From Armatimonadota bacterium (GTDB taxonomy: Bacteria; Armatimonadota; Fimbriimonadia; Fimbriimonadales; Fimbriimonadaceae), in the NCBI GenBank assembly GCA_027451905.1, contig DAIDHV010000009.1, positions 1 through 64,000 of the forward strand: 64,000 nt of DNA, written 5' to 3'. The notes under the pieces are model-generated. The model was not told where the DNA came from. It saw only the letters and a program-made list of their open reading frames with translations, and ran no database searches. Made by a program: the position numbers and the translations under genes. Positions 1-64,000 of this stretch are shown here, one piece after another; position 1 is the stretch's first letter, and the number at the start of each line of letters is the position of its first letter.

Positions 1-1
1 C

Positions 2-340
2 TTCAAAAACACTTCTTTAGGAATCACCCCTCAAAAGTTTGATTCCTGGTACCAAAAAAACCCGACTTCAGCCCAAAAGTGGCTTGAAGGAAGGACCCTG
101 CAAATCGTAGGACGGCTGGATTACGTAAATAAAGATATCGTTGGCAAAGATCAAGTTGCCCTCGTGTTTAACTGCGATTCTTCTGGAGAGCAAACCCAGA
201 TGTCCATTTGGTTTGGACCGGAATACAAAAAGCAGCTGGAATCCTTGCAAGTGGGTCAGCAGATATCCGTCACCTGCACTTTTGATGGAATCAGTCATAG
301 TGAATATAACATGGCAGGTATCACCGTTACCCCTCAATAA
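2..340 (+). CDS. OB-fold (tRNA_anti-like) protein, C-terminal part
   Basis: The frame is open from the left edge to a TAA at 338-340, so the start and any signal peptide lie outside the window and 112 residues are visible. The first ~28 residues are polar and helical-looking. From LEGRTLQIVGRLDYV onward there is an alternating beta-strand pattern with short loops, ending in a strand MAGITVTP, as in the tRNA_anti-like/OB-fold family often found in exported or membrane-linked bacterial proteins. The resemblance is to a fold only; no catalytic residues are expected and a biochemical role cannot be assigned. It converges on the phage-like block downstream, with about 50 bp between the two stop codons. 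Confidence 0.6.
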   Translation, partial: FKNTSLGITPQKFDSWYQKNPTSAQKWLEGRTLQIVGRLDYVNKDIVGKDQVALVFNCDSSGEQTQMSIWFGPEYKKQLESLQVGQQISVTCTFDGISHSEYNMAGITVTPQ

Positions 341-392
341 CATCAGGTTGATAACATGAACTCACAAGATCTATCATTCTTATGTTGATAAG

Positions 393-623
393 CTAAGGTA
401 CGGCGTCATAATCTAGCATAAACAAGAACTGACCAAAGGTAGGGCTGGTTGGGTTGAGATCCTGGATTGGGTCCATTGCCAAGGCAGGCAGACCCAACAA
501 CTCGGTTTGATGGGGCATGGACCGCCGCTCCGAAGAGTAATGATGTTGAAACTGGGTTGACTCTCCCAGCCAGCGGGAAATAAGATGCTTAACTCCGGCT
601 TGTAAATTGTGTTGAGACTTCAA
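393..623 (-). CDS. small hypothetical protein, last gene of phage-like block
   Basis: A 76-residue frame opening with TTG in a TTGA overlap with the stop of the large tail-tip gene, the same coupling used throughout the block, which is the main reason to accept it. No signal peptide, membrane segment or known motif is seen. It is rich in Gln, His and Pro. Position at the 3' end of a head-tail operon would suit a small tail accessory or a degraded remnant, but the sequence does not show which. The TTG start is supported only by coupling and by a GGAG eleven bases upstream. Confidence 0.45.
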   Translation of the reverse strand: MKSQHNLQAGVKHLISRWLGESTQFQHHYSSERRSMPHQTELLGLPALAMDPIQDLNPTSPTFGQFLFMLDYDAVP

Positions 624-3115
624 GAGGGAATTGACTCCGCTTCGTAATAGGCCATTTGATGTTCATCCTTGCCATAATCGAACCGTATTTCAGTCAGCAT
701 TGCATTGGCTCCATTCACGGTAATAAGATCGCCTGGACGCAAACTTCGCATAGTTCCAGTTGACCCATCCAAATCTGCAACTAACACCAATGGTGATTGC
801 CAAGACGTGACCTGTTTGCCATGGCATAGCCGATCAAATGCGCGTCTAACCATCCAATTTAACCCATTGGGTGTGGATTGACCCGGAATCCCTATAAAAA
901 GAGGCATATATCTATCAAGATAATCAAGCCCCATCGAATTGGGGTTTACACCATCAAACGGAAGGCTCGGGGTGTTTACCGCAACCTGCATGATTAAAGT
1001 GGGGAACCCTTGAGTTTCTGCGGCGAGGCCATAAGCAACAATTGCGCTTGCGGTGGCTGGCAAAATCCACGTTTGCATCGAATCTTTACGGATAAACGCA
1101 GTGCCGCTTGGATATCCCATGACGTTGTTCACTTGCTTTCCCGCTCCGGGGCCGCTCGTCACGAAATTCGCGATCGGGCTGCCGGTAGGTACGACCGTCA
1201 GGATGCGCCATTGGTTAAGATCAGGATCAAAATAGGGCCTTCCTCCCAAATACTCCCTGCATAGGCGGATGATCACATCCCCAAGAGGAACCTGTGGCTC
1301 AATAACGTGCCCCTGAGGATCGGCAGTGGCAAATAGTCGCAAAGGTGATGCAGGTAAATCTATCTGGCTAGAGTCAAATCCAGCCGCCGCAAACAGGGTT
1401 GTCAACGCGTCTGTCACCAAAAATGGAAGCGGATGACCAAGACTATCCAGACCATTAAAATCCTTCCCAAAATCAAAGCGCATCGGGCTGACTGCTTCAG
1501 ACAACCTCGCAAGAGGGCCGACAGCGGCCAATTCCAAACCGTTCCAAAGTGAACTTGGATACACACTCCCTGCAAGCCCGAACGCGCTGAATTGGGGCGA
1601 AACAACTTCGCCAACAAAGAGCCCTGCTCGGTTCTGGGGATTGGCAGGATCATATTCCGTTTCAACCCTGATCCTGCGCCTACCCCGATTAAGAATCGGA
1701 CCCATTGTGTTGGTCTCATCCTTTGCTGAAATCTTAGCCCATCCAGGCAAACTATCCGAACCAGGCACAGAAGATTCAATCTTGGTAACAATCCCGCTTA
1801 AATCCACTGGTGTCAGGGTGGAAGCTCGAAACACCGCATCCCGCTGTACGCGGTATCCAAAAAGGGTTGGCGTTGCAAGGGCAGGTGCCACGCTTGGACT
1901 ACCGGATAAAGTGAACTCGGTAAAAAAAGTTCGCTGAGGAAAATCCACCGTATATTGAGGGAACCCCGCCAACGTGCCGGATTGAGTCAGTTCGGCTCCA
2001 GTTTCTGCATCATAAAGTGCGCCGCTGATGGCGCAGCCAGACGGCAAATCACTAAACCAAGCCAAAATAATTGGCTGAGCCGACGTTGCAAAATACGGCA
2101 AGGTAAACGGATCATCTCTCAGCAAGGCCGAAGTCGGATAGGTTAAAGAGCTGATTTGCCAAGCCGCCCTTAAATCTCTTCGGATATCCAGCCTAACCGG
2201 TACCGGGCTCGATACCAATGTTGATTTTGGCACCGCGAGGTGCCACTGCCTCACATCCTGAGGATGAGAAACAGCCGGAGACGAAGACGCGTTGGCATCC
2301 GGATTTTGCTTCACCTGCTCAAACTCAATCACAATAACTCCGTTGAGAGCCGGATTGAGAGTCTTCGTGCATGGCTGAATGGAAATGAAGTGAGTTGCCC
2401 CTGAAACCCGCTGCTTGGGGCCATAAGGCTTTGAGCCGCAAGAAACCCATTGCCCCGAACACAGCTCAAACAGTTCGGCTTCCCCATTGGCGCCGAGGCA
2501 CAAGTAGTACTGGCCATTGCCTCCTGCCGCAAGTCCGGCGGGGCCGCAAAACCCGATCGCCGCCAGGCCTTCCCCTGCCAAAGTTTTTGCCCCTGCAACG
2601 TCTATCCTCACAACAAAGCCTTGGTCTGGCCCCCACGATGACGACCCAACAAAGGTGCGATCCACCGGGATCGGCTGGCTAATGCTCCATGGGCTTGGGT
2701 AGCCAGATTGGTCGCCAGTCAAAACATAGTTGGATGAAGACCAATCGTCTCCTGCTTTGACCTGCTTGGTCCAAAAAAGGTCTCCACTGGTTGCGACCGA
2801 AGGCGCGTAGTCAATTCCGGTTGCAGTAAGTTGTCCAAATCGGGGCAGCTGAACCCAGCCTGAGGGAATCGCCCCTTGACCGCTCCCCAAAATTGAGGAC
2901 TGCGCCTGGCTCATTTGCCCCATCTGTCCAGGATCTAGCTGCATGGGCTTCAGCTGCCAGCCACACTGAGAAATCAAAATGAGATTCTGAGAACCTGAAT
3001 TGGAGCCTCTTGCCATTTCATACCCATCTCTCTGAAACCCAAGCACCGGTTCAGTAAGCACATCCTGAGTTGTGTCGAGAGTCACATGGGTTTTTCGGTT
3101 GGGGGTCGTGCTCAT
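620..3115 (-). CDS. large tail-tip/hub-like structural protein
   Basis: 831 residues with no signal peptide or membrane segment. The N-terminal half is rich in Ser, Gly, Pro, Trp and short beta repeats, typical of tail fibre or tail-tip proteins. Around residues 560-640 a stretch (VTDALTTLFAAAGFDSSQ, then VIIRLCREYLGGRPYFDP) resembles the hub fold of phage tail hub/late-control-D-like proteins, and the C-terminal ~70 residues form a likely beta-barrel (RPGDLITVNG). The gene starts with ATG in an ATGA overlap with the gene before it. In siphophage order this slot, after the tape measure, holds distal tail or hub genes. The hub assignment is by weak motif and position; structure prediction would be decisive. 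Confidence 0.5.
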   Translation of the reverse strand: MSTTPNRKTHVTLDTTQDVLTEPVLGFQRDGYEMARGSNSGSQNLILISQCGWQLKPMQLDPGQMGQMSQAQSSILGSGQGAIPSGWVQLPRFGQLTATGIDYAPSVATSGDLFWTKQVKAGDDWSSSNYVLTGDQSGYPSPWSISQPIPVDRTFVGSSSWGPDQGFVVRIDVAGAKTLAGEGLAAIGFCGPAGLAAGGNGQYYLCLGANGEAELFELCSGQWVSCGSKPYGPKQRVSGATHFISIQPCTKTLNPALNGVIVIEFEQVKQNPDANASSSPAVSHPQDVRQWHLAVPKSTLVSSPVPVRLDIRRDLRAAWQISSLTYPTSALLRDDPFTLPYFATSAQPIILAWFSDLPSGCAISGALYDAETGAELTQSGTLAGFPQYTVDFPQRTFFTEFTLSGSPSVAPALATPTLFGYRVQRDAVFRASTLTPVDLSGIVTKIESSVPGSDSLPGWAKISAKDETNTMGPILNRGRRRIRVETEYDPANPQNRAGLFVGEVVSPQFSAFGLAGSVYPSSLWNGLELAAVGPLARLSEAVSPMRFDFGKDFNGLDSLGHPLPFLVTDALTTLFAAAGFDSSQIDLPASPLRLFATADPQGHVIEPQVPLGDVIIRLCREYLGGRPYFDPDLNQWRILTVVPTGSPIANFVTSGPGAGKQVNNVMGYPSGTAFIRKDSMQTWILPATASAIVAYGLAAETQGFPTLIMQVAVNTPSLPFDGVNPNSMGLDYLDRYMPLFIGIPGQSTPNGLNWMVRRAFDRLCHGKQVTSWQSPLVLVADLDGSTGTMRSLRPGDLITVNGANAMLTEIRFDYGKDEHQMAYYEAESIPS

Positions 3116-3504
3116 AAAAATGTGCCTCCCAAACTTAGAATTTGATAGATAAGATTTGCATCTTCCTTCTTGATTTTTGTTGATAGAGCTATGTACTGAG
3201 GCATAATCTGCGCGTTATCTTCGAGACTTGGCCTCTTTTCGGAGGTTATGGAATCTCGTCTTGGCTCATCGCTTGACTGAAAGCCTCCCTTGATCGGCTC
3301 CCATAACTGGGGCTGGTAAGCGCTAACAAAATCAGAGAATATATGATGGTTTGTCTCTTCAATGCCATGAAGAGGCGTCTGCCGACCAGAAGCACCTGGA
3401 TTTAAAACACTTTGAGAATCGCCACTTGCTGGCATCAAACCATCTGGTAGCGGATGGGCAAGACCTAGGGCCCGTTGCTGATAGAGAGCACCCCTTTGCC
3501 TCAT
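3112..3504 (-). CDS. hypothetical protein in the tape-measure position
   Basis: 130 residues from the ATG at 3504, chosen because it overlaps the TGA of the frameshifted chaperone frame as ATGA. An in-frame TTG lies three codons upstream. The protein is polar, rich in Pro, Gln and Ser, with no long helix or coiled coil. It sits exactly where lambda-like phages have a tape measure gene of a thousand or more codons, between the G/GT chaperones and the tail-tip protein. Its composition does not look like a tape measure, so it may be a remnant, a replacement or an unrelated structural protein. It ends in an ATGA overlap with the tail-tip gene. Confidence 0.5.
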   Translation of the reverse strand: MRQRGALYQQRALGLAHPLPDGLMPASGDSQSVLNPGASGRQTPLHGIEETNHHIFSDFVSAYQPQLWEPIKGGFQSSDEPRRDSITSEKRPSLEDNAQIMPQYIALSTKIKKEDANLIYQILSLGGTFL

Positions 3505-4120
3505 TTCAGCCAATCATCCCAGTTGACCGGCGCCAACACTGGCTGCTTTTCGATTTTTGCATTGGCATGGTGGGCAAGGGCTTCGACCGCTTCTGCAATT
3601 CTGGTCAGAATGGCTTGCTGCCGCATGATGACGGATGGGTGGTTCGCGAGCCCAGCCTTAACGCAATTTTCTATGATCTTCTCTTGCGCGCTGGTGAACT
3701 CGCTGCGGCTTTTCCCTTCGATTGCAGCCGATTCACTTGACGGGCTGCCGAGATCGCCTCCGAAAAACTGGCCGGACAATTCTTGGCGATCGCAATCCAT
3801 TCTTCTGCCGAAATCGCCTCACCAGTTGTTAAGTGACATGACATTAGGCTCAGAACAGTTGCCATTTCTGCCAAAGTGGGCCCTAAGTGAATCCACGCTC
3901 CACCTACTGGCGGAAACGGCGCCCCCGAACCTTCTAAAGAGCTTCCACCATACTTTGCCAGCAGTTCTGCGGCAAGATCCTTGGCATAAAGGCTCTCCAC
4001 TAAGTCAATGGCGGTGAGCTTTACTGGAAGATGCCAGCCCTGACCACGCTGGTCCGATAGGGTTAGTTCAATGGAACGGCGAGGCGCGGGCTCAAGTAAA
4101 AACGGGTCCAACCGCGTCAT
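3501..4120 (-). CDS. GT-like fusion made by programmed -1 frameshift
   Basis: The zero frame reads AAG GGA AAA GCC at the heptamer G GGA AAA. Slipping back one base lets both tRNAs re-pair on GGG AAA and moves translation into the frame that runs to a TGA at 3501-3503, adding 69 residues beginning with SRSEFTSAQEK. The fusion would be about 206 residues. The second frame has no good start of its own, overlaps the first frame by 130 bp, and continues the Ala/Glu-rich helical character expected of a T domain (AILTRIAEAVEALAHHANAK). Arrangement and slippery sequence match the lambda G-T system, whose heptamer is GGGAAAG. Frameshift efficiency is not known. Confidence 0.72.
3671..4120 (-). CDS. 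tail assembly chaperone G-like protein
   Basis: 149 residues when started at the ATG at 4120, which overlaps the TGA of the tail-tube-like gene (ATGA); an earlier in-frame codon at 4144 would overlap more. Typical of G chaperones, it begins with a small beta/helical domain (MTRLDPFLLEPAPRRS, IELTLSD) and ends in a basic, low-complexity tail after the frameshift site. In lambda and many siphophages G is the abundant short product and the -1 product GT carries the T domain; both load the tape measure protein and tail tube subunits. Family recognition rests on position, size and the frameshift, as G proteins share little sequence. Confidence 0.65.
   Translation of the reverse strand: MTRLDPFLLEPAPRRSIELTLSDQRGQGWHLPVKLTAIDLVESLYAKDLAAELLAKYGGSSLEGSGAPFPPVGGAWIHLGPTLAEMATVLSLMSCHLTTGEAISAEEWIAIAKNCPASFSEAISAARQVNRLQSKGKAAASSPARKRRS
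3710..3716 (-). promoter_or_regulatory. -1 ribosomal slippery heptamer GGGAAAA
   Basis: The minus-strand heptamer GGGAAAA fits X XXY YYZ in the phase required by the upstream frame (G GGA AAA) and lies inside the overlap of the two chaperone frames. Any downstream stimulatory structure would be in the GC-rich bases that follow; a convincing stem was not identified by eye. Confidence 0.75.
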
Positions 4121-4551
4121 ACGTAAGACACCCCGATCCCGCACGGAGAGATCACAAGTTCACCAACCGACTTTCCTCTCCGGATGGACTCTCGATAACG
4201 CCTAATAACAAACGTTCCCAAATAGGTATGACCGCCTCTTGCAAAACCGGCCTGAACGTAATCCGTGCTATTGCCAATTGCACTCAAGAAGCAGCCATTG
4301 ACCTTTGAGAGAATTTCGACCAAGGTGAGGGTTGTTCCCGACCCGACAATAACTTCATTGTCTTGCCGTTCATCAAGGGGTGTGATGTTTTGTAACGTGT
4401 TCACCTGTTCAAGAGTGATTTCATCAAGATGACCGGTTAAACTTTGCCCGGTTCCCACAGTAAAGGTGCCATCCGTATTCACCGTAAGCGGGGTCACCAC
4501 GATTGCGGTGACCCCAGCTCCGGTGAGCCAGTCTGGTAATTGATTTGCCAT
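4117..4551 (-). CDS. tail-tube-like protein
   Basis: 144 residues, starting at ATG 4551. It is Gly/Thr/Val-rich with alternating strands (GTFTVGTGQSLTGHLDEITL, GGHTYLGTFVIRRYRESI), compatible with the beta-sandwich of a major tail protein, which is normally the gene just before the G/GT chaperones, as here. No sequence motif is diagnostic, so the assignment is mainly by order and size. It is separated from the tail terminator gene by 24 bp and overlaps the chaperone gene by four bases. Confidence 0.5.
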   Translation of the reverse strand: MANQLPDWLTGAGVTAIVVTPLTVNTDGTFTVGTGQSLTGHLDEITLEQVNTLQNITPLDERQDNEVIVGSGTTLTLVEILSKVNGCFLSAIGNSTDYVQAGFARGGHTYLGTFVIRRYRESIRRGKSVGELVISPCGIGVSYV

Positions 4552-4575
4552 AAATGAATTGAGTAGAAAAATGGG

Positions 4576-5064
4576 CTAGCTGCCAAAAGATTGCCCAACC
4601 AGCGCCTTCATTTGAAGTTCGCCATAGGCAACCGGCAGATTCTCTTTGCGCAAAAGGAATGGTAATTCCACCTGATCCCCCACGCGAAGAATGGGATACT
4701 CGCCTGCGGTTTGGAAGGCAGAGACATGAGTGTTGAGGACGGTGCGCAAAGCGGTGAGCTGATTGAAAAGCAAGGTTTGAACATCAAAGCCGCCGGTTGC
4801 CGAAGTTCGAGGGTCATCCTTTCGCAGCAGATACCCGATTGTGCATTGCATACGATAAGCTTCGTTATCCAAGCCCCAGTCCTCAGGGATGCTCTCGTCA
4901 AATCGGACCAATGCCAGCGGAAACAGCAACTCGGAAGCATTCATCGCTGCCCGAATGGGAAGCCCGACCAGTAAATCCCACCGATAGACTCCCGTCACTT
5001 CCGGCCAAGACCCCGCGATGACGCTTTGCAGATCAGCCCAAACCGCAGATTCCAAAGTTGCCAC
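4576..5064 (-). CDS. tail terminator-like protein
   Basis: 162 residues from a GTG at 5064 preceded by a strong GGAGG-type ribosome binding site seven bases upstream, which settles the start. Layout is one N-terminal helix, central strands (LLFPLALVRFDES, YRMQCTIGYLLRKDD), a helix (QLTALRTVLNTH) and C-terminal strands, as in small alpha/beta tail terminator (completion) proteins. Its place between the stopper-like and tube-like genes agrees. Identification is by fold pattern and order, not by a conserved motif. Confidence 0.5.
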   Translation of the reverse strand: MATLESAVWADLQSVIAGSWPEVTGVYRWDLLVGLPIRAAMNASELLFPLALVRFDESIPEDWGLDNEAYRMQCTIGYLLRKDDPRTSATGGFDVQTLLFNQLTALRTVLNTHVSAFQTAGEYPILRVGDQVELPFLLRKENLPVAYGELQMKALVGQSFGS

Positions 5065-5065
5065 C

Positions 5066-5452
5066 TTAAGCCCCCTCCGGAATCGAAGTTAGCTTCACAA
5101 AAACTCGAATCCGGTTGGCCCTCCAGCCATTTCGTTGAGGCTCGCCAACTACCGCAAACCACTTTCCAACATCGGCAGAGCCAGTAGGTGCCGATGCAAG
5201 TTGGATTCGGTCCTGATCGCGGACGTCCGTATTGAGGGCAAAGGCAATGGTTTCTAACAGTGGCAGCTTATTGGCATCAGTTAGCCCGGAAGCAGTCACT
5301 TCTTCCCAATCGGCACTGCTGGAATAAAGGCAAGGCAAGCCAGAAACGATCTTGGTGTAGGCAACCGCATCCACCGCTGCTGATGGCAAGTTAGCCCGCC
5401 AAATATCGGCGGTGTAGACATAAAAAGAGGATTGCCTGGGACTTAGCTGCAC
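5066..5452 (-). CDS. head-closure (stopper)-like protein
   Basis: 128 residues from GTG 5452, with AGGAG six bases upstream. The pattern YVYTADIWRA, an internal acidic loop, a strand-rich core (DVRDQDRIQLASA, KWFAVVGEPQRNGWRANR) and a terminal strand RVFVKL resembles head-closure/stopper proteins, small beta-barrels that seal the portal-adaptor channel once DNA is packaged. The gene begins three bases after the stop of the adaptor gene and ends next to the tail terminator gene, the usual order for HK97-like head-tail connectors. Confidence 0.55.
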   Translation of the reverse strand: MQLSPRQSSFYVYTADIWRANLPSAAVDAVAYTKIVSGLPCLYSSSADWEEVTASGLTDANKLPLLETIAFALNTDVRDQDRIQLASAPTGSADVGKWFAVVGEPQRNGWRANRIRVFVKLTSIPEGA

Positions 5453-5455
5453 GGG

Positions 5456-6136
5456 TTACTCCTCATCAAGCCACCCCATTCGCATGTAGCTATCCATGAT
5501 CTTTCTGGCAGAGGCTCGAAACAGACCCGCTCCCTGCTGCATCGATTCTGTGTTCCAAGATTCCTTGACCTTGTCTTCTTGCCATTGATTTGGCATCGTC
5601 AACAGTCCTTCTAAAACCATCTCCATACCCATCGAGGCGCCGATCCGAGTGATTGCAAAGAAAGCATCATCCGGAACCGCCAAAGAAAATCCAAATTGAC
5701 CGGTGATCTGAACGCTTGCTTCCATGCCAAACACGGGGCTTCGAAATCGAATCCGCTCATAAGGTCTGCCCTCAAGGGTTGCATTTTTTGGCTGAGGCCA
5801 ATAATCCTCTCCTAAAGTTAGAACGGTTCCTGTCACGCCGACCCCCACCCCAATCGCAACTTGTTGAATCGAGACTGCCCCTGCTCCCAGATCAAGGATG
5901 CGGCTTCCCCCCAAAAGGGAGAAGCCATCCATCCGTTGGTGGTTGGGCCCTGGCGGATCATAGGTGCGAACCGTGTTGGCACCAAGGCAAAGAAACGGCT
6001 GATAGCCAGTCCCTTTTTCCCAGATCGCGATCGCCGCCGCTGCCAAACCCGTTCCAGAAAAGGCGGCTGGCAAAGCAACTCCCGATTCCTGAAGGCAAGC
6101 AAGAACATCGGAATCGGCTGGGTAACTATTTGGCAC
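5456..6136 (-). CDS. head-tail adaptor (gp6-like connector) protein
   Basis: 226 residues if started at GTG 6136, which follows AGGGGG by six bases; a TTG at 6181 would add 15 residues. It begins YPADSDVLACLQ and continues with helical Ala-rich segments, then an inserted strand domain (RILDLGAGAVSIQQVAIG, GEDYWPQPKNATLEGRPYE) followed by VQITGQFGFSLAVPDDAFFA and a C-terminal helical part. This interrupted helical bundle with a DY..P.NA...PY loop is the usual look of gp6-like head-tail adaptors, which bind the portal ring. Overlap with the gene upstream is 11 bases. Moderately sure. Confidence 0.6.
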   Translation of the reverse strand: MPNSYPADSDVLACLQESGVALPAAFSGTGLAAAAIAIWEKGTGYQPFLCLGANTVRTYDPPGPNHQRMDGFSLLGGSRILDLGAGAVSIQQVAIGVGVGVTGTVLTLGEDYWPQPKNATLEGRPYERIRFRSPVFGMEASVQITGQFGFSLAVPDDAFFAITRIGASMGMEMVLEGLLTMPNQWQEDKVKESWNTESMQQGAGLFRASARKIMDSYMRMGWLDEE

Positions 6137-6404
6137 CGCGATCCCCCTTTTGCGGCTTTCTTGACGCCATCGAATGCTCAACCTTCACTGTTTGAGCTAA
6201 ATCCGGCTGAGGCTTATCATACGTAGCCAGGGCGGGTGGAACCTCACTTGGCTGAGACGTCAAATTGGATCGAGCCACCCAAATACTGGTGCCATCCAAC
6301 AGCTGAAGCGTCACCGCCTCGTCGCTATTGCCAACAACAAGGCCCGATAGTTCAACTCGCTGTCCGATCATGGGGGTTTCGGGCCGTTTCAAGCCGATCC
6401 TCAA
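6126..6404 (-). CDS. small hypothetical protein of the head region
   Basis: 92 residues from TTG 6404 in a TTGA overlap with the preceding gene; an ATG at 6371 is an alternative start. The core has short strands (VELSGLVVGNSDEAVTLQLL, DGTSIWVARSNL) and a basic tail (ASRKPQKGDRGAK). The small beta pattern could be an SH3-like or capsid-decoration fold, but nothing specific is recognised. It lies between the capsid-adjacent gene and the adaptor. Confidence 0.5.
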   Translation of the reverse strand: MRIGLKRPETPMIGQRVELSGLVVGNSDEAVTLQLLDGTSIWVARSNLTSQPSEVPPALATYDKPQPDLAQTVKVEHSMASRKPQKGDRGAK

Positions 6405-6808
6405 ACCAGCGTTGCAGGAAAATCCTGGGTCACGGGGGCTTCGTCGGGGTTGTACAGGTCAATCCCAATTGCACCAGTCACCGTTCCAGAGATGGTCTCT
6501 TGGACCCGTAAAAATCGCTTCCTGTAGGTTAGATCAATGCTCAAAAGCCGAATCGCTTTGGTGCTAGAGGCTGGAACCGTGGCAATGGCCCCTCCCAAAA
6601 CATTGGCCCAAGGATCGGTCACTCCGTTGTCATTGGATTCTTGAAGGGCGGCATCGAAAGTCGAAGCCGCCGCAGTTGTAGCAAAAGCGCAGAGCTTGGC
6701 TCTGGTGAAACCTAAGGTATCGCAGGATGCGCTTGCCTGGGTGGTAAGAACGCCAAGGTCTAAGCAATGGCTGAGAACTTGATCGGTGGGTGTGTGAATA
6801 TTGCTCAT
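6401..6808 (-). CDS. hypothetical protein next to major capsid gene
   Basis: 135 residues from ATG 6808, eight bases after the capsid stop; a GTG at 6856 would overlap the capsid gene by 40 bases and is less likely. The sequence is Ala/Thr/Ser-rich with a hydrophobic central helix and strands near the end (RKRFLRVQETISGTVTGAIG, IDLYNPDEAP). The last part resembles head-to-tail or capsid-associated phage proteins of similar size in this position, but family membership cannot be fixed by eye. Confidence 0.55.
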   Translation of the reverse strand: MSNIHTPTDQVLSHCLDLGVLTTQASASCDTLGFTRAKLCAFATTAAASTFDAALQESNDNGVTDPWANVLGGAIATVPASSTKAIRLLSIDLTYRKRFLRVQETISGTVTGAIGIDLYNPDEAPVTQDFPATLV

Positions 6809-6816
6809 AATATGTT

Positions 6817-8169
6817 TTAAGCCTGTTGGCCGATCCTTAGTCGAAACTCTTCGCACACTTGTCCACCAAATCGCACCCTTCCAAGAAGAAGGATTTGATT
6901 GGTTTCTGCGTATAGCTCTCTCAGGACTTGGACCGAAAAACCGATCCTTTCCACCAAGTAGTAACCGCGAAGATCGCCAAAGATGACCGGATACCTATTT
7001 GCGGCAAGATTTGGCATAAACCCTTGGAAAAGAACTGGATAACCTTGAAGCATCCTTCTGCCTGCCCCCGGCGAACCTGCCTGCTCCATCAGACCAGAAT
7101 CTTGCAGACCAGTCCCCCACAAATAACGGTTGTTAGAGTCTTTAAGCGTTGCCAGGTACTGGCCGGTTACGGTTTTATTAAAGACCCAAGCAAGGTTTTC
7201 ATCGTACTGCTCAGGCACGCTCCATGCCAGTTTGACAATTCCATCTGCCGTGATTGGGTTGCCAATTGCAACCGTTTCTGGCTGCCCGGCGCCTCCCGGA
7301 TTGGAAAGGATTCCGGCTGGCTGACCAACCCCAATCCCATTAAGGATCATGTTTTCTTTAAGGAGCCGAATCGTCTCCGAAAATTTCTCCTCGCACCAAG
7401 ACTGAATCGGAAAATCGGCATCTTCCACCATGTTATTAGTTAAAGGCATCGAAAGCATTGCCGTGTAAATGGGGATGCGAGATTGCCCAAATGTTGGTTC
7501 GGTAACCCTTGATGCTGCGCTGGTAATGGGAACTTCACCGGTAAACGCAGCGCGGATGCCGGTTGTATAAAGGTCATCTGCCGTGTAATTGACCCTTGGC
7601 AAAACCATTGCATCGCGGCCGGTTGTCAATCTGGTCACCCGATCTTGAACCCGCGTTGGAGTTGGCTCTCTTTGGATCAACCTTTGAATAAAATCTTCTG
7701 GCACCAAAAAGCCACCAGCAGAGTCTGCCCCTTCTTGAAGGGCCTTGAGTTCAACCGAACTCATTCCCTTTTCTCCCTTTCTGAGGTAAGAATGGAACGC
7801 CGATTTGTAACTGGGCTCGGCTATGACCCGCCAAGTCTTTTCATCAACCAATCCTTCGCCATTGCCAAAGAAGCCAAGCTGTTGGCTCGACTTTTCAATC
7901 GCAGTTTGACCAGCCGCCTTCATTCCAACAACTTGGGCGCCGGTATCAAATGGTACGTCGTAGATTGGTCGAGATAGGTAAGCGCGGTTCTGCTCAGCAA
8001 CGTGGATTGCTTCTTTGAATGCCTCAATGGATTCGGTGAGGGTCTTAAACTGCAGATTGAGTTCTTGCGCCTTTAAGAGGCTCTCCTGGCTGGGTGATTC
8101 CAGCAAAGTGTCGACTTCGGAAGAAAGCCTTTCTGCTTCTTCCATCATGGATGTGAGTTTTGGATTCAT
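6817..8169 (-). CDS. HK97-type phage major capsid protein
   Basis: 450 residues. The first ~130 are a charged, coiled-coil-like delta domain (EEAERLSSEVDTLLES, LTESIEAFKEAIHVAEQN), the internal scaffold removed by the prohead protease. The mature HK97 fold then begins near GADSAGGFLVPEDFIQRLIQ, with the conserved G-[GA]-[FY]-L-VP entry, and continues through E-loop and P-domain segments (IYTAMLSMPLTNNMVEDADF, ENMILNGIGVGQPAGILSNPG) to FGDLRGYYLVERIGFSV near the end, a hallmark of this family. The prohead protease and portal genes directly upstream confirm the assignment. It forms the icosahedral shell. The frame is intact, with all expected segments present. Confidence 0.93.
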   Translation of the reverse strand: MNPKLTSMMEEAERLSSEVDTLLESPSQESLLKAQELNLQFKTLTESIEAFKEAIHVAEQNRAYLSRPIYDVPFDTGAQVVGMKAAGQTAIEKSSQQLGFFGNGEGLVDEKTWRVIAEPSYKSAFHSYLRKGEKGMSSVELKALQEGADSAGGFLVPEDFIQRLIQREPTPTRVQDRVTRLTTGRDAMVLPRVNYTADDLYTTGIRAAFTGEVPITSAASRVTEPTFGQSRIPIYTAMLSMPLTNNMVEDADFPIQSWCEEKFSETIRLLKENMILNGIGVGQPAGILSNPGGAGQPETVAIGNPITADGIVKLAWSVPEQYDENLAWVFNKTVTGQYLATLKDSNNRYLWGTGLQDSGLMEQAGSPGAGRRMLQGYPVLFQGFMPNLAANRYPVIFGDLRGYYLVERIGFSVQVLRELYAETNQILLLGRVRFGGQVCEEFRLRIGQQA

Positions 8170-8205
8170 GGATTTACGGAGTTCAACTCCAAAAAGAAAC
8201 TGTTG

Positions 8206-8874
8206 TTAGATGCCGATTTGGCGGATTGAGCTTGCTTCAATAGCCAATTGTGGAGAGTGGATTCTTGCCAGTAAATGTGCTTTTGGATTCATCGGAACCG
8301 ACACGATTGAAGCTTCATAGAGGGCCTCAACCTGTTGAATCAAGCGACAAGGACGATCCCACTGCCGCAGGCTAGCTTCATCCGGCTCGCCTTTCACCCC
8401 AAGGCGCCCCCATTGCCGCAGCAGTTCTTCTCCCGATCGAAAACCAATGGCTTGGTTGATCGGGGCTGAATACCCAATACTCAGCCCCACAGTCAGCCCT
8501 GCGGTTAGCCGATCTTTTACAATCTGCTTAACCGCGCTAGCTTCCTCGATTTGATGAAGTTTGGCAAGCACAATCAGCCCCTTCCTTGATTCGATCGCGG
8601 CGAGGGGCATACCAATCGGCGGACGGTCCCACTGATGACCAAAAGTAATAAACCCCGATTCAAGAAAGCGTGGAATGGCGCCGCTAAAGGCCCCATAGGC
8701 AATCACGTCACCCCCTAAATCCACCGTATTGCATGAAGCAGCAAGGCCCACAATCAACCCTTCATCAAGGCTTTGTAAAGTTCCGGAATTGGCGTTCAAT
8801 CCCAGTTGAGCTCCATTGCAGTTGACTAGCAAGGTTGGTTCCCAGTTTGGAAAATTGCCAATCGCGAAGTTCAA
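8206..8874 (-). CDS. HK97-family prohead protease
   Basis: 222 residues from TTG 8874 in a TTGA overlap with the portal stop. A serine protease of the herpesvirus assemblin fold is indicated by the early GDVIAYGAFSGAI segment, His80 in FGHQWDRPPIG, and Ser132 in LTVGLSIGY, the expected His/Ser pair in the expected spacing. It would cleave the capsid delta domain during maturation. The C-terminal third contains an additional Arg/Trp-rich piece before EASIVSVPMNPKA, the strand normally close to the end of these proteases. Both catalytic residues are kept, arguing against simple decay. Confidence 0.88.
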   Translation of the reverse strand: MNFAIGNFPNWEPTLLVNCNGAQLGLNANSGTLQSLDEGLIVGLAASCNTVDLGGDVIAYGAFSGAIPRFLESGFITFGHQWDRPPIGMPLAAIESRKGLIVLAKLHQIEEASAVKQIVKDRLTAGLTVGLSIGYSAPINQAIGFRSGEELLRQWGRLGVKGEPDEASLRQWDRPCRLIQQVEALYEASIVSVPMNPKAHLLARIHSPQLAIEASSIRQIGI

Positions 8875-10289
8875 GAGTGGGACCCTCCCATGTTGGTGGA
8901 TCCCGCTATGGGCTGACCACTTGCACTTGAACCGGCCGATGTTGGCGGTTGATATTTGCCGATTGTTGGCTCAGCAATGAATTGGTTACCGTCTTGGTCT
9001 GGCAAAATCGGCAATCCAATCAGTTGCCTGGCCTCATTGCGAGACATCAGACCATTCTGAAACGCTTGCCCCGCTCTTGCAAACCGAGAGTCCTCCGATT
9101 CCTTCAGAATCTCGATTGCAGAGCGATCCCAGCCAAACTCAAATCCTTCCCCGTTAAACTCGGGCAATAGCTGCTGAGTTAACTGTTTAGCCAACCGGTT
9201 CTGAGTCGGAACAATGTTGCCCTCATAGGCCGCCCTTCGGCTATCTTCAAAGCTGGCCTTTGCGGTTGCATTCCGCAGTCCAGTCCCTAAATTCAGCACT
9301 ACCGGCGGGATATTCAAAAGCGCACAAATCCGCTCTTCGGGCCGCTCCGTCACTTTATCAATCAGCATCTGTTGGGGGTTGAAGCTAAAGGGAATGACCT
9401 TCATCGGAACCGGCGCCACAAACGGCTCGCCTCTTCTATCCCCTGTAAACTTAGATCGCCAAAGGGCTGCAAGCTCCTCTCGCTGCCTCCTTTCAAATAC
9501 AAATTCTCGATCTTGGCCCGCGCTTGCGTCTGGGCAGATCAGGGCGCCAGGAACGCCCGCGTTTCTCAACAAAGAGGCGGTGTAAGACGCACTTTCATTG
9601 TCTGTGCAGATGTCACGGAGCGCAGCCTTGAGGGGAGAAATCCCTTTGCGTTCATTCATGGGATCAAGCACATGATGGCGCAGGTGGATAATGTCATTCT
9701 TATCCAAAATAAGGTCTTTGCCATCAACTCGCATTTTATAGCCAGATAGAAATGCGCTGCCATTATTGGGCCAAATCGGCTCGATTCGGTAGTGAGGCAC
9801 ATACCAAAGTTCGACAACTTTGCCATTGCGGCTGCGCACCTTTCTCCAGTACGCATTGCCATCTACCACCAAAGAAAGCACGGCGCCAGCCCAAAGCTGA
9901 GTGCCATCGTAATCTTGATTTGGGTGGGCTATTAGCTGGGCAGCAGGGTGATTAGGATCAAGATGATTGCCCCCGATCTTGGTCACCCCAAGCTGCGCTT
10001 CTGGCAAAGTTGTCGCTATCCAATTGATGCCAGCCATTACTATCGCGTTTTCCCACAAGGCGCCCGCTTCCGACTGATAGTCGTAGCTAGCGCCTGGGAG
10101 AAACGGCCAAAGTCCGAACAAACCCAATGAGCCAAGCCCATCACCCCCGTACCCTGGAAACAGCCTTGTCATTCCTTTGAAAAGCAAACTCCGAAGCAGA
10201 CTCTTCGTTGAAAAGGGTTGAGAAATTGAGCTGTTCGGCTCAGATTTTGGGGTGGAGAAGCTAAATTTGCCCCGATTGGAATTGCCCAT
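8871..10289 (-). CDS. HK97-type phage portal protein
   Basis: 472 residues from ATG 10289. The family core is recognisable: WENAIVMAGINWIATTLPEA near residue 80, LVVDGNAYWRKVRSRNGKVV, LWYVPHYRIEPI, DIIHLRHHVLDPMNERKGIS, ASLLRNAGVPGALI, and the C-terminal RICALLNIPPVVLNLGTGL followed by an acidic clip/crown part. The portal forms the dodecameric DNA channel at one capsid vertex and normally docks the terminase. No terminase gene lies upstream; the next gene is a cellular HD-domain gene. It is first in the phage-like block, with a good promoter about 90 bp upstream. Confidence 0.92.
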   Translation of the reverse strand: MGNSNRGKFSFSTPKSEPNSSISQPFSTKSLLRSLLFKGMTRLFPGYGGDGLGSLGLFGLWPFLPGASYDYQSEAGALWENAIVMAGINWIATTLPEAQLGVTKIGGNHLDPNHPAAQLIAHPNQDYDGTQLWAGAVLSLVVDGNAYWRKVRSRNGKVVELWYVPHYRIEPIWPNNGSAFLSGYKMRVDGKDLILDKNDIIHLRHHVLDPMNERKGISPLKAALRDICTDNESASYTASLLRNAGVPGALICPDASAGQDREFVFERRQREELAALWRSKFTGDRRGEPFVAPVPMKVIPFSFNPQQMLIDKVTERPEERICALLNIPPVVLNLGTGLRNATAKASFEDSRRAAYEGNIVPTQNRLAKQLTQQLLPEFNGEGFEFGWDRSAIEILKESEDSRFARAGQAFQNGLMSRNEARQLIGLPILPDQDGNQFIAEPTIGKYQPPTSAGSSASGQPIAGSTNMGGSHS

Positions 10290-10378
10290 GAAGTTGGTTG
10301 CAGCCAGCCCGCTGCGTTTTTCAACCCCCTTATAAGAGGAGTTGAATCTAGGCTTGGAAGGTGCCGCTGCAGGATTTA

Positions 10379-10406
10379 ATTAGGCGGCATCTTGCTGCGA
10401 TGTCAA
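10379..10406 (-). promoter_or_regulatory. predicted sigma-70 promoter of the phage-like block
   Basis: On the minus strand TTGACA (10406-10401) is followed after 16 bases by CCTAAT (10384-10379), four of six matches to the -10 consensus. It is the only good pair upstream of the portal gene, about 90 bp from its start. A housekeeping-type promoter rather than a phage regulatory region is itself notable. Confidence 0.45.
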
Positions 10407-10430
10407 CTTTTCCTCTTGAACTTCAAACAC

Positions 10431-10988
10431 TTATGAGGTGCCAGCAAGCCCAAGTTCCACCGCGTTTGCTTGCAAAGCAAGGATGATGTTTTGGATATGG
10501 TCTTCCAACGTCAGGCCGATTTCAGCCGCACCATGATTGACATCTTCTCGGCTGACGGCTGCCGCAAAAGCAGGAGTCTTTAACTTCTTCAAAACGCTTT
10601 TGACCTCAACCTCCATCACGCTTTTGCTGGGCCGAACATAAGTGACTGCGGTCACAAACCCCGATATTTCATCACAAGCAAACAAATGCTTCTCCATCAG
10701 CGTGGTCCGAGGAATCCCAAGCGCATCATTGTGGCTACCCACTGCTCTGATGATCTCCTCATCCCACCCCTGCTCTTCCAGAATTCTCATCCCTTGCCGC
10801 GGATGATCCTGAGGAAACTTCTCATAGTCAAAGTCGTGAATCAGCCCAAGCAGACCCCACTTGTCCTCATCTTCTCCAAGGCGATGCGCATAAAACCGCA
10901 TTGAGGTTTCTACACATAAACAGTGCCGTCTCAGGGAATCACTGTCAATGTAGGAGTTGAGCAGTATGAGTCCATCGCTTCGGTTCAT
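10431..10988 (-). CDS. HD-domain metal-dependent hydrolase
   Basis: 185 residues starting with ATG 10988. His22, the His51-Asp52 doublet in [12 protein letters not shown], His86 and a later Asp in FACDEISGF form the metal ligands of an HDIG-type HD domain (phosphohydrolase, often acting on nucleotides). The closest general type is the small HDIG hydrolase that hydrolyses nucleoside phosphates or nucleotide second messengers, but the substrate cannot be read from the sequence. It lies between the phage-like block and the PEP-CTERM gene, on the same strand as the block but upstream of the block's own promoter. Confidence 0.8.
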
Positions 10989-11280
10989 TTCCTTAGTTTG
11001 TCATAGAGAACTTCGGTACTTCAGATTGGGTCATCTGATTCAGACAAGTACAACATTTAGACAAGGATGATTCGCTTGGATATTCAAACGGCGATTGACT
11101 GATCACTTAAGTTCAGCTAGATATAAGCCAAAGGGTGCGCAGCAGTGTGACAAATTCGGCTAGAGATTCAAAACACACAAAAACTTCTCAGGTAACAATA
11201 AACCAGTATTTTTGCTGGCCCTTTACGCTGTAAGTGGTGTTACACTTGACTTGCCACTTGAGACGTGGTTAGAAATGACT

Positions 11281-11853
11281 ATGAAAAATCTACTTCGAAT
11301 TTCGTTGATTGGGCTTTCGATCTCTGCAGTCCTTGCCGCCCAGGCACAAAGGAAGCCAACCGTTACCTACACGGTTTCTGGCTCGGCTGGCAATTGGTCT
11401 TTGAACTTCAATGTTCAAAACAACATGTTGCCAAGTGAGGGCTATCTTTACTTCTTTGGTGTTGAATTGGACTCAGGGCGCAACATCACTGGTTCGCCAA
11501 ACGCCAATTGGAATCCAAATCGATGGGCCTCATGGGATAATTCAGGCTATGGCGGATCCAATACAATTTACAACAACAATTGGATCAACCAGACATTTGT
11601 TTCTGCAGACGAAATTGCAGCTGGAACAAGCCAAAATGGATTCGTGGCCGTGTCAACCGATGCAATCGCTCCCACCAGCGTTAACTTTTTTGCGTTCGGA
11701 GCCGGGGGAACTTATGGAGGAAACGACAATTTCAACGGTTCTGGCAACCCAGGTTTTGAAGGAATTGCGACCCAGAGTGTTCCCGAGCCGATGTCTCTCA
11801 TCGCTCTTGGAACTGGGGCTCTCGCCCTTCTTCGAAGGCGTCGAATTAGCTAA
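11281..11853 (+). CDS. PEP-CTERM sorting domain protein
   Basis: 190 residues from ATG 11281; an ATG at 11275 and a longer non-ATG frame also exist, but the signal peptide (MKNLLRISLIGLSISAVLA, cleavage after AQA) points to this start. The body is Asn/Gly/Trp-rich with beta character. The C-terminus has VPEPMSLIALGTGALALL followed by RRRR: the PEP motif, a membrane segment and a basic end, recognised by an exosortase that anchors or releases such proteins at the cell surface, usually in exopolysaccharide-producing bacteria. No exosortase gene is in the window. A strong terminator follows. Confidence 0.88.
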   Translation: MKNLLRISLIGLSISAVLAAQAQRKPTVTYTVSGSAGNWSLNFNVQNNMLPSEGYLYFFGVELDSGRNITGSPNANWNPNRWASWDNSGYGGSNTIYNNNWINQTFVSADEIAAGTSQNGFVAVSTDAIAPTSVNFFAFGAGGTYGGNDNFNGSGNPGFEGIATQSVPEPMSLIALGTGALALLRRRRIS

Positions 11854-11903
11854 GCTTTTTAGTCTCTATAGCGAATGGTCTCAGCCTAAACTAGGTTGGG
11901 TCA

Positions 11904-11946
11904 GGAACCCAGTTTAATGACTTTTAAACTGGGTTTCCTTTTTTTG
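11904..11946 (+). terminator. intrinsic terminator after PEP-CTERM gene
   Basis: Arms AACCCAGTTTA (11906-11916) and TAAACTGGGTT (11925-11935) pair perfectly over 11 bp around an eight-base loop and are followed by a T-run. Orientation suits the plus-strand gene ending at 11853. Confidence 0.85.
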
Positions 11947-12061
11947 CACAAGGTTGCTCCAAATTCAGTTGACCCTCAAAGGATCCTAGCAACTCTTCCG
12001 ACAATAACGTATCTTTGGACAGCCGAATACCAAGCATCGTGAAGTAGACTCAATTCCGCCA

Positions 12062-14629
12062 ATGAGCAAACTTCAAAGGTTCAAGCTCCTTGCCCTTGCT
12101 GGGGCAATTTTCCTCTTTCAACCCGCCTTAACTCAACTCCGCCCACCGGCAGTGCCCCTCGTGACCAGCGATCCCTACCTCAGCATTTGGTCCGAAAGCA
12201 ACCATCTGTACGACAGCTCCACAGTTCACTGGACCCACGTGCCGATCCCATTAACTGGCTACCTAAGAGTGGATGGACACCTTTACCGCGTCATGGGACG
12301 GCCCCGAAAAATCACAAATCAAGTGATTCCTCAATCCGCTCTTCAAGTCACCCCAACTTCAACAACCTATACCTTTAAGAACCAACAAGTTCAACTTAAA
12401 CTTTCCTTCTTAACCCCCTTGTTGCCGTCGGACTTGGAGGTTTATTCAAGACCGATCACTTACGTAACCTGGAAAGTTGCAAGCGTTGATGGTAAATCTC
12501 ACTCTGTGCAAATCTTTGAAGGCACTGGGGCAGCCATTTCTGTGAATCAGGCAACTCAGAAGGTGGTTTGGGCGCGCAAACATTGGGGCCCGTTAACCGT
12601 ACTCAAAGTTGGGACCCAAGCCCAAACATTGCTGAGCCCAGCCGGAGACGATGTTAGGATTGACTGGGGCTACGGATACACCGCCGCCAATTCAGCTCGT
12701 GCAGTCTCCGGTGTCGCCCCCATAAACTCGCTTCTTGAACAATTTCGCCTTCACGGCCATTTGGATGGAGTCGTAAGCGCGAGTATGCCCCGATCCGTCA
12801 AAAAAGGGGAAACCAGCCTCGGATTTTCTTTTGATCTTGGCTGGGTTGGCAGCCACTTTATCCAGCGCCAGGTGATGATTGGCTACGATGAAGGGCGCCA
12901 AATTGACTATTTTGGCAACAACCTTTTGCCCTATTGGCGAAAATTCGGAGATATCAAATCCACCTTTCTTGCCGCCCACCAACAGTATTCTGCCCTTAAG
13001 GACCGCTGCCATCAGTTTGATGCCCGCCTAACAAACAGTGCCATCAGGGTTGGCGGATCAAAGTACAGCCAAATCATTGCCCTTGCCTACCGAGAATGCG
13101 TCGCCGCCACCGGATTGGTAGAAGACGCTAACCATCAGCCACTCTTATTCACCAAAGAAGACACCAGCAACGGAGACATTGCCACCGTTGACGTCATCTT
13201 TCCGATGGATCCGATTTGGGTGCTGCTATCTCCAGAACTTGCCAAAGCCTCGTTGCAAGCCGATTTTGAATATGCTGCTTCTCCTCATTGGAAGTTCCCC
13301 AACGCCCCCCATGATCTTGGAACCTATCCCCAGGTCTTTGGTCGAGATGATGGCGGCGAAGGCATGCCAGTGGAAGAAAGCGGCAACATGATCATCCTGA
13401 CCGATGCCATTGCCCACGCCGAAGGATCGGCCGAATATGCCAAACAGTGGTGGCCGCAGCTCACTCAATGGGCCAAGTACCTTGTGCAGTATGGGCTAGA
13501 TCCCGAGGATCAGCTCTGCACCGACGACTTCATGGGCCATCTTGCCCACAATGCCAACCTCAGCATCAAGGCGATCTTAGCCCTTGCCGCCTATGGAGAC
13601 TTGTGCAAAATGAAGGGAGACTTCGCGTCTGCCAAACACTACAAAGCTTTGGCCCATGCCGACGCCGTCCACTGGATGACGGTGGCAGAAGAAAATGGTC
13701 ATAGCCTTCTTGCCTTCGACAAGCCAAATACCTGGAGCCAAAAGTACAACCTTGCTTGGGACCAAATTTTAAACCTTCATGTATTTCCAAAAACCCTCGC
13801 AAAATCTGAGCTCCGCTACTACTTAACCAAGCTCAATCGTTACGGTCTGCCCTTAGATTCCAGAACAACCCTTTCAAAAACCGATTGGACCATCTGGAGC
13901 GCCTCGATGGCAGGTTCAAAGTCTGAGTTTGAAAAGTTCATCAATCCGATTTACAGGTACCTGAACACAACCACCAGCCGAGATCCCGTTGCCGATTCCT
14001 ACATAACCACCGACCCTCACAGCAACGGGATGCATGCCAGACCCGTGGTGGGAGGATTCTTTATCCGATTCTTGGATGACCCTGCCGTCTGGAAATCATG
14101 GAGCCATCAAGTGAAGACCCGCGTTATTCCTTGGGCACCAATCCCAAAGCCCCCCGTGATCCACATGGTTGTTCCCACTTCTCAGGTTCATGGCCAAATC
14201 TGGAGATACACAACTACCGATCCGGGATCAGGTTGGAACCAGCCCCAATTTGATGATTCCACCTGGCAAAGCGGACCCGGAGGATTTGGAACCGAGGGAA
14301 CCCCCAATGCGGTTGTCGGCACCACCTGGAATACCGATGATATCTGGATTAGACGGACGGTAACCCTGCCCCATAGCCTCACAAAAAAGGAAATTCAAGC
14401 CCTAAAAATAAGCGTCTACCACGATGAAGATGTTCAGGTTTATTTCAATGGTGTGCTAGCCTTTACTCAGCCGGGCTATGTGAATCAATACCAAGTTGTT
14501 TCCATTTCCGCCGCTGCCAAAAAGCAGCTTAAAGCAGGAGCCACCCTTCATATTGCGGTCCATTGCCACCAAACCACCGGCGGCCAAGGAGTTGATGTTG
14601 GAATTTGCACCGAAACCCTCCCCAACTAA
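12062..14629 (+). CDS. glutaminase A-like exported protein (DUF4965/DUF1793)
   Basis: 855 residues with a signal peptide (LLALAGAIFLFQPALT). Domains in order: a DUF4964-like N-terminus (LRPPAVPLVTSDPYLSIWS, STVHWTHVPIPL), a DUF5127 beta region to about residue 300, then DUF4965/DUF1793 helical barrel (LAYRECVAATGLVEDAN, FTKEDTSNGDIATVDVIFPM, YPQVFGRDDGGEGMPVEESG, DDFMGHLAHNANLSIKAILA) to about 690. These are the segments of the fungal/bacterial glutaminase A family, which looks like a clan-GH-type (alpha/alpha)6 fold and whose true substrates in bacteria are uncertain. A further galactose-binding-like sandwich (WRYTTTDPGSGW, DIWIRRTV, YFNGVLAF) follows to the end, probably for binding a glycan. 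No operon partner is apparent. Confidence 0.85.
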   Translation: MSKLQRFKLLALAGAIFLFQPALTQLRPPAVPLVTSDPYLSIWSESNHLYDSSTVHWTHVPIPLTGYLRVDGHLYRVMGRPRKITNQVIPQSALQVTPTSTTYTFKNQQVQLKLSFLTPLLPSDLEVYSRPITYVTWKVASVDGKSHSVQIFEGTGAAISVNQATQKVVWARKHWGPLTVLKVGTQAQTLLSPAGDDVRIDWGYGYTAANSARAVSGVAPINSLLEQFRLHGHLDGVVSASMPRSVKKGETSLGFSFDLGWVGSHFIQRQVMIGYDEGRQIDYFGNNLLPYWRKFGDIKSTFLAAHQQYSALKDRCHQFDARLTNSAIRVGGSKYSQIIALAYRECVAATGLVEDANHQPLLFTKEDTSNGDIATVDVIFPMDPIWVLLSPELAKASLQADFEYAASPHWKFPNAPHDLGTYPQVFGRDDGGEGMPVEESGNMIILTDAIAHAEGSAEYAKQWWPQLTQWAKYLVQYGLDPEDQLCTDDFMGHLAHNANLSIKAILALAAYGDLCKMKGDFASAKHYKALAHADAVHWMTVAEENGHSLLAFDKPNTWSQKYNLAWDQILNLHVFPKTLAKSELRYYLTKLNRYGLPLDSRTTLSKTDWTIWSASMAGSKSEFEKFINPIYRYLNTTTSRDPVADSYITTDPHSNGMHARPVVGGFFIRFLDDPAVWKSWSHQVKTRVIPWAPIPKPPVIHMVVPTSQVHGQIWRYTTTDPGSGWNQPQFDDSTWQSGPGGFGTEGTPNAVVGTTWNTDDIWIRRTVTLPHSLTKKEIQALKISVYHDEDVQVYFNGVLAFTQPGYVNQYQVVSISAAAKKQLKAGATLHIAVHCHQTTGGQGVDVGICTETLPN

Positions 14630-14716
14630 GCGTGGCTGAAACGATAAGAACGGAAATACGGTAGACCCAAACACTCGTCGGGCAACGACGCCGGGCCATA
14701 TCTACTTGCTCTCTTC

Positions 14717-15937
14717 ATGTCGAAATCAGCCGCTGGTCCCGAATTACCGCCTCTGACAACCGGCCTCAAGTTCTTGCTTGCTGCCGGTTGTGGTCTAACT
14801 GCCGCCAATCTGTACTATGCCCAGCCCCTTCTTGCCTCAATCTCTCATACCTTTCACACCCCCATCGCAGCTGCAGGAGCCGTGCCTATGGCATGCCAAA
14901 TCGGTTACGCGGCTGGCCTCTTATTCATAACTCCCCTAGGTGATACCTTCAACCGTAGGACGCTGGTTGCGGTTATGCTTTCGATTGCGGTGGTTGCCCT
15001 CATCGCGATTGGGCTGGCGCCCTCCCTCGAGATCCTCATTTTTGCAAGCCTTGTCCTTGGGGTTGCCACCTGCATTCCCCACACCTTAATTCCGCTTGCC
15101 GTGAAGCTGACCAAGCCAGAAGAACGGGGCAGAACCATTGGCACCTTGATGAGTGGACTCCTTTTGGGAATCCTGCTTTCCAGAACTATTGCCGGACTCA
15201 TAGGTCAAGCAGGAAATTGGACCCTGGTCTACTGGACCGCAGCCGCCCTCATTGCGGTTCTGCTCGTCCTTATGATGATCAACTTGCCAAATGTTCCAGC
15301 CCATGCTGACCTTGGCTACCGTGCCCTCATGAAATCGACCGTGCGGATTGCCCTAGAAGAACCGGTGTTAAGGCAAGCCGCAATCAATGGAGCTTTCCTG
15401 TTTGGCGTCTTTAGCATCTTTTGGTCCAGCTTAGTCTTTCTGCTAGAGAGCCCCACGTTTCATCTTGGGCCAGCCGCAGCCGGTCTGTTTGGATTAGTTG
15501 GTGCAGCCGGGACCCTAAGCGCTCCCATCATTGGCCGGCTTTCCGATTCTCGTTCTCCAAGGTATCTGGTTGGCATTTCCACCCTCATCACCTTGGCATC
15601 TTTCTTGGTCATGATGGCATCGGCAAAAAGCCTTGTTGGCCTTGTCATCGGCGTCATTTTGCTTGATGTTGGGGTGCAAAGTGCCAACATTGCCAACCAA
15701 GCTCGCATTTACGCCCTTCGAGAAACCGCCCAGTCCCGAATCATCACCGTTTTCATGTCCACCTATTTTGTAGGAGGGGCAGTCGGTTCAATTTTAGGAA
15801 CTTGGGCCTGGGCAACCGGCGGCTGGATACTTGTTTCCGGATGCGGAATCGCCGCATCGGCAGTTGGTCTTGCCTGCCATCTCTTGGTCTCAGATCCCAA
15901 GCCGCTGAGCGTAATCCAACCTAGTGACGCATCTTAA
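14717..15937 (+). CDS. MFS transporter
   Basis: 406 residues with 12 predicted membrane helices. The first helix ends in ANLYYAQPLL, a signature of a branch of drug/metabolite MFS exporters, and the loop between helices 2 and 3 has GDTFNRR, the usual G-D-x-x-x-R-R motif A variant; a second copy appears after helix 8 as GRLSDSRSPR. No periplasmic domain. Substrate is unknown; possible roles are efflux of small organic compounds. It converges on the dioxygenase gene with its stop codon overlapping the other stop by two bases (palindromic TTAA). Confidence 0.85.
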   Translation: MSKSAAGPELPPLTTGLKFLLAAGCGLTAANLYYAQPLLASISHTFHTPIAAAGAVPMACQIGYAAGLLFITPLGDTFNRRTLVAVMLSIAVVALIAIGLAPSLEILIFASLVLGVATCIPHTLIPLAVKLTKPEERGRTIGTLMSGLLLGILLSRTIAGLIGQAGNWTLVYWTAAALIAVLLVLMMINLPNVPAHADLGYRALMKSTVRIALEEPVLRQAAINGAFLFGVFSIFWSSLVFLLESPTFHLGPAAAGLFGLVGAAGTLSAPIIGRLSDSRSPRYLVGISTLITLASFLVMMASAKSLVGLVIGVILLDVGVQSANIANQARIYALRETAQSRIITVFMSTYFVGGAVGSILGTWAWATGGWILVSGCGIAASAVGLACHLLVSDPKPLSVIQPSDAS

Positions 15938-16884
15938 ACTGAGCTATTGGTGGCAATACCAGGAACCTTTAGCGGCGGCAGATTCTTTTGAATTGCCTCG
16001 AGGTCTCTCATCATCCAAGATGGTAGCCGCAAGGTTGTTCCTAACTCGTCAATAGGCTCATCAACTGTGAATCCTGGCCTGTCGGTCGCAATTTCGCAAA
16101 GAGCACCACCCGTCTCTCGAAAGTAGATCGAGTGAAAATAAGTTCGATCTCGAACCGGGCTCACGTTGTGGCCTTTGTTCTGAAGCATTCCAAGCCAGCC
16201 CGACTGCACTTTCTGATCAGCAACGCCAAACGCAACATGGTGGTAAGTTCCTTTACCTCCCATTGACCTCATCGTAGTTGGCATGATGTCAACAAACTGA
16301 GGTCCAACCTGCAAGCGAGTTTTCATCTGGCCACTATGCATCGCAGACTCCAATTCGATCGGTAGCCCAATCGACTCCGTAAAGAATTTTTTAGAGTGAT
16401 CTGTCCTCGATCCAAGGCAAACCCCAGCAATGCCCTTGATGGCACGGGACGCCTCGATAACCCTCGTCCAAGGATTGCCCATTTGCCGACCAACTTCGAC
16501 CATCGCGAGGCGCAGCCCATCGGGGTCCTCAAAGATAATGCTCCTTTCGCCGTGAGCATTGATGTACCATTCAGGGTCTCGGCCCGTTAACCGATCAAAC
16601 CAAAACTCCAAACTCCCCGGTGGCACCGCAAAGGTCATAGAGTTAAAAGTGCCTGCTCCTCTTGCCCCGTGCTGGCTTTTTGGGTAGGAAAAGAAGGTGA
16701 GGATAGTTCCAGGAGAACCTTTTTCGTCTCCGTAATACAGGTGGTACACGGAAGGATCATCAAAATTAACTGTGACTTTAACAAGCCTTAGCCCTAAGAC
16801 ATTCGTGTAGAAATTCACGTTTTGCTGGGCGTCACCGCAGACCGCGGTTACGTGGTGAATGCCAAGCAAAGTTGCAGATGACAT
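15934..16884 (-). CDS. VOC-family ring-cleaving dioxygenase (MhqO-type)
   Basis: 316 residues with two vicinal-oxygen-chelate halves. The first begins GIHHVTAVCGDAQQNVNFYT and includes VNFDDPSVYHLYYGDEKGSPG; the second has His-containing TYHHVAFGVAD and Glu in GALCEIATDRPGF, giving the His-His-Glu metal site expected of the quinone-responsive MhqA/MhqE/MhqO-type dioxygenases. The closing ...LRLPSWMMRDLEAIQKNLPPL is typical. These enzymes act on catechol or hydroquinone-like compounds and are commonly induced by electrophiles. An AT-rich divergent region with a palindrome lies upstream. Confidence 0.85.
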   Translation of the reverse strand: MSSATLLGIHHVTAVCGDAQQNVNFYTNVLGLRLVKVTVNFDDPSVYHLYYGDEKGSPGTILTFFSYPKSQHGARGAGTFNSMTFAVPPGSLEFWFDRLTGRDPEWYINAHGERSIIFEDPDGLRLAMVEVGRQMGNPWTRVIEASRAIKGIAGVCLGSRTDHSKKFFTESIGLPIELESAMHSGQMKTRLQVGPQFVDIMPTTMRSMGGKGTYHHVAFGVADQKVQSGWLGMLQNKGHNVSPVRDRTYFHSIYFRETGGALCEIATDRPGFTVDEPIDELGTTLRLPSWMMRDLEAIQKNLPPLKVPGIATNSSV

Positions 16885-16965
16885 AAGTTTTTGATTTCTC
16901 CCAAAATCTTCCTATATACTATCACGCTTTTTCTAACTTTGTACAGTTTTTGCAGTTTTATGGAC

Positions 16966-16980
16966 AAATTGTAACAATTG
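16966..16980. promoter_or_regulatory. operator-like palindrome AATTGTAACAATT
   Basis: AATTGT (16967-16972) and ACAATT (16974-16979) form a perfect inverted repeat around one base in the divergent region between the dioxygenase and the oxidoreductase, about 70 to 85 bp from each start. It could bind a small dimeric repressor. Which gene it serves is unknown. Confidence 0.35.
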
Positions 16981-17048
16981 ATTCCTTGTGTAGGCAACTC
17001 GCTCATCACTAGGAACGCTTGGTATCCAATTCGCGGTAAATTGCCATT

Positions 17049-18125
17049 ATGAATTCAATCCGAATCGCGGTTGTTGGATGCGGCGCGATCCATTCCACTC
17101 ACTGCGACGCAATTCAGCAAATCGAGGGTGCCAAATTGGCGGCAGTGGTTGATGAAGTGCCAGAAAGAGCCGCTGCTGCAAGCCAAAAATATGGAGCACA
17201 AGCGGCCACCTCACTAAATGAAATTTGGGATGAAATTGACGCCGTTCATCTTTGCGTTCCCAGCGGCCTTCATCATAAAATAGGCATGGAAGCCGCCCTC
17301 CATGGCAAGCATGTGCTCTCGGAAAAGCCGATCGACGTCAGCATAGACGCTGCCAACAGCCTCATCAAGACCTGCCGCACAAGCGGCGTCAAATTAGGAG
17401 TTGTTTCTCAACACCGATTTGCCAACGACATTCAGCAGGTTAAAGAAGCCGCCCAATCAGGAGCCATGGGTCGACTTTTAGAAGGCGATATGTATAACAA
17501 ATGGTACAGAAGTCAGCAATATTATGATAGCGGCGACTGGAGAGGTACCTGGCAACTTGACGGCGGAGGATGCTTGATGAATCAAGGCGTGCACTACGTT
17601 GATATGCTGCAATGGATCATGGGCGGAGTCAAAAGTGTACAAGCCCAAGTAAGAACTCAAGCCCATCAACGCATCGAAGTTGAAGATATTGCCAACGCCC
17701 TTTTGGAATTTAACAATGGCGCCGTCGGAGTGATCCAAGGCTCAACCAGTGTTTACCCGGGCATGGCTGAACGGCTAGAAATTCATGGACTTTATGGCAC
17801 TGCTATTATCGAGGCCGATCGGTTGAAGGTCTGGAAGGTGGATGCAGAAGGCTCCCAGCTGGGCCTTTACGGAGACGGAGTCAACAAACAACCCACCCCA
17901 AAATTAGAAATGCATGTGCCAAGCCCAGAATCTCAACCAACCGGAGCCGGCGATCCAACCGCAATCTGGGGCGAGCAGCACCGGCTTCAAATTGAAGACT
18001 TTGTGCGCGCCATCGCCGACGGCAGAGACCCCTTCATCACCGGTGAAATGGCGTTAGAGCCCCTCAAAATAATCCTTGCCATCTACAAAAGCGGCCAACT
18101 TGGCGGTCAAGTGATTGAAGTTTAA
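17049..18125 (+). CDS. Gfo/Idh/MocA-family oxidoreductase
   Basis: 358 residues. The Rossmann dinucleotide site is AVVGCGAIHSTHCDAI at the start, followed by an acidic beta2 end (AAVVDEVPER). The catalytic-site motif is Glu92-Lys93-Pro94 in LSEKPIDV, with the later GDWRGTWQLDGGGCLMNQGVHYVDML region that carries the GGG...D.GxH motif of the family. It would oxidise or reduce a sugar or cyclitol with NAD(P). Flanking genes give only a weak hint (an acetyl-xylan esterase follows), so a sugar-modifying role is likely but the substrate is not known. Confidence 0.9.
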   Translation: MNSIRIAVVGCGAIHSTHCDAIQQIEGAKLAAVVDEVPERAAAASQKYGAQAATSLNEIWDEIDAVHLCVPSGLHHKIGMEAALHGKHVLSEKPIDVSIDAANSLIKTCRTSGVKLGVVSQHRFANDIQQVKEAAQSGAMGRLLEGDMYNKWYRSQQYYDSGDWRGTWQLDGGGCLMNQGVHYVDMLQWIMGGVKSVQAQVRTQAHQRIEVEDIANALLEFNNGAVGVIQGSTSVYPGMAERLEIHGLYGTAIIEADRLKVWKVDAEGSQLGLYGDGVNKQPTPKLEMHVPSPESQPTGAGDPTAIWGEQHRLQIEDFVRAIADGRDPFITGEMALEPLKIILAIYKSGQLGGQVIEV

Positions 18126-18324
18126 GCCAGCCCTTTCAAGGCCGGGCTTACCATCGGGACATTTCATCAGCCACCTTCAAGCCCTATGCCAACCTTGAAT
18201 CCTCAACCCTTTACAAAACCGCAAGCCAATTTGGGCTGATGAACATCTTTTAAAACTCTGAGGCGAACTTAGCCAAGCCCCCTTCACCTCAATCCTTCAA
18301 AATTCGATAAGATATTAAAACCTC

Positions 18325-19284
18325 ATGCCAATTCTAGATATGCCGTTGGAGCAGCTCAAAACCTACCAAGGCCGGAACCCCAAACCTAAGGATTTTGACG
18401 CTTTTTGGAATCGCGCCCTTGCTGATCTCGAAAAAGTTGATCCCTCCATCAAGTTTGAGGAAGGGCCAAACCTGGCTCCCTTTGTCAGATGCCGCAACCT
18501 AACTTGGAGCGGAATGGGCGGGGCAAGAATCTATGCCAAATTGCTGGAGCCCGTTAACCCCAAATCTCAGGGACCCGCCCTAGTGCAATTTCATGGATAC
18601 AGCATGGATTCCGGCGATTGGAGCGGCTACCTGGGGTACGTAGCCTCTGGGTTTACTGTCCTTGCGATGGATGTTCGGGGTCAGGGCGGCCAGTCCGAGG
18701 ATGTTGGCGGGGTTACTGGCAATACTTTTCAGGGCCACATCATCAGGGGCGTCAAAGATGGACCGGAAAAACTCTTGTATCGATCCATTTATCTTGATTG
18801 CGTTCAACTTGCCAGAATCGCGATGGCAATGGAATCGGTGGACGAAACCAGAGTCTTTGCCACCGGTTGGAGCCAAGGTGGAGGGCTGACTTTAGCCTGC
18901 GCAGGATTAGAACCAAGGCTCAAGCGGTGCGCACCGGTCTATCCCTTTCTTTCTGACTACAAACGGGTTTGGGAGATGGATCTTGCCAAGAATGCTTTTG
19001 ATGAGATTAAGACCTACTTCAAACGGTTTGACCCCAGACATGAACACGAAGACGCCTTTTGGGAAACCCTTGGCTATATAGACGTTCAGCATCTAGCCGC
19101 TAGAATTCAGTGCGAAACCTTGATGGTGACTGGCCTTATGGATGATATTTGCCCTCCCAGTATTCAATTTGCCGCCTATAACAAAATATCTGCCCCCAAG
19201 CAGATGATCTTGTATCCTGATTTTGGACACGAGGGGCTCCCCCGCGCCGCCGATTCTATTTATCAGTTCTTTACCCAGCCCTGA
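18325..19284 (+). CDS. acetyl-xylan esterase / cephalosporin-C deacetylase family
   Basis: 319 residues, the usual length of the AXE1 family of serine esterases. After an N-terminal part with FDAFWNRAL the alpha/beta-hydrolase core has VQFHGYSMDSGDW (oxyanion hole region), VLAMDVRGQGGQS, catalytic Ser183 in GWSQGGG, Asp273 in GLMDDICPP and His302 in FGHEGLP. These enzymes remove acetyl groups from xylooligosaccharides and other small esters. No signal peptide, so it is cytoplasmic and would act on imported oligosaccharides. About 200 bp of non-coding sequence separates it from the oxidoreductase. Confidence 0.92.
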   Translation: MPILDMPLEQLKTYQGRNPKPKDFDAFWNRALADLEKVDPSIKFEEGPNLAPFVRCRNLTWSGMGGARIYAKLLEPVNPKSQGPALVQFHGYSMDSGDWSGYLGYVASGFTVLAMDVRGQGGQSEDVGGVTGNTFQGHIIRGVKDGPEKLLYRSIYLDCVQLARIAMAMESVDETRVFATGWSQGGGLTLACAGLEPRLKRCAPVYPFLSDYKRVWEMDLAKNAFDEIKTYFKRFDPRHEHEDAFWETLGYIDVQHLAARIQCETLMVTGLMDDICPPSIQFAAYNKISAPKQMILYPDFGHEGLPRAADSIYQFFTQP

Positions 19285-19450
19285 TCCCCAAAACCCCTCA
19301 CGTCAACCCCCCCGTTGAACGTCTCTGGCTACTGCACAAAGGCGCCTTGCAGCAGCCGATCAAAACTTAATCTCCTCTTAACCGCTTCAAAACATGGGGA
19401 CATGTAAAACCTAACTATTGCCCTTGAAATTTGGGGCAAGAGAGGAAAAT

Positions 19451-20122
19451 ATGAAAACACTTGTTTCTTTAGCAATGTCCTTTGCTGCAGTTGCGGCAAT
19501 GGGGCAATCTATTCAGTTAAGCCACACTTACCAAATCGAATCCACCGGTACCTACAAAGCCGACAACACGTACTATGACTTTGGTAGCTACAACAATGGT
19601 CAATACCTTTCTTTTGGCGCCACCGACTTCAATGGTTCGTCCTTGATGGGCGCGAACCTTGCCACCGCCAACCTCACCTTCACCGATGCCAGCTACAGCC
19701 AGTCTCATTCCGGAACCATCACAGTGTGGGCTGTCACCGATAACACAACCAGCCTTGCTCAGGGGCAATCCACCATCACCTACAATTCCAATGTGTCGGG
19801 TGGATATTCCAACCAACTCGGCACCCCAACCGAATTGGGAACCTACACCTATACAGTCCCATCCTCACCAGGAGGATTGGTGACAATTCCTTTGACAATG
19901 AACCTCAGCGCGATCACCGCACTGGCAAGCACATCGAATCATGTTGTTCGGTTTGTTTACACCGGCGATGGATCGGTTTACTTCACCATGAACGGAGTTG
20001 GTAGCAGCAATATGCCGGCCTTTAACTACACAACTCAATCGGTGCCAGAGCCAGCCAGCTTCGCCGCTTTAGCGGTAGGCGTGATTGGCTTGGTGACGAG
20101 AAAGCGACGCATTACAAACTGA
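19451..20122 (+). CDS. PEP-CTERM sorting domain protein
   Basis: 223 residues from ATG 19451, preceded by AGAGAGG at the right distance. Signal peptide MKTLVSLAMSFAAVAAMG precedes a beta-rich, Thr/Ser/Asn/Tyr-rich body with no cysteine pairs. The C-terminus reads VPEPASFAALAVGVIGLV then RKRR, the PEP motif, transmembrane segment and basic tail for exosortase processing. The body resembles the DNRLRE-like beta-sandwich found in many surface proteins (WAVTDNT, TYTVPSSPGG, VVRFVYTGDGSVYF). Role beyond surface exposure is unknown. Confidence 0.88.
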   Translation: MKTLVSLAMSFAAVAAMGQSIQLSHTYQIESTGTYKADNTYYDFGSYNNGQYLSFGATDFNGSSLMGANLATANLTFTDASYSQSHSGTITVWAVTDNTTSLAQGQSTITYNSNVSGGYSNQLGTPTELGTYTYTVPSSPGGLVTIPLTMNLSAITALASTSNHVVRFVYTGDGSVYFTMNGVGSSNMPAFNYTTQSVPEPASFAALAVGVIGLVTRKRRITN

Positions 20123-20148
20123 TTCTTAATCTTAAGCGACGTTTCCTT

Positions 20149-20187
20149 AGTTAGGTGCTTGCTGATCTTGGCAGCGGGCACCTAACT
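20149..20187. terminator. hairpin after PEP-CTERM gene
   Basis: AGTTAGGTGC (20149-20158) pairs perfectly with GCACCTAACT (20178-20187); the loop holds a smaller GCTG/CAGC stem. There is no clear T-run, so termination may need other factors. Confidence 0.5.
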
Positions 20188-20316
20188 GATTGAGCAGCCT
20201 GCCGTTTTGGAGTCCTCTAAAATGACGACACGCATTTTGGCACCCAAATTTGCTGAAATATTGTACTGATAAGAAAAGGACGCTCGGTTGATCATCACGC
20301 CGGCGAAACTGAGAAA

Positions 20317-21519
20317 ATGGCAAAAAACATACTTGTAGTCGGTGGAAATTTTGCAGGGCTTACCGCTGCCCTGCACCTAAAAAGAGAGCTTGGAAGCGAG
20401 GCGGAAGTGACGGTTGTCAGCGCCAATGACCATTTCATTTTCACCCCCTCCCAAATCTGGATCCCGTTTGGCGTCCGCAAAGCAGAGGACATCACATTCC
20501 CCGTAGAACCCATGCTAACCGCTCATAAAATCCATTTTATCCACGATGAAATCCAGTCGTTCGACACTGCCGATCAACGTGCTAACGGTGCCAAGCGCGT
20601 TTACGATTACGACGAAATGATCCTTGCCACTGGCCCCGCCGTGGACCGCTCGATTCCGGGTTTTGAAGTAGGAGGCGCCAACCACAACATCACAACCCTC
20701 AACGAGGCGATCCAAACATCAGAAGCATGGAAGCAGTTGCTCAACAACCCGGGACCGGTCGTCATCGGTGCCGCTCAGGGCGCGGGTTGCTTTGGTGCTG
20801 GATACGAGTTTCTCTTCAACTTTGCCCACCAGGTTCGAAAGCACCGGATGACAAGGCAAATTCCCATTACATTTGTTTCCGCAGAGCCGTTCCTTGGCCA
20901 CTTTGGAATGGGCGGTCTGAAGCATGGAGAATCCATGCTGGGAATGTTCTTGAAGCGCCTTGGCATTCAATCCATCATGAACGCCTCTATAAAAGAAGTG
21001 GTCAAAAATGAAGTCCACCTCACCGAAGGCCAAGTTCTGCCAAGCAGCTTTTCTATGATTATCCCCGCGTTTACCGGCGTCAACGCGATTACATCTTCGC
21101 CTGGGCTTGGAGATGCAAGGGGTTTTATTCCCGTCAAAGACACCTACGCACATCAAACATTGCCCCATATTTACGCGGCTGGAGTTGCGGCGCAAGTCCC
21201 GTCTCCGTGGCACACCCCTGTTGCGGTCGGCGTTCCCAAAACCGGATTCCCCGCCGAAACCATGGCTAAGATCGCGGCCCATAATTTGGCAAGAAAGCTA
21301 AAAGGAAAAGAAGAAGATGCCCACAAAGAATTTGGCAAAATTCCCGCCATCTGCGTAATGGACACCGGGAATATGGGGGTCATCATTCTTTCCGACACGA
21401 TGTTTCCGCCTCATAAATTCGAGCTGCTCATTCCCGGCCCCCAGGCTCATTGGGCAAAATTGGGGTTCGAAAAATACTTTTTGTGGAAAATGAAAGGCGG
21501 CCACGTCGAACTGCCTTAG
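20317..21519 (+). CDS. SQR-like FAD-dependent oxidoreductase
   Basis: 400 residues. The FAD-binding fold opens with ILVVGGNFAGLTAALHLKR and continues with LATGPAVDRSIPG and IYAAGVAAQ. Both redox cysteines expected of sulfide:quinone oxidoreductases are present: Cys158 in QGAGCFGAGYEF and Cys346 in KIPAICVMDTGNMG, with a PVAVGVPKTG motif between. It would oxidise sulfide or a related thiol at the membrane and pass electrons to quinone. A C-terminal amphipathic stretch (FEKYFLWKMKGG) fits monotopic membrane attachment. It is a single gene with no sulfur genes nearby, so detoxification is as likely as energy metabolism. Exact SQR type not assigned. Confidence 0.85.
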   Translation: MAKNILVVGGNFAGLTAALHLKRELGSEAEVTVVSANDHFIFTPSQIWIPFGVRKAEDITFPVEPMLTAHKIHFIHDEIQSFDTADQRANGAKRVYDYDEMILATGPAVDRSIPGFEVGGANHNITTLNEAIQTSEAWKQLLNNPGPVVIGAAQGAGCFGAGYEFLFNFAHQVRKHRMTRQIPITFVSAEPFLGHFGMGGLKHGESMLGMFLKRLGIQSIMNASIKEVVKNEVHLTEGQVLPSSFSMIIPAFTGVNAITSSPGLGDARGFIPVKDTYAHQTLPHIYAAGVAAQVPSPWHTPVAVGVPKTGFPAETMAKIAAHNLARKLKGKEEDAHKEFGKIPAICVMDTGNMGVIILSDTMFPPHKFELLIPGPQAHWAKLGFEKYFLWKMKGGHVELP

Positions 21520-21601
21520 TCAGGTAAAAACCATTGCCGGATTCAACCTTGAGGCTCTAACTTGCTAATGCTACAATTTTGAATCCGTGGTAGGATAGGG
21601 C

Positions 21602-22150
21602 ATGAAACCGTCCCGATTCCTTCCTTTAGCAACCTTGTCTCTGATCACCCTGTCTTCTGCCCACGCCGGATTAAAAAAGGTCTCGGTTGAAGCGAAATTG
21701 CAGCACGACTATAACCTGGTTACCCAGGGAATGCAGCATAAGAATCTATCTTGTCTGCACTGGATGCTGGATCCTCACTTCACAGCAACCGATCCAACCG
21801 GAGTCGTTGTCACGAAGGCAGAAATCATCAAAGACTTCACCCAAATGTCTAAACGGGCAAAATCCCTTACTTGGCCCCGTCACATCAAATCCATAAAACT
21901 AACTAAAAACGAGGCCATCGTCATCGTCTATGGCACCTTTTCTGCTGAGTTTGCAGGGCCTCATGGCAAATTGCAGAAGAATCAGCTCATCGCCACCAAT
22001 CGCGATACGTGGGTTGACCATCATGGCAAGTGGACCCTCCTTAAGTCTGTGATATTACACCGAACCGCCCTCATCAACGGAAAGCCGATGAAGATGCCGA
22101 TGAGTGGCAAATCTCACCCGAAGCCGGAAGCCCCGTCTCAATCCAAGTAA
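21602..22150 (+). CDS. exported NTF2-like (SnoaL/DUF4440-type) protein
   Basis: 182 residues with a signal peptide (LPLATLSLITLSSAHA). The body has the cone-shaped NTF2-like pattern: an N-terminal helix (LQHDYNLVTQGMQHK), a HFTATDPTG turn, VTKAEIIKDFTQM, then strands including IVIVYGTFSAEF and RDTWVDHHGKWTLLKSVI. Such domains serve as enzymes or binding modules; here no catalytic residues stand out. The last ~25 residues are Lys/Pro/Ser-rich. It converges on the S9 peptidase gene across a terminator. Confidence 0.8.
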   Translation: MKPSRFLPLATLSLITLSSAHAGLKKVSVEAKLQHDYNLVTQGMQHKNLSCLHWMLDPHFTATDPTGVVVTKAEIIKDFTQMSKRAKSLTWPRHIKSIKLTKNEAIVIVYGTFSAEFAGPHGKLQKNQLIATNRDTWVDHHGKWTLLKSVILHRTALINGKPMKMPMSGKSHPKPEAPSQSK

Positions 22151-22168
22151 CTGAGCCCTCAAGCCAAA

Positions 22169-22200
22169 TCAGGCAGGACTTGTATAAGTTTCCTGCCTGA
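22169..22200. terminator. bidirectional hairpin between convergent genes
   Basis: TCAGGCAGGA (22169-22178) and TCCTGCCTGA (22191-22200) pair perfectly over 10 bp with a 12-base loop, between the convergent NTF2-like and S9 peptidase genes. Confidence 0.65.
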
Positions 22201-22216
22201 TAATCTACTGATTAGC

Positions 22217-24238
22217 CTAACCTTTTAGCCACTTGGACCACCAAGTTACGATCTCGTTGAGGCGATGCATCCGCAAGTCTGGCGGTCCAGATCGGCTTAA
22301 GCCATGGCTTGTTTCCACCGGATACCTTACAAACCGAGACGGCACATTTTGCATCTTCAATGCATAAAACACCTGCTCTGATTGTTCAATATTGCAGCGC
22401 AAATCTCCAACGCTATGAATGACTAACGTTGGGGTTTTGACCCCCTTGAAGTAGGCAATAGGGCTTTGCCTCCAAAGTTCTTTGATGTCTTCCAGATCAC
22501 CATAGGCGATTCCCCCAAAGTACCCGTTCGGATTCAGCGGATAGTCAGAACTGCCGCTCATGCTCACAAAGTTAGAGACGCATCGGTCGGTAATGGCTCC
22601 TGCAAAATCGTGGCAATGACCGATAACCCAGTTCGTCATATACCCTCCGTAGCTTCCCCCCATAACTCCCAACCTTGCCTTGTCGATAAAGGTTTGAGCT
22701 TTCATCCAGTCCCGAACTGCCTGAACGTCTTGCCAATCTTTTTCTCCCCAACTTCTAAAAATGGCGCGGCAAAACTCCTCGCCGTACCCTTTAGAACCTC
22801 TTGGATTGCTAAAAACAACAACGTATCCTTGAGCCGCAAGCACCTGAAACTCATGAAAGAACGTTTTTCCGTACTGGGCGTGGGGGCCACCGTGGATTTC
22901 TAAGATCGCGGCATGTTTCTTACCCGCCTTGAACCCTAAAGGCTTGACGACCCATGCTTGGACCTTCGCCCCATCCGTCGAATCAACCCAAATTGCTTCT
23001 GGAATAGCAATCTCTACGCTTTGCTTCCAGTCATGATTTAGGTCTGTCAAATGGTTAATTGCCCCCGATTTGAGATGAACCATCGCCAGTTCACCAGGTC
23101 CTTCAAAAGAATGGTAGATCACGGGAATTGAGGAGCCATCGTTAGCAAGGTTGCCAGGGATCAAAACGTGATCACCCTTGGTTAAAACCTTGACTTTGCC
23201 ATCAATTCCAACCTGGGCTATCTGTTCCTCACCATGCTTGGCAAAAGCACTGATCAAAGACTTTCCATCTGGCATCCAAAATAGGTTAAACTCCGCGCCT
23301 GGTTCTTTGGTATCTCCCAAAGTCCCACTTGCAAAATCAATGTCATCGGTCGTTAAGCATGTCGGCGCGCCGCCGTCAATCGAGGTCAAGAAGATTCTGG
23401 AATTTCGCGTGCCCCAACCGTCGGTTTCGTCTACGTTTCCGATATATGCCAACCACTTTCCATCTGGTGACACTTGAGGTCCCCATTTACCGCCCTTGGG
23501 TTGATCCGAAATCTTAGTGGCAGTGCCATCCAGCTTGATCCGATGAAATTGGTCATTGGCAGGCGCCCTTAAAGGATGTTTGCCTTCTCCAAAGCCAACC
23601 ACTAGCTCCTTTCCGTTGGGATGCCAGCTAAAAGTATAGTCACCAAGGGCCGATCCTTTGTGCAGCAGAGAATGCTCCCCGCTGACCGCATCCACCAAAT
23701 ACAACCGAAACCGTTGATTTCCAAAGTAGCCATCTCCGTCTTCTCGGTACCATTCGGTGTCGATTTCTAAAGGAGGAGTTGCCCCACCCTCTGATTCTCT
23801 CTTCTTTTTGGCTTCTTCGGTAAACGCTTTCTCGGTTTCCCTAAAAACAACCGCCATCTTGGTTCCATCTGGTGACCACTTAAACCCGCCTAAAGACCCT
23901 TCCGGAAAGTGGGTCAACTGGGACGCTTCGCCGCCGTCAACCGCAAGCAAATAGATCTGCGCCTTGCCACCGTCTCGCCCCGAAATAAAGGCAAGCTTCT
24001 TTCCATCCGGAGACCACCGCCCCATCCCATTTCCCTTATCTCCTTGAGTCCACTGCTTAATCTCCTTAGACTTTAAGGAATATGTGCAAATTTGCGTCTC
24101 ATACTTATGCTTTTTTGTCACCACTTTCTTAGTGAAAGAGATCAGTTGATGGTCTGGGCTCATTTGCGGATCACCAAGGTAGACCAATTTGTATAGGTCT
24201 CCAATTTCAATGGGGCGCTTCTTCATTCCTAAAATCAT
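22217..24238 (-). CDS. S9 family prolyl oligopeptidase-type peptidase
   Basis: 673 residues. Residues to about 400 form a beta-propeller of WD/TolB-like repeats (RWSPDGKKLAFISGRDGGKA, FKWSPDGTKMAVVF, QVSPDGKWLAYIG). The C-terminal alpha/beta hydrolase has HGGPHAQYGKTF, the nucleophile Ser in GGSYGGYMTNW near residue 528, Asp in HSVGDLRCNIEQSEQ and His in ETSHGLSRSG. This is the S9C acylaminoacyl-peptidase/dipeptidyl-peptidase layout, cleaving oligopeptides. No signal peptide is evident, so it is probably cytoplasmic. An ATG four codons inside (24226) is an alternative start. Confidence 0.92.
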   Translation of the reverse strand: MILGMKKRPIEIGDLYKLVYLGDPQMSPDHQLISFTKKVVTKKHKYETQICTYSLKSKEIKQWTQGDKGNGMGRWSPDGKKLAFISGRDGGKAQIYLLAVDGGEASQLTHFPEGSLGGFKWSPDGTKMAVVFRETEKAFTEEAKKKRESEGGATPPLEIDTEWYREDGDGYFGNQRFRLYLVDAVSGEHSLLHKGSALGDYTFSWHPNGKELVVGFGEGKHPLRAPANDQFHRIKLDGTATKISDQPKGGKWGPQVSPDGKWLAYIGNVDETDGWGTRNSRIFLTSIDGGAPTCLTTDDIDFASGTLGDTKEPGAEFNLFWMPDGKSLISAFAKHGEEQIAQVGIDGKVKVLTKGDHVLIPGNLANDGSSIPVIYHSFEGPGELAMVHLKSGAINHLTDLNHDWKQSVEIAIPEAIWVDSTDGAKVQAWVVKPLGFKAGKKHAAILEIHGGPHAQYGKTFFHEFQVLAAQGYVVVFSNPRGSKGYGEEFCRAIFRSWGEKDWQDVQAVRDWMKAQTFIDKARLGVMGGSYGGYMTNWVIGHCHDFAGAITDRCVSNFVSMSGSSDYPLNPNGYFGGIAYGDLEDIKELWRQSPIAYFKGVKTPTLVIHSVGDLRCNIEQSEQVFYALKMQNVPSRFVRYPVETSHGLSRSGPPDLRMHRLNEIVTWWSKWLKG

Positions 24239-24268
24239 AACTGAAAACGCAATCCCATGACCGCATCG

Positions 24269-24826
24269 CTAGCCGCTCGCGTACTTTTTGACCAGTTTTA
24301 GTACATCTCGAAAAGAAGGATGCTCACTGGAGCCAAGCCATTCATACACCAGCGACTCTGTGTGAACCGGCATGATCCCAGAGTCTCTGAGCCTCTCCAT
24401 GCCAAGTTTGTGCTTTTCCATCGAACTTGCGCCGACCGCATCGGGGCAAACCGCAACCGTGAAGCCCTCGTCCAACAAATCTAACCCTGTCTGCGTCACG
24501 CAAATGTGGGTTTCAACCCCAACGAGAACTGCATTTTTTCTTCCCAGCACTTGCAGCCTTTGTTGGACCTCCCTAATGCCAACGCTGGAAAACGTCGCCT
24601 TAGCATAAATGGGTTGATTGCCCATGATTTCTTTGAGCGAGCCACACAAAGAACCTAACTTTTCCGGCACCTGCTCGGTGGCTAAAACTGGCACGCCAAG
24701 AACTTGGGCAGATTGAACCACAAACTCGGCCCGTGCCAAAACCGCCGACCCATTTTCGATTGAATTAATAAACGGGTCTTGAAGGTCAATTAAAAACAAA
24801 ACGTCCTTAGTGCGGTCAAATCTCAT
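24269..24826 (-). CDS. isochorismatase-family cysteine hydrolase
   Basis: 185 residues from ATG 24826, which has AAGGAG five bases upstream; the upstream ATG at 24841 lacks a site. The catalytic triad of the family is complete: Asp14 in LFLIDLQDPF, Lys76 in IYAKATFSS and Cys109 in GVETHICVTQTGLD. Members hydrolyse amides or vinyl ethers (isochorismate, nicotinamide, ureidoglycolate-like compounds). Substrate is unassigned. It lies 30 bp upstream of the S9 peptidase in the same direction and may share its transcript. Confidence 0.88.
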   Translation of the reverse strand: MRFDRTKDVLFLIDLQDPFINSIENGSAVLARAEFVVQSAQVLGVPVLATEQVPEKLGSLCGSLKEIMGNQPIYAKATFSSVGIREVQQRLQVLGRKNAVLVGVETHICVTQTGLDLLDEGFTVAVCPDAVGASSMEKHKLGMERLRDSGIMPVHTESLVYEWLGSSEHPSFRDVLKLVKKYASG

Positions 24827-24975
24827 AGTAACTCCTTGCATTATTGCTAATAGAATCCGTTGAATGGCCCCGGTTCAAGGCTAAAAGGGCTCAAAAGTGC
24901 AAAATAAGCCCCGAATTTGGCAGATGAACGCAAAAAGCTGGCAATTCCGTCAGCAATATTACAATAATAAAGAGG

Positions 24976-25986
24976 GTGAACTTTCGCTTTGTGCAATCTG
25001 GAAGGCTTGGAATTGCTTTACTTGCCTTTGGAATGGCAACTCTCAGCTTTGGCCAGAGTTTTCAACAATATCTTCATTTGCGAAGGTTGTATCATATTCG
25101 CTTTGGCTCGTCGGTGGTCGCCCTCGATAGCCTTGTTGGCGAGCGCACTCTAGAAATCGCCGCCACCATCAATGGGGATTTCGAGGCCAACGGCCATTCG
25201 GTTTTATTGGTTGAGGATGTATCCGGTGAATCCATTAATGTCATCGCGAACTCTCCCCCAAGCTGGTTAATCGGCAACGCGGTCAAAGCCCGAATTATCG
25301 TAAGAGCCTACAGAAAATCCGCCCACGCTCCTTTAGAAGCAAGACTGCTAGGTGCCGCACCAGAAAGCGACGTCGAGGATGTTGAGTACCAAGAAAAAGA
25401 GCAAGACGCGTTAAAGGCCAAGGCACTTCAGGCGCAGATGGAACGGGCCAAATGGAATCATTCATTAGCATCTCGTCACCAAGCCTCCAGAAAGTGGTAT
25501 TTGCCCTCTTACCAAGTTGCCCCTTACTACGCCAAATACATCATCCATCAAAACTCAAAGCTTGGGTGGGATCAAGCGATGAAAATTGCCAATGAAATCC
25601 TTGGTTTTGGGCAAATGTATGGGGTTGATCCTCGGCTAGTGATGGCTATGGTCACGGTGGAAAGCAACTTTGACACCCACAGCGTGAGCCGGGCTGGAGC
25701 CATGGGGCTTGGCCAGCTGATGCCAACCAACGCACGAGACCTTGGCATATCCAATCCTTTTAGTTCGTCTCAAAACCTTTACGGTTCCGTAAAACTCTTA
25801 AGGGAAAACCTAGAAAAATACCGCAAGCAAACCGGCAAAGATTTTGACGCCCTAGTCCTTTGCATGGCTGCCTATAATGCTGGTAATGGGGCTGTGGCAC
25901 GGTATCATGGAGTCCCTCCTTACCGCGAAACCCAGGCCTACGTGCGTCGGGTAGTCAGCCTTTACTACCAATTCTGCGGCAAGTAA
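24976..25986 (+). CDS. lytic transglycosylase (SLT domain)
   Basis: 336 residues counted from GTG 24976; GTG 24991 has better spacing from the AAAGAGGGTGA Shine-Dalgarno and would also leave an intact signal peptide (LGIALLAFGMATLSFG). Residues 30-130 form a beta-rich domain, 131-165 a charged coiled coil, and 195-330 the SLT lysozyme-like fold with catalytic Glu229 in VTVESNFDTHSVSRAGAMGLGQLMP (shown here in its parts ESNF, GAMGLGQLMP) and AAYNAGNGAV. It would cleave peptidoglycan glycan strands in the periplasm for remodelling. It is a stand-alone gene; nothing links it to the phage-like block. Confidence 0.9.
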   Translation: MNFRFVQSGRLGIALLAFGMATLSFGQSFQQYLHLRRLYHIRFGSSVVALDSLVGERTLEIAATINGDFEANGHSVLLVEDVSGESINVIANSPPSWLIGNAVKARIIVRAYRKSAHAPLEARLLGAAPESDVEDVEYQEKEQDALKAKALQAQMERAKWNHSLASRHQASRKWYLPSYQVAPYYAKYIIHQNSKLGWDQAMKIANEILGFGQMYGVDPRLVMAMVTVESNFDTHSVSRAGAMGLGQLMPTNARDLGISNPFSSSQNLYGSVKLLRENLEKYRKQTGKDFDALVLCMAAYNAGNGAVARYHGVPPYRETQAYVRRVVSLYYQFCGK

Positions 25987-26040
25987 CCCGTCCCGTCCTT
26001 CTTGCACTCCGATCAGATCCATTCCACCGGTTGGAGAAAA

Positions 26041-26166
26041 TTGACCTCCCTTCCTTTCATCGCGAAGCGTTGAGAGGAAGGGTCGGGGATGGAGAGCAGA
26101 TATCCTTTCCCATCCGATGGAGGCGTGGACCCAGCGCAATCGGGGAGCCGACAAGGGAAAGACTTT
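26041..26166. repeat. structured intergenic repeat, copy 1
   Basis: The first 55 bases are identical to 49539-49593, and similarity continues in patches to about 26166. It contains an inner hairpin (CTTCCTTTC with GAGAGGAAG, allowing one G-T pair) and a second domain closed by CTTTCCC and GGGAAAG. It lies between two convergent genes. No protein gene is implied; the short frames through it arise from the repeat. Confidence 0.75.
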
Positions 26167-26203
26167 CCGCTTCGCCAAACTCTCCTCATCCGCAACTCGA
26201 TGT

Positions 26204-28381
26204 TTAAACGGGCGAGGCTTTGCTAATTTTAACAACCGCCTTCTTGAATTCTGGAATTTTGCTCACCGGATCATATGCCCGATTGGTCAACAAATTAGCC
26301 GACTGGGCGCCCGCCCAGTGGTAAGGAATAAAAATGGTGTCTGGCCGAATCGTGGTCACAACCTTCGCCTTAAGCACCAATGAGCCGCGCCGACTTTCAA
26401 CCTTCATATCCATCCCATCCTTGATCCCATACTGTTCGGCAAGAGTAGGATGAATTTCTACATAGGGCTCAGGGCACAAATCAACTAAAGCGCCGATCCT
26501 CCTAGTTTGGGTTCCACTTAGGTATTGACTAATGACGCGTCCAGTTGTTAAGATAATCGGATACTCGTCATCTGGCTCCTCCGCACTCGGTCGATAGGTC
26601 ACCGCATTAAAATGAGCTTTCCCATCAGGGGTTGCAAACTTTCGATCTTCCCAAAGCCTTGGCGTTCCTGGATGGCCAATCTCGGGGCAAGGCCAAAAGA
26701 CCCCATACTCTTTTTCGATCCGTTCGTAAGTAATCCCGTAGTAATCGGCGGTGCCACCTTTGCTGGCAACCCTAAGCTCATTAAAGATATCCTCAGAGCT
26801 TTGGTACCGAAAAAACTGCCCCCTCCCAAGCCGTTTCGCAAGTTCAAGCAAGATGCTTGTGTCGGTGCGAGCTTCGCCGGGAGGGTCAACTGCCTTTTGA
26901 ATGCGGATGACCCTCCCCTCTGCGCTTGTACTGGTCCCGTCCTCTTCTTCGTGTAAAGAACCAGCCAGAACGTAGTCCGCATACTGGGCAGTTTCATTCA
27001 AGAAAAAATCAATCGCTGTGTAATGGTCTAACTTTTCTAAAGCCTCTCTGGTGAAGTTAGAATCGGGCAAAGAAACCAAGGGGTTAAAGCAAATGCTAAT
27101 CAAAACCTTAATCTGCCCCGCATGGATCAACTCCATGATTTCTGGAGCCGGATGCCCCTTTTGAGGCAGTTCCGATTCGGAAATGCCCCAAACTTCGGCA
27201 ATATATTTTCGGTGATCTGGATTGGTGATATCTCGATTTCCCGGTAGCTGGTCGCACTTATGACCGTGCTCTCTTCCCCCCTGACCATTGCCTTGACCCG
27301 TAATCGTGCCGTACCCGCAGCCCCGCTTCCCAATTCTGCCGGTGGCAAGAACCAAATTGATGCAAGAGACCACGTTGTCTACTCCTTTCGTGTGATGTTC
27401 AATCCCCCTGGCATGAAGCAAAAAGGATGACTCTGCTTTACCCCACATGCGGGCAGCCTGTTCGATGTCCTCGACCCTTACCCCACTTATCCGGCTGGCT
27501 TCTTCCACCGACATCGCAAGAGCGGCAGCTTTTGTTTCCTCAAATCCACTCGTGTGATCCCTTATGAACTCGTGATCCAGCATGTCTTCTTCAATCAAAA
27601 TCCGAAGCATTGCCAGCAGCAAGGCAGAATCAGCCCCCGGCCTGACCGGCAAATGCAGGTCACAAGTTCTAGCAAGAGGAGTTACTCGCGGGTCCACCAT
27701 AATCAACTTCGCACCCTTATCCCTTGCCCTCCAAATGTAGTCGGTGGTGATGGGTGAGCACTCTGCCACATTTGTGCCGAGACACATAATGACCTTAGCG
27801 TCCAAAATGTCGGCCCAAGAGTTGGATGCCCGATCTAATCCAAATGCCTTCTTATTGCCAGCTCCCGCGCTGACCATGCACAGCCGACCGTTATAATCCA
27901 GCTCGGCCGTCTGAACCGCTACTCTAGCAAATTTGCCCACTAGGTAGCTCTTTTCATTAGTTAAAGACACTCCAGAGAGAACTGCAACTGAATCTTTGCC
28001 GTACTTTGTCTGCGCCTCGCCGATTGCATCCACCGTTTTCGAAAAGGCTTCATCCCAGGTGGTTTCCGCAAATCCAACTCCTTCCACCCGCTTAAGTGGT
28101 GCCAAAATTCGGTCAGGATGGCCATCTTGCATATACCGCCGTACCCCCTTGGGGCACAGTTTGCCCCGATTGAAAGGAAACTCCTCCCACGGCTCAAATC
28201 CAATAACGCTGTTGCCCTTAACCTTCAGTTGAATTCCGCACTGTTGACCACAAAAGCAGCAGTGGGTCTTCACTAACTTTTCAGCATCGCCTCGGCCCTG
28301 CCATCCCCCTGGAGGTTCGTATTTGAGGTGGGGCCCAAATTGTTCAATGAGTTTTTCTTGAGAGGTGGGGAGTTTTGCCAT
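26204..28381 (-). CDS. Nas-type nitrate reductase-like molybdopterin oxidoreductase
   Basis: 725 residues. The N-terminal 4Fe-4S site is Cys41-x2-Cys44-x3-Cys48 (HCCFCGQQCG) with Cys76 in GKLCPKG. The molybdenum ligand is Cys170 in YNGRLCMVSAGAG, the sequence usual in cytoplasmic assimilatory (Nas) nitrate reductases and not the formate dehydrogenase pattern. Bis-MGD binding segments follow (GTNVAECSPITTDYIW, VDPRVTPLARTCDLHLPV, ITGQGNGQGGREHG, ILTTGRVISQYLSGTQTRR). No Tat signal is seen, so it is cytoplasmic. It is the last gene of the operon behind a NarI-like cytochrome subunit, and mobA nearby would supply the cofactor. Nitrate is the likely substrate; a different oxyanion cannot be ruled out. 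Confidence 0.82.
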   Translation of the reverse strand: MAKLPTSQEKLIEQFGPHLKYEPPGGWQGRGDAEKLVKTHCCFCGQQCGIQLKVKGNSVIGFEPWEEFPFNRGKLCPKGVRRYMQDGHPDRILAPLKRVEGVGFAETTWDEAFSKTVDAIGEAQTKYGKDSVAVLSGVSLTNEKSYLVGKFARVAVQTAELDYNGRLCMVSAGAGNKKAFGLDRASNSWADILDAKVIMCLGTNVAECSPITTDYIWRARDKGAKLIMVDPRVTPLARTCDLHLPVRPGADSALLLAMLRILIEEDMLDHEFIRDHTSGFEETKAAALAMSVEEASRISGVRVEDIEQAARMWGKAESSFLLHARGIEHHTKGVDNVVSCINLVLATGRIGKRGCGYGTITGQGNGQGGREHGHKCDQLPGNRDITNPDHRKYIAEVWGISESELPQKGHPAPEIMELIHAGQIKVLISICFNPLVSLPDSNFTREALEKLDHYTAIDFFLNETAQYADYVLAGSLHEEEDGTSTSAEGRVIRIQKAVDPPGEARTDTSILLELAKRLGRGQFFRYQSSEDIFNELRVASKGGTADYYGITYERIEKEYGVFWPCPEIGHPGTPRLWEDRKFATPDGKAHFNAVTYRPSAEEPDDEYPIILTTGRVISQYLSGTQTRRIGALVDLCPEPYVEIHPTLAEQYGIKDGMDMKVESRRGSLVLKAKVVTTIRPDTIFIPYHWAGAQSANLLTNRAYDPVSKIPEFKKAVVKISKASPV

Positions 28382-28384
28382 AAA

Positions 28385-29404
28385 TTAACCTACAAACGGG
28401 TTGCCCTCCATCAGATTAGCCTGATTGATGGCAATGAGCTTTCTTTTTTCTTCCGGGGACACATTTTGATGCTCGCCAAAATCAAAGCCGATCTCCTTCA
28501 TGATGTCAACCAAATCGTCATGGTGAAGCTGAGATTGGTACGGCTGCATAGATCGAGCGCATAACGCTTGTTCACCACGAGCCCCCTCTTGCTTATAAAA
28601 CTGCACGCCAAGCTGCGCCGGCCGCTGGGCAATGTGGAATAACTTGCCGAATGGCAAATAAATCAAAAGCAGAACCACGGTAAACGCATGCAAAAGCGAG
28701 AGGAACGAAAAATGAGATCCTCCCATCAGTTTGTAACTAGCGGTAAGCATCAACCCCGTTACCGAAACACTGAACAGCAAGAACAACGGAACCATGTCGT
28801 TATAAATAGTCTCCACCGCAGTTGCCGCATGGTTGAATAACCTTCGGTGCATGGCAAGCCCAACCCCGATGAGGATAAACAAGGAGCAGAAATCAAGGAT
28901 GTTGAACATAAAGAACCCGATGATGCCGTGAGGGTCAAAAGCAAACAAAGATAAACCCATGAAATCAACCGTGTAGTTATGCCCCCTTAAACCAAACCGA
29001 AACCATCCCCAACTTAATGGAATCGTCACCGCGAAGGCAACAAGACACCCCCATGCCAAGCACATGTGGGCAAACCATCGCTTTTTATCTCGTTTTGCAA
29101 TAAATCTCTGCACAACGATATTCATCACCGTCAATTTGGCAAGCTGCCAAACATTAAGCACCAGCTTTTTGGGCTGAAAAAACAGGCGCAATGAAGCCAT
29201 GAAATACTTCATGGTTGGAGGGCGCTGAACCCACATTAAGTATCGGTACATAAACCCAAACGCGGCAAAAAGTGTTGCTGCCGCATAGGGTGCTAGCGGT
29301 GCGTCGAACCTTGAGAATCGCCCCGATCCAAGGTAAATGGCAAGCAACACCGCAAACGCAGCCAAAGAGGCACCGGTTAGTGAGATGACTTGAGATCGGC
29401 TCAC
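28385..29404 (-). CDS. NarI-like membrane cytochrome b subunit
   Basis: 339 residues starting with GTG, its first base overlapping the stop of the regulator gene (TAGTG). Six or seven membrane helices are visible; His residues in WFAHMCLAWGCLVAF, LAMHRRLFNH, LLHAFTVV and GKLFHIAQRP are placed as in the heme b ligands of NarI/HdrE-type quinol-oxidising subunits. A soluble C-terminal tail (MKEIGFDFGEHQNVSPEEKR) is unusual for NarI. It would take electrons from quinol and pass them toward the molybdenum enzyme whose gene starts three bases later. Confidence 0.72.
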   Translation of the reverse strand: MSRSQVISLTGASLAAFAVLLAIYLGSGRFSRFDAPLAPYAAATLFAAFGFMYRYLMWVQRPPTMKYFMASLRLFFQPKKLVLNVWQLAKLTVMNIVVQRFIAKRDKKRWFAHMCLAWGCLVAFAVTIPLSWGWFRFGLRGHNYTVDFMGLSLFAFDPHGIIGFFMFNILDFCSLFILIGVGLAMHRRLFNHAATAVETIYNDMVPLFLLFSVSVTGLMLTASYKLMGGSHFSFLSLLHAFTVVLLLIYLPFGKLFHIAQRPAQLGVQFYKQEGARGEQALCARSMQPYQSQLHHDDLVDIMKEIGFDFGEHQNVSPEEKRKLIAINQANLMEGNPFVG

Positions 29405-30138
29405 TAGGTAAGCAGCCTCCCAAGCTCTCTTTCGTTGAGAATTGTCATAAAGCGATTATCTGTCTTCAAGAGTCCCTCTTTTTGCCAGCGGCTTAAAATT
29501 CTAATTGACGTTTCGGTAGTGGTTCCTGCCATTTCCCCCAAATCCTGCCGAGTCAAAGGGACCTGAATCTCGACGGCCCCTTCTTTTTGGACCCCAAAGC
29601 TGTCCGCCAAAATAAACAGCACGGCGGCAATCCTTTGGTCAACCTTGCCCGAAGAAAACCGAGAGATCATCTCATGGGCGCGCCTAAGCCTTGGACCGAT
29701 GCTTCGAACAATCTGGTCTTTTAACCGATTATTGGAGTGGTAAACGGTCAAGAAATAATGAGTTGGAATCTTGACATACCAGCAATTTGTTGCCGCAAGC
29801 GCGCTCAAAGGAAAGGCTCGCCCTTCGATTGCTGCCATCATCCCAAAACATTGTCCGGGACCCAATAGCTCCATCGCCGATTCCTGCCCGTTTGAACTGC
29901 ACTTCACCATCTTCACAAAGCCATCACCCACGATTCCCATGTACTCAGAAGGATCTCCAGCCCTCCAAATGCACTCCCCTCGTTCCGCAAACGCTAAAAT
30001 AACTGCATCCAAAAGCACCTCTTCTTCTTGCTCGGTCAGCGGGTTCAAAATGCTACACGATTGAAGAACCTGCACTTTCGCCGGCTTTCCGGAAGTAGCG
30101 CCGACTTTGCCAATAGTTCTGCTAACTGGCAGGGGCAT
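29404..30138 (-). CDS. Crp/Fnr-family transcriptional regulator
   Basis: 244 residues from ATG 30138, seven bases after a perfect AAGGAGG; a GTG at 30144 is too close to it. N-terminal cyclic-nucleotide-binding-like jelly roll (LAFAERGECIWRAGDPSEYM, GPGQCFGMMAAIEG), a long dimerisation helix and a winged helix-turn-helix (LTRQDLGEMAGTTTETSIRILSRWQKEGL). The cysteine cluster of oxygen-sensing FNR is not present, only a single Cys at SCSIL, so it is nearer DNR/NnrR or other heme- or ligand-type members. It lies inside the nitrate operon and likely controls it in response to oxygen or NO. Confidence 0.88.
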   Translation of the reverse strand: MPLPVSRTIGKVGATSGKPAKVQVLQSCSILNPLTEQEEEVLLDAVILAFAERGECIWRAGDPSEYMGIVGDGFVKMVKCSSNGQESAMELLGPGQCFGMMAAIEGRAFPLSALAATNCWYVKIPTHYFLTVYHSNNRLKDQIVRSIGPRLRRAHEMISRFSSGKVDQRIAAVLFILADSFGVQKEGAVEIQVPLTRQDLGEMAGTTTETSIRILSRWQKEGLLKTDNRFMTILNERELGRLLT

Positions 30139-31510
30139 AGTCACGCCTCCTTAAAACCGGCACAAAAACAGTGGCGGCCCAAATAAATAAACCAAGCAAC
30201 TCAATGAACCCCGTCATTCCCGCTAATGGAGCAAGGGTTTTCTGATAGTCACTTGCAATAAGAAAAAAGACCCTCCCTCCATTGCCAAGGTTCAGCAACC
30301 AAAACGCACTCCAGAACTTCGACAGGTGAGACACTTCAAAATCATTCATCATTGCCACCACGTGGGCGGCAACTCCAAAGATCATCTGCGAAATCACCCC
30401 AACCGTAATTGCATGCTCAACCGCGCTGCTGTAGGCATGAGAAAATGGCCGATGTATTAAGTACAGATGAAGTGGCTCCAGTAAAAAGAGTCCGCCAGAA
30501 ATCAAGAGCCAGAAGAAGGCACTCCTTATAAATTTGTGAGATCGAAGCACCACTCGAGTTGGCTCAAAAACGCGGCTAGCATAGACCAGCAAAATCGAAG
30601 CGGAGGCAAGGGCAGCTCCTCCCGCATAGTAAATTGCCCTTTCATGAACAGCAAATCCAGATCGAAAATAGAGAACCCAGCCGACCATTCGCATGAGCAG
30701 ACCAAGGTTCCAAATCATAAACCCAGCAAGTGCAAACCCCTTAATCGGCTCCTTAAACCCAAAGCATTCATGAAGCTTAACAAGTGCCACCCCAAAAATC
30801 ATCTCGGGTACAAACCCAAGAAACTGGGCCGCGCGGTAAGGTGGGAACCACTCCCCGATAAATTGGACATTTGCCAAAACCTGAACCTGGTGCGAATAGG
30901 CAAAAACAAATGGCTCTGAAAGGGCGGCAATGAGCCACCAAAAAAGCGAGGCAAACACAAAGGCAGTAGGCCACGTTAAGGCTTTGCCATCTCTGTATCG
31001 GGTCAGACTCGTATTGGCCAAAAACAGAACCACCGCAAGCGCCTGCAATCCAGACGCAAACACGCCAAGACCAAACCCCATCCGAACCTGGGATGCCGAT
31101 AACCATTCCGCTGCGAATCGGATTAAGACCGCCGCCAAGATCAACCCAAGGCTGGAATAGGCCAATCCATAAAAGAGCCGAATCCTGCTTAGCCGAGGCG
31201 CATGCTGCTGCAAGGCAAACCCCATGACAAACAAACCAACCCACCCGTACAATTGGGCGTTGGCATGGGCAAGGATCGAAGGCAGCCACGCTGCCTCTGC
31301 CCTGGCCCCCCTAGCACTGATGCCAACAAGAGCAATGGCACCCAAAAGACAACCGGCGGTAAGGACACACAGAACTCCCGAAATAAAAAACGGCTTGTAA
31401 ATGCTGGTTACCACTCTGGAATCTTCCAAAGCTCCCCTATCCTCACTGCTTTTAGCCGCGAGCCCGTTCCGTTGTCCTTTCGTGTGCAGTTTCTGATTGA
31501 TCGAACTCAC
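30122..31510 (-). CDS. NnrS family membrane protein
   Basis: 462 residues starting with GTG 31510. About 12 membrane helices; the N-terminal LPSILAHANAQLYGWVGLFVMGFALQ and later AAQFLGFVPEMIFGVAL and HAITVGVISQMIFGVAAHVV are the conserved histidine-bearing helices of NnrS. The family contains heme and copper, and protects cells from nitric oxide formed in nitrate/nitrite reduction. It overlaps the Crp/Fnr gene by 17 bases in a nitrate operon, which matches the family role. Confidence 0.88.
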   Translation of the reverse strand: MSSINQKLHTKGQRNGLAAKSSEDRGALEDSRVVTSIYKPFFISGVLCVLTAGCLLGAIALVGISARGARAEAAWLPSILAHANAQLYGWVGLFVMGFALQQHAPRLSRIRLFYGLAYSSLGLILAAVLIRFAAEWLSASQVRMGFGLGVFASGLQALAVVLFLANTSLTRYRDGKALTWPTAFVFASLFWWLIAALSEPFVFAYSHQVQVLANVQFIGEWFPPYRAAQFLGFVPEMIFGVALVKLHECFGFKEPIKGFALAGFMIWNLGLLMRMVGWVLYFRSGFAVHERAIYYAGGAALASASILLVYASRVFEPTRVVLRSHKFIRSAFFWLLISGGLFLLEPLHLYLIHRPFSHAYSSAVEHAITVGVISQMIFGVAAHVVAMMNDFEVSHLSKFWSAFWLLNLGNGGRVFFLIASDYQKTLAPLAGMTGFIELLGLFIWAATVFVPVLRRRDYAPAS

Positions 31511-31554
31511 TCCTACACCCTAGTTCCTAAAAGCCACTTTTCCTATGATTTGCG

Positions 31555-31788
31555 TCATACTTGCCGGTCAATCCTTGCAATTCCGATAAACATCCACAGC
31601 TGAACACAAAAGCAAATCAAACTCACAACCGCTGCCGGAATCGCCATTGCCGGCTTCCCTGCAATAAGGTTTTCCACCACCCCAAAACAAAGCCACATTT
31701 GAATTAAGATCAATAACAAGCTGAATAGAATAAGAGCCACAAAGATTGTCAGCTGATGTTCGCGATGATGATCGTCTGGCGTAATCAC
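31555..31788 (-). CDS. small two-helix membrane protein (DUF6755-like)
   Basis: 77 residues from GTG 31788 in a GTGA overlap with the Rieske gene. Two membrane helices (LTIFVALILFSLLLILIQMW and AAVVSLICFCVQLWMFIGIA) linked by a short loop with AGKPAMAI, after a His-rich polar N-terminus (DDHHREH). It matches the small membrane proteins placed beside Rieske and nitrate reductase genes in several phyla. Probably an anchoring or assembly part of the electron-transfer complex; function not shown by sequence. Confidence 0.7.
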   Translation of the reverse strand: MITPDDHHREHQLTIFVALILFSLLLILIQMWLCFGVVENLIAGKPAMAIPAAVVSLICFCVQLWMFIGIARIDRQV

Positions 31789-32285
31789 AGTTCTATCTCC
31801 GATCTGGTTGTCACACCGGTTGCATAGATTTCATCACCTCGGACTTCTAAAACGATTTTTGGCAATGGCCTTCTTGGCGGACCTTGAAGCACGGCACCAG
31901 TCTCCTCATTAAACGCCCCGTTGTGGCAAGGGCAAAAAATGCGGTTGTTCTGCGCTTGGTAATCCACTGGGCACGACAAATGGGTACACCGCCGACTGTA
32001 AGCCACAAATTGGCCCTGACTCAGATGGATCAGAAGGCACAAATCCTCCTGCCTTGGGTACGTAAACGTTTGGGAAGCCCCCACTGGCAAATCCGACACT
32101 TTTCCAATAAGCTGGCGATCAAAGTTCAGGGTCTCTCGGTCCGACCGCCCAACAAAGGCCATCCCAGCCGACCCCACCGCGAGCGCCCCGCTGACAAGCG
32201 TTAGGAACTTGAAGAGGTCTCGGCGAGACACGTAATTGTCATCGACCCAATCCACTGGAAAGTCGGTTTTAAGCTGCTGATCCAT
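31785..32285 (-). CDS. Tat-targeted Rieske iron-sulfur protein
   Basis: 166 residues. The N-terminus has a twin-arginine signal, SRRDLFKFLTLVSGALAVG, serving as export signal or anchor. The Rieske site is Cys100-Thr-His102 (RRCTHLSC) and Cys118-Pro-Cys-His121 (FCPCHNG), giving the two Cys and two His of the 2Fe-2S cluster; the extra Cys in each motif form the usual disulfide. It would sit on the outer face of the membrane and take electrons from quinol. ATG overlaps the stop of the ferredoxin gene by one base (TAATG). Confidence 0.9.
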   Translation of the reverse strand: MDQQLKTDFPVDWVDDNYVSRRDLFKFLTLVSGALAVGSAGMAFVGRSDRETLNFDRQLIGKVSDLPVGASQTFTYPRQEDLCLLIHLSQGQFVAYSRRCTHLSCPVDYQAQNNRIFCPCHNGAFNEETGAVLQGPPRRPLPKIVLEVRGDEIYATGVTTRSEIEL

Positions 32286-32881
32286 TATGAAGTCCTCGAT
32301 AAGACAAGCAAATCACTCTTCCTGATCACTGCTTGATCATCAACTGGCAGTTTGGAAGTTCCAGCCGGAGCCATTAAATACACCTTGGTTTTAATGGTTC
32401 GGCCCCCAAAAATAAATTCGTTAATCGGGTTGCCGCTGCGTTCAGCAGCAAGCTCTTCCGGCGTCCCAAAAAACAAGGCTCCAGAGGGACAAACCGTGGC
32501 ACACATCGGCTTTTTACCGATGGAAGTGCGATCGTAACACATATCGCACTTCATCATTTGGTCATGGTTCGATTCATACTTAGGAACCCCAAAAGGGCAG
32601 GCAAACAGGCAATTGGTGCAGCCGATGCAGCGGGGCTTTAGCGAAGACTGAACCACACCATCCGGAGTTCTTTTGATTGCGTCGGCAGGGCAAACCGCAG
32701 CACAGGCTGGCTCATCGCAATGCATGCAAATGACGGGGGTTGTTTGCACCGTGTCCCCTCTTTGAATTTGCTCCAAATGGATCATCGGAAAACCGGGATG
32801 GGTATCACATTCCGCACAAGCTGTTACGCAAGAATTGCATCCAATGCAACGGCTGGGATCAATGTAGAATTTACGTTCCAT
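32285..32881 (-). CDS. four-cluster 4Fe-4S ferredoxin subunit (NrfC/DmsB-like)
   Basis: 198 residues with the classic DmsB/NrfC spacing: [15 protein letters not shown] at the start, [35 protein letters not shown] and [22 protein letters not shown], enough cysteines for four 4Fe-4S clusters. It relays electrons from a quinol-oxidising partner to a molybdopterin enzyme. No signal peptide, so cytoplasmic like the catalytic subunit. It is first or second in the operon, after DUF7009. The C-terminal part beyond ~145 is degenerate and may dock the Rieske or NarI subunit. Confidence 0.9.
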
Positions 32882-32924
32882 AAGCCACCGAGTTTTTCGA
32901 TCTTACCTTTGTGCTTAAGATCAA

Positions 32925-33311
32925 CTAAAAACAGCTCCCTTTTCTGTGCCGCTCACTAAACCCGTGAGGAGGCTCAAAGGTTTCGGTTGAAACTTCCCTT
33001 GTTTTTGGATGACGCGGGTGAACGCAAGGAAAGTCTTTCTCAAGAAAGTAGACAATGGAAGGTTCATGCTCTGAATCCAAATAGATTCCTTCCCGAAAAG
33101 GATCGGCAAGATCATCAACGTCATGTTGGGCCAAATCAACTCGCAAAAGTGCACCTTTCAGCGTAAGCCGAGACTCCTCGCCCTTGGAAATCTCAATTTG
33201 CCATGATCCGGGGCCCAGTCGCTGAGAAATAACCTGCCCCTCAATCAGCGCGGAAAGTTCAGCCGGTGTGATCCGCATCCGTACACTTTTTGGCATCCAC
33301 CTCACCTTCAT
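32925..33311 (-). CDS. DUF7009 family protein
   Basis: 128 residues. The opening MKVRWMPKSVRMRITPAEL lines up residue by residue with the family opening M-K-I-R-x-x-x-N-S-I-R-L-R-L-T, which fixes the start at 33311 rather than the internal ATG at 33296. Later parts (a strand-rich middle, then YFLEKDFPCVHPR) also match the family EKDF-x-C motif. Found beside nitrate or molybdoenzyme genes; its role is unknown. It probably heads the operon, 43 bp from the ferredoxin gene. Confidence 0.75.
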   Translation of the reverse strand: MKVRWMPKSVRMRITPAELSALIEGQVISQRLGPGSWQIEISKGEESRLTLKGALLRVDLAQHDVDDLADPFREGIYLDSEHEPSIVYFLEKDFPCVHPRHPKTREVSTETFEPPHGFSERHRKGSCF

Positions 33312-33419
33312 TCTGCGGACCCCAGCTTATAAATCCTCGTTTTCTTACCGATTTTATCCATGACTTTCTATAAACTTGAATAGATCATAGGTCTTTTTGA
33401 GACTCTACAAATTGGCTGG

Positions 33420-34583
33420 TTAAAACTTCACCTCAGTTTGTACATAAAACCAAGTTTGGCTTCCCCTTGGATTCCCTCCGAGATTGCCAATATAGGGCCC
33501 TGGCTGAAAATAGGCAACTCCCGCACTAAAATTCCAATATTGATTGGGAACATAATTTGCAGCAAGGTCCCATTCTTGCCCTACACTTGTGCCGCTCTTG
33601 CCCGTAGGATCGGTATAAAGTCCGTGAGGGCCAACATTCACTGCCCCGCTTGCCGCATACCAAGAATCAGAGGCATTGTAGAGCCAAAATCGGTGGAATG
33701 AACCACCAATAAGAAGTTTAGGAAGTGGCTTGTAAGACAGGCCCAAAACAACCTCTTCCATGTTCTTCCAACCCTGAAGATCGGCAATACCATAAAAGGG
33801 ATGGTTCGTCGGATACAAGTTATCAAAGGTATGAGTGCCATTGGGACCGCTACCCCCGCTTGCGATGTTGCCTTCAGCAAACGCATTGAGCTTTCTTAGC
33901 AGGGGATGAGCCACCTTAGCGTGAAGGGCAAAAGCACTTTGATTCTTGCCGGCTTCGGTTCCAAATTGAACGGCTGCCTCCGTCTCATAAGCCAATTGAT
34001 TTGTCTTCCAATGGCCATTAAAGTTAAGGGTAGTGATCGAAGTCTCCCCGATAGGGCTAGAATCAAATTTTTGATAAAGGCCAAAATACTCATTTTTCCT
34101 ATACTGAACAAGACCCAATAATCGAGCATTGCCGGGAAGCGGCACCGCAGTCCCTATTCTTACCGCAAAAAACTCCAAAGAGCGGAGGTGAGCAACCACC
34201 CCATCAAATGACCTTGCCGTGTTGACCCACTCTAGCGTGCCAATAAGTCTTTGATTCCCAACTGTCAAAGGAAGCCGACCTACTTCAAATGAACTTCCAC
34301 GATACTTGCGACCAAAGTACGCTAGGCGCATGTCGCTGTTATGAGGATCGGCACTGAGCGATCGCGTTGAATACCGATCGTCCGCAAATTGGTATTGCAA
34401 TTCACCACTCCAACCTTCTTGAGCCACAAATTTTGCCCCCAATCGAGTTCGGCTAAACATATCGTCCCGAGTTCCAGAACTTGGCGACAAAAAGCCAAGA
34501 TTGTCTCTTTGTTCGTACCGAAACCGTTGGTCAACATAAGGATGGATGGTTACGTTTTTAAGGAAGGTTAAATTTATAAACAT
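33420..34583 (-). CDS. alginate-export-type outer membrane porin
   Basis: 387 residues from ATG 34583 (a TTG lies two codons earlier). The body is amphipathic beta-strand throughout, beginning IHPYVDQRFRYEQRDNLGF and DMFSRTRLGAKFVAQEGWSGELQYQ, and ending in ...WFYVQTEVKF with a C-terminal Phe, the outer-membrane barrel signature; it matches the alginate export (AlgE) family. In several phyla these proteins accompany nitrate reductases and may pass nitrate or nitrite. Oddly, no classical signal peptide is present: only MFINLTFLKNV precedes the barrel, and an in-frame TAG stops extension further upstream. A 5' truncation or an unconventional start is possible. Confidence 0.75.
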   Translation of the reverse strand: MFINLTFLKNVTIHPYVDQRFRYEQRDNLGFLSPSSGTRDDMFSRTRLGAKFVAQEGWSGELQYQFADDRYSTRSLSADPHNSDMRLAYFGRKYRGSSFEVGRLPLTVGNQRLIGTLEWVNTARSFDGVVAHLRSLEFFAVRIGTAVPLPGNARLLGLVQYRKNEYFGLYQKFDSSPIGETSITTLNFNGHWKTNQLAYETEAAVQFGTEAGKNQSAFALHAKVAHPLLRKLNAFAEGNIASGGSGPNGTHTFDNLYPTNHPFYGIADLQGWKNMEEVVLGLSYKPLPKLLIGGSFHRFWLYNASDSWYAASGAVNVGPHGLYTDPTGKSGTSVGQEWDLAANYVPNQYWNFSAGVAYFQPGPYIGNLGGNPRGSQTWFYVQTEVKF

Positions 34584-34699
34584 TATCAATAGGGTTATCT
34601 GTTTAGAGTTAGCAAGCTATGATGAGCATCATAAGGAGACGACAAAACTGCTCCTTTGTGGGCAAAACTACGGCGGCGGCAAGGGAGCATAATTTCTAA

Positions 34700-35275
34700 A
34701 TGCTTTCGGATGTAGAAGCTGTCTTGCTGACAGGAGGAGCCAGCAAGCGCATGGGCACTCCCAAATCGGACATCATGGTTGATGGCACGTCCATTGGCAA
34801 TCGCACCGCTCTGGAACTTGCCTCGGTGTGTCAAAAAGTAACCGTCCTTGGTCTGCAGCCCCTTGAGGGCTACGGCTTTCAACTTGATTCGGAAGAATAT
34901 GGAGGTCCCCGCCGCGCCTTGGATCAATTCAAGCCCACCCACCCTTATGTATTTGTTGCCTCCTGCGATATGCCCCACTTTCAGGCAAATATCGTACTGC
35001 TGCTTAGAGACGAAATTGCTAACCACGATGCCTGTATCCCCTTTTTGGAAGGCTTTCGACAGCCCCTTTGCGGGCTTTACAAGCAACAAGTGATCGGAAG
35101 GCAAATTCAGGGCGAATCCAGCATGATGTCCCTGCTGAAACGGGTTGACGTGCAAGAAGTTGACGAAGGCAAATTACTTTCATTTGGCCTGAACCCTCGC
35201 CAATTTTTGAGCTTTAACACTCCAGTTGAACTTGAAGCAAGAATCAAAGCGCAAAACAATTTGTCTCCACTCTGA
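34700..35275 (+). CDS. mobA: molybdenum cofactor guanylyltransferase
   Basis: 191 residues. The nucleotide-binding loop LLTGGASKRMGTPKSD at residues 9-24 has the Leu-x2-Gly-Gly-x-Ser-x-Arg-Met-Gly-x3-Lys pattern of MobA. It is followed by the GTP-contacting VFVASCDMPHFQ (Asp, Mg2+-binding) and RQPLCGLYK. It links GMP to molybdopterin, giving the MGD cofactor used by the Nas-type enzyme nearby. Divergent from the porin gene; the upstream region has an AAGGAG / CTCCTT inverted repeat 45 to 70 bp ahead of the start. Confidence 0.9.
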   Translation: MLSDVEAVLLTGGASKRMGTPKSDIMVDGTSIGNRTALELASVCQKVTVLGLQPLEGYGFQLDSEEYGGPRRALDQFKPTHPYVFVASCDMPHFQANIVLLLRDEIANHDACIPFLEGFRQPLCGLYKQQVIGRQIQGESSMMSLLKRVDVQEVDEGKLLSFGLNPRQFLSFNTPVELEARIKAQNNLSPL

Positions 35276-35360
35276 ACCAGAGATCCAAAGGTCCATTAGC
35301 CCGAAAACCCCTGATGTGAAAACTCTTGCCATACCCATCCCCACGACGCTGCCATCTCCG

Positions 35361-36410
35361 TCAGTTGACGGCTCCCTGAGGAGTTGGACTTTTCTTAAAC
35401 GCTAACCCCACCATTCCACCAAACACGAGAAGCCAGGCACAGGTTGCTGCCCCAAGAAACACAGGGGGAACCATGGACAGAAACTGCAAATGCATTGCTG
35501 CCGACATTTGCTTTGTGCAAACCGCGTACATGCCAAGGGGGAAGACAGCACCCCAATACAAAGGGTCATACCTCAAGGGGAATTTCTTATAAACATGCCT
35601 CCAAATTCCCAAGATGACAAGCATAGGAATCCACCAAGTGCCGGTAGCCCAAAAGAACATCGTAAAGCCCTCTAAAAATGGCAACAAGGAGTGTAAAAAC
35701 GGAGCCTTTGCCTCATTTTGGATGAGCAGCGAGCCGGATAAGGTCGAAATCGCCATCGCCCCCATATTGATCCAGTAGGGAGGGGCAAGATCACCGGGCA
35801 ACAACTTGAAGAAAACGTATCGGTAAAAAATCAGCGAAATCATCCAGATGTACATCATTCCGCCCCATAGCCATAAAGAAAGAGCCATAAAGTAGGTCAA
35901 CTGTTGTTGTTGAGAGGGTAGTTTTGCCGCAATCAGCGTGCTAAGAATGGCAACGCCTTGGGTTGCAACAATCGCGATCAGCCAGCTACCCGTAATCCCT
36001 TGCTCAATTGTTGGCTTATCGTCTTTGATTGTCAGAACCGTGAAAATCGTATAGGTCAAGGCGATCCAAAGTACGATTGCAAGTCCCCATAAAACAAACG
36101 CCGCCTCAAACATCCCCGCCGCAAGAACAAACTGAGATCCCAAAATACATGTCCCCGCAACAAGCGTAAAGTAACCGGGCGCGCTCTTGTGTTCAAACAG
36201 GTCGGCTTTCATCCTGCCTGGATACTCCAGAAACCGCCAAATGGTAAGAATCCACAAAAGGCAGTACTGTACTACGTTCAGGGCAAGGATCGCCTTGGCC
36301 ATCTCGGGGAACCCCAATCTTCCGTACCCGTTTCCAATGATGCCGGTTGCCATGACCAATGCAAAATATCCCGGCGCAAGGTTTTGAACGCTATCTTTTA
36401 GCCTTCCCAT
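35361..36410 (-). CDS. SLAC1/TehA-family C4-dicarboxylate or anion transporter
   Basis: 349 residues with ten predicted membrane helices. APGYFALVMATGIIGNGY at the start and WATGTWWIPMLVILGIWRH later are the conserved helices of the tellurite-resistance/dicarboxylate transporter (TehA/Mae1) family, related to plant SLAC1 anion channels. The bacterial members have been tied to tellurite resistance, dicarboxylate export and anion flux. Placement near the nitrate genes makes anion transport attractive, but substrate is not shown. Confidence 0.88.
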   Translation of the reverse strand: MGRLKDSVQNLAPGYFALVMATGIIGNGYGRLGFPEMAKAILALNVVQYCLLWILTIWRFLEYPGRMKADLFEHKSAPGYFTLVAGTCILGSQFVLAAGMFEAAFVLWGLAIVLWIALTYTIFTVLTIKDDKPTIEQGITGSWLIAIVATQGVAILSTLIAAKLPSQQQQLTYFMALSLWLWGGMMYIWMISLIFYRYVFFKLLPGDLAPPYWINMGAMAISTLSGSLLIQNEAKAPFLHSLLPFLEGFTMFFWATGTWWIPMLVILGIWRHVYKKFPLRYDPLYWGAVFPLGMYAVCTKQMSAAMHLQFLSMVPPVFLGAATCAWLLVFGGMVGLAFKKSPTPQGAVN

Positions 36411-36845
36411 ACCATTGCATTGTGCAACAAGAATTTGGCAGCTTTAGCCCAATTGAGATTAGCGAAATTTTATTCGTGAACCAAAAATGACTGCTAAGTC
36501 CCCTCAAGTTGGCGCCTCAATAACAAGCCCACCAGCGCGCGGCACCCCATAAAAACCAAGAAATAGGTTGCCGCTGAACCTAGGAATCTTCAATCTAAGC
36601 CATCAATGGCAATTGCATCTTAGACTTGCCGACGCTTCTTGCTTAGTGGAGTGCCAAAACGAAATGAGCCGACTTGTCCTTATTTTGATGGACTTCAAAG
36701 TATTTTGAAAAAAGTGCCCACTTTTGGCGTAAAAGTGGGACATGATGACCCGCTGCCTCACTTGAAGATAAGGCTTATGGCACATGCCTTTACCCTTCAG
36801 GTCAGTTTCGTTTCGGCGTCAAAAACGTATCATAGATCATAGGAA
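36411..36845. other. intergenic region, 435 bp
   Basis: No gene was recognised. A hairpin at 36717-36739 (CCCACTTTT with AAAAGTGGG, 9 bp) is followed on the minus strand by CACTTTTTTC, the form of an intrinsic terminator for leftward transcription; no leftward gene lies to its right, so it may close a short leftward RNA. No promoter pair with good match was found. Confidence 0.35.
36717..36739 (-). terminator. terminator-like hairpin, leftward
   Basis: Perfect nine-base stem CCCACTTTT/AAAAGTGGG around a five-base loop, with a six-T run on the minus strand directly after. No annotated leftward gene precedes it. Confidence 0.4.
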
Positions 36846-37973
36846 ATGCCAATTGATCTCAGGATAATGCCCAAAACCCTGTGGCAGTCCTTGTCAACTT
36901 TCAAACCATTCAAGCCAAGGCCCTCACGGATCGTTAGGCCATGGTTGCTTGGCCCACTCGCGCTATTGGTAGTGGCTGGCTGCAGCCGAAGCAGCCTCCA
37001 GCCGGTGCGGATTGATTTTGCCAAGGTAAGCCTTCAATTTGCACCAAACCCACCAATCCCGGCCTCTGAATCCCTAAAAATTCCTGCCCCCACCAACATT
37101 CCCGCCGCATCTCAAACCATCGTGGGCGACCCTCCCATGATTGCCGAAAAAAACGCCATTCGCGATACGGCAACCATTGGCAAAGCCATCAACGAAGAAC
37201 TCAATGCAACCAGCAAAGATGTCTTTTCTCGATTCAAATCCATTCTCTTGCGGCGATTACAAGACAAGCAATTTGCCAAGCAGCAAGCGTTTGACCAGCA
37301 AAAATTAGAGTCCTACCAAAATGCCTCTGCCCGAATCTCTGCCCTTTACAAGGCCTACGCCGCAAAAAGATTTCCCTTACTTGTGCAGCTTTCCAGCATT
37401 GTAGGCTTTCCTGATCCGGACCCTAAAAGTGAAAGGCATCCCGGAAACGGATTTACACCCAGAGACAGATTCCACTCCACTGCCGTGAAATTAAGGGCCC
37501 AAATCAAAACATTAGATGATCAATTTCAGCATCAAATGAGTGCCATTTTAGGCACCCTCCACACCCAAAGCCGATCCATTCAGATAGCCCTTGATACCGC
37601 CTATAACAATGACCTTGCTTCCCTGAACGATCTCGCTAAAGCCGCTGCCAAGCGCGTTACAGGTCAGTCTCGGGCGGAAATCAAGCCAGAACTAGTTGAC
37701 CAAGGCTCGCAAATCATTCCCGGAGTCGCTGCCAATACTCTGTCACTGCCCGCCTCCCAGCAGGTCCAAATCCAAGTAGCCCCACCCCTTTCACCAGCCG
37801 CCGGGTGGAACAAAGCCGCCCTACAGGTGGCCCTTAAAACTTGGCTGGCACTGAACGGGTACCGTCTTTCAAAGGATTCCAACGATCCTGATAAAACCGC
37901 CCAATTCGTTCAATGGATCAATCAGTACCGCCCGGAAACCTCAAGCTCACCCTCCGCCAAGTCTCCGAAATAG
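36846..37973 (+). CDS. lipoprotein, coiled-coil, upstream of lpxD
   Basis: 375 residues from ATG 36846 (ATG 36870 is also possible). A signal peptide with a lipobox ends at Cys46 (LLVVAGC); the Arg/Pro-rich leader before the hydrophobic stretch is long. The rest is largely helical, with charged repeats around residues 125-180 and 225-260, then a Pro-rich region and a Gln/Asn-rich end. It has no recognised domain. It precedes lpxD and overlaps it by 61 bases, a position where other bacteria have OmpH/Skp-like periplasmic helpers, but its length and lipid anchor differ, so this is only a suggestion. Confidence 0.7.
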   Translation: MPIDLRIMPKTLWQSLSTFKPFKPRPSRIVRPWLLGPLALLVVAGCSRSSLQPVRIDFAKVSLQFAPNPPIPASESLKIPAPTNIPAASQTIVGDPPMIAEKNAIRDTATIGKAINEELNATSKDVFSRFKSILLRRLQDKQFAKQQAFDQQKLESYQNASARISALYKAYAAKRFPLLVQLSSIVGFPDPDPKSERHPGNGFTPRDRFHSTAVKLRAQIKTLDDQFQHQMSAILGTLHTQSRSIQIALDTAYNNDLASLNDLAKAAAKRVTGQSRAEIKPELVDQGSQIIPGVAANTLSLPASQQVQIQVAPPLSPAAGWNKAALQVALKTWLALNGYRLSKDSNDPDKTAQFVQWINQYRPETSSSPSAKSPK

Positions 37974-38968
37974 TTGGAGGCACCGTTGAAGGTCAGCCTG
38001 ACCTCTTTTTAGAAAGGTTAACTGACCTCTCTGCTTGCGATCCAGACGGACTTGCCTTTGCTGAGCACGAACGGTACCTGGATTCCCTAAACCGTCTACC
38101 GGCTGCCCTCCTCGCATCGGATTCCGTTCCCACTCGGGGCATTCCAACCATCCGAGTCGAAAAACCCCGTGAAGCTTTTTTGAAACTTCTGGTACGCGCG
38201 TCGCTTCAAGAGTCCAAGGCTCCGCCAGGCATCCACCCAACCGCAATTATTAGTCCTAGTGCCAGGGTTCACCCCGGCGCAAGCATTGGCGCGTTTGTCA
38301 CGATCGGAGAAAGCTCGGTTGTAGAAAATGGTGCCATTCTCTTTGATCATGTTTCGATTGGTCCCTCCTGCAAGGTAGGAGAAAATTCGATTCTGAAATC
38401 CTTTGTGTGTCTGGTTACCCACACAACATTAGGCAAAAACTGCCTCATTCACCCAAGCGCGGTGCTGGGTGCCGACGGTTTTGGATTCTTTTGGAACGGA
38501 TCCTTTCATCAAAAAATCCCCCAACTTGGCCGTATTGAAGTCGGGGACAATGTTGAAATAGGAGCCTTAACCGCGATAGACCGAGCCATGGTTGGAATCA
38601 CTAAAATTGGAAGCGGCTGCAAAATTGATAACCTTGTCCAGGTCGGCCACAATGTTTCACTTGGCGAAAACGTGGTGCTGGCTGCCGCCGTTTCCATCGG
38701 CGGTTCCACATCGATAGGAGACCGGTGCATTCTAGGCGGTGCCACCGATGTTTCAGACCATGTGACCCTCGTCAATGACGTGCGCGTTGGAGGCGGCTCC
38801 GGTGTTCCAACTTCCCTCAAAGCCCCCGGTGACTACTTTGGATATCCGGCAAAGCCAGTAGCAGAAGGCAGAAGGAATTTTGTGCTCCAAGGAAAGCTCT
38901 CCGAAATGAATCAGCGCATCCTCGATCTAGAAAGAAAAATCGAAGCCATGCAAAAGGATCAAGGATGA
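37913..38968 (+). CDS. lpxD: UDP-3-O-acylglucosamine N-acyltransferase
   Basis: 351 residues; after ~10 extra residues comes LKLTLRQVSEIVGGTVEG, the usual LpxD N-terminal uridine-binding domain, then from about residue 105 the left-handed beta-helix of hexapeptide repeats. Catalytic His246 in LVQVGHNVSLG and the GADGFGF motif are present; a C-terminal coiled coil (LSEMNQRILDLERKIEAM) completes the usual form. It adds the second acyl chain to UDP-GlcN in lipid A synthesis. It overlaps the lipoprotein gene by 61 bases upstream and lpxC by four (ATGA), so the three form a transcript. Confidence 0.95.
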   Translation: MDQSVPPGNLKLTLRQVSEIVGGTVEGQPDLFLERLTDLSACDPDGLAFAEHERYLDSLNRLPAALLASDSVPTRGIPTIRVEKPREAFLKLLVRASLQESKAPPGIHPTAIISPSARVHPGASIGAFVTIGESSVVENGAILFDHVSIGPSCKVGENSILKSFVCLVTHTTLGKNCLIHPSAVLGADGFGFFWNGSFHQKIPQLGRIEVGDNVEIGALTAIDRAMVGITKIGSGCKIDNLVQVGHNVSLGENVVLAAAVSIGGSTSIGDRCILGGATDVSDHVTLVNDVRVGGGSGVPTSLKAPGDYFGYPAKPVAEGRRNFVLQGKLSEMNQRILDLERKIEAMQKDQG

Positions 38969-39795
38969 ACGAGGTCCACCAGCAAAGGTTGACAGTAGCC
39001 AAAAGTTTTGAATTGAGTGGCTTAGGATTGCACTCCGGAGTTCCCGTCTCAGTGCGGGTCGAGGCCGGCGAGGAGGGCCTGTTTTTCTCGGATGGCATTG
39101 GCCGCTGGGAAGCCATTCCAGACAACGCTACCGACACAAAAAGATCAACCACTATTGGCACCGTCCGCACCGTTGAGCATCTCATGAGCGCCTTGGCAGG
39201 CAGCGGCATTACCGATGCCGAAGTTCAAGTCACCGGCGGAGAGCTTCCTGGAGCTGACGGAAGCGCATTGCCCTTTTACCAAGCCATTGCGTCGGCGGGC
39301 CTAAGGCAGATTGGAGAAAGAACATTTCCTAAGCTGTTTAGCCGCGTGTTTTTTAGCGAGAAACAAGCTTCCATCGGGATTTCAGCCGGAACTGGTCAGT
39401 GGAAGTTTGAATATCAAGCCGGAAACGCATGGCCAAGGCTTCAAACCTTTCAGTCTGAAGATATCTTGGCCGATTATGGATCTGAAATTGCTCCTGCTCG
39501 CACCTTTGCGCTCGAGGAAGAAATCCCTTTTCTGGCTCAGCTTCAGTTGGGCCAAGGACTAGATGAAACAAGCGCGGTTCTTGTTGGCACCAGTGGATAC
39601 CTCGGCGATGTCCGATTTGGCGATGAATTAGCCCGTCACAAGTTGTTGGATGCAATTGGTGATTTGGCCCTGTCTGGATATCCGCTCAACGCGATCAACG
39701 CGGTTCTCATCAAAAGCGGACACTCTTCTCATGTGGCTGCCGCCGCAAAGCTACGCCTCATTTGGCAATCATTTTTCAACCAAAGCCGTCCTTAG
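38965..39795 (+). CDS. lpxC: UDP-3-O-acyl-N-acetylglucosamine deacetylase
   Basis: 276 residues, shorter than the usual ~300. The zinc ligands are His72 in TVEHLMSAL and His225 and Asp229 in ELARHKLLDAIGD, with the catalytic His253 in GHSSHVAAAAKL. Also conserved: SGLGLHSG near the N-terminus. It performs the first committed step of lipid A synthesis. Coupled to lpxD by an ATGA overlap. It lacks some loop residues between the two subdomains compared with the usual length, but all catalytic residues are present. A strong terminator follows. Confidence 0.95.
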   Translation: MNEVHQQRLTVAKSFELSGLGLHSGVPVSVRVEAGEEGLFFSDGIGRWEAIPDNATDTKRSTTIGTVRTVEHLMSALAGSGITDAEVQVTGGELPGADGSALPFYQAIASAGLRQIGERTFPKLFSRVFFSEKQASIGISAGTGQWKFEYQAGNAWPRLQTFQSEDILADYGSEIAPARTFALEEEIPFLAQLQLGQGLDETSAVLVGTSGYLGDVRFGDELARHKLLDAIGDLALSGYPLNAINAVLIKSGHSSHVAAAAKLRLIWQSFFNQSRP

Positions 39796-39818
39796 AGGCC
39801 CCTTTAACCCATAGAAAG

Positions 39819-39854
39819 CTAAGGGCACTTTGGCGCTTGCCAAAGTGCCCTTAG
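39819..39854. terminator. bidirectional terminator, 16-bp stem
   Basis: A perfect 16-bp stem with left arm 39819-39834 (CTAAGGGCACTTTGGC), a GCTT loop and the complementary arm 39839-39854, between the convergent lpxC and GGX-repeat protein genes. Confidence 0.8.
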
Positions 39855-39873
39855 TAAGGAGAAAGGGTTGTTC

Positions 39874-41052
39874 TTAACCGTTGACCGTGATCGTAATCGA
39901 ACTCTCGAAAGGAGCTTTCTTTCCGTACTTGTCTACAATGCGGCAAGTGATTTTGAATGTCCCTGGATTGCGGAAAGTATGGCTGACAGCCTGCCCATCC
40001 GCTTCATCAATAAATGTTCCTTTGTTGTCAAAATCCCATTCATACTTCAAAACCGACGCTCCGCCGTAGCCAGAAGCCGATAATGTAATCTGATCACCGA
40101 GGGCGAGGTTCGTAGGAGCAGAATCAATTTGGCCGGTAATCGGAGTCGGATCATTAACCACCCTAAGATCACCAAGATAGAACGACGACGGCTGGTCACC
40201 AGAAATGGAAATCGCGGTCACAATTTTGTTGGTTTTGTCAAACCCACTAATTGCAGAAAGCGGAATCGCGATTTGGCTCCAGCCACTGCTGGTAGTTGCA
40301 ACCTCCGTGGGGAAGTAGACTTCACTCTTCTTTCCATCCGAAGTTGTAATGACGGCTCTTATCATCTTGAGGGGCTTGGTTGGAATCGTAATTTGATTGT
40401 CCTTCCCTTTTTGGTTGTTACCGCCAGGACCGCCGACTCCGCCTCCATTCTTGCCGCCACCTTGACCTCCGGGGCCACCAGGGCCACCTCCGAATCCGCC
40501 TTTGCCGCCGGGTCCTCCAGGGCCACCAAATCCACCCTTGCCGCTAACCCCGCCAGGACCACCAATTCCTCCTCGGCCGCCTCGACCGCCAAAGCCTCCG
40601 GGTCCACCAGGTCCACCGGGACCTCCAAATCCGCCTTTGCCTCCAAAACCGCCCGGTCCACCGGGTCCACCGGGTCCGCCAGGTCCACCAGGACCACCCA
40701 TTCCGCCAGGACCGCCGAATCCTCCCTTGCCACCGCCTAAAACGGTTGAGTTGGTGGGAATCATGATTGTAAACTGCAACAGATTATTGGAGTCTCCAAA
40801 TTCAGAACTAAGGTCAACCGGCTTGCCAAAGGTGATTGTTCCACCCTGGAAGAAATTTGTCGTGTACATTCGCAACGAATCCGTTCCTTGATAAGCGGCA
40901 TCGGTTGTTTCGGTAATAGAACCGCTGCCCCATGGCCGCAAACCTAGGTCTTGAGCCTTAGCCGACATCGTTGGAGTGTAAAGGATTGATGATTGAGCCA
41001 TTGCAACTCCTGTGAGTGCAAAGGCGATCGCAATGGAAAGCAGGGTTTTCAT
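39874..41052 (-). CDS. exported protein with GGX-repeat insertion and PKD domain
   Basis: 392 residues with signal peptide MKTLLSIAIAFALTGVAMA and AAGGAAACTAAC upstream of the ATG. Residues 40-105 and 218-300 together look like a carbohydrate-binding-type beta-sandwich (GTDSLRMYTTNFFQGGTITF, LLQFTIMIP, then LKMIRAVITTSDGKKSEVYF, SGWSQIAIPLSAI, SSFYLGDLRVV). Between them, residues 106-212 are an uninterrupted GGP/GGF/GGK/GGR tract. Residues ~305-392 are a PKD domain (ADGQAVSHTFRNPGTFKITC). It is probably a surface or extracellular binding protein. The repeat has the GGX triplet period, not a true collagen GXY with proline and hydroxyproline sites. Confidence 0.8.
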   Translation of the reverse strand: MKTLLSIAIAFALTGVAMAQSSILYTPTMSAKAQDLGLRPWGSGSITETTDAAYQGTDSLRMYTTNFFQGGTITFGKPVDLSSEFGDSNNLLQFTIMIPTNSTVLGGGKGGFGGPGGMGGPGGPGGPGGPGGPGGFGGKGGFGGPGGPGGPGGFGGRGGRGGIGGPGGVSGKGGFGGPGGPGGKGGFGGGPGGPGGQGGGKNGGGVGGPGGNNQKGKDNQITIPTKPLKMIRAVITTSDGKKSEVYFPTEVATTSSGWSQIAIPLSAISGFDKTNKIVTAISISGDQPSSFYLGDLRVVNDPTPITGQIDSAPTNLALGDQITLSASGYGGASVLKYEWDFDNKGTFIDEADGQAVSHTFRNPGTFKITCRIVDKYGKKAPFESSITITVNG

Positions 41053-41076
41053 GTTAGTTTCCTTTTCTCTAGCCTA

Positions 41077-41838
41077 TTATGGTGTAAATGAAAATTTGTT
41101 GACGGCAACCGCCTTTCCCGAGGTCATTTCAGCTTCAACGACAACACCATGAAGGACTCCCTTGCCCTCAGATGCTTCCAACCTTGTTGGCATACTCGTT
41201 AAAAACCGATGGAGGCTCGCCGATTTCTGCATGCCAAGAACACCGTCTAGTGGGCCGCACATTCCCACATCGGTGATGGCAGCCGTGCCGTTAGGCAAGA
41301 TCCTTTCATCGGACGTCTGAACGTGGGTGTGAGTCCCTACAACCGCAGTCGCCTTTCCATCAAGCCACCAAGCAAAAGCAATCTTTTCGCTGGTTGCTTC
41401 GCCGTGAATCTCAAAAAAACGATGGGGAGTCGACACCTTCTCTATCAGACGCGCTGTCTCTCGAAATGGGTCATCAAAAGCCTCCATAAATACGCGACCG
41501 CACACCAGAGATACAAAAAGCTCAACCCCTTTCTTTTTGAGGGTCATCGATCCATGCCCTGGCGTTCCCGGAGGCATATTGGATGGCCTTACAATCGCGT
41601 TTCCTGCATCAAGGTACGGGATAATCTCCCTTTTATGAAAAGCATGATTGCCTAGGGTAATCAAATCAATCCCCCACAAAAACAAATCGTCGGCTATATC
41701 GGGAGTGATTCCAATTCCGCCTGCTGCGTTTTCTCCATTCGCAATGCAAAACAGTGGCTGATGCTGATCTTCCAGCTTTTTTAGCCCCTCTTGAACTGCT
41801 TTTCTGCCCGACCGGCCCACAATGTCACCCAAGAACAA
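41077..41838 (-). CDS. ymdB: YmdB-family phosphodiesterase (TIGR00282)
   Basis: 253 residues. Metallophosphoesterase motifs are complete: GDIVGRSGR, ANGENAAGG, LGNHAFHK and VGTHTHVQTSD. The family enzyme hydrolyses cyclic nucleotides in vitro, and the gene commonly follows rny, as here (17 bp apart). The start is awkward: TTG 41838 begins the protein two residues into the family's conserved MRILFIGD and lacks a ribosome binding site; the codons before it read AAG ATT in frame, so ATT or another rare start could be used. Confidence 0.88.
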   Translation of the reverse strand: MFLGDIVGRSGRKAVQEGLKKLEDQHQPLFCIANGENAAGGIGITPDIADDLFLWGIDLITLGNHAFHKREIIPYLDAGNAIVRPSNMPPGTPGHGSMTLKKKGVELFVSLVCGRVFMEAFDDPFRETARLIEKVSTPHRFFEIHGEATSEKIAFAWWLDGKATAVVGTHTHVQTSDERILPNGTAAITDVGMCGPLDGVLGMQKSASLHRFLTSMPTRLEASEGKGVLHGVVVEAEMTSGKAVAVNKFSFTP

Positions 41839-41855
41839 AATCTTGTAAGTGGACT

Positions 41856-43376
41856 CTATTGAGACACCTCTTGGAATCGAGACTCTCGAATAACGGTGAC
41901 CCTAACCTGGCCATAAGATTCAGACGCGGCGGAAATCTTTTTTGCAACCGCCCCTGCAAGCCGCTTAGAGGCAAGATCATCAACCTCATCCGGCTTCACA
42001 ATCAACCGAAGCTCACGTCCCGCTTGGATCGCATAACTCTTGGCAACTCCATCAAACTGATTGGCTATTTCTTCTAATTCAGTCAACCGCTTAACATAGG
42101 AGTCTAGGTTCTGATTTCTTGCGCCAGGGCGTGCCGCCGAAATCCCGTCTGCAATGATCACCAACTGCGCCTCGGGGGTCAGTGGCTCGATATCGTAATG
42201 GTGAGCACCAACCGCATTAAGAATCGGCTCTTTTTCGTCAAAAGTCTTGATGAACTCCATGCCCGTCAAAGCATGAGGGCCCACATACTCCTCACCAAGC
42301 GCCTTGCCGATGTCATGCAAAAATCCGGCCCGCCGCGCGACGTCCGCATTGAGACCCAGTTCATACGCCAATTGAGCCGCAATCCGCGCGACCTCAACCG
42401 AGTGATCCAATACGTTTTGGGCGTAGCTGGCCCTGAACCGCAATCTTCCCATCGTCTCGATAACGCGGGGATGCAATCCAGAAACTTTCGCCGCTTCACT
42501 GGCGTGCTCTCCGCTTTCCCTAACCACCCTCTGGACCTCTTCTTTAGCTTCTTGATACAGTTCCTCAATTCTTGTGGGATGAATCCGACCGTCAATAATC
42601 AGATTCAACATCGCTAAGCGCGCCGTCTCCCTGCGTACCGGATCAAAACTCGAAAGGGTGATGGATTCTGGAGTCTCATCAATAATAACATCCACCCCCG
42701 TAATCGTCTCAAACGCCTTAATATTTCTTCCTTCGCGACCAATGATTCTTCCCTTCATATCATCGCTGGGAAGGTTGATCACCGATAAGGTTGCCTCCGA
42801 AACCATCGGCACCGCTTGCCGCTGAATCACATCAAGCAGGATCTTTCGGCTTTTTCGCTCTCCTTCTTCTAACAGCGCTCTTTCGAGTTCGGCCCCTTTG
42901 CGGATCGCATCTTCTCTGCACTCTGCCTCGATGCTTGCCATTAATTGCTCTCTGGCCTGCTCTTTGGTTAGCCTTGCAACCCTCTGCAGCTCTTCTTGGA
43001 TCACCGTTGCTCGCTTTTCAACCGCAGTTCGGTGTTCGGCAAGCGCCCTTTGCTCAGAATGAAGATAGCTTTCTCTTTCTTGAAGGCTTTCCCGCCTTGC
43101 CTCTAAGGCATCTTCTCGACTGGCTAGTTTCTCTTCTCTCGGCTTGAGTTCCTGTTCAATCTTCTCTCGAATCCTAAGCGCTTCTTCCTTTGCATCAAGC
43201 TTGGCACCATTGATTGTAATCTCCGCTTCCTTTTCTGCCTGCGAGATGGATGTGTCACAACGCCTCTTTTCGTTGAGGACAGACGGCCTCATCCAAAAGA
43301 AGTAAAGAGCACCCGTGACGAGTGCGGCTGGCGCAATCGACTCAAGCGAAATCGTAAAGGTATGATTGAGAACCAT
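41856..43376 (-). CDS. rny: ribonuclease Y
   Basis: 506 residues. One N-terminal membrane helix (IAPAALVTGALYFFWM) anchors the protein, followed by a long coiled coil (residues ~45-190), a KH RNA-binding domain (MKGRIIGREGRNIKAFETIT) and an HD domain with GFLHDIGKALGEEYVGPH and GAHHYDIEPLTP. It starts single-strand endonuclease cleavage in mRNA turnover, in organisms lacking or complementing RNase E. Upstream of ymdB in the usual order. Confidence 0.95.
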   Translation of the reverse strand: MVLNHTFTISLESIAPAALVTGALYFFWMRPSVLNEKRRCDTSISQAEKEAEITINGAKLDAKEEALRIREKIEQELKPREEKLASREDALEARRESLQERESYLHSEQRALAEHRTAVEKRATVIQEELQRVARLTKEQAREQLMASIEAECREDAIRKGAELERALLEEGERKSRKILLDVIQRQAVPMVSEATLSVINLPSDDMKGRIIGREGRNIKAFETITGVDVIIDETPESITLSSFDPVRRETARLAMLNLIIDGRIHPTRIEELYQEAKEEVQRVVRESGEHASEAAKVSGLHPRVIETMGRLRFRASYAQNVLDHSVEVARIAAQLAYELGLNADVARRAGFLHDIGKALGEEYVGPHALTGMEFIKTFDEKEPILNAVGAHHYDIEPLTPEAQLVIIADGISAARPGARNQNLDSYVKRLTELEEIANQFDGVAKSYAIQAGRELRLIVKPDEVDDLASKRLAGAVAKKISAASESYGQVRVTVIRESRFQEVSQ

Positions 43377-43528
43377 TGCCTACCTTGATATTCTACGACA
43401 AGTGAAGGCTTAAATTCCCCCTTTGAACCTAAAGATGCCCATCTGGGTCCGGCTGGCTTGACCGCCTGTTCCTTTTGCCAAACCGCATTTTTCCCATAAC
43501 CCTTGCAAAACAGAACAAGACTTTGGTA

Positions 43529-43550
43529 CCATACCGTTTGGTTGGTATGG
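43529..43550 (+). promoter_or_regulatory. TetR-type operator overlapping the regulator start
   Basis: CCATACC (43529-43535) and GGTATGG (43544-43550) form a perfect seven-base inverted repeat with an eight-base spacer, ending over the ATG at 43547. This is the expected position for autorepression. Confidence 0.6.
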
Positions 43551-44185
43551 CAATGCAAACGGAAGCAAAAGAGAGGCTGTTAGGGGCTGCCATTGATCTG
43601 GTGCGCCGCCAGGGATACAATACGACAACTGTCGCCGACATCTGCCAAGAAGCCAAAGTGACCAAGGGAAGCTTCTTCCACCACTTCCCAACCAAAGATG
43701 AATTAGCGGTCCGTGCGATCCATCGATGGCATTCCTTCACGGAGCAATTCTTTGCCGAAGCTCCCTATCAGCAAATCCAAGATCCTTTGCAATGGATTTT
43801 TGGCTACTTGGAACTCAGAGAATCTCTGATCCATGGGGAATTGCCAAACTGGACCTGCTTTTGTGGCACCTTAATCCAAGAAACTTACCAAAGCCATCCC
43901 GAATTTCAGGAAGCGTGTGCGGCAGCTGTCTTGGCTCACCTTGAACCCATTGCTGCCAACCTGAAGCTTGCCAAGCAAAACCACTGCCCAACTGCCGACT
44001 GGGACTCTGAAAGCGTTGCCATTTTTTTCCAGACCGCGCTACAGGGAGGCTTTATTATGTCCAAACTGGTCGGCAGTCCAGAACCGGCCAAAGAAAGCAT
44101 TTATCATCTTCGCGCTTACATCAAATCCCTCTTTCCTTCTGTAGATTCGCCGCTCTCCGATCAAGATTCAAAGCACATCCCTTGA
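43547..44185 (+). CDS. TetR/AcrR-family transcriptional regulator
   Basis: 212 residues from ATG 43547, which lies inside the likely operator; a longer frame from 43475 would place coding sequence over the promoter. The N-terminal helix-turn-helix reads AKERLLGAAIDLVRRQGYNTTT then VADICQEAKVTKGSFFHHFPTKDELAVRAI, the usual TetR/AcrR motif. The C-terminal ligand domain includes WTCFCGTLIQETYQ and is of the TetR_C_16/YcdC-like general size. Effector unknown. The DUF899 gene 42 bp downstream is probably its partner in the same transcript. Confidence 0.9.
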   Translation: MAMQTEAKERLLGAAIDLVRRQGYNTTTVADICQEAKVTKGSFFHHFPTKDELAVRAIHRWHSFTEQFFAEAPYQQIQDPLQWIFGYLELRESLIHGELPNWTCFCGTLIQETYQSHPEFQEACAAAVLAHLEPIAANLKLAKQNHCPTADWDSESVAIFFQTALQGGFIMSKLVGSPEPAKESIYHLRAYIKSLFPSVDSPLSDQDSKHIP

Positions 44186-44226
44186 ACTGACCAACAACCT
44201 GCCCATACGCAAAGAAGCCTGACCTC

Positions 44227-44976
44227 ATGAATAGCTCAAAATCAAATCCCGACAATCAAAATGTTCCTCACCCGCCAGTGGCTTCCGCTGAAGAGTGGAA
44301 TGCATTGCGCCTCCAGCTGTTAAGCGCAGAAAAAGCCCTCACCAAAGAGTACGACCGCGTTAATGCCATCCGGCGCAGGCTGCCCATGGTGAAGATAACT
44401 AAAGATTATGTTTTCACTGGACCAGAGGGCAAAAAGTTGCTGCTTGAACTATTTGACGACAAGCGTCAGCTGATTGTCCACCACTTTATGTTTGCTCCTG
44501 ACTGGGATAAAGGGTGCCCAAGCTGCACCTGGCATCGCAGTCAATTTGGAGATTTGTCTTCGCTTGCAAAGCTGGATATTAGCTTTGTTACCGTCTCGAG
44601 AGCCCCCATCGAAAAGCTGATGGCCTACCAAGAGCAAAAAGGGTGGACCACCCCTTGGTATTCCTCTTTTGGTTCCGATTTCAACTATGACTTTATGGTG
44701 ACCCTAGACCCCGATCGAGGCCCCTTGCAGTACAACTACAAGGCAGGAGAAGAACTCACCCAGGCAGTAGGAAAGATTGAGTCATCCTCTGAGTGGCCAG
44801 GCTTCAGCGTTTTCTTTAGGCTGGATGACGAGGTTTTTCACACCTATTCTGCCTACGGTCGAGGAGTGGAAAGGATCATGGACGTTCATGGCCTCCTCGA
44901 CATCACGCCGTATGGTAGGCAGGAGGACTTTGAGGTTTCCCCCGAAGGCTGGCCCCAAACTCCTACCTACGGCTAG
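44227..44976 (+). CDS. DUF899 thioredoxin-like protein
   Basis: 249 residues. The middle has the thioredoxin-like core of DUF899: YVFTGPEGKKLLLELFD, QLIVHHFMFAPDWDKGCPSC with Cys97-x2-Cys100, SFVTVSRAPIEKLMAYQEQKGW and DLDPDRGPLQYNY-like strands, ending with GLLDITPYGRQED. The CPSC pair probably performs thiol-disulfide chemistry. The family is common in soil bacteria and often sits beside TetR regulators, as here. Substrate is not known. Confidence 0.88.
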   Translation: MNSSKSNPDNQNVPHPPVASAEEWNALRLQLLSAEKALTKEYDRVNAIRRRLPMVKITKDYVFTGPEGKKLLLELFDDKRQLIVHHFMFAPDWDKGCPSCTWHRSQFGDLSSLAKLDISFVTVSRAPIEKLMAYQEQKGWTTPWYSSFGSDFNYDFMVTLDPDRGPLQYNYKAGEELTQAVGKIESSSEWPGFSVFFRLDDEVFHTYSAYGRGVERIMDVHGLLDITPYGRQEDFEVSPEGWPQTPTYG

Positions 44977-45088
44977 GGCCCTCAAAGTTGAACGCCCCTA
45001 CACATCGGCTTCTTCCTGAGGTCTAGGTCCTGTTGCCGGGCGGCCCTCTATGGCAGGTGCCCGACTTGGAAATTGATGAGTAAGATGC

Positions 45089-45838
45089 CTATCTCAGCCC
45101 TCCCGAGGCAAGGATGACCTGTCCCGTGATCCAGCCAGATGCATCAGAGGCAAGAAAAACGGCAAGGGGGGCAATGTCTTCTGGCTGGCCGAACTTTCTT
45201 AGGGGTGTGGCTTCGATTAACTGAAGCTGCCAGTCTGTTCCGATCGCCCCTGCCGCATGGGCCCCTTCCGTTTCCGTTGCTCCTGGGTTGATGGAGTTGA
45301 TCCTGATTTTTCTAGGTCCAAGCTCTTTGGCAAGAGAAGGAGTCATAACATCAATCGCACCCTTGGTACCCGTGTAAAGGGACGTGTTGGCATCCAGCAA
45401 AGAAGTGGCACAAGAGCCAATGTTGATGATGCTGCCTCCCGATTGCCCAAACGCTTTCACCGCCTGCTGAATGGCAAATATCGGACCCAGAACATTAACC
45501 TCATAGTGGCGCAAAAATTGGGCTTTGGTAATCGTCTCAACCGGCCCAAAGGAGTAAATTCCCGCGTTGTTAACAAGTACATCCACCTTGCCATAGACCT
45601 TTACCGCTGTATCAAACAGTTTTTCGACCTCATCCAGTTGAGAAACATCGCCCTGAACCGCCATTGCCGAGCCTCCCTTCGATTCAATCTCACTGACCAC
45701 ACGATTAGCGCCCTCCTGGCTCGAACCATAATTCACCACAACCTTGGCTCCAGAAGCGGCAAACATTTTTGCGATTCCGGCTCCGATTCCCTTGGATGCA
45801 CCTGTAACGATTGCGACTTTTCCATCTAATTCCTTCAT
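45089..45838 (-). CDS. SDR-family oxidoreductase
   Basis: 249 residues of the classical short-chain dehydrogenase type. NAD(P)-binding TGASKGIGAG (12-21), NNAGIYSF (90-97) and the catalytic Ser142, Tyr155 and Lys159 in SLYTGTKG are present; the C-terminal DASGWITGQVILASGG is typical. Closest to glucose 1-dehydrogenase/3-oxoacyl-ACP reductase-like enzymes of wide specificity, so the substrate is not assignable. Starts at ATG after AAAGGAAAAG. Divergent from the HxlR gene, whose regulator is likely to control it. Confidence 0.92.
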   Translation of the reverse strand: MKELDGKVAIVTGASKGIGAGIAKMFAASGAKVVVNYGSSQEGANRVVSEIESKGGSAMAVQGDVSQLDEVEKLFDTAVKVYGKVDVLVNNAGIYSFGPVETITKAQFLRHYEVNVLGPIFAIQQAVKAFGQSGGSIINIGSCATSLLDANTSLYTGTKGAIDVMTPSLAKELGPRKIRINSINPGATETEGAHAAGAIGTDWQLQLIEATPLRKFGQPEDIAPLAVFLASDASGWITGQVILASGGLR

Positions 45839-45924
45839 TTTCTTTTCCTTTGTGCAAAATCGCTCTTATTTTCTGCAAAGAGCAACACATCAATTAGCTT
45901 AGATGATATACTTACTTTTTATCA

Positions 45925-45949
45925 AGTACATACTCTAAGGTATTGTACT
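45925..45949. promoter_or_regulatory. HxlR-type operator candidate
   Basis: AGTACA (45925-45930) and TGTACT (45944-45949) form an inverted repeat with a 13-base spacer, in the divergent region between the SDR gene and the HxlR regulator, 12 bases ahead of the regulator's ATG. Confidence 0.5.
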
Positions 45950-45960
45950 TACTTATTAGT

Positions 45961-46302
45961 ATGTTAGACAAAAAAGTGACCAACAAATGCACTCCCGAGC
46001 AGGCTGCCTTTGCCCTTCATTTCCTTGAAGGAAAGTGGAAAATGTTTATCATCTTCAACCTATTCGAAAAACCCATCATGAGGTTTTCGGAGTTGGAAAA
46101 GCGTATTGATGGAATCACCCAAAAGATGCTCATTCAACAGTTAAGGGCCCTTGAAGATGATGGAATTATCGGCAGAACCGTGTATCCGGAGGTGCCCCCC
46201 AAAGTGGAGTATTTCCTTACCGAAGATGGCAGAAGCCTTTATCCAGTCCTTGATGAACTGCTAAAATGGTCAAAACAAAGGAAGCCTATCCAGAGCAAAT
46301 AA
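45961..46302 (+). CDS. HxlR-family winged-helix regulator
   Basis: 113 residues from ATG 45961 (a TTG at 45943 falls inside the operator). The winged helix is FALHFLEGKWKMFIIFNLFEKPIMRFSEL (cited in parts: FLEGKWKMFI, KPIMRFSELEKRI), then ITQKMLIQQLRALEDDGIIGR and YFLTEDGRSLYPVLDEL. HxlR proteins are dimeric regulators that often sense redox or aldehyde stress and control the divergently transcribed oxidoreductase. Only one Cys lies near the N-terminus (NKCTPEQ), the position of the redox-sensing Cys in YodB/HxlR-type members. Confidence 0.92.
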   Translation: MLDKKVTNKCTPEQAAFALHFLEGKWKMFIIFNLFEKPIMRFSELEKRIDGITQKMLIQQLRALEDDGIIGRTVYPEVPPKVEYFLTEDGRSLYPVLDELLKWSKQRKPIQSK

Positions 46303-46363
46303 CCTAGCCCACTAGGCAAGCCCTGCCCAGCCCTGCCGGCATTCAGGGAGCTTTCTGGGCAGA

Positions 46364-46819
46364 TTAAGCCTCTTCACATGGGTCGAAGTATTGAGTAAGC
46401 GCCTGTTCAACCTTGCCGTCACCAAAGCCTCTGCCGCATAGCCATCGCCCGGCTCGGGCCCGCTCCTTGAGGTCTGCCTTCTTGGAGTATTTTTTAAGAG
46501 CCAGGGCCCTCACCAGTTCGCTGACGGTTGCCTCTGGCAATAGTGAGGGATCAATCCTGACCCCTTTTTCTTCCAATGAAAACGCCAGTGCCTCTCTCGA
46601 TAAGATGGTCTTGCCTTGATGGCCGGCGCAAAACGTCCGCAAGGCTTCTTCATCGTCCAACGCTCCAATTTTATAGAGATGCTCTATCGCTTCATCAACT
46701 TCTTCTCGAGGATAGCGGTTCAACTTTTGCCTGAGTTCTGCCTCGAATCTTATCTTTTTAGCGATAAGCTTGCTTGCTAACCCAAGCGCAGAATTTGGTT
46801 TTCTTTTTGAAGACGCCAT
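46364..46819 (-). CDS. recX: regulatory protein RecX
   Basis: 151 residues from ATG 46819; a TTG three codons upstream lies closer to the recA stop. The RecX helical repeats are seen as KKIRFEAELRQKLNRYPREEVDEAI (in parts), LDDEEALRTFCAGHQGKTILS, LSREALAFSLEEKGV, and KKADLKERARAGRWLCGRGF. RecX modulates RecA filament growth. It directly follows recA (18 bp) in the usual order. Confidence 0.88.
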   Translation of the reverse strand: MASSKRKPNSALGLASKLIAKKIRFEAELRQKLNRYPREEVDEAIEHLYKIGALDDEEALRTFCAGHQGKTILSREALAFSLEEKGVRIDPSLLPEATVSELVRALALKKYSKKADLKERARAGRWLCGRGFGDGKVEQALTQYFDPCEEA

Positions 46820-46837
46820 CGTGTTCAAGGGGGAGGG

Positions 46838-47923
46838 TTACTCTTCTGGTTCTTCCTCGATGTCGGGAGCATTGACCGCAGCAAAAGCTTCTTGAGCCGC
46901 CGCCCTTTCCGTCTTTAAGGACTTTCTGAGGTTGGTGTCAATTTCAGTGAAAACTTCGGTGTTGGTTTCTAAGAATTGCCTGGCGTTGTCTCGCCCTTGG
47001 CCCAATCGAACCTCACCGTAATTAAAGTAAGTGCCAGAACGCGTAATGATTCCCTTGGCCGCCGCAATATCAAGGAGGTCTCCGGCTTTGCTGATTCCTC
47101 TTCCAAAAATCATGTCAAATTCTGCATTCTTGAAGGGAGGCGCAACCTTATTCTTGACGATTTTGACTTTGGTTCTCGCTCCAATTTGATCAGTTCCCGA
47201 TTTGATCGGATCGCCTTTGCGCACCTCAAGCCGAACACTTGCCCAGAATTTTAAAGCTCGTCCGCCCGGTGTCGTCTCTGGGTTTCCGTACATGACTCCG
47301 ATCTTTTCTCGAAGCTGATTGATAAAAATGGCAGCCGTCTTGCTTTTATTGAGGCTTCCCCCTAGTTTTCTGAGGGCTTGACTCATCATGCGGGCCTGAA
47401 TCCCAACAAAACTATCGCCCATTTCTCCCTCAATTTCTGCTTTGGGGACGAGGGCGGCAACCGAATCCAAAACCACAATATCGATCGCGCCTGAGCGAAT
47501 AATGTTGTCCATGATTTCCAAAGCTTCTTCACCATTGCTAGGCTGAGAGATATAAAGCCGATCCACATCAACCCCGAGCGCCCGCGCATATTCGGTATCC
47601 ATTGCATGCTCCGCGTCAACATAAAGGGCAAGCCCTCCTGCCCTTTGGGCCTCCGCGACGCAGTGAAGAGCAAGGGTGGTTTTGCCACCTGATTCTGGCC
47701 CGTAGATTTCGGTGATTCGCCCCCTAGGAATGCCTCCAATTCCGAGCGCCCAATCTAGAGACAGCGACCCCGTGGAAATGGCATCAATCGCTTCTCGGGT
47801 CGAATCGCCCATTCGCATGATCGCACCCTTTCCAAAGGCTCTTTCGATTTGAGACAAGGCTGCTTCAAGAGATCTCTCCCGATCTGAACCGGACGTTGGA
47901 TTTTCAACTTGCTTTTTCAACAT
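46838..47923 (-). CDS. recA: recombinase RecA
   Basis: 361 residues, the usual length. Walker [13 protein letters not shown], Walker [14 protein letters not shown], the loop L1/L2 region ([38 protein letters not shown]) and the acidic C-terminus (PDIEEEPEE) are all present. It catalyses strand exchange and co-protease activity in the SOS response. A palindrome overlapping a -10-like TATACT lies 23 bp upstream. recX follows in the same direction. Confidence 0.97.
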
Positions 47924-47945
47924 TAAAAATTTCCTCTATTGAGTG

Positions 47946-47958
47946 TACTTATTAAGTA
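47946..47958 (-). promoter_or_regulatory. recA upstream palindrome over a -10 element
   Basis: TACTTA-T-TAAGTA is a perfect inverted repeat around one base, overlapping a minus-strand TATACT (47960-47955) that resembles a -10 hexamer. It is placed where an SOS (LexA-type) operator would repress recA, but it matches none of the well-known LexA boxes closely. Confidence 0.4.
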
Positions 47959-48290
47959 TACAACCGTCTACAATCTTTGCATAGGGGTGAGGTTTAAAAA
48001 ACTTGCAATCAACGACAAAAATCAGTACGCAGATCCTATGCTAAATTTTTCCCAACTTTGAACTTATTGGGACTTTTGACGTACAGAATCTTGAAATTGA
48101 ACCTAGGTTGGAACATGCCTTGTTAAGAGCCGGTCAAAAAGAGTGCCAGCCCCAATCCCATCACCGTCGGTTTTGCATCATGAAGACACTCGCAAATTTG
48201 CTAGATTTTAAAAAAATTGTACTTTTGCGAACTTTTTCGCCATATCATTTGTTTGCGCAATTTCGGTATATTATTGCTAAGAAACAGAAG

Positions 48291-48476
48291 ATGCATGAGG
48301 CGTCTTCATCAATTTGGGATTGGCAAGGCACCTCGGCAGATGCCTTCATCAGTTTCAATGGCACGGATGTTGCAATAGACATTTTAGGTTATTCGCACGC
48401 ATCAGTTAGCGACGTCGTTGGCAAGCGCTGCGAATCCAAAATCAACACGGTCGCAATGCAAAGGGTCAAAAAGTGA
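48291..48476 (+). CDS. short leader ORF coupled to the sigma factor gene
   Basis: 61 residues from ATG 48291; its TGA stop overlaps the GTG start of the sigma gene as GTGA. A TATATT element lies 19 bases ahead. Composition is ordinary but there is no known domain. The frame also continues upstream to 48108, but that part looks non-coding. Translational coupling is the only support; it could be a regulatory leader or a chance frame. Confidence 0.35.
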   Translation: MHEASSSIWDWQGTSADAFISFNGTDVAIDILGYSHASVSDVVGKRCESKINTVAMQRVKK

Positions 48477-49372
48477 GCGCATACTTTCATGCTGGCGCTG
48501 AAGACGATGGCGTAAATTACCTCAAACGCCTCACCCAAGCCCCTCTCCTATCCAAGGTCGAGGAGGAAAATCTTGCACGGCTGGTGAAGCAGGGTGATGT
48601 CATCGCCAAAAAGCGATTAATCGAGGCCAATATGCGATTAGTTGTCTCGGTGGCCCGCTCTTACCGAAGCAATAATCTGCCGTTAGAAGACCTTATTTCA
48701 GAAGGCGCCATGGGGCTCATCCAGGCTGCCGAGCGGTTTGATCCCTCGCGAGGGTTTCGATTTACAACCTATGCCATGCATTGGATTCGTCAGGCAATAG
48801 CCCGCGCCGTTGATTGCAAAGCCAAAGCCATACGTTTGCCTGCCCATGTTATTCAATCTTTACGGAAGGTGGAAAGGGCAAGAGAAACCCTAGCCCGAGA
48901 GTTGGGATACGATCCATCCCAAGAGCAGATTGCCCAGGCGGTCGGTATTAGTCCCCTCAAACTGCGCCAACTCATGCAATCGTCACAGGATCTGCTGAGC
49001 CTTGATATGAAAATTGGGGATCACAGTGGCATCACCCTTGGCAATATCATCCGCGATCCTAATACCTACGAGTATGAATCTCCGACTCCCTTCGACGAGC
49101 AAGTCGAGGAGCTTCATGCCCTCATCAAAGAACTAAACAGCCGCGAACAGCAAGTTTTAAGAATGAAGCTTCATATCGAAAATGATGAAGATGGTGCTTC
49201 CGATTTAGACAGCGCGGACCGGATGGCTCAGGAGCTCCAGCTGAGTCGAGAACGGGTTCGCCAAATTGAGGTACTTGCGATTCGAAAGCTTCGCGCGATT
49301 GCCGCAAGAAGGCGACAAGTCGCCAAACCACCAGAATCCACCGACGCGGCAAATCCAACCGAGAACACCTAA
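48473..49372 (+). CDS. RNA polymerase sigma-70 family factor (group 2, RpoD/SigA-like)
   Basis: 299 residues starting with GTG 48473. Region 2 is complete: LVKQGDVIAKKRLIEANMRL, PLEDLISEGAMGLIQAAERF and FRFTTYAMHWIRQAI with the -10 recognition helix. Region 3 (LPAHVIQSLRKVERAR, SLDMKIGDHSGI) and region 4.2 (LSRERVRQIEVLAIRKL) follow. The N-terminus starts with a short region 1.2-like LLSKVEEENLARLV; no region 1.1. It is therefore an alternative sigma of the primary-like group, such as for stress or stationary phase. The function in this organism is unknown. Confidence 0.92.
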   Translation: MSAYFHAGAEDDGVNYLKRLTQAPLLSKVEEENLARLVKQGDVIAKKRLIEANMRLVVSVARSYRSNNLPLEDLISEGAMGLIQAAERFDPSRGFRFTTYAMHWIRQAIARAVDCKAKAIRLPAHVIQSLRKVERARETLARELGYDPSQEQIAQAVGISPLKLRQLMQSSQDLLSLDMKIGDHSGITLGNIIRDPNTYEYESPTPFDEQVEELHALIKELNSREQQVLRMKLHIENDEDGASDLDSADRMAQELQLSRERVRQIEVLAIRKLRAIAARRRQVAKPPESTDAANPTENT

Positions 49373-49538
49373 TCTAACCCTTCAAGGTCTGGTTTTCTCG
49401 CAATCCTGCCCCGAATTTGCTACCACCTATCCTTCCCAAATTAGCTATCATCTATCCTTCCCCATCTCCGATGGGGAAGGTGGCCCCCCGTTCAAACGGG
49501 GGATCGGATGGGGAATTTTTTTTATTTGTTTGGAGGAG

Positions 49539-49667
49539 TTGACCTCCCTTCCTTTCATCGCGAAGCGTTGAGAGGAAGGGTCGGGGATGGAGAACAGATA
49601 TCCATTCCCCTCCGCTGGAGAGGTGCACCCCGTTCAAACGGGGGGGCCGGAAGGGGAAAGACATTTC
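49539..49667. repeat. structured intergenic repeat, copy 2
   Basis: Its first 55 bases are identical to 26041-26095. The following part has diverged, but keeps a TTCCCC ... GGGGAA closing stem like copy 1. Contains an inner TTCAAA-loop hairpin absent from copy 1. Confidence 0.75.
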
Positions 49668-49791
49668 TACCCACACTTATTCGATTCCAAATAAAATGAT
49701 GTGACGATCACGTTTGCCCAACCCCAGCAAAGCTAGGGATGGGAGTTTAGGTTTAAATCTAGATCTCCACCCTTATCCGGAGCCAAAACAG

Positions 49792-49823
49792 GACGGGGCT
49801 GCCTCAAAAGAGGCAGCCCCGTC
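49792..49823. terminator. terminator of the cytochrome c gene
   Basis: GACGGGGCTGCCTC (49792-49805) pairs perfectly over 14 bp with 49810-49823 around an AAAA loop, just past the stop of the leftward cytochrome gene. The T-run is short. Confidence 0.7.
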
Positions 49824-49847
49824 AAACCCGATAACCCGCCGAAAAAC

Positions 49848-50459
49848 TTACTTCTGCTTAGCGCCTTGGTCAATCCAAGTGTCAACGGACTTGATGTCGG
49901 CCGCACTTAACTGAGGTGCCCCAATTGGCATAGGCGTCACTCCATGAGTGTGGTTAATCGCCCAAGACAAAGCGCTGTCCTTAGAATCTCCAGGCTTTAC
50001 AACAGGACCCCTGTTTCCACCCTTCATAATCCCCGCGTAACTAGAAAGGTCAATTCCCTTTCTTGCCCGTGGCCCCTGATGGCATTTCACACAGTTGGCG
50101 GTCATGATGGCTTGCACGCTGGCAAACGCCACAACCGTAGCATTAGAGCCTTTCACCATTCCCGTTGTTCCCTTGCCCTTAGCCGATGTTGAGCCCTTAC
50201 CCGCAGGCGAAGGTGTGCCAGAGCCAGAAGCAGGTGCGCCGGTTGTAGAAGATGCGGTGCCCCCGGTGGATGTAGCAGGAGCTCCGGTGGTTGCTGAGCC
50301 TGTGGTTGAAGCTGTTGAGCCGGTTGTAGCAGTGGTCGCGCCTCCAGTGGAAGACGAGCCAGAGTCAGTCGTGGGCGAAGAGTTGCAACCAACGATCGCG
50401 GTCGCGACTGGGCCGATGAGGAAAAGTCCAACGAGGACGGTATTTTTGCTGAGTTTCAT
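49848..50459 (-). CDS. lipoprotein c-type cytochrome
   Basis: 203 residues. Signal peptide with lipobox ending at Cys25 (TAIVGC), then a Thr/Ser/Ala/Gly-rich flexible linker (residues 27-100), then a short cytochrome c domain: CVKCH at 123-127 (heme attachment), and Met177 in VTPMPIG as likely sixth ligand, with DLSSYAGIMKGG and ADIKSVDTWIDQGAK resembling the planctomycete-type cytochrome C (PSCyt1-like) pattern. It would be tethered to a membrane and transfer electrons in the periplasm. It is a single gene divergent from gyrB. Confidence 0.85.
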   Translation of the reverse strand: MKLSKNTVLVGLFLIGPVATAIVGCNSSPTTDSGSSSTGGATTATTGSTASTTGSATTGAPATSTGGTASSTTGAPASGSGTPSPAGKGSTSAKGKGTTGMVKGSNATVVAFASVQAIMTANCVKCHQGPRARKGIDLSSYAGIMKGGNRGPVVKPGDSKDSALSWAINHTHGVTPMPIGAPQLSAADIKSVDTWIDQGAKQK

Positions 50460-50648
50460 CTCCGTGATTACACTATAACAAGTTTCTTTTCTGTTTTGAA
50501 GCCCGATCTAGCCTTTTGAAACTATATTGCGCAAATTTGCCAAGCCTCAGCAGGGGATTCTGTTCCATTTTTTGAACCCAAACAGGTTCAATTGCTGTTC
50601 CAACAGGTACAATTTAAGGGTTAGAACCTGCTTCTAAAGAATAACTGG

Positions 50649-52787
50649 ATGGCCGACAAAGAATTTCCTCAGGACGATCAACAAGAACATATCGATAGCA
50701 TCCTAGAAAAAGTAACCGGGGATTACAATGCAGACCAAATTCAGGTCCTAGAAGGACTAGAGGCGGTACGCAAAAGGCCAGGCATGTACGTTGGAGACAA
50801 CGGCAAGCGGGGCCTTCACCAAATGTTCCGAGAAGTTATTGACAACTCGGTTGATGAAGCCCTTGCCGGCCATTGTGATCATATCATTGTCATTCTCCAC
50901 GAAGACAATTCGGTAGAGGTCATTGATAACGGTCGAGGAATTCCCGTTGATCAGCACGCCAAAATGGGGGTCAGTGCGCTTGAAGTTGTCATGACCGTCC
51001 TTCACGCGGGCGGTAAATTTGATAACGAAGGCAAAGGCAGCTACAAAACCTCGGGCGGTCTTCATGGCGTCGGCGTTTCCTGTACCAATGCCCTTTCTGC
51101 TTGGCTTGTTGCAACCGTAAGGCGTAGCGGCAAAATATGGCAGCAAAAATACCAAAAGGGCATCCCAGTTGCCCCCGTTCAAGAAATTGGCAACGCCGAA
51201 GATACTGGCACCAGCATCCGATGGCTTGCCGACGATTCGGTTCTCACCGAAACCCATTACGATACTTCCATTTTCAAGCTTCGGATGAGGGAGCTGGCCT
51301 ATCTTAACGCCAAGGTCAAGTTCGAGTTTATTGATAAGCAAGATCCCGAAAACTCCGAGGTCTTCTTTTACCAAAGAGGCATTCCTCAATTGGTCGAAGA
51401 CCTCAATTCTGGCAAAGATGGGCTCCATCCTGTGATTGGTTTCCGCCGTGAAAAAGACGGCACCGAAGTGGAAGTTGCCCTTCAGTACACAGACGCAATT
51501 AACACCACAATTCTTGCCTTTAGCAACAATATCCACAATCCGGATGGTGGAACTCATGTTTCCGGATTCAATGCCGCCGTCACCAGGGTCATCAACGCCT
51601 ATGCCCGCAAAATGAACATCCTCAAAGAAAAAGACACAAACTTTACCTCTGATGATGTCAGCGAGGGCCTCACTGCCGTCATTAGTTTGCGCCTGCCCAA
51701 CCCAAGTTACAACTCACAAGATAAGGTCAAGCTGGTAACCCCAGAGGTTCAAGGGCTCACCAATTCCCTGGTTGGTGATGGGCTTAGCACCTATTTTGAC
51801 GAAACCCCTGCCATTGCCAAGCGGATCATGGATAAAGCCCTCTTGGCACAACGGGTTCGGGAAGCGGCAAGGAAGGCAGCCGAAAATATCCGGCGCTCCA
51901 ACAGCATGGACACCTTTGGCCTTCCCGGAAAGCTACAAGACTGCGTCAGCAAGAATCCAGCCGAATGTGAGCTGTTCTTGATGGAAGGAGACTCCGCAGG
52001 AGGCTCCGCCAAAGGAGCTAGAGACCGCAGAACCCAAGCCCTCTTGCCTCTGCGCGGAAAGATTCTTAACGTCGAAAGAGCCCGCATCGATAAGGCCCTT
52101 GATAATAATGAAATTCAATCCCTCATTGCTGCCCTTGGGGTGGGATTTGACCTCAGCCTTGGCCGAAAGCAAGCCGATGACGAAGACTCTGACAGTGCAG
52201 AAAACCAGCCTGAATTAGAATTTACAACCCCCATTGCAGAAGAAAAGAACGGCAATGGCCTTCATCACTTCAAAAGCGCTAAAAAAGAGAAGACTCGTGA
52301 TAGAGAAGTCGAATTCGATATCACCAAGCTTCGCTACAACAAAATCATCCTGATGACGGATGCTGACGTTGATGGCGAGCATATCCGCACCCTCTTACTG
52401 ACCTTTTTCTACCGGTATATGAAACCACTGGTCATGAACGGACACATTTACCTTGCTCAGCCGCCGCTGTTTGTTGTAAAAGTTGGCGCCAACGAACGCT
52501 ACTATGCGATGACAATTGAAGAGCGAAACGAAATCATCAAAGGCCTGAAAAAGAAAAACTACAGCGTAACCCGCTTTAAAGGTCTTGGCGAAATGAACGC
52601 AGAAGAGCTTGATGAAACTACTATGAACCCCAGCAAGAGAAAGCTTATTCAAGTGGTAGTTGATCCTGAATTTGAAGGCGAAGTAGAGAAAATGTTTAGC
52701 CGCCTGATGGGCGATAAAGTGGAACCAAGAAGAGAATTTATTGAGGCCCACGCTCGCCAAGCCGGCAATGTTGACTGGCACTACTAA
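50649..52787 (+). CDS. gyrB: DNA gyrase subunit B
   Basis: 712 residues. GHKL ATPase motifs RKRPGMYVGD, EVIDNSVDEALAG, VIDNGRGIPV and GGLHGVGVSCTNALS are complete; the TOPRIM domain has LFLMEGDSAGGSAKG and MTDADVDGEHIRTLLLTFF. Between these, residues ~502-553 hold an acidic, Asp/Glu/Lys-rich insertion not found in typical GyrB (after ALGVGFDLSLG and before FDITKLRYNKI), so the protein is longer than most (~640). It introduces negative supercoils with GyrA and ATP. It is preceded by two 5'-AACAGGT(T/A)CAATT direct repeats. Confidence 0.95.
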   Translation: MADKEFPQDDQQEHIDSILEKVTGDYNADQIQVLEGLEAVRKRPGMYVGDNGKRGLHQMFREVIDNSVDEALAGHCDHIIVILHEDNSVEVIDNGRGIPVDQHAKMGVSALEVVMTVLHAGGKFDNEGKGSYKTSGGLHGVGVSCTNALSAWLVATVRRSGKIWQQKYQKGIPVAPVQEIGNAEDTGTSIRWLADDSVLTETHYDTSIFKLRMRELAYLNAKVKFEFIDKQDPENSEVFFYQRGIPQLVEDLNSGKDGLHPVIGFRREKDGTEVEVALQYTDAINTTILAFSNNIHNPDGGTHVSGFNAAVTRVINAYARKMNILKEKDTNFTSDDVSEGLTAVISLRLPNPSYNSQDKVKLVTPEVQGLTNSLVGDGLSTYFDETPAIAKRIMDKALLAQRVREAARKAAENIRRSNSMDTFGLPGKLQDCVSKNPAECELFLMEGDSAGGSAKGARDRRTQALLPLRGKILNVERARIDKALDNNEIQSLIAALGVGFDLSLGRKQADDEDSDSAENQPELEFTTPIAEEKNGNGLHHFKSAKKEKTRDREVEFDITKLRYNKIILMTDADVDGEHIRTLLLTFFYRYMKPLVMNGHIYLAQPPLFVVKVGANERYYAMTIEERNEIIKGLKKKNYSVTRFKGLGEMNAEELDETTMNPSKRKLIQVVVDPEFEGEVEKMFSRLMGDKVEPRREFIEAHARQAGNVDWHY

Positions 52788-52818
52788 CTTCGGCTTATAA
52801 TCATTGAGGGCCAATTGG

Positions 52819-52865
52819 CAATCTTATGAGATCGGCTAGATGCTGGCTTCAATCTTATAAGATTG
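52819..52865. promoter_or_regulatory. palindrome pair ahead of priA
   Basis: CAATCTTATAAGATTG (52850-52865) is a perfect 16-bp palindrome 9 bases before the chosen priA start. A degenerate half copy, CAATCTTATGAG (52819-52830), lies 31 bp upstream, about three helical turns. The arrangement suggests a dimeric DNA-binding protein site. Confidence 0.45.
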
Positions 52866-52874
52866 GTTGGACTA

Positions 52875-55373
52875 ATGTCTATAAACAACAAACCGCTTCC
52901 CCCTGAACAGGATCCCTTTGCCCCCACCCGCAAGCATTGGCTTGTTGACGCCATCATAGACCCTCGCTCGGCACGGTTAGACCGCCCCTTAACCTACCTT
53001 TCCAATTGTGAATTGGCACCTGGTCAGGCCATTATTGTTCCCGTAGGCAAAAAAGATGGGCTGGCCTTTGTGCTGACTTGTCAGCCCGCCCCCGATCAAA
53101 CCGAAGGCGTCCTTCACCGCCATATCATCGATCAAATAGAAGGAATCTCCATTCCCCCATCCCTTTTTGAACTTGCAAAGTTCATTTCCGAAGAATCCTT
53201 ATGCTCGCTAAGCGTAGCCCTAGGTGCCGCAATCCCGGCTGGAATGAGAGACCGCCTTGCCACAACCTGGACCCTTGTCACCGGCGCAGCCCCGAGCAAA
53301 CCTAAGAAACGTGACTTTCAGTTGAGGCCCGATAGCGAAATGAAATTGCCGCCCCTCCAAGCCCAGGTTCTAGACATATTAGAAGCGGAGGGTGGCCAAA
53401 TCGTAGAAAAGAAGGGTCACAAGTGGGAGCCAGGCACGCTCAGAACCCTGCTCACCCTCAGCAAAGCAGGGCTAGTCACAAGAAAGCTCACCTTTGTAGA
53501 ACTCACTGAGTCTAGAAGCCAAGACAAACTTTGGGCGCTCAACCCAAACGAAGCCATCATTGAGACGTTTTTAAGAAACGAATCCAAACGCAAACCGGCC
53601 CAAGCTCTCGCCCTCATTTCGATCCAACAGTCTCACGTTAATGAGGGCCGCCCCGAGTTCACAAGCAGCGACATCAAAGCCATGGCTGGGGTAACCGATG
53701 CGGTCATCAAGTCTTTGGCCAGCCAGCAGCTTTTGGTAGAAATAACTCGGCAAGAAAGCTTTCCTCAATCCGAGCCTCCAAGCCCCAATGCCAGCCAATC
53801 CAAGGCCATTGCTGCCATTACCGCGGCAGTTAAAAAAAGAAAATTCCAATCCTTTCTTCTATTTGGGGTGACCGGCAGCGGAAAGACCGAAGTGTATCTG
53901 CGAGCCGCCTCCCAGGCTCTTCATGCAGGAAGACAGGTGCTGTATCTTGTTCCCGAAATTGCCCTTGCTGCCCAGTCTATTGGCAGAATCCGAGAGAGAT
54001 TTGGCGACCGCGCCACCGTCCTTCACAGTGATCTCACCGCAACCGAGCGGTTGAATAATTTTCACAAAATCAGAACGGGCAAGGCTCCCATCGTGCTGGG
54101 AGCAAGGTCGGCTCTGTTTGCCCCCTTAGACAACATCGGGCTGATCATCCTTGATGAAGAGCATGATGGAGCCTACAAGCAAGACGTTGAACCCCGATAC
54201 CATGCAAAGCTTGCCGCTCAAAAGCTTGCCCAAATCCATCAGTGCCCCCTAGTCTTGGGTTCCGCAACTCCGTCGATAGAAACTTTCTATGAAGCAGAAA
54301 CTGGCAAAACCACCTTTTTAGAAATGCCCCACCGCGCCGCCGAAGCAGAACTGCCGGAGGTCAAAATTGTCGATCTCACCGAAGGGTATCGACAGCATCA
54401 TCCTAAGATCATCAGCCCTGCCCTTGCCGAGCTTCTTGCCGAAACCCTTGCAAGCGGAGACCAGGTCATTTTGTTCCTCAACCGAAGGGCCTATACCCCT
54501 TTTATGCTATGCCGAGACTGTGGCAGAAGGTGGACATGTCCCCGCTGCTCGGTGACCTTGAGCTATCACAAACACGAAAAAACCCTGAAGTGCCACCACT
54601 GCGGCCATGTTGAGATCCCCCCCGAGCAATGCCCCGATTGTGGAAATAGCCGAATCGCTCCGGTTGGCCTTGGCACCGAAAAGGTTGAAGAGGCGGTCAG
54701 AGAACTCCACCCCGAGGTCAGCATTGCCAGACTGGACCGTGATTTCACAGCAAAAAAGGGAGCTTTAGAGGCTATTCTTGCTTCTTTCCGAAGCGGAGAA
54801 ACCCAAATCCTCGTCGGAACTCAGATGGTTGCCAAGGGACTCGATTTCCCCGGTGTGACCCTTGTTGGAGTTATAGCTGCTGATACTTCCATCAACCTGC
54901 CCGACTACAGAAGCAGCGAAAGGGCCTTTCAACTGCTATCGCAGGTTTCTGGCAGAGCGGGAAGAGGCAAAAAAGCGGGCCGAGTTGTTATTCAAACCTT
55001 TCAGCCGTCTCATCCCTCCGTTCTTTGTGCCCAAACTCATGAATACAGAAGCTTTTACGAAATCCTAAAGGCAGAACGCATGGCGTCAAGTTATCCACCG
55101 TTCGTGCGGATAGTCAATGTAGTCTGCTCTGGAGAAGACAAGACTAAGGTTGAACTGAAATCTTTAGAATTAGCCGAAAAACTTCAATCTTTCGGTGAAG
55201 TGCTGGGCCCCGCCGATTGCGCTATTGAACGAATTCGCGATCGGTGGAGGCGCCATGTTTTTATTAAAATCCCTCCCAGTCAACCGATCGGCCCCCTCAA
55301 AGAACTGGTTCCCATCTATCCAGACAAAGCCGTCAGCGTGGTGTTTGACGTTGACCCTAATTCTATGATGTAA
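52875..55373 (+). CDS. priA: primosomal protein N' (PriA helicase)
   Basis: 832 residues from ATG 52875; a TTG four codons upstream lies inside the palindrome. The N-terminal DNA-binding part (WLVDAIIDP, PGQAIIVPVGKKDG) precedes helicase motifs: FGVTGSGKTEVYL (Walker A), LDEEHDGAYKQD (DEEH-type Walker B), LGSATPSIETFYEA. The zinc-binding region has CRDCGRRWTCPRC and CHHCGHVEIPPEQCPDC, and motifs V-VI are RAGRGKKAGRVVIQT. It restarts stalled forks by loading the replisome. It is longer than the usual ~730, with an extra segment near residues 150-280. Confidence 0.95.
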   Translation: MSINNKPLPPEQDPFAPTRKHWLVDAIIDPRSARLDRPLTYLSNCELAPGQAIIVPVGKKDGLAFVLTCQPAPDQTEGVLHRHIIDQIEGISIPPSLFELAKFISEESLCSLSVALGAAIPAGMRDRLATTWTLVTGAAPSKPKKRDFQLRPDSEMKLPPLQAQVLDILEAEGGQIVEKKGHKWEPGTLRTLLTLSKAGLVTRKLTFVELTESRSQDKLWALNPNEAIIETFLRNESKRKPAQALALISIQQSHVNEGRPEFTSSDIKAMAGVTDAVIKSLASQQLLVEITRQESFPQSEPPSPNASQSKAIAAITAAVKKRKFQSFLLFGVTGSGKTEVYLRAASQALHAGRQVLYLVPEIALAAQSIGRIRERFGDRATVLHSDLTATERLNNFHKIRTGKAPIVLGARSALFAPLDNIGLIILDEEHDGAYKQDVEPRYHAKLAAQKLAQIHQCPLVLGSATPSIETFYEAETGKTTFLEMPHRAAEAELPEVKIVDLTEGYRQHHPKIISPALAELLAETLASGDQVILFLNRRAYTPFMLCRDCGRRWTCPRCSVTLSYHKHEKTLKCHHCGHVEIPPEQCPDCGNSRIAPVGLGTEKVEEAVRELHPEVSIARLDRDFTAKKGALEAILASFRSGETQILVGTQMVAKGLDFPGVTLVGVIAADTSINLPDYRSSERAFQLLSQVSGRAGRGKKAGRVVIQTFQPSHPSVLCAQTHEYRSFYEILKAERMASSYPPFVRIVNVVCSGEDKTKVELKSLELAEKLQSFGEVLGPADCAIERIRDRWRRHVFIKIPPSQPIGPLKELVPIYPDKAVSVVFDVDPNSMM

Positions 55374-55407
55374 TTTCCACCAAGACCGAACTTCAGGCAA
55401 AGGAAAA

Positions 55408-55433
55408 GGGCTGGTGGACTAATCCACCAGCCC
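55408..55433. terminator. bidirectional terminator
   Basis: GGGCTGGTGGA (55408-55418) pairs perfectly over 11 bp with TCCACCAGCCC (55423-55433) around a CTAA loop, between the convergent priA and lipoprotein genes. Confidence 0.75.
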
Positions 55434-55447
55434 ATTAAGTTACAGGC

Positions 55448-55717
55448 TTACTTGCCAGCCGAGGCAGGAGGAGTTCCTGCTCCCGGAGTTGTCTGACCAG
55501 TTGCAGCACCACCCATCTGAACATTGTGCTTCTTTTGCCCGACTCCAACCAAACCTGGCGGCGGTGCCGCATTAGGTCCGTTAGGAGCACCTGGTGCCAT
55601 CGGTGGTTGACTCATGACATTCTTGAGCTTCGCTTTTTGATCAGCGCTCATGTCAGAGCTACAACCAATGATCAGGAGACCTAAACAAAGAATGGCAAAG
55701 GCACTGGCGAACTTCAC
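55448..55717 (-). CDS. small exported lipoprotein
   Basis: 89 residues from GTG 55717, four bases after the stop of the prepilin gene (a longer frame upstream would read into that gene). Signal peptide with lipobox CLGLLIIGC, then Asp/Ser/Lys and a Pro/Gly/Ala/Gln-rich low-complexity tail (QPPMAPGAPNGPNAAPPPG). It has no known domain. Its pairing with the prepilin-like gene suggests it is part of the same surface apparatus. Confidence 0.65.
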   Translation of the reverse strand: MKFASAFAILCLGLLIIGCSSDMSADQKAKLKNVMSQPPMAPGAPNGPNAAPPPGLVGVGQKKHNVQMGGAATGQTTPGAGTPPASAGK

Positions 55718-55721
55718 TCGA

Positions 55722-56708
55722 TTAAGACCCCGATGGCCAGAAGGCCTTGATTGCCAATTGAGTGCCATTGTTGATCGGAACCGTCGTCCCCATCAGCTGC
55801 CGCCATGGAGTTACACTTACGTGACCATCTGTTCCAGCCCACACCGTGATGCCGGTTGGGAGTTGAGTTGGATTACCGATAATGCTTTGACTGCTGCTTA
55901 AGCCGGGGAACCAGCCTGCCGATGGCCCATCACTTGCGTTTTTACGACCCATGGGCCCGCAAATCGTTGCATCGGAGCCATAAGTGTTGTATACCGAAGC
56001 ACCCCAATAGAGGTCAAAATTGTCAGGCGTATCATTGTAGTTGCCCCAGTCTCCATATCCGCCGACGTTCTCCCACATAAAGTCATAGGTGCCAGATTGG
56101 GCAACCATAACCTGATCAGCTGGCCTTGCCACTGCGGTTGAGGATAATGAAGGAACTCCACCCTGAACATAGGCATACTCTGACCAAATGGTATTGCCAG
56201 GTGCTCCAGATGGTCGAAGAACACCACCAATTCCGTCGTAGTACCAGAAGTTGCCACCCGTCATTTGGGCGCCAAGCGTTTGGGTTCCAAAGCGGAAGTC
56301 ATCAGGGCTGGTTGTCAGTTGAGAGTCAATTCTCTCTGGTGGCATTCCCCAAAGCCCATAAAGAGCCATGGCGGTACCTGCCTGCCCGCTAGTGGCATCG
56401 GCTAGGCTGATCGGCCCAGTTGGGTCTAGAAGTAGTTGCCAACTCTTCATGTACGGTTGCTCTAAGTATGAAAATGGCATCTCCGCCCAGCTATTTGGCA
56501 AAAAGCTTACAACTGGGGAAAAGTAGTCGTCATTATCAGACTCGTACATGATTTGTCCCAAAGAAATTTGCTTAGCGCCACTAATAGCAACTGCACCTTT
56601 TGCAGCTTGTTTGGCCTGAGCAAATACAGGAAAGAGGATAGCAGCCAAGATCGCAATGATAGCGATCACGACGAGAAGTTCGATCAGAGTGAAAGCTGAC
56701 TTTCTCAT
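55722..56708 (-). CDS. type IV prepilin-like protein (H-X9-DG type, DUF1559-like)
   Basis: 328 residues. The N-terminus reads MRKSAFTLIELLVVIAIIAI with prepilin peptidase site at the A-F position (cleavage between Ala5 and Phe6), running into AILFPVFAQAKQAAKGAVA, a form common in Armatimonadota and Planctomycetota. The globular part is Gly/Trp/Asn-rich, including YDGIGGVLRPSGAPGN, and ends near TVWAGTDGHVSVTPWRQL, the DG signature. It is secreted as a pseudopilin or surface filament component. A small lipoprotein follows four bases on, and there is no other pilin machinery in the window. Confidence 0.85.
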   Translation of the reverse strand: MRKSAFTLIELLVVIAIIAILAAILFPVFAQAKQAAKGAVAISGAKQISLGQIMYESDNDDYFSPVVSFLPNSWAEMPFSYLEQPYMKSWQLLLDPTGPISLADATSGQAGTAMALYGLWGMPPERIDSQLTTSPDDFRFGTQTLGAQMTGGNFWYYDGIGGVLRPSGAPGNTIWSEYAYVQGGVPSLSSTAVARPADQVMVAQSGTYDFMWENVGGYGDWGNYNDTPDNFDLYWGASVYNTYGSDATICGPMGRKNASDGPSAGWFPGLSSSQSIIGNPTQLPTGITVWAGTDGHVSVTPWRQLMGTTVPINNGTQLAIKAFWPSGS

Positions 56709-56969
56709 AATGTTTGCCTCTATTCAGTTTTTCAAGAATCGCCCTAAACGCTTTGCAATCAACGGCGATTGACTATCGAAATGGCACGGACCGAGATTCC
56801 GTGTATTCGCATTATAACACGGTTGTTAACTTATGTGATGGTGTTTGGCACTTTCTTTGCAAACTGTTTGAACCTTTCCTTCAGGGCAGGTTGGTGATGA
56901 GTCTTTTTTGCCGGTTTTTGATACCCTTTGGCCCCTGATTGAGTGCCCCCTTGTATTGACACTTTGCAC

Positions 56970-57953
56970 CTACAAATAACGGATGATAACAAATAAACTC
57001 ACCGAAGCCAGCATCGCCCAAACCGCAATTCCCTGGGCTAGGGGCCTCCACCCAACTTTGCGGATGGCAGCCAAAGACAAATTAGCACCAATGAATAGCA
57101 AAGTCAGGTTGAGACCCATAGTCGAAGCCGCTCCAATCCAATTTTGATGAGCAATCCACGGCACAAATGTCCGCGCCACCGAAGCCAGCAAGAAAAAGCC
57201 AATGAACCAAGGAATCGCCAGTTTTGCCCTTGATTCTTCGTGCTTCGTCTTGAGGTGATGCCAATGCCTAGCCCCCAAAGCCACCGGAACGATCCAAAGC
57301 GACCGCGAGAGTTTGACGGCAGTGGCAACCTCTAAAGACCGAGGTCCATACACCTTTGCCGCTCCCACAACGCTAGAAATATCATGGATTGCAACACCCG
57401 CCCAAGTGCCAAATTGAGTTTGCCGAAGCCCAAGGGCATGCCCTATTGCCGGAAAAGCAAGCAAAGCCACCGCGTTTAACAAAAACACGGTTCCAATCGC
57501 CACGCTCATGTCTGCTTCGGGGGCATCAATCACCGAGCCAACCGCGGCAATGGCAGAGCCCCCACAGATTGCAGTGCCAACCGAGATCAAAATCGCAGTC
57601 CGCTCATGCAGCTTCAGCCACTTGCCAAGATAAGAACCTAAGATCAAAGCTGCTGTGATCGTCCCAAGCGCAAACCCAAAACCGTGCAATCCGGCTTTAA
57701 GAACTCCGGCTAAATCCATCCCAAACCCCAGCAGCACAACCGATAACTGCAAAAAAATCTTAGCCGACTTTTGGGTCCAAGCTGGTTTTGGATTTCCAAT
57801 CAAAATGGCAAAGATCGAGCCCGCGATTAAAGCGGTAGGCGGGCTTGCATAGCTAGAGAGTGCCCAAAGGGCTAAGATTCCAAGCCCCCCAAGTTTCCAC
57901 CAATCTTTTGTCAGCAGGCTTGCATGACTAGGGTTAACTTCTATCTGATCCAC
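56970..57953 (-). CDS. yeiH: YeiH-family putative sulfate exporter
   Basis: 327 residues starting with GTG 57953. Ten or so membrane helices; conserved segments AGSIFAILIGN, FLQLSVVLLGFGMDL, VGTAICGGSAIAAVGSVIDA and WAGVAIHDISSVVGAAKVYG are typical of TIGR00698 (YeiH/YadS) transporters, proposed to export sulfate or related anions. Divergent from its LysR-type regulator, as in enteric yeiE-yeiH. Confidence 0.9.
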   Translation of the reverse strand: MDQIEVNPSHASLLTKDWWKLGGLGILALWALSSYASPPTALIAGSIFAILIGNPKPAWTQKSAKIFLQLSVVLLGFGMDLAGVLKAGLHGFGFALGTITAALILGSYLGKWLKLHERTAILISVGTAICGGSAIAAVGSVIDAPEADMSVAIGTVFLLNAVALLAFPAIGHALGLRQTQFGTWAGVAIHDISSVVGAAKVYGPRSLEVATAVKLSRSLWIVPVALGARHWHHLKTKHEESRAKLAIPWFIGFFLLASVARTFVPWIAHQNWIGAASTMGLNLTLLFIGANLSLAAIRKVGWRPLAQGIAVWAMLASVSLFVIIRYL

Positions 57954-57956
57954 AAT

Positions 57957-57985
57957 ACTTATGTACCAAGTTCCTAATCATAAGT
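57957..57985. promoter_or_regulatory. LysR regulatory site 1
   Basis: ACTTATG (57957-57963) and CATAAGT (57979-57985) are a perfect seven-base inverted repeat with a 15-base spacer, within the 70-bp divergent region between yeiH and lysR. Confidence 0.5.
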
Positions 57986-58009
57986 ACAATTCGATTTTTT
58001 ACTGTATAA

Positions 58010-58026
58010 CATAAGGTATTCTTATG
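58010..58026 (+). promoter_or_regulatory. LysR regulatory site 2 overlapping the start codon
   Basis: CATAAG-GTATT-CTTATG is a perfect inverted repeat containing a T-N11-A motif, and its right arm includes the ATG at 58024. It would give direct autoregulation of the regulator. Confidence 0.55.
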
Positions 58027-58902
58027 CAAAGAAGAACACTAGAAATCTTTTTGGCAGTTTTAGAGAGGCAAAACCTAACCCAAGCCTCCGATGACCTAGA
58101 CCTCTCTCAGCCTGCCGTCTCATTGGCAATCAAGGGGCTAGAGCAAGAATTAGGCGATCTGCTCTTCGAGAGAAGCCGCAAAGGTGCCATACCAACCCAG
58201 GCGGCAAAAGCTCTTGCCCCCCATGCCAAGGAAGTTGTTGCCGCTTACCGATCCCTGCAAGAAGGGTTTGCAGCTTGGAAAGGTGCCGAAGTGGGAACCT
58301 TGACCATTGCAGCAAGCACAACCGTCGGTCAGTACCTGCTGCCAATCCATGCCGCTAAGTTTCAGACCCGTCATCCCATGATTCAGTTTGAAATTCGAAC
58401 CGGAAATACCCAAGATGTCATCACTGCCTTGCTGGACCGAAAAGCCGATCTTGGCTACATCGAAGGACCGCTGCAAAGCAAGGACTTTGTCAAAAAGAGA
58501 ATTGCCTACGATGAACTTGTCATTGTTTGCAGCGCCAAGCATTTGTGGGCAAAACGCACCGAGGTGACTGCAGACGACTTTCTACCGATGCCCATGATCC
58601 GCCGAGAAAAGGGCAGTGGTACTCAATCCTTTATTGAATCAAAAATGAACTCCTTGGGCTATAAGTTCAAACCGGGCCCCGTACTCGACCGCACGGAAGG
58701 AATCAAAGGACTCCTGATCTCTGGGTTTGGATATTCGATCATGACGATGAAATCGGTGGAAGCGGAAGTCCAATCTGGGGTCCTTAGAGTCATTGATTGT
58801 GATGGATTTCCGCTTCGACGCCCTTTGACAAGGCTATGGTTAAAATCCGGATCACTCTCTCCTCTTGCCGCTCAATTCCTTAAAGAGTCAGAAGGACTTT
58901 AG
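58024..58902 (+). CDS. LysR-family regulator (YeiE-like)
   Basis: 292 residues. The N-terminal winged helix-turn-helix is typical: FLAVLERQNLTQASDDLDLSQPAVSLAIKGLEQELGDLLFER (cited in parts: NLTQASDDLDLSQPAVSLAI, LEQELGDLLFER). The effector domain of two alpha/beta subdomains follows (VGTLTIAASTTVGQYLLP, ADLGYIEGPLQSKDF). It is divergent from yeiH, and its start overlaps a likely operator. Confidence 0.92.
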   Translation: MQRRTLEIFLAVLERQNLTQASDDLDLSQPAVSLAIKGLEQELGDLLFERSRKGAIPTQAAKALAPHAKEVVAAYRSLQEGFAAWKGAEVGTLTIAASTTVGQYLLPIHAAKFQTRHPMIQFEIRTGNTQDVITALLDRKADLGYIEGPLQSKDFVKKRIAYDELVIVCSAKHLWAKRTEVTADDFLPMPMIRREKGSGTQSFIESKMNSLGYKFKPGPVLDRTEGIKGLLISGFGYSIMTMKSVEAEVQSGVLRVIDCDGFPLRRPLTRLWLKSGSLSPLAAQFLKESEGL

Positions 58903-58966
58903 TTGACCCTGCAATTCCGAGAACATAAATCCCACCTAATCCTAAGGACTTGAGTACCCTTGACCT

Positions 58967-61399
58967 ATGGTTCTGGGGCTCTTCCTATTAGCCGCAACTT
59001 TTTGCCTTCATCTTCCTACTGCCATTGACGATCCAACTGTTCATCGGGACGCGGCGAGGGGGTCTGTACAGTCCGACTTTCAGGTTCGGCCCTATGCAGG
59101 AATGGTCATCAACCTTAGCACCCAAATCAAGCCTGGCACTTACCACCTTGGGGCAAGCCCTGCCGGGGATGAAACAGACCCCGCGGTTGTGAAAAAAGAA
59201 AGCCCTGTGATTCTGATTCAAGGCAACGGCATCACCGCCAACTTCAATAAGGTTGTCCTTGCCGGATCAAGCGCCTCAACACCGCCTGATCAAAGGCACG
59301 GGATCGCGGTCATCATCAAGGGCAACAACAATACGATCATTGGCCTCCGCGCCAAGGGGTACAAAATCGGGATTTTGGCAGAAGGCTGCAAGAACCTGCA
59401 CCTCATCCATTGCGATCTCAGCGACAACTGGAAGCAGCATTTGCTTTCCACCCCACAAAAAGAGGATCTCAATGACTGGCAAAGCTATCATCACAATGAA
59501 CACCATGAGTGGCTGAGATATGGCGCCGGCATCTACCTGGACGGCTGTAGCCACTTCTCTGTACAGGAATGTACAGTCAAACGCGGCCAGTGCGGCCTGA
59601 TGATCAACAAAGGAACCTACGGCGAGGTTCTCAATAATAATTTTTCCTTTAACAGCGGGCTCGGAATCGGGCTCTACCGCTCAAGCTACAACCGGATCAC
59701 AAACAACAAAGTGGATTGGGATGTGCGCGGATACAGCTGGAATAACTACTACCGTGGGCAAGATTCGGCTTCAATCTTGGTCTTTGAGCAATGCATGGAT
59801 AACCTAGTTGCCTACAATTCGATGGCCCAAGGCGGTGACGGTCTGTTTTTATTTGCCGGATTTCACACCTTGGATACCGGCGACGGCGGATGCAATGGCA
59901 ACGTGTTTGCGTTCAATGACGTCAGCAGCGCGATTACAAACGGGCTCGAGGCAACCTTTAGCCAAAACAGCTTTATCGGAAACCTCGCGCTTCAATGCTG
60001 GCATGGCATGTGGGGAGGCTATAGCTATGATTCTAGAATCTCCGGAAATATCTTCGGATTTTCCAGCACCGGCATTGCCATTGAACATGGCTCCAATAAC
60101 TCGATTGATCAAAACACCTTCATCGGATGCCGAAAGGCGATCCACCTATGGGCATTCCCACCAACCGGCATGCCCGCCCCCTACCTTCAAGCCCACCCAT
60201 CCCTCTCTGAGAACCCTCAGATTGACGGCAACCAGTTTGACAACTGCACCGCGCAGCCCATCACCCTCCAGAACACCTCCAATACAGAGGCGTCTCAAAA
60301 TACCATTCACTCCCTTACGGGTTCCATTGACCACTGGATTCTAGCCGGCCCCAAATCTCAGCCGATCAAGCAATCGAACAACCGGTTTATCCATTCCAAC
60401 CTTGCACCCCAAACGCCTGCCCTCAAGGCGTTCCTTGCCGGCTCAACCGAGTATGAAGGCAACATGGCCGCGGAAGTGAACTCTCTCAATTGGGATCCCA
60501 TCAAACATCCCATTCCAAACCTAGCCATTGCCGATCCAACTCGGCCAGGACACAATGTCTTGCCCCCCAAAAATGGGATTGACCCTTATTTGGGTGGCTA
60601 TTCCTATCGCGGACGAAGGTACGTCATGATCGGCCCATGGGGCCCCTATGACTTCACCAGACCCAAGTTCTTGTACCTTGGTGAAGACGAAAAATCGAGA
60701 ACTTTTCGGTTTCAAACTCTAGGACCCAAGGGGAGATTTGTGCTGAAATCCGTATCAGGTGGAAATGTTGTTTCTGCCGTCTACGGTGATATCGGAAACG
60801 TCGTTTCGATCAAGGCCACCCCCTCTGCCTTTAATTCCATCCAGATCCATGCCGTCTTTACCGGCTCTGCGTCTAGAGATTCATTTGGCAACCGAATTCC
60901 CAAGAACACTCCCGTCTCTTTTGCTGCCAATCTAGAAACCTCCAATATTCCGTGGACTGCTTACTACTACCTTTATGGGCCCGACACCGATCCTTTAGTC
61001 CACCCCCGCAACTTCAGCCAGCTATTGCGGTCCAACCCTGTTGCCAAGCAAAACCTGACCAAGATCAGCTTCATCAACCACAGTGATTGGGCACCTGGAG
61101 TTCGCGCCGACCATTATGTGATCGTTGCCGTTTCCAAAATCAACTTACCCTCTGGCACTTACCATGTTGAGCTGACCGTTGATGATGGCGGAAAGCTGAT
61201 TGTAGACAACCAACCTGTGCCGCTTTACGATGATCAAGGCAAAATTGCCAATCCCTTCCGATACCAAGGTGCAACCACCTATCACGCCAATATCCGCCTA
61301 AGCCGTGGCTTGCACGAGTTTAAGATTGTCTACTTTCAAATTGATGGCGGGCGCACCTTGCAGTTCCAGATTTCTCCGCCGTCTGGCTCTCCTCATTAG
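58967..61399 (+). CDS. exported right-handed beta-helix protein with PA14-like end
   Basis: 810 residues. An N-terminal hydrophobic segment (MVLGLFLLAATFCLHLP) is a signal peptide. From ~95 to ~480 the PbH1-type coil is evident from repeated N-x-[IV]-x-x-N steps (GNNNTIIGL, GTYGEVLNNNFSFNSGLGI, SRISGNIFGFSSTGIAIEHG, NNSIDQNTFIGC), as in pectate lyase-like or carbohydrate-binding proteins. The last ~150 residues are PA14-like (FINHSDWAPGVRADHYVIVA, LTVDDGGKLIVDNQPV, RGLHEFKIVYFQIDGG), usually binding sugars. No catalytic residues were recognised. Likely extracellular polysaccharide lyase/epimerase or adhesin. Confidence 0.85.
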   Translation: MVLGLFLLAATFCLHLPTAIDDPTVHRDAARGSVQSDFQVRPYAGMVINLSTQIKPGTYHLGASPAGDETDPAVVKKESPVILIQGNGITANFNKVVLAGSSASTPPDQRHGIAVIIKGNNNTIIGLRAKGYKIGILAEGCKNLHLIHCDLSDNWKQHLLSTPQKEDLNDWQSYHHNEHHEWLRYGAGIYLDGCSHFSVQECTVKRGQCGLMINKGTYGEVLNNNFSFNSGLGIGLYRSSYNRITNNKVDWDVRGYSWNNYYRGQDSASILVFEQCMDNLVAYNSMAQGGDGLFLFAGFHTLDTGDGGCNGNVFAFNDVSSAITNGLEATFSQNSFIGNLALQCWHGMWGGYSYDSRISGNIFGFSSTGIAIEHGSNNSIDQNTFIGCRKAIHLWAFPPTGMPAPYLQAHPSLSENPQIDGNQFDNCTAQPITLQNTSNTEASQNTIHSLTGSIDHWILAGPKSQPIKQSNNRFIHSNLAPQTPALKAFLAGSTEYEGNMAAEVNSLNWDPIKHPIPNLAIADPTRPGHNVLPPKNGIDPYLGGYSYRGRRYVMIGPWGPYDFTRPKFLYLGEDEKSRTFRFQTLGPKGRFVLKSVSGGNVVSAVYGDIGNVVSIKATPSAFNSIQIHAVFTGSASRDSFGNRIPKNTPVSFAANLETSNIPWTAYYYLYGPDTDPLVHPRNFSQLLRSNPVAKQNLTKISFINHSDWAPGVRADHYVIVAVSKINLPSGTYHVELTVDDGGKLIVDNQPVPLYDDQGKIANPFRYQGATTYHANIRLSRGLHEFKIVYFQIDGGRTLQFQISPPSGSPH

Positions 61400-61487
61400 A
61401 TAGAACCATGAGCAGCAAAAGGAGCAAGCACTCCATCCTAAGCCAGAAATCGGGACACGCACGGGTACGATCTTAAGCGGGATTCGG

Positions 61488-61919
61488 ATGGATATTAAAG
61501 AAATACTTGATCTATTGCCTCACCGTTATCCGATGATTTTAGTCGATCGGGTTGAAATTACCGAGCCCGGCAAAAAATGCTGGGGGATCAAAAACGTCAC
61601 GATCAATGAGCCCTTTTTTCAGGGCCACTACCCGGGGTTCCCGATCATGCCCGGAGTCCTTATTGTTGAATCAATGGCTCAGGTCGGAGCCGTCCTCTTG
61701 CTTTCTACCCCTCCTTATGTCGGAAAAGCGCCCCTTATTGGTGGCATTGATGAAGTAAAGTTCAGACGCCCCGTCGTACCCGGAGACCAGCTAAAAACCG
61801 ATATTGATGTCCTCTGGGTCCGCAATGGAATTGGTAAGTGCAAAGCGGTTGGAACCGTGGACGGCGAAGTGGTGGCTTCTTTCTTCATGACCTTTGTCAT
61901 CAAGGATTTGGGAACGTAG
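61488..61919 (+). CDS. fabZ: 3-hydroxyacyl-ACP dehydratase
   Basis: 143 residues. DLLPHRYPMILVDRV at the start, then catalytic His47 in FFQGHYPGFPIMPGV and Glu61 in VESMAQVGAV, the hot-dog fold pair. It dehydrates 3-hydroxyacyl-ACP in fatty acid synthesis, and its placement before lpxA supplies acyl chains to lipid A. Length is usual. Confidence 0.95.
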   Translation: MDIKEILDLLPHRYPMILVDRVEITEPGKKCWGIKNVTINEPFFQGHYPGFPIMPGVLIVESMAQVGAVLLLSTPPYVGKAPLIGGIDEVKFRRPVVPGDQLKTDIDVLWVRNGIGKCKAVGTVDGEVVASFFMTFVIKDLGT

Positions 61920-61922
61920 ACC

Positions 61923-62711
61923 TTGTCAAAAATTCACCCCCTTGCCTATGTAGACCCAAGCGCAATTGTTGCTGATTCGGTAACAGTGGGCCCCTTTGTC
62001 CACATCCAATCTGGGGTTGTCATTGGTGCCGATTGCATCATCGAATCTCATGCCACCTTGGTTTCTGGCACAACTTTAGGAGAAAGAAACATTGTGGGGC
62101 AAGGATCGATCTTGGGTGGAGACCCTCAGGACCGCAAGTACCACGGTGAATCGACCTTCCTAAACGTTGGCAGCGACAACATTTTTAGAGAATTTGTAAC
62201 TATCCACCGTGGAAGTGGCGAAGGCACTGCAACGACCATTCACAACAAGTGCTTTATCATGGGCTACTGCCATATTGGCCACAATTGCACGATTGAAGAT
62301 GAGGTGACGATTGCCAACTATTCGGGGGTCAGCGGTCATGCCACCCTCGAAGCCCTTGCCAACATTGGTGGCATGACCGGCATCCACCAATATGCAAGGA
62401 TCGGAAAAGTCGCCATGGTGGGAGGCATGTCTCGCATCGTTCAAGATGCACCACCCTTCATGATTACGGAAGGCAACAATCAGACGGTTTATGACATCAA
62501 TGCCATCGGTTTGAGGCGCATTGGGGTGACTCCGGAGCGCAGAATGGCCCTACATCGGGCATGCAAACTGCTTTACAAGTCCCAATTGGGCCTCAGCAAC
62601 GCGATTGACATCGTAAAGCAAGAAGTTCCCATTACCGAAGAAGTGGATTACCTCTTAAAGTTCGCGGCTAGAAGGTTCCAAGGCAAAAATGGCAGGGGTG
62701 ATCAGCCCTGA
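61923..62711 (+). CDS. lpxA: UDP-N-acetylglucosamine O-acyltransferase
   Basis: 262 residues from TTG 61923, three bases after fabZ. IHPLAYVDPSAIVADSVTVG starts a left-handed beta-helix; catalytic His120 lies in GYCHIGHNCTIEDEV, and GDPQDRKYHGE and RFVTIHRGSGE-type segments (FREFVTIHRGSGEG) match LpxA. It adds the first acyl chain in lipid A synthesis. It overlaps lpxB by 23 bases. Confidence 0.95.
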   Translation: MSKIHPLAYVDPSAIVADSVTVGPFVHIQSGVVIGADCIIESHATLVSGTTLGERNIVGQGSILGGDPQDRKYHGESTFLNVGSDNIFREFVTIHRGSGEGTATTIHNKCFIMGYCHIGHNCTIEDEVTIANYSGVSGHATLEALANIGGMTGIHQYARIGKVAMVGGMSRIVQDAPPFMITEGNNQTVYDINAIGLRRIGVTPERRMALHRACKLLYKSQLGLSNAIDIVKQEVPITEEVDYLLKFAARRFQGKNGRGDQP

Positions 62712-63876
62712 TTCCATGGATGAGTCTCGAGTCTTTATAAGCGCAGGCGAAGCGTCTGGTGATGCCCTCGGCGGTGCCCTGACCGCGGCTCTAAAACAAC
62801 TTGACTCTACCCTTAGATTTGAAGCGATCGGTGGAGTTTCCCTCGCCAATCAGGGGGTGCAAATCGTGGCCAATTCTAAAAATTGGGGTGCAATCAGCGT
62901 GCTCGAGTCACTCCACGTGGCGCCGCGGGTGATTCAAGGCTTTCGTAAGGCAAAAAGAGCCTTGCAGCAAGGCGATCCCGGCCTTTTGATTGCCATAGAC
63001 TTTGGATTTGTCAATGTCCGCCTTATTCAATTTGCCAAGGCATTGGGATGGAAAACTCTCTATTTTATGCCTCCTGGCTCTTGGAATCGGGCCAAGTTTG
63101 AAGCTCTCCAAACAGAGAATCAAGCCCATCTTCCCCGATATGCCGCCTTTTCCGATGCGATTGTCACCCCTTTTGAGTGGTCCTACCACTTTTTGCAAAA
63201 ATGCGGGACCAACGCGTATTGGTTTGGCCATCCCCTCAAGCAGCTTCTCGGCAATGCCTTGATCCCTCGCCTCGAGGATCGCACCGCCGGAGTTGCCTTC
63301 TTGCCTGGAAGCCGAGACCACGAACTCAAAATCAATTTGCCGATCTTCGCCAGTCTTGCCAAAAATTGCCCGAGTTCGACCCTCGTTGTAGCCCCCAATT
63401 TGAACTTCAACCGGATTGAAAGCGCCTGGAGGAAACAACTGCCAAACCCCGATCAGCACCAAGTAGTTCAGGGTTTTGCGATCCAGGTCCTCTCTTCCGC
63501 AAGCGCAGCCGTCGTTTGCTCTGGCACCGCTGCCTTGGAGGCCGCACTTTGTCAATGTCCACACCTTGTCATGTATAAGTTTTCTAAGCAAGCATTGTTA
63601 GAAGCAAGGCTCTTGGGGTTCAAAAAGCCTCAGTTTATTGGGTTGGGCAACATTATTTTAGGGAGGTTGGCTTTTCCAGAATATGTACAAGATGATGCCA
63701 CTGAACATGCACTTACTCAGGGACTTGATCAACTCTTAACCGATCATCAAGAGCGGCAGAGTCAGCTAAAAGCATGTCAAGAGGTCATGGCTGCCTTAGG
63801 TGGAAACCAAGCCATAAATCAGACCGCAGAACTTGCCTACAACCTCCTTAAAGGCGTGGCTAGCCCAACTCGATAA
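62689..63876 (+). CDS. lpxB: lipid-A-disaccharide synthase
   Basis: 395 residues from ATG 62689 (ATG 62716 gives MDESRVFISAGEASGD, nearer to the family start, and is equally possible). GT-B glycosyltransferase: ISAGEASGDALGGAL at the start, FGFVNVRLIQFAK, PPGSWNRAKFEA, FLPGSRDHELKINLPI, and SSASAAVVCSGTAALEAALC near the C-terminus. It joins two lipid A precursors into the disaccharide. LpxH/LpxI is not in the window. Some C-terminal loops are shorter than in E. coli. Confidence 0.93.
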   Translation: MAGVISPDSMDESRVFISAGEASGDALGGALTAALKQLDSTLRFEAIGGVSLANQGVQIVANSKNWGAISVLESLHVAPRVIQGFRKAKRALQQGDPGLLIAIDFGFVNVRLIQFAKALGWKTLYFMPPGSWNRAKFEALQTENQAHLPRYAAFSDAIVTPFEWSYHFLQKCGTNAYWFGHPLKQLLGNALIPRLEDRTAGVAFLPGSRDHELKINLPIFASLAKNCPSSTLVVAPNLNFNRIESAWRKQLPNPDQHQVVQGFAIQVLSSASAAVVCSGTAALEAALCQCPHLVMYKFSKQALLEARLLGFKKPQFIGLGNIILGRLAFPEYVQDDATEHALTQGLDQLLTDHQERQSQLKACQEVMAALGGNQAINQTAELAYNLLKGVASPTR

Positions 63877-63968
63877 CAAATCCATGGCCTAGCCAGCCGT
63901 TCTGCTGCCCTTAATTACGACTAAGTTGCAAAGTTCAAGGGGCGTTACCTGCTAAACTTAACAGGAGC

Positions 63969-64000
63969 ATGAGTTTTTCAGCAAGACTAGGTTCAGATGA
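63969..64000 (+). CDS. start of a further gene, cut by the window edge
   Basis: An ATG preceded by AGGAG three bases upstream opens MSFSARLGSD, continuing to the right edge. Only ten residues are visible, so the product cannot be named. Confidence 0.4.
   Translation, partial: MSFSARLGSD

Follow-up and report, generated by a model that had tools for sequence, protein, structure and literature searches.

Our data suggest that a phage-derived head-tail operon (locus A) and a distant block of packaging, lysis and control genes (locus B), both in the genome of a member of the phylum Armatimonadota, are two parts of one endogenised siphophage that is now split over two chromosomal loci and is not self-propagating, a reading to which we give an even chance. 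The gene sets and their two places were seen directly, and from them we infer a common origin, one split element being somewhat more likely than two remnants. The window, that is, the whole stretch of DNA analysed here, comprises bases 1-64000 of contig C9 (102,223 bases) from a draft genome of 2.87 Mb (37 contigs, 98% complete), whose host falls into the same family as MAGs named Fimbriimonadaceae/Fimbriimonadia.

Locus A consists of 14 ORFs on the minus strand, running from 10289 down to 393 (Table 1), and in the ORF list none of the 14 contains an internal stop and most are joined by start-stop overlaps, much as an earlier note on this DNA had described it (about 13 intact, coupled genes). 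The portal, protease and capsid named in that note passed profile tests (E 1e-50, 9e-5 and 6e-46, respectively), and its stopper, terminator, tube, chaperone pair and tail tip are borne out by homologues at matching positions and by a slippery site. The portal is the only one in the genome, which also holds a single capsid of this capsid family, and homologues of g4 directly follow the capsid gene in 8 relatives. For most genes other than portal, protease and capsid, profile searches gave no match to a named family, and for g5 no homologue was found either by PHROG search or among the relatives. The capsid sequence used alone as a query against the genome and viral contigs gave nothing, and alignment-based searches were needed; an AlphaFold model of g9 was discarded (mean pLDDT 39). 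Judged by these matches and by gene order, locus A is a genuine phage structural block that covers head and neck as well as the tube, chaperones and tip of a tail, and the suggestion of a novel protein shell gives way to an ordinary HK97-type head.

Table 1. Features of locus A (window coordinates) and of locus B (contig C8)
Feature	Position	Strand	Evidence
Portal protein, 472 aa, first gene of locus A	8871..10289	-	Pfam Phage_portal E 9.7e-51; PHROG 2662 E 5e-58
Head maturation protease (Peptidase S78), 222 aa	8206..8874	-	PF04586 E 9e-5, above cut-off; PHROG 80 E 2.5e-12
HK97-type major capsid protein, 450 aa	6817..8169	-	Pfam PF05065 E 6e-46
g4, small head protein	6401..6856	-	PHROG 5707 E 6e-8
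g5, 92 aa	6126..6404	-	no homologue
g6, head-tail adaptor by position	5456..6181	-	homologues after capsid in 10 relatives, including G132/G133
g7, head-tail stopper by position	5066..5452	-	same-position homologue in prophage G079 (L500:8520-8960, E 5e-7)
g8, tail terminator by position	4576..5064	-	homologue in G008 (L501:10002-10967, E 3e-8)
g9, tail tube protein by position	4117..4551	-	homologue in prophage G081 (L498:10477-10944, E 2e-11)
g10, tail assembly chaperone G	3671..4144	-	homologue in G079 (L500:10666-11115, E 7e-6)
g11, T part of chaperone GT	3501..3800	-	reached from g10 by -1 frameshift
-1 slippery heptamer G GGA AAA	3710..3716	-	in g10 frame
g12, 133 aa, at the tape-measure place of relatives	3112..3513	-	
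g13, tail hub/tip protein, 831 aa	620..3115	-	Microcystis phage Mae-JY24 E 2e-19
g14, 76 aa, separate C-terminal hub module	393..623	-	separate in G083 too (L499:1995-2213, E 3e-11)
TerS-like gene, 98 aa	locus B		C-terminus aligns with TerS genes upstream of related TerLs
Membrane/coiled-coil protein, 97 aa	locus B		
CHAP endolysin	locus B		E 1e-6
Sigma-70-like factor	locus B		regions 2 and 4
HTH-S24 repressor	locus B		divergently oriented

The tail genes combine signs of integrity with one conspicuous gap. The overlapping chaperone genes g10 and g11 are read in different frames, and a -1 slip at 3716-3710 leads into the frame of g11, which from there stays open as far as the g11 stop; this layout is like that of the lambda G/GT chaperone pair, whose slippery site is GGGAAAG, and an equal arrangement with the site CCCAAAA occurs in G081. 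Profile matches to g13 were obtained in G079, G081, G083, G008, G132 and G133. In phage Mae-JY24 the equivalents of g13 and g14 are fused in one hub ORF, which had suggested a single hub gene broken by a frameshift; this was rejected because G083 has the two-gene layout with an identical 4-bp overlap, and the split would be natural architecture and no sign of decay. In phages and prophages with a g13-type hub, an ORF of 420-614 aa, presumably the tape measure, directly precedes the hub where the hub region was read, and the tape measure of a more distant prophage in G076 matches Pfam TMP_3. No tape measure was found between the chaperones and hub of locus A, as had been claimed earlier, but only the 133-aa ORF g12, which showed no similarity to seven presumptive tape measures of relatives (z below 1) and is ruled out as a shortened version. 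A PF10145 search for a tape measure elsewhere in the genome was negative, which says little because most of the presumptive tape measures in relatives have no Pfam match either, and a gene for it may lie elsewhere. Locus A would on this gene order depart from a functional siphophage, and the loss of the tape measure, which may be decay, together with the retention of the chaperones argues against a working tail.

The search of the same genome for a terminase, proposed in the earlier note, was successful, and a single TerL was detected with the G133 terminase and then TerL itself as query (C8:42113-43483), beside lysis and control genes. Locus B spans 4.7 kb (C8:42.1-46.8 kb) and carries genes for an S24 repressor, a sigma-70-like factor, a CHAP endolysin, a membrane/coiled-coil protein, a TerS-like protein and TerL. 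The TerL motifs are intact, TerL is the last gene and is followed by a hairpin, and the TerS-like protein has an LPDNGR motif in its C-terminal part, as do those encoded upstream of related TerLs. The block is flanked by DegT aminotransferase and fucosidase genes, deep within cellular sequence, with 42 kb or more of contig C8 on each side. The claim that packaging, lysis and repressor genes are missing is correct at locus A but not genome-wide, given the TerL/TerS, endolysin, sigma factor and S24 repressor on C8. No integrase was found in locus A or locus B, the four tyrosine recombinases of the genome all lying elsewhere (that on C9 about 79 kb from locus A), and neither locus contains replication genes. 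Taken by gene content, A and B appear to lack the organization of a temperate phage, with integrase, replication and packaging genes beside the structural genes. Two further loci were noticed around recombinases: at about 89543-98000 of C9 (L088, C9:82000-100000), a tyrosine recombinase is followed by small HTH, DNA adenine methylase-like and nuclease-like genes, likely a restriction-modification island, and L089 (C13:1-7311), close to a tyrosine recombinase, resembles an Rhs locus in its repeated RHS-type fragments followed by small genes.

Several observations bear on whether A and B are one element. Each of the head and packaging functions tested occurs once in the genome, and these functions are divided between A and B without overlap. 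Locus B ends at TerL and locus A starts at the portal, the two being usual neighbours in phages, and we count this in favour of a single origin. An IMG/VR contig (L258) encodes a TerL 54% identical to that of B only 10 bp before a portal 41% identical to that of A. The equal GC contents of the two blocks (51.7 and 51.8%; host 49.3 +/- 1.2%) and their host-like tetranucleotides speak for one element, but composition is not decisive as proof of common origin, both blocks resembling the host. A search for a promoter or operator motif shared by A and B found nothing above chance, and the TerL of B differs in type from that of G132/G133; we count both points against a single element. Separation of A and B by an inversion between the HD gene and DegT was rejected, since relatives do not have these genes adjacent.

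Alternatively, A and B may be remnants of two unrelated prophages, truncated by deletion and decaying, young enough to retain intact ORFs and forming no particle; we regard this as a serious possibility, although the less probable one. It would fit with the finding that, among 74 phage contigs with the TerL type of B and room to judge, 68 carry a portal type unlike that of A, with the lack of a tape measure at its usual position and with the presence of locus A in one species only. Remnants do occur in the family, as indicated by G137, in which a phage region that looks broken, with cellular-looking genes inside, carries a related TerL. That region (L082, G137 C1:350000-369999), which resembles a broken prophage, encodes a TerL 61% identical to that of block B, and its portal-like gene is separated from the later head genes by a gene for a secreted, beta-helix-like protein of 774 aa. 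Against two remnants stand the complementary gene sets, the clean block ends at operon borders, about 20 ORFs without stops or frameshifts, and the natural architecture of g13/g14, which had seemed a sign of decay. Specifically, the stops or frameshifts expected of a decayed remnant were not seen in the structural genes of locus A, and old decay is made less likely by the intact state of the ORFs, the catalytic motifs and the frameshift signal. Intact genes by themselves are compatible with a cryptic prophage of young age as well as with a domesticated one.

That locus A is an ordinary integrated prophage, with its remainder past the contig end or lost by assembly or binning error, is improbable: the contig starts 392 bases beyond locus A, the gene at 1-340 weakly matches a Sie-like phage family (E 0.005) and the genome is a draft of 37 contigs, but locus A stops after the tail tip and is followed by an OB-fold gene on the opposite strand, an HD-domain gene present in 55 of the 85 family genomes borders it on the right, TerL, normally the neighbour of the portal in such phages, sits deep in cellular sequence on another contig, and the genome has no second portal. 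A search by contig-end overlap for the contig next to C9 found none. The earlier description of the flanks as cellular stands for the right side; the left flank comprises only 340 bp of one cut gene, the window starting at base 1 of the contig. This OB-fold (tRNA_anti-like) gene is the only hint of phage genes past the contig end.

We return to the reading of A and B as one split element and to the distribution of locus A. A related capsid is encoded in 12 other genomes of the 291 in the phylum, none above 45% identity, and the conservation at the same site that the earlier note had proposed to check did not emerge: in 29 family genomes with the HD gene, the neighbouring site is empty of phage genes. 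The capsid tree joined the window to G132 and G133 (100/97), two 1.5-Mb genomes from species of one genus (g24) in the same family, and the portal tree agrees weakly (84/76). An old vertical element common to g24 and the host genus g1 is suggested by the capsid tree but not by the SecA tree, in which the two genera are not sisters, and we therefore prefer to see in the element of the window a related phage that was captured separately.

If A and B act together, cleavage of the repressor would set free locus B together with the sigma factor, heads would assemble once locus A is expressed, the terminase from B would fill the heads of A in trans and the endolysin would open the cell. Such joint regulation and particle formation are conjectural. 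The particle could not transmit the element, because neither locus has integrase or replication genes and A and B are not contiguous; it could be at most a carrier of host DNA, like a gene transfer agent (GTA), or else a non-productive relic.

GTAs such as RcGTA, BaGTA and BhGTA are classed as viriforms, with structural proteins derived from caudoviruses, genes endogenised often over several loci, mostly vertical inheritance with co-diversification with the host, and packaging and delivery of random host DNA, their own genome not being packageable whole (PMC9662315). GTA-type elements resemble remnants and are spread over loci, as has been cautioned (PMC11841831). In the present case, the profile matches of portal, protease and capsid point to caudovirus-derived structural proteins, and the structural block on C9 and the terminase/lysis/control block on C8 would represent endogenisation over several loci, if both belong to one element. 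As far as genomes were sampled, vertical inheritance is not seen, locus A occurring in a single species of the family and having its capsid sister in a non-sister genus. We therefore find the idea of a GTA-like element with packaging genes elsewhere partly sustained, by the single portal, capsid and terminase, the C8 block and the parallel in g24, and partly weakened, by the lack of vertical conservation and of a tape measure; judging from its genes, the element would be a split, non-propagating former phage and possibly a GTA.

Like GTAs, the element has a phage-derived head-tail operon in the host chromosome with other genes at further loci, lacks integrase and replication genes and amounts to 10-20 kb in all. 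RcGTA has its terminase beside the portal and a short tape measure; in contrast, the element described here has a remote terminase and no tape measure in place. The closest siphophages, namely Microcystis phage Mae-JY24 (hub, PsiM2-type TerL), the IMG/VR contigs L096-L098 (capsid 53-57%) and prophages in G079, G081, G083 and G008, share its modules and gene order and have a homologue of its portal, capsid, adaptor, tube, chaperone or hub. Unlike locus A, those of them in which the hub region was read have the presumptive tape measure of 420-614 aa before the hub, and those in which terminase and portal were both read have the two close together.

The element of G132 and G133 (JAUICQ010000017, JAUIKO010000001; loci L015, L016, L017, L424 and L425) resembles that of the window in its homologous portal, adaptor and hub, in the lack of tape measure and integrase, and in occupying more than one locus in G132; it differs in keeping its own TerL, of another type than that of B, beside protease and capsid, in having lost the chaperones and in being conserved between two species. 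Its genes encode an amidase, a holin-like protein, portal, TerL, protease, capsid, adaptor, stopper, terminator, tube, hub and a large tail protein, and no integrase, chaperone or tape measure was found in the loci read. The whole element adjoins secA in one stretch in G133. In G132 the element is spread over three contigs and at least two loci: the first contig has amidase, holin and portal next to triosephosphate isomerase, the second has the genes from TerL to terminator next to secA, and the third carries tube and hub at its end, an edge that probably joins the second. Between the two species, portal, TerL and capsid are 58-67% identical (SecA 75%), and agreement at four-fold sites is 0.30-0.41 observed versus 0.30-0.31 by chance (SecA 0.32 versus 0.31). 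Evolution is much faster in tube, hub and terminator (27-30% identity), and g8 is 16-24% identical to the genes at the terminator position of G133 and G132. Had two diverged phages been captured separately, similar numbers could result, but chaperones and tape measure have been lost in both species and the element is linked to secA in both, which points to one old endogenous element. Protein conservation at saturated synonymous sites is what would be expected of a GTA, and the G132/G133 element is a stronger GTA candidate than that of the window. In both species, a sigma factor-GGDEF fusion adjoins the element (L017:3845-5107 and L425:2475-3743, 65% identical) and might link its expression to cyclic di-GMP-type signalling.

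A search of one library of papers found none relevantly linking gene transfer agents or prophages to Fimbriimonadaceae. We tentatively raise the rather unlikely hypothesis that this family turned related siphophages into GTAs more than once, in a form working without a tape measure, its minimal tail made up of terminator, tube and hub, the element of the window having its structural and packaging halves apart and that of G132/G133 being older and vertically kept. If true, this would to our knowledge be the first GTA in Armatimonadota. GTAs are known in few lineages and their scattered genes look like prophage remnants, which makes them hard to find; the cleanly separated halves and the old-looking sister element offer a concrete test case outside the known groups, and the absence of a tape measure from both elements would question the minimal requirements of a tail.
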